Assembly (NCBI GenBank): GCA_946610655.1
Contig: CAMOCH010000003.1
Location: 1-38,104 of the forward strand
DNA from: an uncultured Clostridia bacterium
Lineage (GTDB): Bacteria; Bacillota; Clostridia; Christensenellales; UBA1242
Length of the DNA: 38,104 nucleotides
Reading direction: 5' to 3'
Shown: positions 1 to 38,104 of the stretch, piece after piece
Layout of the letters: each line of letters begins with the position of its first letter
Numbering within the stretch: the first letter of the stretch is position 1
Translations under genes and position numbers: made by a program
Notes under the pieces: model-generated
Database searches by the model: none
The model's input: only the letters and a program-made list of their open reading frames with translations
Told to the model about the DNA's origin: nothing

Positions 1-696
1 CGCACTAACAAATGCAGACACTGGCATACTTCCCCATCTTAATACATATTTTGGTTGTCTTCTGCTTTCCAATATTATCCTAATTATGCCATAATAAGTC
101 AAATATATTCCAGTAGCAAGTCCTTTTTTTGATGTTTTTAAATAAACAATCAAAAGCACAATAAATCCAATAAACGTGAGTATTGATTCATAGAAAAACA
201 GTGCTTCATACCATGTTCCATCAACACTCACCCCAAACGGGAACCATTGCAAATTTGGATTGGTTATCTCAAGACCATAAACTTCTTCGTTAAAATAATT
301 ACCCCATCTTCCAATTGATTGCCCAAGCATTAACACAGATGTGATAATATCAGCAATAACAAGAAAATTTTTCTTTTTTATAAATTTATAAATTGTTGCG
401 CCAATTGCTCCACCAATAATGGCACCCATAATACTCATGCCACCAGTTCTAAAATTAAAGTAGTCAGCAATTGTTAAGTCTTTTTCAAAAATGACGGAGA
501 ATAATCTTGCAGACAAAATTCCTAGTGGAATAATTGCAAGAAAAATCTCAAGTGGCATATTTGTGCCTATTTTTTTTGCTTTACATAAAATCATAGCGCA
601 AATAACACATGCAATAATTGCCCCACTAATAATAAGGCCATAAAAATATATGTCAACACCAAAAATGGTAAATGCAACTTTGTTTAACTCTAACAT
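1..696 (-). CDS. lgt: Prolipoprotein diacylglyceryl transferase (partial, C-terminus beyond window)
   Basis: Open frame from ATG at 696 to the window edge; translation contains LGQSIGRWGNYFNEEVYG...LQWFPFGVSVDGTWYEALFFYES, typical of Lgt. Absent from the ORF track because it has no stop inside the window. Confidence 0.93.
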   Translation of the reverse strand, partial: MLELNKVAFTIFGVDIYFYGLIISGAIIACVICAMILCKAKKIGTNMPLEIFLAIIPLGILSARLFSVIFEKDLTIADYFNFRTGGMSIMGAIIGGAIGATIYKFIKKKNFLVIADIITSVLMLGQSIGRWGNYFNEEVYGLEITNPNLQWFPFGVSVDGTWYEALFFYESILTFIGFIVLLIVYLKTSKKGLATGIYLTYYGIIRIILESRRQPKYVLRWGSMPVSAFVSA

Positions 697-702
697 AGTA
701 AT

Positions 703-731
703 ATTATACAAAAGCCAGCAAAAAAAGGCAA
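703..731 (-). promoter_or_regulatory. Putative sigma-A promoter of lgt (TTGCCT-17-TATAAT, extended -10)
   Basis: Minus strand TTGCCT (726-731), 17-nt spacer, TATAAT (703-708), preceded by TG. Confidence 0.6.
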
Positions 732-744
732 CAAACTTTGCAAA

Positions 745-776
745 TAAAAAAAGCTTGCAAATGCAAGCTTTTTTTT
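745..776 (-). terminator. Rho-independent terminator after the 785-2170 gene
   Basis: AAGCTTGCA/TGCAAGCTT stem (751-770) followed on the minus strand by a T-run. Confidence 0.8.
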
Positions 777-784
777 AACATTTA

Positions 785-2170
785 TTATTCTTGACCAACT
801 TCGTATTGTTCACCTTCATTAGTGTGCTCATTTTGTTCCAAAAGTGTGTAAAGAACTGCAACAACTTCTTTACCATCACTAGATGTAACAGCGTTAACAA
901 TTTCTTCATTGCTGTTAAGTTTTGCTTTAAGAGCAGCAATTTCAGCATCTTTGTTTTGAATTTCTTGATCTTTAGCTTTAACAGCTGCAATCAATGCATC
1001 TACATTTGTTTTAGCAACATCTTTGTCATCACTACCAGTAAGCTCTTTACCAAGCGCTTCTTCAACTTTAGCATTAATGTCTTTAAGTGCTTGTTTGTTT
1101 GCTTCATTTTCAGCAGTTAATTCATCAATATGTTTTTCAAGTGCTTTCACATCAGTGTTTTCTGCAGCTTCTTCGCCTTCAAATTTTTTGTTAAGTTCTG
1201 CAATCAATTTTTTCAATTCGTTGTTTGCTCTTTGAGCAGCAGCCAAATCAAAGTTTGCTTTGTTAAGGTCAGCTTTAAGTTGAGCATTTTCTGCTTTAAC
1301 GGCAGCAATAGCATTTTGCAAAAGTTTATTATAAAGTTCAACAACAGTTGCTTTTGATTCTCTATCAGCAAACAAATCGCTTTTAAGAACAATTTTTCCA
1401 TCTGAATGTTGTTGATATTCAGCAAAACCAGTTTCAGAAAGAGCTACATAATATGATTGTTTATTTTTATGAGAATAATAAACAAGTGTTGGAATTCCAT
1501 TAACATCTGCACTATAGCTAAAGATATTGCCTGCTGTAATATCATCAAGTGTAATTCCTGCTTCACCGAGTGTATTAATAACAGTGTCGAAAGCTTTTTC
1601 ATCTTTGTCAAGTTCTATAACATGATTATCCCAAATAAATTTTTGTGCATGCACTCCACCAACAAATGCTGTAGCCAAAGAAGCAGCAGCTCCCAAAATC
1701 AAAAGACCATTTCTAACATAATGATGTTTTTTTGCAGGTTTTTCATCTACAACTTCAGCATCAGCAGCCTCTTCATCTGCTTGTTCTTCAACATCAGCTT
1801 CTTCAGCAGCCTCTTCATCTGCTTGTTCTTCAGCAGCAGCTTCTTCAACCACTGGCTCGTTATCAACAGCTTCATCAACTGATTCTTCTACCACTTCTTC
1901 TTCAGCTTCTTCATCTGGTTCACCATAGTTTCTTGATGCATCAAGAGAAGCGCTCTCTTCTTCAGTAAGTTCCAAATCAGCAGCACCAAGTTCCTCTTGT
2001 TCCTCTTGTTCGTCTTGATATTCTTCTCTTGCTTCTTCAAAAAGATATTCTTGTTCTTCTACTGGTTCTTCAACAGTTTCTTCAACTTCTTCATTTTTAG
2101 CTTCTGGAATTGCATCAAGAAGTTCATCAAGAGTTCTGTCTTCTTCTTTTTTTTCAACTTTCTTTGCCAT
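785..2170 (-). CDS. Hypothetical membrane protein: very acidic N-terminal region, one TM segment, extracytoplasmic coiled coil
   Basis: 461-aa ORF with AGGGGG RBS; Glu/Ala-rich residues ~1-150, TM NGLLILGAAASLATAFVGGVHA, then coiled-coil heptads. Confidence 0.85.
   Translation of the reverse strand: MAKKVEKKEEDRTLDELLDAIPEAKNEEVEETVEEPVEEQEYLFEEAREEYQDEQEEQEELGAADLELTEEESASLDASRNYGEPDEEAEEEVVEESVDEAVDNEPVVEEAAAEEQADEEAAEEADVEEQADEEAADAEVVDEKPAKKHHYVRNGLLILGAAASLATAFVGGVHAQKFIWDNHVIELDKDEKAFDTVINTLGEAGITLDDITAGNIFSYSADVNGIPTLVYYSHKNKQSYYVALSETGFAEYQQHSDGKIVLKSDLFADRESKATVVELYNKLLQNAIAAVKAENAQLKADLNKANFDLAAAQRANNELKKLIAELNKKFEGEEAAENTDVKALEKHIDELTAENEANKQALKDINAKVEEALGKELTGSDDKDVAKTNVDALIAAVKAKDQEIQNKDAEIAALKAKLNSNEEIVNAVTSSDGKEVVAVLYTLLEQNEHTNEGEQYEVGQE
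1761..1832. repeat. 30-bp perfect direct repeat, 42-bp period, inside the acidic region of the 785-2170 CDS
   Basis: TCAGCAGCCTCTTCATCTGCTTGTTCTTCA at 1761-1790 and 1803-1832. Confidence 0.9.
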
Positions 2171-2214
2171 AATAAATTCCCCCTTTTCGAGATATTTCTA
2201 TGTTTTGTGACTAC

Positions 2215-2243
2215 ATTTTAGCACACAAAGTGCATAGTGTCAA
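2215..2243 (-). promoter_or_regulatory. Sigma-A promoter TTGACA-17-TAAAAT
   Basis: Minus strand TTGACA (2238-2243), 17-nt spacer, TAAAAT (2215-2220), upstream of the 785-2170 gene. Confidence 0.75.
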
Positions 2244-2495
2244 TACCCATTTTAAAAATAAAACACCCCAAAAGGCAGCAAGAATTTGATATATTTTGTG
2301 ATTAAAATAAGTAAATTTTGCATTTTTTAATATTTTTGTTTGTATAATAACACAAAATACACACAAATTTATGCAAATTAAAATTTAAAATAAATTTGCA
2401 TTTTATATTTATATAAGGCTAAAAATGATGTGTTTTATAATTACTCAATATAAATATATGTTATTATTCCCCCATATGGTATAAATAAAAATGAC

Positions 2496-2526
2496 ACAAA
2501 AAAAACAGGCATTTCTGCCTGTTTTG
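2496..2526 (-). terminator. Rho-independent terminator after the 2538-4130 gene
   Basis: AACAGGCA GAAA TGCCTGTT hairpin plus T8 on the minus strand. Confidence 0.85.
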
Positions 2527-2537
2527 TATTAAATTAA

Positions 2538-4130
2538 TTATTCATTACCAAGCCCAATTTCATCAATATTTTGTCCGTTTTCTTTGCCATTGTTAATATT
2601 TTTGTTTTGAGCTGTTGTTTCATCAACTTCTTCTTCATTTTTGGTTGCTGTGTTTTCATCTGTAACAACTTCAGTGTCTGTTCCTTTGCCTTCTTCATTT
2701 ACTTGTGATAATTCACCATCATCAGTAACACCAAGTTCGTTTCCTTCTGAATCTTTGTTGTTTTGAGCATTAGGACTTGTAACATCTTTTCCGGCAACTG
2801 GGCTAACACCCTCTTCATTCTCTCCTGTTTCATAAACAGGGTTTGCTTTTGCAGCAGCCTCTTGATATTCTTTAATCCATCCAAGCCATTCATCTATAGC
2901 ATCAGAAACAGTAGTTCCTTCTTGCCAGAAAGTCAAACTATAATCTTTTCCCTCAACTGTTGCATCATATTTAGTTTTAGTATATGTTTTAAGGAAATCA
3001 TCATATTTTTGAACAATTTCATTAGCTTTTACAAGATCATCTGCATTTTCTTTAAGTAAATCAACATTTGCTTCATAGAAAGTTTTAATTCCATCAGCTT
3101 TATTTGCGAAATTGTCATACATATTGTCATAAACTTCAAAGTCAAGATGATCAAATGCACCGTCTTTGTTAGCATCTACTACATATGTTGTGTTACCTTT
3201 ATATGTAAGAGAATCGAATCCATCTTTAGCATTTTCTTTAGCTTCAATTCCAAGAGTATTACGATCAGCTTTAGAAATTCCATCACAAACACCATCTATT
3301 ACATTGTCTATGATTACATAAGATTCACCAATTTTTTGAATTACAGTTTTAAGATCCTCATTTTCATCTGTTATAACTTGAATTGTATGATCTTTATCTG
3401 CAATTGTATTATCTTTAACAACATTTGAGGCAATTCCATGACCAAGAGCAAGAATAAATGCTACGGTCAATCCTCCAATTACCCAATTTTTTGCTTTGCC
3501 ATGTTTTTGACCACTTGCATAACCATTTTTGTAAGCAGTGTTTTTGTCTTGGTTGTTTTGAGCTTCAAGATCAGCAATACGTTTTTTACAAACAGCAGTA
3601 AGAGCTTGCATTCTTTCAGCATACTTTTGGTTTTTGTTTACGGCAGCATTAATAAGTCTATCTGCTGTTGCTTTATTGTTACCATTTTCTTTCAAGAGTT
3701 TTTCATATTCTTCTTGATAAATTTGTTTAGCAGCTCTTAAATTTTCATTAATAAACAATGCTGATTCTAATTCTTCTTTGGTTGCACGAAGTTGAACTTG
3801 CGATTCTTCATATTGTTTTTTAACTGCGGCAGCATCTGGAACAATAAACGTTGCTTCATACATAACTGCTGCAGGAGCAAGAACATTCATTACTCCAGAA
3901 TATTCATTTTTAGAAAATTTTGTTAAAAGCGCATTGATTTTTGAATTGTCAAACACACCATCTTTTATTGTAATCAAATCACTTTCACGAGAAAAAATTT
4001 CAATAAGTGCAGCTTGTCTGTTTTCAACAGATTCTTTTGCATCCAAAATATTCTTTATCTTTGTTTCGAGATTTTTAATTTTTTGAACTTCCTCAACAAG
4101 TGCATCTACCTTTTTTTGATTAATTGCCAT
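2538..4130 (-). CDS. Hypothetical membrane protein with coiled coils and one TM segment
   Basis: ORF track 2538..4145; start re-assigned to MAINQKK at 4130 because GGAGGTAACG directly precedes it. TM KNWVIGGLTVAFILALGHGIA, flanking coiled coils, acidic/Asn-rich C-terminus. Confidence 0.85.
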   Translation of the reverse strand: MAINQKKVDALVEEVQKIKNLETKIKNILDAKESVENRQAALIEIFSRESDLITIKDGVFDNSKINALLTKFSKNEYSGVMNVLAPAAVMYEATFIVPDAAAVKKQYEESQVQLRATKEELESALFINENLRAAKQIYQEEYEKLLKENGNNKATADRLINAAVNKNQKYAERMQALTAVCKKRIADLEAQNNQDKNTAYKNGYASGQKHGKAKNWVIGGLTVAFILALGHGIASNVVKDNTIADKDHTIQVITDENEDLKTVIQKIGESYVIIDNVIDGVCDGISKADRNTLGIEAKENAKDGFDSLTYKGNTTYVVDANKDGAFDHLDFEVYDNMYDNFANKADGIKTFYEANVDLLKENADDLVKANEIVQKYDDFLKTYTKTKYDATVEGKDYSLTFWQEGTTVSDAIDEWLGWIKEYQEAAAKANPVYETGENEEGVSPVAGKDVTSPNAQNNKDSEGNELGVTDDGELSQVNEEGKGTDTEVVTDENTATKNEEEVDETTAQNKNINNGKENGQNIDEIGLGNE

Positions 4131-4177
4131 TTTCGTTACCTCCAATTTTTATTGAGCTATCGTTTGTTTGTGATCAT

Positions 4178-4206
4178 ATTTTACCACACCCCATGACCCA
4201 TGTCAA
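4178..4206 (-). promoter_or_regulatory. Sigma-A promoter TTGACA-17-TAAAAT
   Basis: Minus strand TTGACA (4201-4206), 17-nt spacer, TAAAAT (4178-4183), upstream of the 2538-4130 gene. Confidence 0.75.
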
Positions 4207-4385
4207 TACTCATTCTCAAAAATTTTTGATTTAAAATTTCACTTTTTTATGTATATTTTTTTCAAATATTTGCGTTTTTTATGCATTTTTTATATTATTT
4301 TATATTCAATATATTCAAAATTCTGCAAAATAATTTTTGAAAAATTTTTCATTTTTTGCCAAATTTGGTCGATTTTGACATAAAA

Positions 4386-4772
4386 TTATGCCATATAACA
4401 CACCGAAATAGCCATTTCTCCGTCGTGAGATATAGATATTTCAATGGTTTTTGGGGCCTTTTTACCCACTTTTTTATATAGTTCTGGGTTAATTTTAAGA
4501 TATGGCTTGCCACTAGGCTCATGCATAACTTCAATATCTGTAAAATTTATGCCATTAACACCAATCCCAAGGGCTTTGAGTGCAGCTTCTTTACTGGCAA
4601 ACATGCCAGAAAGTGAATAATCTCGTTCACAATATGGCTTTGTTTTGGTGACCTGAGTGCTTTTGTTTTTTAAATAATCTTTTTCATTTTGGCTTAAAAT
4701 TCGATCTTCCAACTTGCCATTATCATTCACTTCAATAATACGCTTAACCTCAACAATATCCACACCTAGCAT
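4386..4772 (-). CDS. acpS: Holo-[acyl-carrier-protein] synthase
   Basis: MLGVDIVEVKRI...FASKEAALKALG; AcpS hallmarks. Confidence 0.95.
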   Translation of the reverse strand: MLGVDIVEVKRIIEVNDNGKLEDRILSQNEKDYLKNKSTQVTKTKPYCERDYSLSGMFASKEAALKALGIGVNGINFTDIEVMHEPSGKPYLKINPELYKKVGKKAPKTIEISISHDGEMAISVCYMA

Positions 4773-4775
4773 AAC

Positions 4776-5387
4776 CTAATCCTCCACATAAAAATCTTCA
4801 TTATATATTTTGTGCAGCACCTTTGAAATTGAAGAAGACGAAAAACCTTTTCTTGCAAGGTGTGCATAAAGTTTTTGCTTGCACTCTTGTTTATTTTTAT
4901 TTTTCAAATATTTTTCTGCCATATTGTAACACAAATCTTGGTCATCTTCCTCACCAAGAACACTATCTATAACAAACTTATCCACACCCTTTTGAATAAG
5001 TTTAGATTTTTTCATATTGGTGCTAAGTTTACTGCTGCTTTGTATAAACGCTTTAGCAAACTCCAAGTCGTTAATATAGCCATAAGATTTAAGTTTTTCA
5101 ATTGCCATAATTGATGCTTGCTTGCCATAGCCTTTTTTAATTAATTTTAAATACAATTCTTTTTCAGAATGCAGCCTTGATGCCAAATAATCGCTGGCTT
5201 TTGAAAAAGCTTCTTTACTTTCGCTTTCAAGAATTATTTTATTCAAAGCCTTCTCATCAATTTCTTTGCCAATACAAAAATTGTTTGCGACAGCAACCTC
5301 TTTTAGCACACCACCATAGAAATTGTCATCAACAAACAAATTAAACTTATTCTTATTTTTTTGACATGTTATTTTTGTTATTTTCAT
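4776..5387 (-). CDS. recX: Regulatory protein RecX
   Basis: Typical RecX: ALNKIILESESKEAFSKASDYLASRLHSEKELYLKLIKKGY...AIEKLKSYGYINDLEFAKAFI. Confidence 0.9.
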   Translation of the reverse strand: MKITKITCQKNKNKFNLFVDDNFYGGVLKEVAVANNFCIGKEIDEKALNKIILESESKEAFSKASDYLASRLHSEKELYLKLIKKGYGKQASIMAIEKLKSYGYINDLEFAKAFIQSSSKLSTNMKKSKLIQKGVDKFVIDSVLGEEDDQDLCYNMAEKYLKNKNKQECKQKLYAHLARKGFSSSSISKVLHKIYNEDFYVED

Positions 5388-6037
5388 TAAAACGCCTTAG
5401 ACCTGTAATATCCGCCACCAATACGAGTTATTATGCTTGCACCTCTTGCTCTTGCTCTAACTTCTTCAACCTCTTTTTCAGCAACGTCTTGAGGTATTGC
5501 AACCTTTATAAGAGGCATTGTGTCATTTGTGTTTTGATCCAAAATGTTATAACCTTTTTCAGTTAAAAGTTTACCGAGTTGAGCAAAGTCAGAATATGAA
5601 ACCTTCATTTCATAAATATCGCAATATTTATAATTAATTTTTTTTGCATATTTAACTGCGCCGTTTGCAACAGTGCCATAGGTTCTTGTAAGTTTGCTCT
5701 TACCAAGTTCCTTGCCACCAAAGTAACGAACAACTGCAATCATGGTGTTGGTTAAATTTCCATTTTTAAGAGCTTCAAAAATTGGAATGCCTGCACTTCC
5801 TGTTGGTTCACCATCATCTGTGTGCTTGGCAACAGAATAATCTTCACCAAGACGATAAGCATACGCAATATGCTTTGCGTCTTTGTTGCTCTTTTTTAAG
5901 CTTCCTAAAAGAGTTTTAACTTCTTCTTCTGTTTTAACTTCTGCTGCAATTGCGATAAAACGTGATTTATCAACAATAATTTGCACCATGTTTTGGCCTT
6001 CCACTGTTACGTAGCTAGACATTTTATCTTTTTCCAT
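5387..6037 (-). CDS. YigZ/IMPACT (UPF0029) family protein
   Basis: HTDDGEPTGSAGIPIFEALKNGNLTNTMIAVVRYFGGKELGKSKLTRTYG motif. Confidence 0.93.
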   Translation of the reverse strand: MEKDKMSSYVTVEGQNMVQIIVDKSRFIAIAAEVKTEEEVKTLLGSLKKSNKDAKHIAYAYRLGEDYSVAKHTDDGEPTGSAGIPIFEALKNGNLTNTMIAVVRYFGGKELGKSKLTRTYGTVANGAVKYAKKINYKYCDIYEMKVSYSDFAQLGKLLTEKGYNILDQNTNDTMPLIKVAIPQDVAEKEVEEVRARARGASIITRIGGGYYRSKAF

Positions 6038-6081
6038 ACTCTCTCCACTTATTTATAAGTTTTTATTTATTATAGCATTAT

Positions 6082-7554
6082 CTATATTATATTTGCAAAT
6101 TCTGGTTCTGCTGAAACACTTATTCTTAAACTTTTTAGTGTTGCTGCGTCTTCTCCAAATATCATATGACTGCTGTGAGCATCTGCAAGTGCCAATTCTG
6201 GCAATTTTTCATAAGCTTTTTTTGCAACCATATCTCTTGTTGAACAAATTGAAAGCGCACTTACAACATCATATAAATTAAGTTTTTGACTATCGTCTCC
6301 ACTAAGTCTTCTTTTAAGTTCACATATTGGTTTAAGAACGTCTTCTCCAAGAAGATAAATATTGTCATCAATATGAGCAATCTCTTTAAGGCTGTTGAGC
6401 ACTGCCGCACTGCTTGCAGAAAGAAGTTCCGTTTCTCTTCCACAAATAATACTGGTATTAGGAAGTTCTATTGCAACGCTTGGCTTTCCACTTTGAGCAA
6501 ATTTATTTTTTGCAGATTGAACAACTCTTCTTTTTGAAATGTTTATTTCATGTTTTTTAATTATTCTTTCTATTCTTTGAGATGTTTCAATTGGTTCGTT
6601 GCCAAGTTTTGCATCACAAAGTGCTTTATAATATCTTCTTATTATCTCGTTGGTTGCGGCATTTTCACATTTTTTCATATCTGTGATGGCAAAGCCTGCC
6701 ATGTTAACACCCATATCTGTTGGTGACCTATATAAAGTTTTATCATTTGTGATTTTATGAAGTATTGCTTTTAAAATTGCAAAACTCTCTATATCTCTGT
6801 TATAGTTTGTAACTCTTTCGTGATAAGCACGAAGATGCCAAGTATCAACCAAGTTCTTATCTGCAAGGTCTGCTGTTGCTGCTTCATACGCAAGATTGAT
6901 TGGATTATCAACAGCAAGATTCCAAATTGGAAATGTTTCAAATTTGGCATATCCACTTTTGATGCCTTGTTTGCTTTCATGATACATTTGAGACAAACAA
7001 GTCCCCATTTTTCCACTGCCTGGCCCAGGCGCAGTTACAACAACGATTGGTCTTGTTGTTTTTATGTATGGATTTGCTCCATAACCTTCTTCACTAACAA
7101 TAAGGTCAACATTATCAGGATAACCTTGTGTTGGTTTGTGAATATAAACATTTTCACCACGATTTTTAAGTTGTTTAACAAATTTATCTGCAGATTTTTG
7201 ACCTGCATACATGGTTATGACAATGCTAGAAACAAAAAGCCCCATTTTGCGCAAACGCTCAACTTGACGAATAACTTCGTTATCATAAGTGAGACCATAG
7301 TCTGCACGAATTTTCTTTCTTTCAATATCACTTGCACTAACAACCATAATTATTTCTGTTTTATCTGCAAGTTTTTGAAGTATTCTAACTTTTGAATCAG
7401 CTCTAAAACCCGGCAAAACTCTGCTTGCATGTAAATCATCAAAAAGCTTTCCTCCAAACTCCATATAAAGTTTACCAGAAAACATTTCAACTCTTTTTAA
7501 TATTTGCTCAGATTGAAGTTTTTCATACTTCTCACTATCAAAACCAAAATCCAT
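6082..7554 (-). CDS. DUF1846 (UPF0371) family protein
   Basis: FGGKLFDDLHASRVLPGF...GPGSGKMGTCLSQMYHE, characteristic of DUF1846. Confidence 0.93.
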   Translation of the reverse strand: MDFGFDSEKYEKLQSEQILKRVEMFSGKLYMEFGGKLFDDLHASRVLPGFRADSKVRILQKLADKTEIIMVVSASDIERKKIRADYGLTYDNEVIRQVERLRKMGLFVSSIVITMYAGQKSADKFVKQLKNRGENVYIHKPTQGYPDNVDLIVSEEGYGANPYIKTTRPIVVVTAPGPGSGKMGTCLSQMYHESKQGIKSGYAKFETFPIWNLAVDNPINLAYEAATADLADKNLVDTWHLRAYHERVTNYNRDIESFAILKAILHKITNDKTLYRSPTDMGVNMAGFAITDMKKCENAATNEIIRRYYKALCDAKLGNEPIETSQRIERIIKKHEINISKRRVVQSAKNKFAQSGKPSVAIELPNTSIICGRETELLSASSAAVLNSLKEIAHIDDNIYLLGEDVLKPICELKRRLSGDDSQKLNLYDVVSALSICSTRDMVAKKAYEKLPELALADAHSSHMIFGEDAATLKSLRISVSAEPEFANII

Positions 7555-7563
7555 TTTATCCTC

Positions 7564-8256
7564 TTAATTTGTGATATTTAAGTTTAAGTATTTTTCTAAG
7601 TTAAAAAGCTTCCATGCCATAGTTTCTTCTGGTGGATAAGCTCTAAACACCATTTTTTGACCAGTTGTTGGATGCAAAAATGATAATTCAACAGCAAATA
7701 AGTTAAGCATAACTTTTTCACCTTTACCATATTTATTATCTCCAACAAGTGGACATTTTACATTTGCCATTTGAACTCTAATTTGATGGCTTCTGCCTGT
7801 CATAAGTTTTATCTTTACCAAATTTAAGCCTTGTTCTTTTGCAAGCAAATGATATTCAAGTTCTGCTCTTTTTGCCCCTTCTTCTGTTTGAGGAACAATT
7901 GCAACTTTATTTTGTTTTTCATCTTTTTTCAAATAGTTAACAAGCATCCCATGAGAACTTGGCAAATTTCCATGACATATTGCAAAATATGTTTTATCAA
8001 AAGTGCCTTCTTCAATTTGTTTGGTAAGTCTTGCTGCACTTTTGCTATTTTTTGCAAAAACCATAACGCCACCAGTTGGTCTATCAAGCCTGTGAACAAG
8101 TCCAACAAAAACGTTGCCTGGTTTGTTATATTTTTCTTTTATATACTCTTTCACCATGGTAAGCATATCTTTATCACCACTGGCATCTTCCTGACTTGGA
8201 ACACCTTGTGGTTTGCTAACCACGATAATATGATTATCTTCAAATAAAATTTCCAT
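7564..8256 (-). CDS. RluA-family pseudouridine synthase
   Basis: VVSKPQGVPSQ..., LVHRLDRPTGGVMVFAKNSKSA..., GRSHQIRVQ motifs. Confidence 0.93.
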   Translation of the reverse strand: MEILFEDNHIIVVSKPQGVPSQEDASGDKDMLTMVKEYIKEKYNKPGNVFVGLVHRLDRPTGGVMVFAKNSKSAARLTKQIEEGTFDKTYFAICHGNLPSSHGMLVNYLKKDEKQNKVAIVPQTEEGAKRAELEYHLLAKEQGLNLVKIKLMTGRSHQIRVQMANVKCPLVGDNKYGKGEKVMLNLFAVELSFLHPTTGQKMVFRAYPPEETMAWKLFNLEKYLNLNITN

Positions 8257-8265
8257 TTTTCACCT

Positions 8266-8979
8266 TTAATAATTATCCAAAACCGATTGCAAATCTATTG
8301 TGTCACTAGTAACAACAACGGCCATTGGTTCCTCATCATAGTTTCCATTTTTTGTTATTATAACAGTTGAAAGTTTTCTGTTTTGTTGGAACATAAACAG
8401 CATGCTGTCAATTGTTATAGAACTTGAAACAACTTCATAATGGTTTACAACATTAAGAACATCTAAGCCATCTGCAACAGTTTGCTTTAAAATATTATCA
8501 ATGCTAACTTTTGCAGCAATTCCTGCTCCAATTGCATCAACAATCATCTTTCTGTTTATAACGCCAACAAGTGTGCCTTTGATATACACTGGGATAATGC
8601 TATATCCACTTTCAAACATAACTTTGCAAACATCAGAAATAAGTGCATCACCTGTTATTGAAAACACTTTTCTTCTTGCAAGCACATCAACAACTCTTGG
8701 TGGTGTTGTTATAACTCTTGCAATTTGTTCAATTTTGTCAACAACGTCAGAGTTTGGTTCTGCAATCAAAGTGTCTCCTGCTCCATGAACAATGGCGTTT
8801 CTAAGTCTTCCAAATTCAATAAGGTCATCTTCATACTTTTTAATAACACTATTAATTGGAGCAATTTTTCTTATAACTTCACCAAAACCAATAGATTGCT
8901 TAATGTTATATATGTTTCTCAAACCTTGGTCTAGCTTGTTATAAGCAAAAATAAATCTATCACCATTAGATTTTTCCAT
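8266..8979 (-). CDS. CBS-domain protein
   Basis: Paired CBS-like segment (MFESGYSIIPVYIKGTLVGVINRKMIVDAIG); AAGGAGAATG RBS region. Confidence 0.8.
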   Translation of the reverse strand: MEKSNGDRFIFAYNKLDQGLRNIYNIKQSIGFGEVIRKIAPINSVIKKYEDDLIEFGRLRNAIVHGAGDTLIAEPNSDVVDKIEQIARVITTPPRVVDVLARRKVFSITGDALISDVCKVMFESGYSIIPVYIKGTLVGVINRKMIVDAIGAGIAAKVSIDNILKQTVADGLDVLNVVNHYEVVSSSITIDSMLFMFQQNRKLSTVIITKNGNYDEEPMAVVVTSDTIDLQSVLDNY

Positions 8980-9000
8980 ACATTCTCCTTATACTCTTAT

Positions 9001-9030
9001 AAAATACCATAATTTTTATATTAGTGTCAA
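9001..9030 (-). promoter_or_regulatory. Promoter of the CBS-rluA-DUF1846-yigZ-recX-acpS gene string
   Basis: Minus strand TTGACA (9025-9030), 18-nt spacer, TATTTT (9001-9006). Confidence 0.6.
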
Positions 9031-9070
9031 CAAACGCATCAGTCTCAAAAATAAAAATGTATAAAAATTA

Positions 9071-9099
9071 TTGAATTTTTATGCAGTTTATTATATAAT
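9071..9099 (+). promoter_or_regulatory. Promoter of the SRP RNA gene
   Basis: TTGAAT (9071-9076), 17-nt spacer, TATAAT (9094-9099), 6 nt before the inferred RNA 5' end. Confidence 0.8.
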
Positions 9100-9105
9100 A
9101 TGCAT

Positions 9106-9374
9106 GTGTTGTGCTAGGTGGGGAGCTAGCGGTGCCCTATTCCTGAGATCCGCTATAGCAGGGCTGAATGCACTTTTAGGCATATGATATGGGTTGCTGC
9201 GTGGTGCAAGCGACGTTGATCCCAAGGTCCTATGCAATAGATCTTTGTGAACCGTGTCAGAGCTTGACGGCAGCAGCACTAAACAAAATCATCTATGTGC
9301 CATAGGGTTGCTTTGGAGTAGTTGGCTACATCATTAACGAATCGGTGTCATGTGACGAAATTTGCGCACAACAC
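9106..9374 (+). ncRNA. ffs: Signal recognition particle RNA, large bacterial type with Alu domain
   Basis: GTGCTAGGTGGGGAGCTAGCGGTGCCC...CCGCTATAGCAGGGC resembles B. subtilis scRNA; S-domain TGTCAG...CAGCAGCA; ends GTGTTGTGC/GCACAACAC are fully complementary; followed by T7. Confidence 0.93.
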
Positions 9375-9381
9375 TTTTTTT
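9366..9381 (+). terminator. SRP RNA 3' end (closing helix plus T7)
   Basis: GCACAACAC followed by TTTTTTT at 9375-9381. Confidence 0.65.
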
Positions 9382-9389
9382 ATTGCAAT

Positions 9390-9413
9390 AAAAAAAACTA
9401 GGTTCACCCTAGT
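9390..9413 (-). terminator. Second terminator downstream of acpP
   Basis: ACTAGG TTCAC CCTAGT hairpin followed on the minus strand by T7-8. Confidence 0.7.
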
Positions 9414-9417
9414 TTAT

Positions 9418-9445
9418 AAAAAAAATAGGCAAACGCCTATTTTTT
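9418..9445 (-). terminator. acpP terminator overlapping the stop codon
   Basis: AATAGGC AAAC GCCTATT hairpin followed on the minus strand by a T-run. Confidence 0.75.
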
Positions 9446-9682
9446 ATTTTTTTCAATAAATTCAACAATTTGCTTAACTGTTTTTATTTCAGCAATTTTT
9501 TCATCAGGGATAGAAACTCCAAATTCATCTTCCAAACTCATCAAAACTTCAACCAAGTCAAGAGAGTCTGCTCCTAAATCTGTTGCAACATCTGTGTCTA
9601 AACTAATTTTACTAATTTCAACACCAAGTTGATCTGCTAAAATTTCTTTAACTTTTTGTTCAACCATTGATAATTCCTCCAA
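9437..9682 (-). CDS. acpP: Acyl carrier protein
   Basis: DLGADSLDLVEVLMSLEDEFGVSIPDEKI, phosphopantetheine site DSL. Confidence 0.97.
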   Translation of the reverse strand: MEELSMVEQKVKEILADQLGVEISKISLDTDVATDLGADSLDLVEVLMSLEDEFGVSIPDEKIAEIKTVKQIVEFIEKNKK

Positions 9683-9693
9683 TAAGTATTTGT

Positions 9694-9722
9694 ATTATAT
9701 CAAAATAAGTTCTATTTTGCAA
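9694..9722 (-). promoter_or_regulatory. acpP promoter TTGCAA-17-TATAAT
   Basis: Minus strand TTGCAA (9717-9722), 17-nt spacer ending TGA, TATAAT (9694-9699). Confidence 0.7.
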
Positions 9723-9739
9723 CTACTTTTAACAAAAGA

Positions 9740-10990
9740 TTAAGAATAGAGTTCTGTAACAACAACGTTTATTATCATTTCTGACCCATTTCTTATAATT
9801 TTATATGAAACAGTATCACCAATGTTTATGCTGTATTTTTCATCTTCATAACTATATTCTGAAGTAAATTCAACAGTTTTATTGTTGTATGAAAAAGATA
9901 CCAATCTATCCCCAACTTCAATTCCTGCATTTGCAGCATCTGAACCAGATTGAACAGAAGTTACAACAATTGTTGGAATTCTTAATATCTTTCCTTCATG
10001 TTCATTAATTGTTGAACCAGAAATAGCAACCGAATAACCTGCTTTTGCATATGCTTCATGTCTGCCATCAATAAAGTTCAAAGCAATAGACATTGCTCTA
10101 TTTATTGGCACGGCATATGCAACATTGTCTATGCTTGCAGAATTTGTTTTTGATTCAACAATTCCAATTAAATTGCCATTTCCATCAAAAAGTCCACCAC
10201 CACTGTTTCCACTATTGATGGCAGTATCAACTTGAATGGTTGAAATTTTTATTGAATAGCTTCCATAAGATGCAGAAACCATTGTGTTCAGTCTTGAAAC
10301 AACACCCGATGTAACAGAAAATCCATTACTTTGTGGGTTGCCAACTGCAATCGCTGTATCCCCTTCTGTAACATATGCACTATTTGCAACGCTTGCTGCA
10401 GTGCAAGATGCAGTTTTTATTATATCGCTTTTTACTTTTAAAAGCGCAATATCATTTTTGTTAGATTCTCCAATAACTGTTGCATACATTGGAGTATAAC
10501 TATCATACAAGCACACAAACACAGCATTTGGAGCTCTGTAAACAACGTGGTCGCAAGTTAATATGTATGCTTCGCCAGCAGATTTATTAAGCCCAATAAT
10601 AACACCTGCACCTCTTGAATCTGTGCTTAATAGTTGATTATATGTTGGAACATTTGTTGATGAATAAGCCACCCCAGAAGAATTTGAACCACCAACACCA
10701 ATTACAACAGCACTAAGTTTTGCCTTGCTTGCAGCAACAACAACTTCACTGGTTTCTGTTGGAGAGACATTGTATGTTAAATTAACAACATTGTTATTTT
10801 GTGGCTTATTTACAAAATTGATTAAAACAGCACCCAAGATAATGTTAAACACAACCAAAATGGCAATAACAAAAGCAGGCAACGAACCTATCTGCAATTT
10901 TTTATCATTTTTTCCTTGCATAGGAACGTTATACTCTCTTGTTATTGGAGCTGCATCATAAGGGATTTTCTTTCTTTCTCTTTCGTCCAT
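9740..10990 (-). CDS. HtrA/DegP-like S1C serine protease with N-terminal TM and PDZ domain
   Basis: Triad context TCDHVV, NDIALLKV, INSGNSGGGLFD; C-terminal PDZ-like SVQSGSDAANAGIEVGDRLVSF. Confidence 0.93.
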   Translation of the reverse strand: MDERERKKIPYDAAPITREYNVPMQGKNDKKLQIGSLPAFVIAILVVFNIILGAVLINFVNKPQNNNVVNLTYNVSPTETSEVVVAASKAKLSAVVIGVGGSNSSGVAYSSTNVPTYNQLLSTDSRGAGVIIGLNKSAGEAYILTCDHVVYRAPNAVFVCLYDSYTPMYATVIGESNKNDIALLKVKSDIIKTASCTAASVANSAYVTEGDTAIAVGNPQSNGFSVTSGVVSRLNTMVSASYGSYSIKISTIQVDTAINSGNSGGGLFDGNGNLIGIVESKTNSASIDNVAYAVPINRAMSIALNFIDGRHEAYAKAGYSVAISGSTINEHEGKILRIPTIVVTSVQSGSDAANAGIEVGDRLVSFSYNNKTVEFTSEYSYEDEKYSINIGDTVSYKIIRNGSEMIINVVVTELYS

Positions 10991-11000
10991 AATATTCTCC

Positions 11001-12353
11001 TTAATATTTAGGGTAATGTCCTTTTAAAAGTCGTTTATTTCTCATTATGAAATATATTGCAATGCCACCACCAATGGTAACAACTGCTGCCACTCCTATC
11101 GTCCACCAATTTGTGCCTTGTTGAGTTGAGTTAGACACACTTGAATATGTTACTGAAAAAGTTTTAAAAACATCTCCATCTCTTGTATATTCACCAGAGA
11201 TTGTAACAGAAAAGTGACCTTTGCCCACTGCTTTAACTTTAACTTTGTTATCAACAATTTCACATTGAGCAACTTTTCCATCAACACCAGATAACGTTAA
11301 GTTACGAATAAGCATTGCTTCGCCATTCTGTTTAATTTCATAACTAACTTCATCGCCAACTCTCATATCAAACAATCCACCATCAATATAAAATGGAACA
11401 AATTGTTCAACATAAAGTTCTCTTAGTGTTTGCGCATATACTTGATTTTCTCCGTTTTTAACAACCAACATAATTAGGTATTCGCCCTTATTAAATGCAG
11501 TACAATTTATTGGTGAATCTCCAATTTCATATTCAGTTGTTTTATTTGTTAATTTGTTCATTATAGACAAATACATCTTGTAACTTGTTACGGATGTTAA
11601 ATAATTCACATCTCCAATATAGGCATATTTAAATTTTTCTTTTGGATTTGCTATTTTTAAAGAATCATCTGCATAATATTTTTTGCTACCAATATCATAA
11701 GAAATGTTGTAAAAAGATTGTTTATCAACCACTTTAACATCTGAGTTACCAGAAGTACTTACATATGGCGCAAATATAATAAGTTTTGCATCACCAGTGC
11801 CGTCGGTTGAATTATAAACAAAATTTAATGAATTAATTTCTTCAATATCACCCTCTATGGTTGCGGCAGCCATTGGCAATTCAACCAAAATCCAGCCATA
11901 AATGTTGTAGCCAAATTCTTGCACCAATTGAGAATTTAAATATGTGCTTGAAAGTGACCAAGTGGCAGATGACATTCCATCACCAGCAGAAATGGTTAAA
12001 TCGTGAGTATCTTGAGTGCTGAAAAATAAATATACAAACACTGATGAGTTTTGATTGATTTCAGTGGTTTGCGCGTATAAAGTTTTTTCAAAACAAAAGT
12101 TGTCATTATGTGCAGGGAAAATACTTGCACCTGCATAAATAGCATCTGTCTGCTTGTCTATTGGTTTTGCATAATAAACTTCATCAGCTGAAATTCCATA
12201 TTTTGTTTGATAATCACTTTCAGATGAATAAGTTGTTGGAATTAAATACAATTTGGTATTTTGTGCACTTTCTGCATAGAAAAAATTCGCATGTGTTGTG
12301 GCAAAACATGCAAAAATTGCAAATAATAGTGCAAAAACGCCAACTTTTTTCAT
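11001..12353 (-). CDS. Secreted protein with signal peptide, Ig-like C-terminal region and C-terminal TM anchor
   Basis: N-terminus MKKVGVFALLFAIFACFATTHANFFYAESA; C-terminal TM WWTIGVAAVVTIGGGIAIYFIMRNKR. Confidence 0.8.
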   Translation of the reverse strand: MKKVGVFALLFAIFACFATTHANFFYAESAQNTKLYLIPTTYSSESDYQTKYGISADEVYYAKPIDKQTDAIYAGASIFPAHNDNFCFEKTLYAQTTEINQNSSVFVYLFFSTQDTHDLTISAGDGMSSATWSLSSTYLNSQLVQEFGYNIYGWILVELPMAAATIEGDIEEINSLNFVYNSTDGTGDAKLIIFAPYVSTSGNSDVKVVDKQSFYNISYDIGSKKYYADDSLKIANPKEKFKYAYIGDVNYLTSVTSYKMYLSIMNKLTNKTTEYEIGDSPINCTAFNKGEYLIMLVVKNGENQVYAQTLRELYVEQFVPFYIDGGLFDMRVGDEVSYEIKQNGEAMLIRNLTLSGVDGKVAQCEIVDNKVKVKAVGKGHFSVTISGEYTRDGDVFKTFSVTYSSVSNSTQQGTNWWTIGVAAVVTIGGGIAIYFIMRNKRLLKGHYPKY

Positions 12354-12386
12354 TAATACTCCTTATTTTCTGCAAAACTTGTGCTT

Positions 12387-13058
12387 TTAGTCTGGAATTT
12401 GCCAATTTATTGGCTCAATTCCATGATTTTTCAAAAATTCATTACACTTACTAAAGTGTTTGCAACCAAAAAATCCAGCATATGCAGATAATGGACTTGG
12501 GTGCACACTTGTTAAAACCAAGTGCTTATTTTTATCAATAAATTTTGCTTTACTTATGGCATTTCTGCCCCAAAGCAAAAATACAACTGGGCTACTTTGT
12601 GTATTTACAATTTTAATAATTTCATCAGTAAACTTTTGCCAGCCATAGTTTGCATGGCTGTTTGGTTTGCCCTCTTCAACAGTAAGCACAGTGTTCAGCA
12701 TAAGCACACCTTGCTCTGCCCAACTTTGCAAATATCCATGATTTGGCTGAGTTATTCCTAAATCATTATGTTGCTCTTTATAAATATTTTTGAGCGATGG
12801 AGGAATTGCAACGCCTTTGTTTACTGAAAAACAAAGACCATGAGCCTGACCTTTCCCATGATATGGGTCTTGTCCAAGTATTACAACTTTAATTTCTCCA
12901 AATGGAGTTGTTTTAAGCGCGTTAAATATTTTGTTTCTTGGGGGATAGATGTTTTTCGTTTGATATTCTTTATCAATTTTTTCAAGCATAGATAAAAAAT
13001 ATTCTTTTTTCATTTCTTCTTCTAATTTTTCATCCCAAGTGTTTTTAAAAAATTGCAT
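12387..13058 (-). CDS. ung: Uracil-DNA glycosylase
   Basis: [22 protein letters not shown] and [21 protein letters not shown]; start re-assigned from 13103 to the ATG at 13058 (AGGAGAG RBS). Confidence 0.95.
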
Positions 13059-13074
13059 ACTCTCTCCTACAATA

Positions 13075-13103
13075 ATTTTAACACTTTTAACATTATGTGG
13101 CAA
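13075..13103 (-). promoter_or_regulatory. ung promoter TTGCCA-17-TAAAAT
   Basis: Minus strand TTGCCA (13098-13103), 17-nt spacer, TAAAAT (13075-13080). Confidence 0.6.
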
Positions 13104-13129
13104 ATGATTTTGATTTGTGTAAAAATTTG

Positions 13130-13158
13130 TAAAAAAAGTAGTAGCACATGCTACTACC
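13130..13158 (-). terminator. Terminator after the AlkD-like gene
   Basis: GTAGTAGCA CA TGCTACTAC hairpin followed by T7 on the minus strand. Confidence 0.85.
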
Positions 13159-13846
13159 TAATCCTATATTTTTTCAAATTTTCTTTATCAACACTATTCA
13201 CCCTAAAACTATCTCTGCATTTACAAATTGCTTTGTTTTGAACAAACTGAGGAAGAGTTTGTGATTTAATCAATTCAAGGGTCTGCTCCCTATACTTCAC
13301 AAATGCAACACTTATCAGCCAAGCCTCTGCCATTTGAACATAATATGCATTGTTGTTTATTTGTTCCATTAACTTTAAAACTTCACCAATAGTTTCTTGT
13401 TTTAAATAATATGTCATAAGCATAATTATTCCAAATCTTGCATAGAATTCTTTACCACTTTTAGAAAGTTCAACAAAGTTTTGAAAATATGCATTATTTT
13501 TATCTTTTTTAAAAGCTTTTAGTCCTGCAATTGTTTGGTCGCAAGTTGCCCAATTATCTATTTTTGGTAAAAATTCAATGATTTTTGCATAACATTCATC
13601 AATTTTTGCAATTTTCCCAATAAGAAGTCCGCAAAGCAAAGTTTCTTCAAAAGAATTATCTTTAAGCGCCAAAATTGCACTTTCTATATCATCTTTAGCA
13701 AGTTTCTTAGCATATTCCTTCAAATCGTTTGTTCTAACACCCAATATTCTATTTTGAGTGTTAATAATTTTTATATGCTTTGGATCCTCTGCCCAATCTT
13801 TATCAGCAAGTTTATTTAATTCGTTTAATATTTGTTTTCTTTCCAT
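13154..13846 (-). CDS. DNA alkylation repair (AlkD-like HEAT-repeat) protein
   Basis: [15 protein letters not shown]...[15 protein letters not shown]...[21 protein letters not shown]. Confidence 0.85.
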
Positions 13847-13856
13847 AATTCAAATT

Positions 13857-14810
13857 TTAAAATGCTTTCTGTTCTTTTTTTAATATCTCTTCTCTTTTAG
13901 AATCTGCATTGAACACAAAGTGTTCTCTATTTATTCCATACTCATCTAAGCAATCATTAAATATTTTTATAATTTTTGGATTTATATCAATGTTTTTTGA
14001 TGTGGCATTAGGCATAAGATTCTTATTTTTCAATCTATCAATAAATTCTTCAACCATATCATCTCTAATGCTGCTGTAACTTGAATTTCTCTTTGTGACC
14101 TCTTCACCATATCCTATCCAACCATTGATATTGCCCAAATTTATATCAACATTTTCTGTTCCCACACAAAGTTCTGGGTTTTCTTTTTTTATCTCTTCCA
14201 AATAATCAATGTATTTCTCTGTATCTTCTGCTCTGCAATAAACAACTAACTGGTCACATCTATATTTTGTTGAAAATTTTAATACTGGCACTGGCACTTC
14301 TTTATAATGAATAGCTTTATTTATAAAATTTTTAACAAACTTAATAGTATTTGTTGCTTTTAAATTAATGTATAATCTTTCATCAATTTTATAAGTGTTA
14401 ATTGCAATTTCAAACCAAGTGCTACCACCATTTAATAAATACTCATTATCGGTATGATGATATACATAAGTCATTAAGCCTTCTGTATCGTTAAAAACAA
14501 ATTCATCACCCATTTTAACAAGGTCTTCATTTGTTATTTTGCTTGGTGATAAACTATCATCTGCCAAAATTTCACCAACCACTTCTTCGAGCTTAGGGAA
14601 TTCTTTATAAATTTCTGGATTGAGATTTTTTAATCTTTTATAAAACATGTTATATAGTTGTTTAGTTAAATTCATTAATTCATCATAAGAAACATTTTGA
14701 TTGATATCATGTTGAATTTCCCCACGGGTATAACCACCACGTTCTATATATTGTTTAACGAGTTCTTTTATATTTGGTTCAACAACTGCATACTTACCAA
14801 TTTTGAACAT
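13857..14810 (-). CDS. Hypothetical protein, 317 aa
   Basis: Long ORF with RBS and consensus promoter; no confident family assignment. Confidence 0.8.
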   Translation of the reverse strand: MFKIGKYAVVEPNIKELVKQYIERGGYTRGEIQHDINQNVSYDELMNLTKQLYNMFYKRLKNLNPEIYKEFPKLEEVVGEILADDSLSPSKITNEDLVKMGDEFVFNDTEGLMTYVYHHTDNEYLLNGGSTWFEIAINTYKIDERLYINLKATNTIKFVKNFINKAIHYKEVPVPVLKFSTKYRCDQLVVYCRAEDTEKYIDYLEEIKKENPELCVGTENVDINLGNINGWIGYGEEVTKRNSSYSSIRDDMVEEFIDRLKNKNLMPNATSKNIDINPKIIKIFNDCLDEYGINREHFVFNADSKREEILKKEQKAF

Positions 14811-14843
14811 AAATTTTCTCCCAAAACTCCAATTATTTACTTA

Positions 14844-14872
14844 ATTATATATTTAACAAATGATTTTGTCAA
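14844..14872 (-). promoter_or_regulatory. Consensus sigma-A promoter TTGACA-17-TATAAT
   Basis: Minus strand TTGACA (14867-14872), 17-nt spacer, TATAAT (14844-14849). Confidence 0.8.
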
Positions 14873-14877
14873 TAAAC

Positions 14878-14906
14878 AATAAAAAAACTGCTTCGCAGCA
14901 GTTTTA
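14878..14906 (-). terminator. Terminator of the r-protein cluster after rplQ
   Basis: AACTGCT TCGC AGCAGTT hairpin with T7 on the minus strand. Confidence 0.85.
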
Positions 14907-14928
14907 TATATATTTTATTCCATTTTAA

Positions 14929-15420
14929 TTAAACTAATTCAACAATAGCAAGTTGTGTTGCGTCTCCACGACGAACGGTTGTTTTAAGAACTCTTGTGTA
15001 GCCACCTTTTCTGTCTTCATATTTTGGAGCATATTCATCAAATAATTTTTCGATGAGTGGGTGTTTAACACCATTTGTTCTTGCTTCAAAAGCTTCTTTC
15101 TTTTCACCTTTAGCTTTTTGTTCTTGTCTGTCATAAAGAAGTGCCAAAAGTTTTCTTCTTGCGTTAAGTTTTTTAGCGCCATCTCTAGAAACTTTAACTT
15201 TCTTTTCTTTGCCTTTAGCATCAGTTGTTGTTTTTTCTTCAGTTACAACATCTTTATATCCATCTTTAGCGATTGTGATGCATTTTTCTGCAATTCTTGC
15301 AACTTCTTTTGCACGATCAAGAGTTGTTTCAATTTTGCCATACCAAAGTAGGTCGGTTGCTTGGTTATAAACAAGTGCCAATCTTTGGTCGGTTGGTTTG
15401 CCAAGTTTACTATTACTCAT
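14929..15420 (-). CDS. rplQ: 50S ribosomal protein L17
   Basis: KIETTLDRAKEVARIAEKCITIAK...YEDRKGGYTRVLKTTVRRGDATQLAIVELV. Confidence 0.95.
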   Translation of the reverse strand: MSNSKLGKPTDQRLALVYNQATDLLWYGKIETTLDRAKEVARIAEKCITIAKDGYKDVVTEEKTTTDAKGKEKKVKVSRDGAKKLNARRKLLALLYDRQEQKAKGEKKEAFEARTNGVKHPLIEKLFDEYAPKYEDRKGGYTRVLKTTVRRGDATQLAIVELV

Positions 15421-15431
15421 ACTCTTTCTCC

Positions 15432-16391
15432 TTATTCCTCAATACTTTTTAGGCCAAGACCAAGACCTTCCAATTTATGGATAACTTCGTCAAGAGATTT
15501 GCGTCCAAGGTTTTTAACTTTGAGCATATCGTCTTCAGTCTTTTTAGTTAAATCTTCAACAGTGTTGATGCCTGCGCGTTTCAAACAGTTGTATGAACGA
15601 ACAGACAAATCCATGTCTTCGATGCTCATATTCATAAGTTTTTGAACTTTGTCTTCTTCACGACTAACAAGGATGCTTGTGTTTGCCATGTTTTCAACAA
15701 GTTCAACAAACAAGTTAATATGGTCAACAAGAAGTTTACTTGCAAGGCTGATTATTTCTTTTGCAGAAACAGTGCCATTTGTTGTAACTTCCAAAACAAG
15801 TTTGTCATAGTCTGTGTTTTGTCCAACACGAGTATCTTCAACTTCATAACTTGCTCTTCTAACTGGTGTGTAGATGCTATCGATAGCAATGTAACCAATA
15901 GGAAGACTCATATCTTTATTTTTGTCAGCTGGTTCATAACCTCTGCCACGACCAACAACAATGTCCATATCAAGTACAGCACCATCTTCAAGTGTGCAGA
16001 TATACAAGTCTGGGTTAAGAACTGAAACTTCATCATCTGCTTGAATCATGCTTGCTGTTACTTTGCAAGGACCTTTTGCATAAAGTTTGATAGTCTTACG
16101 GAAGTTGTTATCTGTTGATGCAGTTTTAACTGCAAGTGTTTTCATATTAAGAACAATTTCTGTAACATCTTCTTTAGAGCCTTTAAGTGTTGAAAATTCA
16201 TGTTCAACACCAGCAATTCTAATATTTGTTACGGCTGCACCTGGAAGGCTTGAAAGAAGACATCTTCTAAGAGCGTTTCCAACTGTTACACCAAAACCAC
16301 GTTCAAGTGGTTCAAGCACAAATTTTGCATAAGAGCCATTTTGTTCTTCAATACATTCAATTCTTGGTTTTTCAATTTGCAACATATTCAT
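15432..16391 (-). CDS. rpoA: RNA polymerase alpha subunit
   Basis: FVLEPLERGFGVTVGNALRRCLLSSLPGAAV; alpha-CTD VKNLGRKSLDEV. Confidence 0.98.
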   Translation of the reverse strand: MNMLQIEKPRIECIEEQNGSYAKFVLEPLERGFGVTVGNALRRCLLSSLPGAAVTNIRIAGVEHEFSTLKGSKEDVTEIVLNMKTLAVKTASTDNNFRKTIKLYAKGPCKVTASMIQADDEVSVLNPDLYICTLEDGAVLDMDIVVGRGRGYEPADKNKDMSLPIGYIAIDSIYTPVRRASYEVEDTRVGQNTDYDKLVLEVTTNGTVSAKEIISLASKLLVDHINLFVELVENMANTSILVSREEDKVQKLMNMSIEDMDLSVRSYNCLKRAGINTVEDLTKKTEDDMLKVKNLGRKSLDEVIHKLEGLGLGLKSIEE

Positions 16392-16410
16392 TTTCTCCTA
16401 TATTGGACTA

Positions 16411-17001
16411 TTATTTAGAATAAAGCTCGATAATTAAGTGTTCTTGGATATCAACATCGATATCATCACGTTTTGGAAGAGCCAAAACTTTACCAGTAAG
16501 TTTTTCAGCGTCAAATTCCAACCATTTTGGAACAATAACTCTAAATTTCTTAACATCAGCGAACATTTCTTTCTTTTGTCTGCTTTCTTTAACTGCAATA
16601 ACATCTCCAACATTAACTAAATATGAACGAATGTTAACGCTTTTTCCATTAACTGTAAGATCTCCATGGCTTACCATTTGTCTACAAGCTGCACGAGTTG
16701 GACCAAGGCCAAGACGGAATGCAACGTTGTCGAGTCTGCGCTCCAAAAGGCTAAGCATGTTTTCACCACTTATACCTCTCATTCTTTCAGCTTCTTCGTA
16801 GTATCCACGGAATTGACGCTCAAGTACGCCATAGATGAATTTAACTTTTTGTTTTTCTTTAAGCTGTGTGCCATATTCTGAATCTTTATGACGAACATTT
16901 GCACCAGGATTTCTATTTGATTTTTTGTTATAACCCATTACTGCAGGACTAATTCCTAGGTAACGGCATCTTTTTAAAATAGGATCTTTACTAACTGCCA
17001 T
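16411..17001 (-). CDS. rpsD: 30S ribosomal protein S4
   Basis: LLERRLDNVAFRLGLGPTRAACRQMVSHGDLTVNGKSVNIRSYLV. Confidence 0.98.
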   Translation of the reverse strand: MAVSKDPILKRCRYLGISPAVMGYNKKSNRNPGANVRHKDSEYGTQLKEKQKVKFIYGVLERQFRGYYEEAERMRGISGENMLSLLERRLDNVAFRLGLGPTRAACRQMVSHGDLTVNGKSVNIRSYLVNVGDVIAVKESRQKKEMFADVKKFRVIVPKWLEFDAEKLTGKVLALPKRDDIDVDIQEHLIIELYSK

Positions 17002-17017
17002 TTATCTTCTCCTTAAC

Positions 17018-17419
17018 CTAAATTCTTCTTGCCTTTGGTGGACGGCATCCATTGTGTGGGATTGGTGACACATCACGAATGAGTGTAACTTCAATTCCTT
17101 CGTTTGCAATGCTTCTGATTGCAGATTCTCTACCGTTGCCTGGGCCTTTAACATAAACTTCAACAGATTTTAGGCCATATTCTTTTGCAGCTTTTGCAGC
17201 TTTTTCTGCTGCGAGGCCTGCAGCAAATGGAGTGCTTTTACGGTTACCACGATATCCAAGAGCACCAGCTGAACATGCAGCAAGGGCATTTCCTTGAACG
17301 TCAGTGATTGTTATGATTGTGTTGTTAAAAGATGATTGAACATGAACAATACCTTTTTCAACGTGTGTTGTTATTCTACGCTTTTTTGTTGATTTTTTTG
17401 CGACTGATTCGTTTGCCAT
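17018..17419 (-). CDS. rpsK: 30S ribosomal protein S11
   Basis: [26 protein letters not shown]...[17 protein letters not shown]. Confidence 0.98.
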
Positions 17420-17436
17420 TTACTATCTCCTCCCCC

Positions 17437-17802
17437 TTATTTCTTCTTAACAGAGCTATTTCTTGGACCTTTTCTGGTTCTTGCATTGCTCTTTGTGTTT
17501 TGTCCTCTTACTGGAAGACCTTTTCTGTGACGAATGCCACGATAACTACCTATTTCTTGAAGAGCTTTGATGTTCATACCAACATCTCTTTTTAAGTCTC
17601 CTTCAACAACTAAGTGCTTGTCAATATATTCACGAATTTTACCAGTTTCTGCTTCTGTTAAATCCTTAACACGTGTGTCAGGATTAATTCCAGTTTCAGC
17701 TAGTATTTTGTTAGCAGTTACTCTGCCAATACCATAGATATAGGTTAAACCTATTTCTACTCTTTTTTCATTTGGTAAGTCTACACCACCAATTCTTGCC
17801 AT
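17437..17802 (-). CDS. rpsM: 30S ribosomal protein S13
   Basis: [27 protein letters not shown]...[24 protein letters not shown]. Confidence 0.98.
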
Positions 17803-17842
17803 TGTTTTCCTCCAATTTGTTTATTATTTTGTTTTTTAGTTT

Positions 17843-17933
17843 AATTAACACTGGAATGTATGTTAATTTTTGCGTGGGTTAATGCCCACATTATATTTAC
17901 GCCATAAGTAGAGTTTCCTCTAGCCGCCTTATG
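17843..17933 (-). promoter_or_regulatory. Structured leader between rpmJ and rpsM (candidate alpha-operon/S4 control leader)
   Basis: Three consecutive hairpins: 17903-17933 (CATAAG/CTTATG with nested TAGAG/CTCTA and GAAA loop on the RNA), 17874-17889 (GTGGG/CCCAC), 17843-17868 (AATTAACA/TGTTAATT). Confidence 0.5.
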
Positions 17934-17952
17934 ACGATTTTTTTCAAATTTA

Positions 17953-18069
17953 TTAACCCTGAACTTGTTTGTGTTTAGGGAACTTGCTGCAAATAACTCT
18001 GAGTTTGCCATTTCTTTTAATAACCTTGCAGTTTTCACAAATAGGTTTTACACTTGGTCTAACTTTCAT
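17953..18069 (-). CDS. rpmJ: 50S ribosomal protein L36 (Zn-binding form)
   Basis: Missed by ORF track (<60 aa): [38 protein letters not shown]. Confidence 0.98.
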
Positions 18070-18107
18070 TACTCTATTCTCCTTGTATATTATTCCTTGA
18101 ATTTTTT

Positions 18108-18326
18108 TTACTTGCTTCGCCAAATAATTCTGCCACGAGTTAAGTCGTAAGGGCTCATTTCAAGTTTAACTGTGTCACCTTCATAAACGTGTATGTAGTT
18201 TTTCCATAATTTACCTGAAAGATATGCAGTTATTATATGTCCACCTGCTATTTGCACTTTAAATGTTGCACCTGGCATAGCTTCAATAACAACGCCCTCA
18301 GTTTCTATAACATCATCTTTACTCAA
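18108..18326 (-). CDS. infA: Translation initiation factor IF-1
   Basis: [26 protein letters not shown]...[13 protein letters not shown]. Confidence 0.97.
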
Positions 18327-19083
18327 AATTGTTTGCCTCCAGTTTTTTGGTTAATATCTCAACGCCATCTTCTTTGATTAAAACAGTATTTTCATAGTGT
18401 GCACTTGGTCTTGCATCTCTTGTTCGAGCGTCCCAACCATTTAAGTACAAATCATATGTTCCTGCTGCAATCATTGGCTCAATACAAATTGTCATTCCGG
18501 CTTTGAGCTTAATTCCAGTTCCTGCTGTTCCATACATTGGAACAAAAGGATCTTCGTGCATATGTCTGCCTATTCCATGTCCTCCCATAACCCTAACAGA
18601 ATTAAAGCCATGTTTTTCAGCATGTTTTTGAACAGCTGCACCAATGTCACCAAGTCTGCTACCTTCTTTTAATCCTTCCAAAGCTTTGTAAAAGCATTCT
18701 TCAGTGACTTTAATTAGTTTTTGTTTTTCTTCACTAACCTTGCCAACGGCAAAAGTTCGTGCTGCATCACCATTGTAACCTTTATAAGCAGCCACACAGT
18801 CGATGCTAATAATTTGTCCTTCTTTTAATATCTCATCTTCACGAGGAATTCCGTGAACAACAACTTCATCAATAGATGTGCAAATTGTTGCAGGAAAGCC
18901 TTCATAGCCAAGACAAGAAGGTTTTGCACCACGACTAATTATATAGTCATGAGCGATTTTATCGAGCTCTTTGGTTGATATGCCTGGGCGAATGTTTTTG
19001 CCAACCTCTTCAATTGCTCGAATGGTTATATCTCCAGCCACACGCATAAGTTCAATTTCTTTTTGACTTTTTATAGATATCAT
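18319..19083 (-). CDS. map: Methionine aminopeptidase type I
   Basis: HGIPREDEILKEGQIISIDC...GHGIGRHMHEDP...IEPMIAAG. Confidence 0.97.
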   Translation of the reverse strand: MISIKSQKEIELMRVAGDITIRAIEEVGKNIRPGISTKELDKIAHDYIISRGAKPSCLGYEGFPATICTSIDEVVVHGIPREDEILKEGQIISIDCVAAYKGYNGDAARTFAVGKVSEEKQKLIKVTEECFYKALEGLKEGSRLGDIGAAVQKHAEKHGFNSVRVMGGHGIGRHMHEDPFVPMYGTAGTGIKLKAGMTICIEPMIAAGTYDLYLNGWDARTRDARPSAHYENTVLIKEDGVEILTKKLEANNFE

Positions 19084-19086
19084 TGA

Positions 19087-19710
19087 TTACTTTCCCAGTC
19101 CTTTAACAATTTGTTCAAGCACAGTTGCAGGAGTTTTATTAGCATCTACAGTCAAAACTTTACCTTGTTTTTTATAATAATCAACAATTGGTAATGTTTG
19201 TTTTGAAAAAGTTTCAAGTCTCTTTTTTATTGATTCTTCAGTGTCATCAGAGCGAACTACATATTTTGTTCCACATAGAGAGCATTTGTTTTTATCACCT
19301 GCAAAATTAATGTTGTGAATATGTCCACATTTTGGACAAGTTCTTCTGCCGGCAATTCTTGCCACTACTGTATCAAAATCAATATCGAGGAATACAACTT
19401 TATCAATTTTAGTGATGCTATCAAGTAGCATTGCTTGAGTTAAAGTTCTTGGAAAACCATCAAGGATATACCCTTTTTTGCAATCTTTGTTTGCAAGTCT
19501 CTCTTTAAGCAAAACAATTGTTATGTCGTCTGGAACAAGAGCACCTGCATCAATAATTGCTTTAATTTGTTTTCCAAGTTCACTTCCACTGGAAACAATA
19601 TTTCTAAATAATTCTCCAGTGGAAATTGTTGGAATATTATAAATTTTTGAAAGAGTCTCTGCTTGTGTGCCTTTTCCGGCACCTTGAGCACCCATTATCA
19701 AAATCTTCAT
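19087..19710 (-). CDS. adk: Adenylate kinase (Zn-lid type)
   Basis: GAQGAGKGTQAETL, ILDGFPRTLTQA, RIAGRRTCPKCGHIHN...CSLCG. Confidence 0.97.
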   Translation of the reverse strand: MKILIMGAQGAGKGTQAETLSKIYNIPTISTGELFRNIVSSGSELGKQIKAIIDAGALVPDDITIVLLKERLANKDCKKGYILDGFPRTLTQAMLLDSITKIDKVVFLDIDFDTVVARIAGRRTCPKCGHIHNINFAGDKNKCSLCGTKYVVRSDDTEESIKKRLETFSKQTLPIVDYYKKQGKVLTVDANKTPATVLEQIVKGLGK

Positions 19711-19718
19711 ATTTGCCT

Positions 19719-21014
19719 CTATAACAAATTTTTATGTCTCTTCATCATAAGTTGAGCATCTAGTTGTTGACTAAATTCTAGTGCAACACTAACAATAATC
19801 AACATTCCTGTTGCAGTAAATGCATTAAGAAGTGATAATTGTCCACCAGCAACAATCTTAAAGATAATTGCAGGTACTAACGCAAGGAACGCAAGGAAAA
19901 TTGCACCAAATAATGTTATTCTCTTTGAGACCCTTGACAAATAGTCTGTTGTTGGTTTTCCTGGACGAATACCAGGAATAAAACCACCATTTTGTTGAAT
20001 ATTTAAGCTTACTTCTGCAGGATTAAATTGCATTTGAGCGTAGAAATATGAGAAGAACAATATAAGAAGTGCAACGCAGATACTATAAACAATTGTTCCT
20101 GTGCCCATATATGTTCCCCACCAATTTGCAAATCCTGTATTTTGCCAGAATAATGCAATTAGAAGTGATGGGAATGTTATGATTGCTGTTGCAAAAATGA
20201 TTGGCATAACACCAGTTGCGTTAACCTTCATAGGAATATATGAAGATTGACCACCAAACATTTTTCTTCCTTTAACTTGTTTTGCATATTGAACAGGTAT
20301 TCTTCTTTCTGCTCCATCAACCCAAACAATAAGGGCAAACAATATGATTGCCATTGCAATAAATCCAAGGAGTTCCCACAAATATGAAATATTTGATGTG
20401 AACACACTAGAAATTGCGTTTGCAATTGATTGTGCAGATGTTGCAATAATACCAACAAAAATGATTAATGACAAACCATTACCAATTCCTTGAGCAGTGA
20501 TTCTATCACCAAGCCACATTGTCATACATGTTCCGGCTACAAGCAAAACCACAACCATAACGCCAGTAAGCCAAACTAGTTTTTCACCAAAGATTGGTGA
20601 AAGTGTGTTTTGATATCCAAGAACTATACCTACGCCTTGCGCAATAGCAAGAACAATAGCTACAATTTTTGTAATAAGGTTAATTTTTTCTCTGCCCTCA
20701 TCACCTTGCTTAGAAAGTCTTTGCAAAGCTGGGATACCAAAGGTCAACAATTGAACAATAATTGACGCATTGATATATGGGGTTACGCCGAGTGCAAAGA
20801 AGGCTGCGTTAGAAAGCGCACTACCAGTTACAGTATTAAGCAAACTTAGTATTCCCACACTGTCGTTTTCAACAATGCTAGAATATGTGTCGGCATTAAG
20901 TCCTGGAACAGGAAGCCAACAACCAAGTCTGTAAACAACCAATAATAGCAAAACTATTATTAGTTTCTTTCGTATGTCTTTATCCTTGAAAGCACTTGCG
21001 AGCGATTTAAACAT
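19719..21014 (-). CDS. secY: Protein translocase subunit SecY
   Basis: PGLNAD..., NASIIVQLL, GFIPGIRPGKPTTDYLSRV. Confidence 0.98.
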   Translation of the reverse strand: MFKSLASAFKDKDIRKKLIIVLLLLVVYRLGCWLPVPGLNADTYSSIVENDSVGILSLLNTVTGSALSNAAFFALGVTPYINASIIVQLLTFGIPALQRLSKQGDEGREKINLITKIVAIVLAIAQGVGIVLGYQNTLSPIFGEKLVWLTGVMVVVLLVAGTCMTMWLGDRITAQGIGNGLSLIIFVGIIATSAQSIANAISSVFTSNISYLWELLGFIAMAIILFALIVWVDGAERRIPVQYAKQVKGRKMFGGQSSYIPMKVNATGVMPIIFATAIITFPSLLIALFWQNTGFANWWGTYMGTGTIVYSICVALLILFFSYFYAQMQFNPAEVSLNIQQNGGFIPGIRPGKPTTDYLSRVSKRITLFGAIFLAFLALVPAIIFKIVAGGQLSLLNAFTATGMLIIVSVALEFSQQLDAQLMMKRHKNLL

Positions 21015-21457
21015 TATACCACCTCTATTGATCCACCCACAGCAGAAATTTTATCTGTTGCAGATTGTGTAAATTTAGCAGCCTTAACAGTTAATTTTTT
21101 GGTTAAATTTCCATTACCAAGAACTTTAAGACCATATGGTTCAATTTTAGAAATAATTCCATTGTCTTTCAAAAGTTCTGCAGTAACAACTGTTCCATCA
21201 TTGAGTTTTTCAAGGTCGCTAACATTAATTGTAGTATAAACCTTTTTCCAATTATTTGTAAAGCCTCTTTTAGGAAGTCTACGAATAAGTGGCATTTGGC
21301 CACCTTCAAATCCAGGTCTAACTCCACCACCAGAACGAGCGTTTTGACCTTTATGACCTTTACCAGAGGTTTTTCCAAGTCCAGAACCGGTACCACGACC
21401 AAGTCTTCTAGCTTTTGTTGTTGAACCAGGTGCTGGTGCTAATGTATGTAATTTCAT
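21014..21457 (-). CDS. rplO: 50S ribosomal protein L15
   Basis: [38 protein letters not shown]; start set to the ATG at 21457. Confidence 0.97.
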
Positions 21458-21475
21458 ATACACATGTCTCCTCTA

Positions 21476-21955
21476 TTAAATTTCTTCAACTTTAACAAGA
21501 TGCTTAACCACAAAAATCATTCCTCTTGTGCAAGCGTTATCTGGTTTAATTGTTGAGCTATTTGTTTTTCTTAAGCCTAAAGCTTCTAGTGTGCGTTGTT
21601 GTTTAATAAGTCTACCTGAACCACTTTTAACAAGTGTAATTTTTAATTGTTTTTCAGCTTTTTTAGCTGGTTTTGTAGCTTTTACTTTTTCTTCAACTTT
21701 TGCTGTTTCAACTTTTTTAGCTTCAGCTGCAACAACTTTTGTTTCTTCTGCTTTTACGGCAGCTGCTTTAGTTGTTGTCTTTTTAGCAGCAGTTGCTGTT
21801 GTTTTTTTAGCAGTTGTTGTTTTTGTTGCTGAAGTTTTCTTTTCAGTTGAAGTTTCAGCTTTTTTTGCTGCAGTTTTAGCAGTTGTTGTTGCTTTTTTTG
21901 TTGTAGAAGCTTTTGTAGCAGCTGTTTTTGTTGTTGTTTTCTTTGTTTCTGCCAT
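21476..21955 (-). CDS. rpmD: 50S ribosomal protein L30 with ~100-aa Lys/Ala/Thr-rich N-terminal extension
   Basis: C-terminal LKITLVKSGSGRLIKQQRTLEALGLRKTNSSTIKPDNACTRGMIFVVKHLV is L30; residues 1-~100 are low complexity. Confidence 0.95.
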   Translation of the reverse strand: MAETKKTTTKTAATKASTTKKATTTAKTAAKKAETSTEKKTSATKTTTAKKTTATAAKKTTTKAAAVKAEETKVVAAEAKKVETAKVEEKVKATKPAKKAEKQLKITLVKSGSGRLIKQQRTLEALGLRKTNSSTIKPDNACTRGMIFVVKHLVKVEEI

Positions 21956-21965
21956 TTTTTTTCTC

Positions 21966-22583
21966 CTATCTTATTTCTTCAACTGATTTGCCACGCATTT
22001 GCGCAACTTGTTCAGCATTTCTAAGTTTTGTAAGTCCATCAAATGTTGCTTTAACAACGTTGATTGGGTTGTTTGAACCGTAAGATTTTGTTGTGATATC
22101 TTTGATTCCTGCCATTTCAACAACGGCACGAACAGCACCACCAGCAATAACTCCATTACCTTCTTTACTTGGCATCATCAAAATTTTTGTTGTTTCAAAT
22201 CTACCAATCATTTCATGAGGTATTGTTGTTCCATTAATTGCGATGCTAACAATATGTCTTTTTGCATCTGCTGTTGCTTTTTCAATAGCAATAGATGTTT
22301 CTGCACCTTTACCCATTCCAACACCAATGCGACCATTCTTGTCTCCAACAACTACGATTGCGTTGAATCTTGGTTTACGTCCACCTTTAACAGTTTTAGA
22401 AATTCTGTTAATAGAAATGGTTTTCTTTTCAAGACCATCACCTTTTTCTTCTCTACGGTCACGTCTTGGACGGCGTTCAAATTTTTTGCCTTTATTGTTT
22501 CTTTCTTTCTTTTCTACTGGAGCTTCTGTTGTTTCAACTTGTGCTTCAGCTTCAACAGCTTGAACATTTTCTACTTCTGCCAT
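21966..22583 (-). CDS. rpsE: 30S ribosomal protein S5
   Basis: GGRKPRFNAIVVVGDKNGRIGVGMGKGAE; charged N-terminal extension. Confidence 0.97.
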   Translation of the reverse strand: MAEVENVQAVEAEAQVETTEAPVEKKERNNKGKKFERRPRRDRREEKGDGLEKKTISINRISKTVKGGRKPRFNAIVVVGDKNGRIGVGMGKGAETSIAIEKATADAKRHIVSIAINGTTIPHEMIGRFETTKILMMPSKEGNGVIAGGAVRAVVEMAGIKDITTKSYGSNNPINVVKATFDGLTKLRNAEQVAQMRGKSVEEIR

Positions 22584-22591
22584 AACGCCTC

Positions 22592-22954
22592 CTAGAACTC
22601 AAGTCCTGCATCTCTTGCACCTTCGGCAAGTTTTTGCACACGACCAGTGTAGATGTATCCACCACGGTCAAATACGACTTTTTTAATTTTTAACTTTTTA
22701 GCACGGCTGCCAACAAGTTTACCAACTTCAAAAGCAACTTCGCTTTTTGTTTTTCCTTCAATTTTAATTTCTTTATCTAGGCTTGATGCGCTGCAAAGTG
22801 TTTTGCCTGCTTCATCATCAATAATTTGAGCATAGATATGAGTGGTTGAACGATAAACATTAAGTCTTGGTTGTTCTTTAGTTCCACTTAAGCTGTTTCT
22901 AATACGATCATGTTTTGCTTTTCTATCTGCATTTTTATTAGATTTCTTAAACAT
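22592..22954 (-). CDS. rplR: 50S ribosomal protein L18
   Basis: [31 protein letters not shown]...[26 protein letters not shown]. Confidence 0.97.
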
Positions 22955-22966
22955 ACTCTACTCTCC

Positions 22967-23509
22967 TTATTTTTTACCTTTTTTGATTTCTTTTCTGCGA
23001 ATAGTTTCATTTGTATAGTAGATACCATAACCATGATATGGTTCAACTCTCTTAAGAGCTTTGATATCTGCAGCAAATTGACCAACAGCTGTTTTGTCAA
23101 TTCCTGAAACTACAATTTCTGTTGCACTTGGACAAGTTGCAGAAAGTCCTTTTGGAATTTCAACATTAACTGGATGTGAAAAACCAATGTTAAGAACAAT
23201 TTTGTTTCCTTGAACGGCACATTTATAACCGATACCAGAAATTGTTACAGATTTTGAATAGCCTTCTGTTACACCTTTTACCATATTAGCAATAAGTGCT
23301 CTATAAAGACCATGTTTTGCTTTAACGGCGTTTTCTTCGCTGTTTCTTGCAAGATGAACTTCGTTTCCGTTAACATTCACAGTAATGCAAGAATCAACCC
23401 ATTGTGTAAGAGTGCCTTTTGGACCAGTTACAACAACATCTCCGTTTTCTTTTTGTTCTACTTTAACTCCAGCAGGAATAGTTATAGGAGCTCTACCAAT
23501 TCTACTCAT
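22967..23509 (-). CDS. rplF: 50S ribosomal protein L6
   Basis: MSRIGRAPITIPAGVKVE...; start at 23509 with GGAGGGG RBS rather than ORF-track 23551. Confidence 0.97.
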   Translation of the reverse strand: MSRIGRAPITIPAGVKVEQKENGDVVVTGPKGTLTQWVDSCITVNVNGNEVHLARNSEENAVKAKHGLYRALIANMVKGVTEGYSKSVTISGIGYKCAVQGNKIVLNIGFSHPVNVEIPKGLSATCPSATEIVVSGIDKTAVGQFAADIKALKRVEPYHGYGIYYTNETIRRKEIKKGKK

Positions 23510-23519
23510 ATCACCCCTC

Positions 23520-23918
23520 CTACCAAATATAGGCGAGAACTTCGCCACCAATATTTAATTTTCTAGCATTTTTATCTGTCATAACACCTTTTGATGTTGA
23601 CACAATGGCAATGCCAAGACCAGATAATACTTTTGGAAGTTTGTCTGCATTTGCATAAATTTTAAGACCTGGTTTAGATATTCTTCTAAGGCCAGAAATG
23701 ATTTTCTCGCCTTTTGGACCATACTTAAGTTTTATAACAAGTGAGGTAAACTTTCCTTCAGTTGTTTCTTCAAAACTTGCAATATATCCTTCATCTAAAA
23801 GAATTTGAGCAATTGCTTTTTTCATTTTAGATGTTTCCATAGCTACAGTTTCATGACGAGCTGTTTGCGCATTACGAATGCGTGTGAGCATGTCTGCAAT
23901 TGGATCTGTTACTATCAT
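23520..23918 (-). CDS. rpsH: 30S ribosomal protein S8
   Basis: [14 protein letters not shown]...[31 protein letters not shown]. Confidence 0.97.
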
Positions 23919-23930
23919 TTTTCTTCCTCC

Positions 23931-24116
23931 TTACCAGCTTGCCTTTTTAACTCCAGGAATTTCACCTTTGTATGCGAGTTCTCTGAAGCAAATTCTGCAA
24001 ATACCATATTTTTTCAAAACAGCGTGTGGTCTGCCACAAATAGAACAACGAGTGTATGCGCGTGTACTAAATTTAGCAGGTCTTGCTTGTTTAACTTTCA
24101 TAGATGTTTTTGCCAT
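23931..24116 (-). CDS. rpsN: 30S ribosomal protein S14 type Z
   Basis: [38 protein letters not shown]. Confidence 0.97.
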
Positions 24117-24134
24117 ATTTCTCTCCTTGTTCCT

Positions 24135-24683
24135 CTAGGCCTTTTTGAAAGGCATGCCCATTTTTGCAAGTAGGCTTCTTGCCTCATCATCGGTGTTTGC
24201 TGTTGTTACAAAGCATACATCGAAACCACGGATTTTTTCAATTTTGTCATATTGAATTTCAGGGAAAATCAATTGTTCTTTAACTCCATATGAGTAGTTA
24301 CCTCTGCCGTCAAAAGCTTTTGGATTAAGACCACGGAAGTCACGAACTCTTGGAAGAGCAATCGCAATAAATTTATCCATAAATTCATACATTTTTTCGC
24401 CACGAAGTGTTACTTTTGCACCAACTTTTTCACCAGCTCTAAGTTTGAAGTTAGCAACTGATTTTTTAGCTTTGGTGATAACTGCTTTTTGTCCAGCAAT
24501 TTGTTCTAACTCTTCAACAGCAAGGTTAAAACTCTTTGAGTTACCTTTTTCATCACCAAGTCCCATATTCAAAACAATTCTGTCAAGTTTTGGAACTTCG
24601 TTAACATTTTTATATTTAAATTCATTAAGAAGTGCAGGAACAACTTCTTTTTTGTATTTAGCTTTCAATCTGTTTTCTGCCAT
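24135..24683 (-). CDS. rplE: 50S ribosomal protein L5
   Basis: [14 protein letters not shown]...[30 protein letters not shown]. Confidence 0.97.
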
Positions 24684-24688
24684 TTACC

Positions 24689-25219
24689 TTACACTCCTCT
24701 TTGTGCTGATTTTCCAGTTGCAATTTTAGACTTTGTTGTTGCAGTCTTTGTTGCTTTAACTTTTGTTTCAGCAGTTTTTGTTGTTTTTGTTGAAGCTGTT
24801 TTTGTTGTTTTAGCTGCAGCTTTTTTAACTGGTTTTTCTTCAGCTACTGTTTCATCTTTTGCTTCAACTTTTTTAGCTGTTTTCTTTTCAACTTTAGCAG
24901 CTTTTTCATTTAAGTTAGCACCACATTTGCATGTTCTAACTTTTTTGCCATCAACGATTGCGTGATGAACTCTTGTTGCTTTTCCACATTTTGGGCAAAC
25001 AATCATAACGTTAGAAGCATCAATTGTGCCTTCAACTTTTCTAATTTCGCTCTTATCTTGAGCACTTCTTGCTTTGTGAGTTTTTGAAACAATGTTCACT
25101 CCCTCAACAACAATACGATTGTCTTTAGGAGAAACTTTCAAAACTTTACCTTGTTTACCAGCGTCTTTACCAGTTAAAACAACAACGGTATCGCCAGTTT
25201 TTACGTTCATCTTTGTCAT
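24689..25219 (-). CDS. rplX: 50S ribosomal protein L24 with ~65-aa Lys/Ala/Thr-rich C-terminal extension
   Basis: KOW region VKTGDTVVVLTGKDAGKQGKVLKV and CPKCGKATRVHH...CKCG, then KKTAKKVEAKDETVAEEKPVKKAAAKTTKTAS... Confidence 0.95.
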   Translation of the reverse strand: MTKMNVKTGDTVVVLTGKDAGKQGKVLKVSPKDNRIVVEGVNIVSKTHKARSAQDKSEIRKVEGTIDASNVMIVCPKCGKATRVHHAIVDGKKVRTCKCGANLNEKAAKVEKKTAKKVEAKDETVAEEKPVKKAAAKTTKTASTKTTKTAETKVKATKTATTKSKIATGKSAQRGV

Positions 25220-25228
25220 AATTTCCTC

Positions 25229-25597
25229 CTAAATAACTTCTGGTGCAAGTGAAATAATTTTCATGAAATCTTTATCACGAAGTTCACGTGCAATAGGTCC
25301 AAATATACGAGTTCCTCTTGGTTGTTTTTGGTTATCAATAACAACTGCAGCATTATCATCAAAACGAATTGTAGATCCGTCAACTCTTCTTACTTCTTTA
25401 TGAGTGCGAACAACAACAGCTTTAACAACATCACCTTTCTTAACAGTTCCACCAGGAGTAGCTGTTTTAACGCTTGCAACAATAATATCGCCAACGCTAG
25501 CATATCTACGCTTTGAACCACCAAGAACTTTGATACACATAATTTCTTTTGCGCCAGTGTTATCTGCAACTTTAAGTCTAGTTTGTGGTTGTATCAT
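25229..25597 (-). CDS. rplN: 50S ribosomal protein L14
   Basis: [28 protein letters not shown]. Confidence 0.98.
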
Positions 25598-25615
25598 AAT
25601 TTCTTCTCTCCTTCG

Positions 25616-25879
25616 TTATTTGACCTTTTCGACTATTCTAACCAATCTCCATCTCTTATTTTTGCTCATTGGACGAACTTCTGCAACTTCAACGGTATCG
25701 CCAATGCTGCATTCGTTATTTTCATCATGAGCAACAAGAGTTGTTGTATGGTTCATTGTTTTCTTGTAGATTGGATGTTTAACTTTTGTATGAACTTTAA
25801 CAGTGATTGTTTTGTCCATTTTATTGCTAGAAACAATACCAATTCTTGTTTTTCTTAAATTTCTTTCTAATTCTGCCAT
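25616..25879 (-). CDS. rpsQ: 30S ribosomal protein S17
   Basis: [29 protein letters not shown]. Confidence 0.96.
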
Positions 25880-25887
25880 ATCTCACC

Positions 25888-26142
25888 TTAACCCTTTATA
25901 GCCTTTTTAGCAGTTTTTTTAGCTGGCTCTGCAGCCACAGGTGCTTTTGCTATATTTAATTCTCTTTCACGAATTATAGTCTTTACTCTAGCAATATCTC
26001 TTTTGCAATTTTTAAGTTGCAAAGGATTAGATAAGCTGTTTGTAGCGTGAGCGAAACGCAAATTAAAAAGTTCTGCTTTTAAACTTGCAAGTTTGTCTGC
26101 AAGTTCAACATCTGTCATACTTGCGAATTGATTACTCTTCAT
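25888..26142 (-). CDS. rpmC: 50S ribosomal protein L29 with short Lys/Ala-rich C-terminal tail
   Basis: LADKLASLKAELFNLRFAHATNSLSNPLQLKNCKRDIARVKTIIRERE. Confidence 0.95.
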   Translation of the reverse strand: MKSNQFASMTDVELADKLASLKAELFNLRFAHATNSLSNPLQLKNCKRDIARVKTIIRERELNIAKAPVAAEPAKKTAKKAIKG

Positions 26143-26144
26143 CG

Positions 26145-26579
26145 TTATTCACCCTCCACTTTTGTTTCTAAATCAGCTTTTGATGCTATTTTTGTTTTAC
26201 ATGGCAATTTGTGAGTTGCAAGACGAAGTGCTTCAAGAGCCATTTCTTCTTTAACTCCACCAATTTCAAACATTACTCTGCCTGGTTTAACAACAGCAAC
26301 CCAAAATTCTGGGTTACCTTTACCACTACCCATACGGGTTTGTGCAGGTTTTTTAGTTATTGGTTTGTCTGGGAATATTTTGATCCAAACTTTACCACCA
26401 CGTTTTGTGTAACGTGTCATAGCAATACGAGCTGCTTCAATTTGGTTAGATGTGATCCAGCATGGTTCCATTGCAACGATACCATATTCACCATAAGTGA
26501 TTTTGTTACCACGAGTTGCCTTGCCGTTCATTCTACCTCTTTGAACTTTTCTTCTTTTTACTCTCTTAGGCATCAACAT
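26145..26579 (-). CDS. rplP: 50S ribosomal protein L16
   Basis: [23 protein letters not shown]...[19 protein letters not shown]. Confidence 0.98.
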
Positions 26580-27240
26580 GTTTGTTTCCTCCTACATTAG
26601 ATGTAAGATTGGTTTTTCCAAGAATTTCACCTTTATAAATCCAAACTTTAACACCAAGTTTTCCATAAATATGAGCTTCAGCAAAGCCATAGTCTATGTT
26701 TGCTCTAAGTGTTTGAAGTGGAAGTGAACCTTCTTGATAAAATTCGCTACGTGCAATTTCTGCTCCGTCCAAACGTCCACCAACCATGATTTTAACACCC
26801 TTAACACCTGCTCTTGTGCAACGGTTAAGTGCTTGTTTCATTGCTCTACGGAAGCCAACACGTGCTTCAAGTTGAGCGCAGATGCTTTCTGCAACAAGTT
26901 GTGCATCAGTATCTGGTGATTTAATTTCCATAACATTAACTGCAATATCTTTTCCAGTCATTTTGTTTAAAGCTGCTTTCATTTGTTCAACTCCAGCACC
27001 TTTTTGTCCAATTACCATACCAGGTTTGCTAGTATAGATTGAAACAATAACTTTTTGAGCTGTTCTATCAATAGCTATTTTAGAAATTGCATGATTTTTA
27101 TAATTTTTTGTAAAGTATTTACGAATGTCATTATCTTCTTTAATAAAAGTTGCAATATCTTCTTTTCTTGCGATCCAGTTGCTATTCCAACCTTTGTTAA
27201 TGCCAATTCTCATACCATTAGGATTAACTTTTTGTCCCAT
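26566..27240 (-). CDS. rpsC: 30S ribosomal protein S3
   Basis: [22 protein letters not shown]...[11 protein letters not shown]. Confidence 0.98.
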
Positions 27241-27248
27241 AATTCCTC

Positions 27249-27635
27249 CTACGCCTTAACATCCAAAATCACTGTTACATGACTTGTTCTTTTTAATATA
27301 GAATGAGCTCTACCTTTGCTAACTGGTTGGAATCTTTTTAAAGTTTGTCCACCATCTGCAAAAGTTTCTGCAACATAGAGGTCTGATTTGTTAAGTCCTA
27401 AGTTGTTTTCTGCGTTTGCACCAGCACTTTCAAGAACTTTTAATACAACTTCTGCTGAAGTGTTGGTCATGTTTTTAAGTATTGCAACTGCATCAGCGTA
27501 ATCTCTTCCGCGGATAACATCAAGCACTACTCTAACTTTAGAAGGCGCAACTCTAACATATTTTGCAACAGCTTTTGCACGAGTGTCGCGAGTTGCAGCA
27601 ATTTTTTCAGCTTTTTGTCTTTGTCTTGTTGCCAT
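27249..27635 (-). CDS. rplV: 50S ribosomal protein L22
   Basis: AKYVRVAPSKVRVVLDVIRGRDYADAVAIL...GRAHSILKRTSHVTVIL. Confidence 0.97.
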   Translation of the reverse strand: MATRQRQKAEKIAATRDTRAKAVAKYVRVAPSKVRVVLDVIRGRDYADAVAILKNMTNTSAEVVLKVLESAGANAENNLGLNKSDLYVAETFADGGQTLKRFQPVSKGRAHSILKRTSHVTVILDVKA

Positions 27636-27916
27636 TATTGTTTGCCTCCTGTTGTTTTAGCACCTTTGTGACCTTTGAAGGTTCTTGTTGGTGCAAATTC
27701 GCCAAGTTTATAGCCAACCATTTCAGATGTAATATAAACAGGCACATGTTTTCTGCCATCATGGACAGCAATTGTATGACCAATCATTTCTGGAACGATT
27801 GTTGATGATCTAGACCAAGTTTTGATTGGTTGTTTTTCATTAGCCGCGTTAAGTGCATTAACTTTTTTCATCAAGCTTTCTGCAACAAAAGGGCCTTTTT
27901 TAATACTTCTACTCAT
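27635..27916 (-). CDS. rpsS: 30S ribosomal protein S19
   Basis: [19 protein letters not shown]...[32 protein letters not shown]. Confidence 0.98.
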
Positions 27917-27927
27917 TTGCCTGCCTC

Positions 27928-28755
27928 CTAATTAACTCTCTTAACAATAAACTTGTTAGAACGATTTTTCTTTTTACGTGTTTTAAATCCAAGTGCAGGT
28001 TTGCCCCATGGAGTCATTGGACCAGGATGTCCAACTGGAGACTTACCTTCACCACCACCATGTGGGTGATCTACTGGGTTCATGACACTACCACGAACTG
28101 TAGGACGAATTCCCATATGACGTTTTCTACCAGCTTTACCAAGTGAAACAATTTCATGTTCGGTGTTACCAATTTGACCAATTGTTGCACGGCAAGTTAC
28201 TGGAACTTTTCTCATTTCTCCTGATGGCATACGAAGTGTTGCATATTTGCCTTCTTTTGCCATGTATTGTGCGCTGTTACCAGCACTACGAGCAATTTTT
28301 CCACCACGTCCTGGTTGGAATTCAATGTTGTGAACAATTGAACCAACTGGAATGTTGTCAAGTGGCAAACAGTTGCCCACTTTAATTTCTGCATTTGCAC
28401 CACTCATAATAGTGTCTCCAACAGAAAGTCCAAGAGGTGCTAAGATATATCTCTTTTCACCATCTGCATAGTTAAGAAGCGCAATATAGCTGCTTCTGTT
28501 TGGATCATATTCAATGCTTGCAACTTTTGCAGGAATATCATCTTTATTTCTTTTAAAATCAATTACTCTATACTTTTGACGATTTCCACCACCAATGTGA
28601 CGAACTGTTATTCTGCCATAGCTGTTACGGCCACCAGATTTTTTAACAATGTCAAGCAAACTTTTTTCTGGTTTGTTTGTGGTGATTTCTTCAAAAGAAG
28701 GAGTGGTCTTAAATCTTTGACCAGCGCTTGTCGGCTTAAATCTTTTTAATGCCAT
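27928..28755 (-). CDS. rplB: 50S ribosomal protein L2
   Basis: [23 protein letters not shown]...[30 protein letters not shown]. Confidence 0.98.
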
Positions 28756-28772
28756 AATTTTCTCTCCTCATA

Positions 28773-29063
28773 TTAAGACAAACTATCGAAGAATTCAATT
28801 GACTTACTATCTGCTGTAAGTTGAACAATAGCTTTTTTGTAGCTTCCTGTGAGTCCTTCGTATTTGCCTTGTCTTTTTACTTTTCCAAATACATTAGCTG
28901 TATTAACGCTTTTTACTTTAACTTTAAATAGACTTTCAACTGCTTGTTTAATTTGAGTTTTGTTTGCATTTTTTGCAACTTCAAAAGTGTATTTTTTATT
29001 TGCAATATCTGCATAGCTCTTTTCTGACAAAACAGGTCTTATGATAATATCTTGTGCAAACAT
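28773..29063 (-). CDS. rplW: 50S ribosomal protein L23
   Basis: [12 protein letters not shown]...[31 protein letters not shown]. Confidence 0.96.
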
Positions 29064-29680
29064 TATTTACAAGCCTCCTCTATCTTTTTGATAGCTTCTT
29101 TTGTAATAACAACTTTGTCTGCAACTGCAATATCGTATGTGTTTACAAAATCTGCTGTTGTTACATTAACTAGGCCAAGGTTACCACTTGCACGAACAAC
29201 ATTTTCATTAATGTCTTCTGTTACAACTGTAACACGTTTTTCAATTTTGAAAGCTTCAAGCAAAGCAACCATTTCTTTTGTTTTGCCTTCAAGTTTAAGT
29301 TCGTCAACAACAACAACATTCTTGTCTGCGAATTGTCTTGAAAGTGCACTAACAAAAGCACCAGTTTTCATTTGTTTGTTGATTTTCTTTGAAAAATCTC
29401 TTGGTTTTGGAGCAAATACAACTCCACCTTTGATCCATTGTGGAGCACGAATTGAACCTTGACGAGCACGTCCTGTTCCTTTTTGTCTCCATGGTTTTCT
29501 TCCACCACCACGAACTTCAGTTCTAGTTAGTGTGCTTTTTGTTCCTTGTCTTTGGTTAGCAAGATAGCTAACAATTACTTGATGAATAAGAGCTTCATTA
29601 TAAGGAACTTTGAAAACTGAATCTGCAACAGTAAGTTTGCCTACTTCTTCTGCTTTAACATTATATACTTTAACTTGCAT
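29063..29680 (-). CDS. rplD: 50S ribosomal protein L4
   Basis: [55 protein letters not shown]. Confidence 0.98.
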
Positions 29681-29697
29681 TACTTTTTCCTCCTTCC

Positions 29698-30330
29698 TTA
29701 TTTGCTGCTTTTAACTGCTGAGCAAACTGTAACGATGCTGCCTTTTGCTCCAGGAATAGCTCCTTTAATCAAAAGTAAGTTACGTTCTGCATCTACTCTA
29801 GCGATTTCAAGATTTTGAATTGTTACTTTTTCGTTACCATAATGTCCTGGCATATGAAGACCTTTGATAACACGGCTCATTGATGATGTTGCACCAATTG
29901 AACCAACTTCTCTGTGAACTGGTCCAGTACCGTGAGTCATACGAAGTCTTCTTGCATTCCAACGAACGATTGTTCCTGAGAATCCGCGACCACGAGTGAA
30001 TCCTGATACGTCAACTTTGTCGCCAGCTTTAAATACACTGCATTTAACTTCTGCGCCAAGAGTTAATTGTTCATCGAGTTTAAATTCTTTTAAATATTTT
30101 TTAGCAGAGATGTTAGCTTTCTTAAAATGTCCAGCTTGTGGTTTTGTAACTCTGCTAGCCTTTTCATCAACAAAGGCAAGTTGTGTGGCGTTGTAGCCAT
30201 CTTTTTCTACTGTCTTAACTTGTGATACATAGCAAGGACCTGCTTCAACTACAGTTACAGGAACAAATGTGCCATTATCCAAGAAAATTTGAGACATACC
30301 AATTTTTTTGCCAAGTATAGCTTGTTTCAT
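29698..30330 (-). CDS. rplC: 50S ribosomal protein L3
   Basis: MKQAILGKKIGMSQIF...GRGFSGTIVRWNARRLRMTHGTGPVHREVGSIG. Confidence 0.98.
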   Translation of the reverse strand: MKQAILGKKIGMSQIFLDNGTFVPVTVVEAGPCYVSQVKTVEKDGYNATQLAFVDEKASRVTKPQAGHFKKANISAKKYLKEFKLDEQLTLGAEVKCSVFKAGDKVDVSGFTRGRGFSGTIVRWNARRLRMTHGTGPVHREVGSIGATSSMSRVIKGLHMPGHYGNEKVTIQNLEIARVDAERNLLLIKGAIPGAKGSIVTVCSAVKSSK

Positions 30331-30351
30331 TTTACTTTCTTTCCTCCTGTC

Positions 30352-30660
30352 CTATAGTTTAATGTTGATATCAACGCCAGCAGGAAGGTCGATTTTCATA
30401 AGAGAATCAACTGTTTTTGCTGATGGATTGAAGATATCAATAAGTCTTTTGTGTGTTCTCATTTCAAACTGTTCACGGCTATCCTTATGTTTGTGAACTG
30501 AACGCAAAATTGTTACAACTTCTTTTTCAGTTGGCATAGGGATTGGTCCTGATACTTTTGCACCTGCTTTTTTAGCAGTTTCCACAATTCTTGCTGCAGC
30601 TTGATCAACAAGGTCATGGTCATAAGCTCTAAGCTTAATTCTAATTTTTTGTGTTGCCAT
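30352..30660 (-). CDS. rpsJ: 30S ribosomal protein S10
   Basis: [71 protein letters not shown]. Confidence 0.98.
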
Positions 30661-30683
30661 TAACTATCCTCCAATTTTTATTA

Positions 30684-30902
30684 TATCTTTTCTTTGATGA
30701 TGCCTGCGCACACACCCTGGCTTTCAAAGATTGTTTCGCACTGGTCTTGCCAGCACTTGTCAGCAAAAGTTATCCCACATTGGGAGCAGGTAACCTCTTG
30801 CGTCGTCCCGAATGGTTTGGTATGCTCGCTTCTTTCGACTTGCTTAGCAAAGCTAAGTAGTATCGCAAAAGGGCATAAATATCCCAAAGCCACACACGCA
30901 GC
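30684..30902 (-). promoter_or_regulatory. Candidate S10-operon leader RNA, GC-rich with multiple hairpins
   Basis: Sits between a consensus promoter and rpsJ; hairpins CTTAGC/GCTAAG (30843-30857), TCCCA/TGGGA (30773-30785), GTGCTGG/CCAGTGC (30738-30756), CTTTGA/TCAAAG (30692-30729). Confidence 0.6.
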
Positions 30903-30908
30903 GTTTAT

Positions 30909-30937
30909 ATAATACTACACACACGGGTGCGTGTCAA
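30909..30937 (-). promoter_or_regulatory. S10-operon promoter TTGACA-17-TATTAT
   Basis: Minus strand TTGACA (30932-30937), 17-nt spacer, TATTAT (30909-30914). Confidence 0.8.
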
Positions 30938-30983
30938 GACTTTTTTCAAAAATTTTTAAATATTTTTTTGCATAATTTTTCAA

Positions 30984-31010
30984 CAAAAAAACAGGGCTTT
31001 TTGCCCTGCT
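30984..31010 (-). terminator. Rho-independent terminator upstream of the S10 promoter
   Basis: CAGGGC AAAAA GCCCTG hairpin plus T7 on the minus strand. Confidence 0.85.
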
Positions 31011-31045
31011 ATTATATATATTGATACGCGCGCATACGTACGTGT

Positions 31046-31080
31046 AATAAAAACCGGCGAAAATTCGTCGGTTTTATGTT
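31046..31080 (-). terminator. Terminator of the CPCC gene
   Basis: AAAACCGACGAATTTTCGCCGGTTTTT on the minus strand; near-copy of the 31644-31676 terminator. Confidence 0.8.
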
Positions 31081-31592
31081 TATCCTTGCATATAATCGGC
31101 ATCTTTAACATCTTTCCAAAGCTTAGTTAATAATATTCCATCAATGTTAGCTTTATTTTCGAAATCTTCTTTTGTTTTAAAAATTTCATAACTTTTACCT
31201 TGTGTGAATTCAATACCATCGTCCACCAATAATACACCATAATACTTATTCTTGTAATAAAACTCTACTTCACTATACATATAGAGAGCTTCGATAAAAT
31301 CATCAAAATCTGGCAAAATTTGTTTACCTTCATTGTATAATCTTTTAGCTTTATTTAAAGAAACCATATTTGGATATTGAACACAATTTGGATTAACCCC
31401 TGGATTTTGCTCCCAACCACATATGTCACACTTTCCTTGTCCAAATTGATCAATATGAACTATGTTATTACAAACATCACAATTTTTAACATTTACTTTT
31501 TCATACGGATCATCATATTTAAAAAATTTAAAATCTTTTTTATTTAATCCTGTAACATTTCTGTTATGTTTTTCCCATTTAAACTGTTTCAT
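31080..31592 (-). CDS. CPCC-type cysteine-rich protein, 170 aa
   Basis: MKQFKWEKHNRNV...NCDVCNNIVHIDQFGQGKCDICGWEQNPGVNPNCVQYPNMVSLNKAKRLYNEGK; start at 31592 with AGGAT RBS. The 31997 ORF start is an artefact of reading through rplA in another frame. Confidence 0.75.
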   Translation of the reverse strand: MKQFKWEKHNRNVTGLNKKDFKFFKYDDPYEKVNVKNCDVCNNIVHIDQFGQGKCDICGWEQNPGVNPNCVQYPNMVSLNKAKRLYNEGKQILPDFDDFIEALYMYSEVEFYYKNKYYGVLLVDDGIEFTQGKSYEIFKTKEDFENKANIDGILLTKLWKDVKDADYMQG

Positions 31593-31643
31593 TTCTTTAT
31601 CCTTTGATGGTATTATATCATATAAACATAATTTTTGTACAAT

Positions 31644-31676
31644 AAAAAACCGACGAAATTCGTCGGTTTTATGTTC
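31644..31676 (-). terminator. Terminator after rplA
   Basis: AAAACCGACGAA/TTCGTCGGTTTT hairpin plus T-run on the minus strand. Confidence 0.85.
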
Positions 31677-31677
31677 A

Positions 31678-32367
31678 TTAATTAACTTTGTAAGCAACTT
31701 TAATTCCAGGTCCCATTGTGCTAGCAACGGCAATACTCTTAAAGTATGTTCCTTTTGCAGCTTGTGGTTTTGCTTTTGTAAGTGCATCAATAACAGCGTC
31801 ATAGTTTTCTTTAAGTTTTTCTGCACCAAAGCTCTTTTTACCAATAACAACGTGAACGATACCAAATTTGTCAAGACGATATTCAACTTTACCAGCTTTA
31901 ATATCTTTAAGTGCCTTAGCAACATCTGGAGTAACAGTTCCACTCTTTGGGTTTGGCATAAGACCTCTTGGTCCAAGAACTCTTGCGATACGTCCAACTA
32001 AGCCCATCATATCTGGAGTTGTGATACATGCATCAAAGCCAAGCCAACCTTCTTTGATAATTTTGTCAATCATGTCTTCTGCACCAACAAAATCTGCGCC
32101 ATTTGCTTTTGCAATATCAGCTTTATCGCCTTTTGCAATAACAAGAACTTTAACAGATTTACCAGTTCCGTTTGGAAGAACAACACTTCCACGAACTTGT
32201 TGGTCAGCATTTTTTGGGTCAACACCAAGTTTAACATGAAGTTCAATTGTTTCATCGAATTTTGCAGTAGAAGTTTCTACAGCAAGAGCCAATGCGTCAG
32301 CAACGTCATAAAGTTTTGTGCTATCAACTTTCTTGCTAGATTCTTCGTATTTCTTTCCGTGTTTCAT
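31678..32367 (-). CDS. rplA: 50S ribosomal protein L1
   Basis: [49 protein letters not shown]. Confidence 0.98.
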
Positions 32368-32381
32368 ATTAGCTCCTCCCC

Positions 32382-32813
32382 CTATTCTTCTACAGTGATG
32401 CCCATTGAACGAGCAGTTCCTTTAACCATGCTCATTGCAGCTTCAAGGCTTGCAGCGTTAAGATCTGGCATTTTTGTTTTTGCAATTTCTTCAACTTGAG
32501 CTTTTGTTAATTTGCCGACTTTTTCTTTGTTTGGTTTTGCACTTGCTGCTTCAAGACCAAGAGCTTTCTTAATCAATACTGCAACAGGTGGTGTCTTTAA
32601 CTCGAAAGTAAAAGATCTGTCTTGATAGATTGTGATCACTACAGGAATGATAAAACCTGCTTGTGATGCTGTTTTGTCGTTAAATTCTTTTGTGAACATG
32701 CCAAGGTTGATTCCAAAAGGTCCAAGACGAGAACCTACTGGAGGAGCTGGTGTTGCTTTACCAGCTGGCAACTGCATTTTAACGACAGCTTGAATTTTTT
32801 TGACTGGTGCCAT
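32382..32813 (-). CDS. rplK: 50S ribosomal protein L11
   Basis: [40 protein letters not shown]; start set to 32813 by the GGAGAG RBS. Confidence 0.98.
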
Positions 32814-32841
32814 TTTTCTCTCCTTTGCGAATTTTCGCAAT

Positions 32842-32879
32842 GTGGTTTATTTGATGTGCTAAAATTTCACATCTCCCAC
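32842..32879 (-). promoter_or_regulatory. L1-binding autoregulatory element in the rplK-rplA leader
   Basis: RNA GUGGGAG-AUGUG-AAAUUUUAG-CACAU-CAAAUAAACCAC: two helices with an asymmetric loop resembling the 23S L1 site. Confidence 0.7.
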
Positions 32880-32917
32880 TCATATCACAACTAGGGAGTC
32901 ACCCTAGGAGTAATCAA

Positions 32918-33442
32918 TTAAAGAACTTCGATTTGTTCAAAACCAAGTTCAACAGGTGTTGGTCTGCCAAACATTTCAACAGTAACTCTGCATTTTTGAG
33001 CTTCTGCATCAACACTTAAAACATCTCCAACAAATCCTTCAAGAGGGCCATTGATAACTTTAACTTTATCACCTGCTCCAACTTTAAGGTCGATATTAAC
33101 TTTTTCAAGTTTCATACGGCGTATTTCATCTTCTGTAAGAGGAAGAGGTCTTCCTTCTGGTCCAACAAATCCGGTTACGCCACGGGTATTAACTATAGAA
33201 TGCCACAAGCTATCACGATAACGCATTTTAAGTAAAACATAGCAAGGGAACATTTTGCGTTGAACAACTTTTTTCTTTCCATTTTTTTCTTCAATCACAT
33301 CTTCCATAGGAATTCTTGTTTCAATAATGTCATCTTGAAGACCATTTTTTTCAACAAGTTTGTTAATTCCATCAACAACCATGTTTTCATAGCCTGTAAA
33401 TGTGTGAATAATATACCATTTTGCTTCTTCTTTTTCTGCCAT
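32918..33442 (-). CDS. nusG: Transcription termination/antitermination protein NusG
   Basis: KWYIIHTFTGYENMVVDGI...GVTGFVGPEGRPLPLTEDEI...GDKVKVINGPLEGFVGDV. Confidence 0.98.
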   Translation of the reverse strand: MAEKEEAKWYIIHTFTGYENMVVDGINKLVEKNGLQDDIIETRIPMEDVIEEKNGKKKVVQRKMFPCYVLLKMRYRDSLWHSIVNTRGVTGFVGPEGRPLPLTEDEIRRMKLEKVNIDLKVGAGDKVKVINGPLEGFVGDVLSVDAEAQKCRVTVEMFGRPTPVELGFEQIEVL

Positions 33443-33452
33443 TTGGTATCTC

Positions 33453-33743
33453 CTATATCTTCATAATAAGTTTGATTAGCCAGCTAAATAAACTATCAAT
33501 TCCAAAAACAACCAAGCCAAAAATTAACACAACGGCAAGAACCATGCCTGTGTTTTTAACAACTGTTCCGAATTTTGGCCAAGTTACTTTTTTAAGTTCA
33601 CTAACAGTTTCTTTTGCTTTGTTTTTCTTTGGAACTTTATTAGCCTTAGCTTTTTTATCTTTTTTGTTCTTGCTTAAAGACTTTTTGTTTTCGTCCAAAC
33701 CAAGATCATTTTGAGTAGCATTAACTTTTTCGTTTTTAGCCAT
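33453..33743 (-). CDS. secE: Preprotein translocase SecE with Lys-rich N-terminal extension
   Basis: ETVSELKKVTWPKFGTVVKNTGMVLAVVLIFGLVVFGIDSLFSWLIKLI. Confidence 0.93.
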   Translation of the reverse strand: MAKNEKVNATQNDLGLDENKKSLSKNKKDKKAKANKVPKKNKAKETVSELKKVTWPKFGTVVKNTGMVLAVVLIFGLVVFGIDSLFSWLIKLIMKI

Positions 33744-33760
33744 GTTAATTCCTCACCCTA

Positions 33761-33910
33761 TTATTTTGTTTCTTTGTGTTCTGTGTGCTTTTTGCAGAAT
33801 GGACAATATTTGCTTAATGTGATTCTGTCTGGATCATTTTTCTTATTTTTGTAATTGTCATAATTGCGTTGTTTGCATTCTGTGCATTCTAGTGTAATTT
33901 TAGTTCTCAT
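33761..33910 (-). CDS. rpmG: 50S ribosomal protein L33 (Zn-binding form)
   Basis: Missed by ORF track: [49 protein letters not shown]. Confidence 0.97.
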
Positions 33911-33960
33911 TATTTTTTCTCTCCAAAAAAATTAACACCTCCAAATTTAGGTGCGAAAAT

Positions 33961-33989
33961 AATATAACACACGGATGCGTTGTTGTCAA
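33961..33989 (-). promoter_or_regulatory. Promoter of rpmG-secE-nusG-rplKA, TTGACA-17-TATATT
   Basis: Minus strand TTGACA (33984-33989), 17-nt spacer, TATATT (33961-33966). Confidence 0.75.
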
Positions 33990-34278
33990 TAAAAATTTTC
34001 AAATTTTTTTGATATATTTATATTATATAAAAAATAAAGGCGTGCACTCACCTGACATTATTAATTATGGTAAATAGCACGGCACTTTAAAAAAATATTC
34101 AAATTAATTAAATAAAATACGCAAAAAATTAAATGATTTATTAAATTTTGACCATTTTTTGTGCAATTTTTAAAATATTTTGCAGTTTTTAGCTGGTTAT
34201 TACATATATCATAACTCTTTATGCTTAAAAATTTGCAAAATTATATAAAATGTTCAAAAATTTATAATAAAAACAATT

Positions 34279-35298
34279 TTATAAAGGTAAAGATGATTGT
34301 GCTTCAAGTGTTTTTGGATCAACAATTGAATAATTATTGATAAAATTAAAATATCCTTTTGAGGCAATCATTGCGGCATTGTCTGTACACAAACTTATTT
34401 TTGGAGCATACACTTTTGCATTAATTGTTTTCGCCCTTTCTTCCATTCCAGTTCTAAGAGCCATGTTTGCGGAAACCCCACCAGCAAGAACAATCTTTTT
34501 ATAACCCAAGTTTTTGCACGCATCAACCGTTTTGGTTATAACCTGATCAACAGCTTCTTTTTGAAATGATGCACAAACATCTGGAACAGAAACAGTTTGA
34601 CCTCTTTGTTCTGCATTATGTAAATAATTTATAACAGCAGTTTTAAGCCCACTATATGAAAAGTTGTAATTTGTGTGTTTTTCATGAGGTTTGTTAATAA
34701 AAGTGATATTCGCTGAGCCCTGTGCTGCTTGACGTTGAATATTTGGCCCACCAGGATATTCAAGACCACATTCTCTTGCAACTTTATCAAAAGCTTCACC
34801 AATTGCATCATCAGTTGTTGTTCCAAGCAACTTGTGGTTTATATAATCTGTTTGCTCCAAAAGTGCAGTATGTCCACCAGATACAACCAAACACACAAAA
34901 GGTGGTTCAAGCTCTGGATATTCAATATAATTTGCGCAAATATGTCCTTGAATGTGATTCACAGCAATAAGAGGTTTTCCTGTTGCATATGCAAGTGACT
35001 TTGCAAAATTAACCCCAACAATAAGTGCACCAAGAAGCCCTGCCCCATAAGTTACAGCTATTGCGTCAATATCATCTAATGTCAAATTTGCTTTTTCAAG
35101 TGCTTCATTAAGTGCTCCGTCAATATTCATAACATGGTTTCTGCTTGCAATTTCTGGAACAACCCCACCATAAAGTTTATGTATATCAATTTGACTCGCA
35201 ACAACATTTGAAAGCACTTCTCTTCCATTTTTAACAATAGCAATTCCTGTGTCATCACAACTGCTTTCAATACCAAGTATGTAAATATCTTTTTCCAT
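34279..35298 (-). CDS. tsaD: tRNA threonylcarbamoyladenosine biosynthesis protein TsaD
   Basis: ILGIESSCDDTGIAIV, VPEIASRNH, AVNHIQGHICANYIE, VCLVVSGGHTAL; start at 35298 by GGAG RBS. Confidence 0.97.
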   Translation of the reverse strand: MEKDIYILGIESSCDDTGIAIVKNGREVLSNVVASQIDIHKLYGGVVPEIASRNHVMNIDGALNEALEKANLTLDDIDAIAVTYGAGLLGALIVGVNFAKSLAYATGKPLIAVNHIQGHICANYIEYPELEPPFVCLVVSGGHTALLEQTDYINHKLLGTTTDDAIGEAFDKVARECGLEYPGGPNIQRQAAQGSANITFINKPHEKHTNYNFSYSGLKTAVINYLHNAEQRGQTVSVPDVCASFQKEAVDQVITKTVDACKNLGYKKIVLAGGVSANMALRTGMEERAKTINAKVYAPKISLCTDNAAMIASKGYFNFINNYSIVDPKTLEAQSSLPL

Positions 35299-35409
35299 TT
35301 TAATCTCCATTTTAATATCTTTATTGTATAATTTTGCAATTATTTAGCAATATTTTTGCAAAATTTAATATTTTTATAAACAATTACTGCAAAATCAGTT
35401 ATTTTATAG

Positions 35410-36499
35410 TTAATTTCTTAAATTTATCAAACTTTGTAAAATAAATTCTTCAATTTCTCCATCTAACACTGCAGTTGTATTGCTTGTTTGATAATTGGTT
35501 CTATGATCCTTCACCATATTGTATGGATGAAGCACATACGATCTTATTTGACTACCCCATTCAATTTTTTTATCTTGACTTTTTTGTTTAGCTTTTTCTT
35601 TCTCTTCTTCTTCTGTTTTCTTTTCAATAAGCTTACTTTTTAACATCTTCATTGCAAATTCTTTGTTCTGAAGTTGACTTCTTTCGTTTTGACATTGCAC
35701 AACAATACCAGTTGGAATATGAGTGATTCTCACAGCACTTTCTGTTTTGTTAACATGCTGACCACCAGCTCCACTACTACGATAAGTGTCTATCTTCAAA
35801 TCTTCAGCTTTAATTTCTATCTCATTATCATCTTCAATAACAGGGCTAACATCAACACTTGCAAACGATGTATGCCTGCGTTTGTTTGCATCAAAAGGCG
35901 AAATTCTAACAAGTCTGTGTACACCCTTTTCAAATTTCAAATTGCCATATGCGTGGTTACCACTGATATTCAAACATATATTTCTAACACCAGCACCATC
36001 ACCAGCCACTTTGTTAACAATTTCCACAGAATATCCTTGTCTCTCTGCATAGCGAATATACATTCTAGAAAGCATTTCTGCCCAGTCCTGTGCCTCTTCT
36101 CCACCAGCACCAGCATTGATATACAATATGCAGTCATTATCGTCCCATTTGCCGGTATACAAGGTCTGCAGATACAATTTGTTTACCCTATTTCTTAATT
36201 GGTCAATTTCAGCGTTTATATCTCCCATTTGAGCAATTTCTTCATTACTAAAATTTGAGAATAATTCTTCAAAATATTGCACACTAGAATTATTGTTTTC
36301 TAGTTCTTTTATTGTGTCTTCCAAATATCTTTTTTTAGAGCCCAAACTTTTTGCAAGTGCTTGATTCAAATAAAAATCTGGTGCCTCACATTGCTTATCT
36401 ATTTCTGCAAGTTTTGTTTTTAAAGCACCCTCGTCAAAGGCAGTGCATAACTGAGTTATGCAAACGTTTTATTTCTTCAAAATTTTCTCTAATATCCAT
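35410..36499 (-). CDS. prfB: Peptide chain release factor 2, programmed +1 frameshift (36499..36437 joined to 36435..35410)
   Basis: MDIRENFEEIKRLHNSVMHCL + TGA in CTTTGAC, +1 shift gives DEGALKTKLAEIDKQCEAPDFYLNQALAKS...; RSSGAGGQHVNKTESAVRITH is the GGQ region. Confidence 0.95.
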
Positions 36500-36507
36500 A
36501 CACGCGT

Positions 36508-36536
36508 AGTATAACACAATAAACTTTTTTTTGCAA
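36508..36536 (-). promoter_or_regulatory. prfB promoter TTGCAA-17-TATACT
   Basis: Minus strand TTGCAA (36531-36536), 17-nt spacer, TATACT (36508-36513); ATG begins 8 nt further on. Confidence 0.6.
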
Positions 36537-36568
36537 TAAAAAAGGTTATTGCGTTTGCAATAACCTTT
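36535..36568 (-). terminator. Terminator after the 36575 gene
   Basis: GGTTATTGC AAAC GCAATAACC hairpin followed by T6 on the minus strand. Confidence 0.85.
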
Positions 36569-36574
36569 TAATAA

Positions 36575-38104
36575 CTAAGCACCAAATGTCATTGACGAAT
36601 CTTCACTTTCTCTTGTTGGTGTTGTTCTTCCTTTTGCCTTGACTTTACCAAATTTATTAGCAAACCAAGAGAAGAGTCTTTTTGGAGCAGATTTAAATCT
36701 TTGAATGTTTGCTTCAACAGCAGCATTTGATTCACCCACTTTTTCATCAACAGCAGTATAGAATTCAACATCTTCGTCAGAAAGTTTTTCAACGCTTCCA
36801 TCCATATACTCTTGTATTGTTTTTGGTCTAGCAATTTCAATATATTTTTCTTTCAAGTTTTTCTTTTTGATATCTTTTTTTGTTGCGCTAGCAGCATTCT
36901 TAGATTTTGGATCAGCAAGTTCATTAAAATCTTCATAACCTGCATACTTTCTTTTTCTATTAAATTTAATCATTTCTTCAGTTCCTTGTTCAGGTTGATC
37001 AGAAATTTCCTTACCATTTTCAATTGTAAGTCCATTAACAACTCTTACTATTGCCGGTACAACTCTTCTTTTCTTAGAGTAATGTTTTGTAATTTCTCGT
37101 TTTTGTTCAGCGTCTTCACAGATTTGCTCTATTTGTGAATTCGATATATCTTGAGCTTCAGCAACAATATCTTTAGAAGATTCATTGGTATAAGAACCCT
37201 TAAACACACCTTCCAAAATTTCTCTATCTACTACACTATCAATACTTTCTTGAGTACTATAATTTCCTTTTGTGTAATATGGTCTCTTGGCAGGAATATT
37301 GTCATTAATTTTTTCTACCGTTTTGTCATCAAGTTTAAACTTATCTCTAAGGCTATTAACAATAAATTGTTTACGCAAATCAGGTATATTTTCATTATTA
37401 AATCCAACAACGCCTGCATTTTGTAATTCTGCAACTTGTTCATCAGTCAACACTTTGTTCATTTCAACTTCATAGTTTTTCCAGCTTGCTTCAACAACTT
37501 CAATTTGTTTTTTAATTTCTGGATAAACATTTTCCATTTTTGTAGCAATTTCACTAAGAGAAATAGTTTTATCAGTGTTTTTACCTTTGTCATCAACAAT
37601 ATGAACTTGTGTAACTTGATAATTTTTTGCAGCTTCTGTGTCAAGCAAAAGTTTCCTTAATTCTTCAGGGTTAAGGTTGTTATCTTTTGCAAGTTTTTCA
37701 ATCATTAAATCGTTAAATATTTGTTCTTTATCACCAATTTCATTAGCAATTTTTGCTTTTGCTTCTGCTGCAACTTGTCCAAGTTCTTTATCGGTGTTAT
37801 CATTCATTCGTTCTTGCAATTTTTGAACATAATTTCCTTGTCTATATTGAGCTTTCACTTGTTTATCTAAGTTTACAATAACATCTGTGCCATATTTTTT
37901 TGACAAAGTTTCATATTCATCTGCATTCATATTAGTTTCTGTCTTTTCTAATATATCGACAATATATGCAGCATCAACTCTAATCTTGTTTTGCTTTTGA
38001 GTTGGAGAAAGTTTCTTAAATTCTGCGTTATCTTTTAATTTTTCTTCAACAATAGATTCTGCATGAGACAATTTATCTTCTTCAGAAATTGCTTCTATGT
38101 ATTC
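36575..38104 (-). CDS. Hypothetical large charged, helix-rich protein (partial; N-terminus beyond window)
   Basis: Frame remains open past the reported TTG start at 38071 to the window edge (EYIEAISEEDKLSHAESIVEEKLKD...), so the true start lies outside. Confidence 0.8.
   Translation of the reverse strand, partial: EYIEAISEEDKLSHAESIVEEKLKDNAEFKKLSPTQKQNKIRVDAAYIVDILEKTETNMNADEYETLSKKYGTDVIVNLDKQVKAQYRQGNYVQKLQERMNDNTDKELGQVAAEAKAKIANEIGDKEQIFNDLMIEKLAKDNNLNPEELRKLLLDTEAAKNYQVTQVHIVDDKGKNTDKTISLSEIATKMENVYPEIKKQIEVVEASWKNYEVEMNKVLTDEQVAELQNAGVVGFNNENIPDLRKQFIVNSLRDKFKLDDKTVEKINDNIPAKRPYYTKGNYSTQESIDSVVDREILEGVFKGSYTNESSKDIVAEAQDISNSQIEQICEDAEQKREITKHYSKKRRVVPAIVRVVNGLTIENGKEISDQPEQGTEEMIKFNRKRKYAGYEDFNELADPKSKNAASATKKDIKKKNLKEKYIEIARPKTIQEYMDGSVEKLSDEDVEFYTAVDEKVGESNAAVEANIQRFKSAPKRLFSWFANKFGKVKAKGRTTPTRESEDSSMTFGA

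What the first reader, a model, noticed from the sequence alone, without database searches (positions are those of the whole stretch)
30684..30937. GC-rich, highly structured S10-operon leader (possible L4 target or new r-protein leader class)
Between a consensus promoter and rpsJ lie ~220 nt distinctly richer in GC than the surroundings, a classic sign of structured RNA in an AT-rich genome. At least four good hairpins occur, including GUGCUGG-CAAGA-CCAGUGC, CUUAGC-UUU-GCUAAG, and a nested CUUUGA...UCAAAG element just before the RBS. A 70-codon Cys-rich frame (30681-30893: ...VTCSQCGITFADKCWQDQCETIFESQGVCAGIIKEKI) overlaps the same stretch. It has no RBS and uses many G/C third positions unlike the host, so RNA is preferred. 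A small zinc-binding leader protein is not excluded.
Basis: partly seen in the sequence, partly recalled or inferred. Interest (0 to 1): 0.7.

Follow-up and report, generated by a model that had tools for sequence, protein, structure and literature searches.

The report
Divergent S10-operon leader plus operator-like promoter motif
The GC-rich stretch is a real regulatory RNA in front of the main ribosomal-protein operon, a divergent cousin of a known family, and the promoter just before it carries a conserved 12-letter motif that looks like an undescribed DNA control site shared with a second ribosomal-protein operon.

Summary
The leader lies between a near-consensus promoter and rpsJ, is richer in GC than its surroundings and is single copy. 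Bulk folding energy is no better than shuffled sequence (z -0.56), so composition alone proves nothing. Comparison does: 26 relatives outside the window's genus share a three-helix core with strong covariation. A covariance model built from them finds the window at 59.9 bits (E 3.5e-12), with every pair intact. It is the core of Rfam S10-Clostridia (RF03136), although Rfam's own model misses this member. It is therefore a divergent member of a known leader kind, not a new class. The Cys-rich frame is refuted: it is broken or lost in every relative checked. Two things go beyond Rfam. First, the core is flanked by a long hairpin (P4) and a helix joining the 5' end to P4's loop. Second, a motif ACACACGG-N4-GTGT accompanies rpsJ across the class. 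Usually it lies downstream of the core; in the window's clade it sits, mostly reversed, inside the 17-bp promoter spacer. The same motif (10/12) lies in the spacer of the rpmG-secE-nusG-rplKA promoter. I read it as a DNA operator for an unknown regulator; this is inferred, not shown. The RNA's ligand (L4 is likeliest) is untested.

The parts
30909..30937 (-). sigma-70-type promoter of the S10 operon, TTGACA-17-TATTAT (-35 30937-30932, -10 30914-30909)
   Evidence: conserved position in 20+ relatives
30919..30934 (+). motif ACACACGGGTGCGTGT inside the promoter spacer (reads CCGTGTGT towards the -10), operator-like
   Evidence: nearly invariant in the spacer-site genomes of 7 genera while the inner 4 bases vary
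30811..30901 (-). 5' part of the leader: P0 5' arm CUGCG 30901-30897, GGG(A)UAUUUAUGCCC hairpin 30885-30871, CUUAGC/GCUAAG hairpin; extension found in this genus and in genus g50
30733..30810 (-). S10-type leader core: P1 30801-30795/30769-30763 with bulged G 30794 and UUA/UAA, P2 30790-30786/30778-30774, P3 30756-30750/30744-30738
   Evidence: 59.9 bits E 3.5e-12 with a model that excludes this genus
30692..30729 (-). P4 hairpin CUUUGA/UCAAAG; its loop holds CGCAG (30708-30704), complementary to the leader's 5' end CUGCG (P0)
30667..30672 (-). Shine-Dalgarno GGAGGA of rpsJ
30352..30660 (-). rpsJ (uS10), first gene of the S10 operon
33961..33989 (-). promoter of rpmG-secE-nusG-rplK-rplA, TTGACA-ACAACGCATCCGTGTGT-TATATT, with a second motif site (10/12) at 33967-33982
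   Evidence: conserved in congener G002 and six of the other clade genomes

Best explanation
The stretch is the 5' leader RNA of the S10 operon. It is a divergent member of the Firmicutes/Clostridia S10 r-protein leader kind (RF03136 core), with added helices P0 and P4. Most likely an r-protein of the operon in excess over rRNA (L4 by analogy with E. coli) binds the P1-P3 core and lowers expression of the operon. No hairpin followed by a U-tract lies between the promoter and rpsJ in this window, so control at translation initiation, or by factor-assisted termination, is more likely than a simple intrinsic attenuator. Shown: transcribed-strand covarying structure, conserved place in front of rpsJ, single copy. 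Inferred: ligand and mode of control. A second layer, the operator-like motif in the promoter spacer, is given separately as the novel case.
For: 26-sequence alignment without the window's genus: RNAalifold finds P1/P2 unaided, and 8 of 11 pairs show double changes. Counting on P1-P3: 82% paired against 66% in shuffles and 39-47% when slid; 118 cells with double changes against 45. The model finds the window and both congeners, window 59.9 bits with no broken pair, unique in the genome, and 38 of 56 rpsJ regions of the class and phylum. RF03136 rings for relatives in front of rpsJ, three over its cut-off, with the same helices in its alignment. P4 arms complementary beyond shuffles (p <= 0.05) in 30 of 85 leaders, about 4 expected; P0 in 25 of 84.
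Against: RF03136 itself does not hit the window even at E 10. Folding energy is ordinary. P0 and P4 were tested with a crude helix finder, and in the window alone P4 is not significant. No binding or expression data. Some relatives keep rpsJ without the core (for example L012, L048), so it is not indispensable.
Confidence: 0.88

Rival explanations
1. The 70-codon Cys-rich frame is a real zinc-binding leader protein.
For: Open frame of 77 codons between stops with 7 Cys.
Against: Same frame in congener G002 loses the Cys-rich part by frame shift, in G001 it stops at TYLQG, and it is short or lost in all 18 other clade members. Changes follow base pairing.
Confidence: 0.01
2. The ACACACGG-N4-GTGT motif is an RNA element (hairpin ACAC/GUGU) of the leader, not a DNA site; its presence in promoter spacers is accidental or of another origin.
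For: In most of the family and class it lies in the transcribed leader, nearly always in the forward orientation, inside the P4 region.
Against: In 22 of 97 rpsJ regions the site starts exactly 3 nt into the -35 hexamer, is 11-12/12, is mostly reversed and is untranscribed. It also sits in rpmG, rplU and infC promoter spacers. Outer pairs show mismatches (AG, CT, CA) and no compensatory changes.
Confidence: 0.25
3. The leader binds uS10 or another protein of the operon rather than L4.
For: No ligand is stated for the Firmicutes/Clostridia S10 leader in the papers read. E. coli's L4 leader works through an attenuator hairpin that is not seen here.
Against: In E. coli uL4 is the regulator of the S10 operon (PMC10931766).
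Confidence: 0.45
4. The stretch is a dispersed repeat or horizontally acquired GC-rich piece.
For: GC contrast.
Against: Single copy in the genome; same place with vertical-looking divergence across the class.
Confidence: 0.01

Closest known systems
Rfam RF03136 S10-Clostridia ribosomal protein leader (Eckert and Weinberg 2020, PMC7247131, which cites Yao et al. 2007 for the Firmicutes S10 leader)
   Same: Position in front of rpsJ; P1 with GAUGA-, GGUU[AG]C- and UUUYCG/UUUUGC-type strands, P2, P3; direct relatives score above or near its cut-off
   Different: Window scores below detection with RF03136; AU-rich P1, 5' extension, P4 and P0 helices outside the Rfam model; operator-like motif in the promoter
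rpsJ motif RLC-47-1 of Peptostreptococcaceae (PMC11109978)
   Same: Candidate leader in the rpsJ 5' UTR of Clostridia
   Different: Reported only from three genera; its figure and alignment are not held, so identity with this core could not be tested
E. coli S10-operon leader regulated by uL4 (PMC10931766)
   Same: Works on the same operon; structured 5' UTR
   Different: E. coli uses an L4/NusA-dependent attenuator hairpin; no terminator-like hairpin with a proper U-tract lies in this leader

Membership tests
RF03136 S10-Clostridia leader | Lies in the 5' UTR of rpsJ | tested here: met
RF03136 S10-Clostridia leader | P1-P2 irregular hairpin followed by P3, with conserved GGUU[AG]C and GACAA-type segments | tested here: met
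   (no broken pair) compared with the RF03136 alignment
RF03136 S10-Clostridia leader | Score at or above the Rfam gathering score 35.1 bits | tested here: not met
   no match to the window even at E 10; relatives reach 32-40 bits
RF03136 S10-Clostridia leader | Continuous homology with sequences that do pass | tested here: met
   Model R1, trained on 26 relatives including three from genomes over the cut-off, gives the window 59.9 bits
RF03136 S10-Clostridia leader | Binds the cognate r-protein and controls the operon | not testable with these tools
   needs experiment
E. coli-type uL4-dependent S10 attenuator | Intrinsic terminator hairpin with U-tract in the leader | tested here: not met
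   only weak sites without a proper U-tract between 30909 and 30660 on the minus strand
rpsJ motif RLC-47-1 | Published consensus | not testable with these tools
   figure and alignment not held

The most novel reading that the evidence does not exclude
In this class of Clostridia-like bacteria the S10 operon has a second, DNA-level control. An unidentified DNA-binding protein recognises ACACMCGG-N4-GTGT. In most of the class the site lies between the RNA leader core and rpsJ, where binding could block elongation. In the window's clade the site has moved into the promoter spacer, where binding would block RNA polymerase, and has spread to the rpmG-secE-nusG-rplKA promoter (and in single relatives to rplU and infC), making a small ribosomal-protein regulon.
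Probability: 0.45. Interest if true: 0.7.

Novelty: new variant of a known kind. Interest (0 to 1): 0.42.

Why it matters
Bacterial r-protein operons are usually thought to be tuned by RNA leaders binding their own products and by growth-rate effects on RNA polymerase. A dedicated operator conserved in front of the S10 operon across a class, and relocated into the promoter spacer in one clade, would imply an unknown transcription factor of ribosome synthesis. It makes a simple test possible. The leader itself widens the S10-Clostridia family to members that Rfam's model cannot see.

Tried and rejected
Rfam at gathering and relaxed thresholds on the window: only chance matches. RF03136's only hit in the own genome (contig C7) is not the rpsJ leader and scores 15.5 bits, E 0.49. 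Minimum-energy z-score as evidence of structure: uninformative. Own-genome sites C43 (inside a long coding frame) and C14 (terminator-like palindrome) with motif-like letters: not promoter sites. Motif in front of rpsL, rplM, rpsB, rplJ, rplS, rpsP, rpsO, rpmA, rpmH, infC and rplU in congener G002: absent or weak. Motif at rpmG outside the clade: absent where rpmG was found; several rpmG genes were not found by the pattern used. Named organisms could not be had: both genome-contig scans failed.

Full report
WHAT IS THERE. On the minus strand the window carries a near-consensus promoter (TTGACA-17-TATTAT, 30937-30909), a leader of about 240 nt, a Shine-Dalgarno and rpsJ, the first gene of a long S10-spc-alpha cluster. 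Leader GC is 0.48-0.50 against about 0.28-0.36 beside it. The sequence is single copy in the 852-kb genome. Its folding energy is no better than dinucleotide shuffles (z -0.56), so the GC contrast by itself would prove nothing.

COMPARISON. I took the region upstream of rpsJ in 36 further genomes of the same genus, family and order. Most show GGG-UGA / P1 (GCNNAAAG...UUUNNGC with a bulged G and UUA/UAA) / P2 / GACAAN-P3-GCGAC. An alignment of 26 sequences without the window's genus gave P1 and P2 from RNAalifold with double changes in 8 of 11 pairs. P1-P3 have 82% standard cells against 66% in shuffles and 39-47% when slid, and a covariation score of 0.54 against 0.24. A model built from it finds the window at 30810-30733 with 59.9 bits, E 3.5e-12, no broken pair, and also both congeners. 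It is the only real hit in the genome. The same model rings in 38 of 56 rpsJ regions from other orders of the class and other classes of the phylum.

IDENTITY. RF03136 (S10-Clostridia ribosomal protein leader) rings at these places in relatives, three of them above its cut-off. Its alignment shows the same P1/P2/P3. The window itself is invisible to RF03136. So by Rfam's threshold it is not a member; by continuous homology and structure it is the same kind, diverged. The S10 leader was published as known in Firmicutes and extended to Clostridia (PMC7247131). A further rpsJ motif, RLC-47-1, was reported in Peptostreptococcaceae (PMC11109978) and could not be compared.

THE CYS-RICH FRAME. Read in the same frame, congener G002 shifts out of it after TCSQCRITFADY and G001 stops after TYLQG. 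The other 18 clade members have short or unrelated frames. It is a by-product of the RNA core.

BEYOND THE RFAM CORE. Right after P3 and just before the Shine-Dalgarno lie complementary arms (P4) with differing sequences in different genera, for example CTAGCTCAAT/ATTGAGTTAG, TTCAAGCGTA/TACGCTTGAA and CCAAACAC/GTGTTTGG; 30 of 85 pass p <= 0.05 where about 4 are expected. The leader's 5' end pairs with a segment in P4's loop: CGCTATAC/GTATAGCG in G143, GCGTAG/CTACGC in G160, CTGCG/CGCAG in the window; 25 of 84 pass p <= 0.05. This suggests a pseudoknot-like closing helix. Both tests are crude and relatives are not independent.

THE PROMOTER MOTIF. Looking at the region between core and rpsJ, I found ACACACGG-N4-GTGT. 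Of 97 family and order rpsJ regions, 80 match 11 or 12 of 12 letters; shuffles of the same regions reached at most 10. In 28 regions from the rest of the class 16 match at 11-12 (mostly ACACCCGG). In 28 regions of other classes none exceeds 9. In most genomes it lies about 40-240 nt before rpsJ, downstream of the core. In the window's clade (genera g1, g23, g40, g43, g50, g56, g57) it is gone from there and sits in the promoter spacer at a fixed place, 3 nt into the -35 hexamer, in reverse in most and forward in G058 and G124. The twelve positions are nearly invariant there while the inner four vary freely. In G006 the reversed motif is in a short leader without the core.

SECOND OPERON. The next best match in the window (10/12) lies in the -35/-10 spacer of the promoter of rpmG-secE-nusG-rplK-rplA (33989-33961). 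It is kept in congener G002 and in six of twelve other clade genomes examined but not seen outside the clade. By itself the window match is not beyond chance (two matches found where 1.1 are expected), and part of it (TGTGT next to the -10) may be an extended -10 element. In 721 kb of G002, among 578 promoter-like sites only the rpsJ and rpmG promoters hold CCGTGTGT. Single relatives have it in promoters of rplU (G057) and infC (G080).

READING. A site that changes strand, moves from transcribed leader to untranscribed promoter spacer, and is shared with another r-protein operon is best read as a DNA site. Its outer halves show mismatches without compensation, which speaks against an RNA hairpin. 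Binding in either place would hinder transcription, so a repressor is the simplest guess. The protein is unknown. All of this is inference from comparison.

LIMITS. No names for the genomes. No ligand, binding or expression data. Clade members share ancestry, so counts are not independent events.

Noticed in passing
window 33967-33982: Second copy of the rpsJ promoter motif in the spacer of the rpmG-secE-nusG-rplK-rplA promoter.
   Followed up: yes
window 9109-9371 (+): Bacterial large SRP RNA (RF01854, 161.9 bits).
   Followed up: no
window 31080-31600 (-): Small gene with a Cys4 (CDVC...CDIC) motif inserted between rplA and rpsJ, framed by near-identical terminator hairpins at 31050-31075 and about 31645-31672.
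   Followed up: no
window 31013-31045; also L003, L012 and L019 upstream of rpsJ: Alternating purine-pyrimidine GC tracts (such as cacgtacgtatgcgcgcgtatc) next to TATATA tracts upstream of rpsJ in several relatives.
   Followed up: no
L171 (G075): Duplicated rpsJ promoter with motif 176 bp upstream, its -10 decayed.
   Followed up: partly
rpsJ leaders of the wider family (for example L008, L011, L014, L031): A run of seven to nine U precedes the P0 3' arm inside P4 in many genera; it is absent in the window's clade.
   Followed up: no
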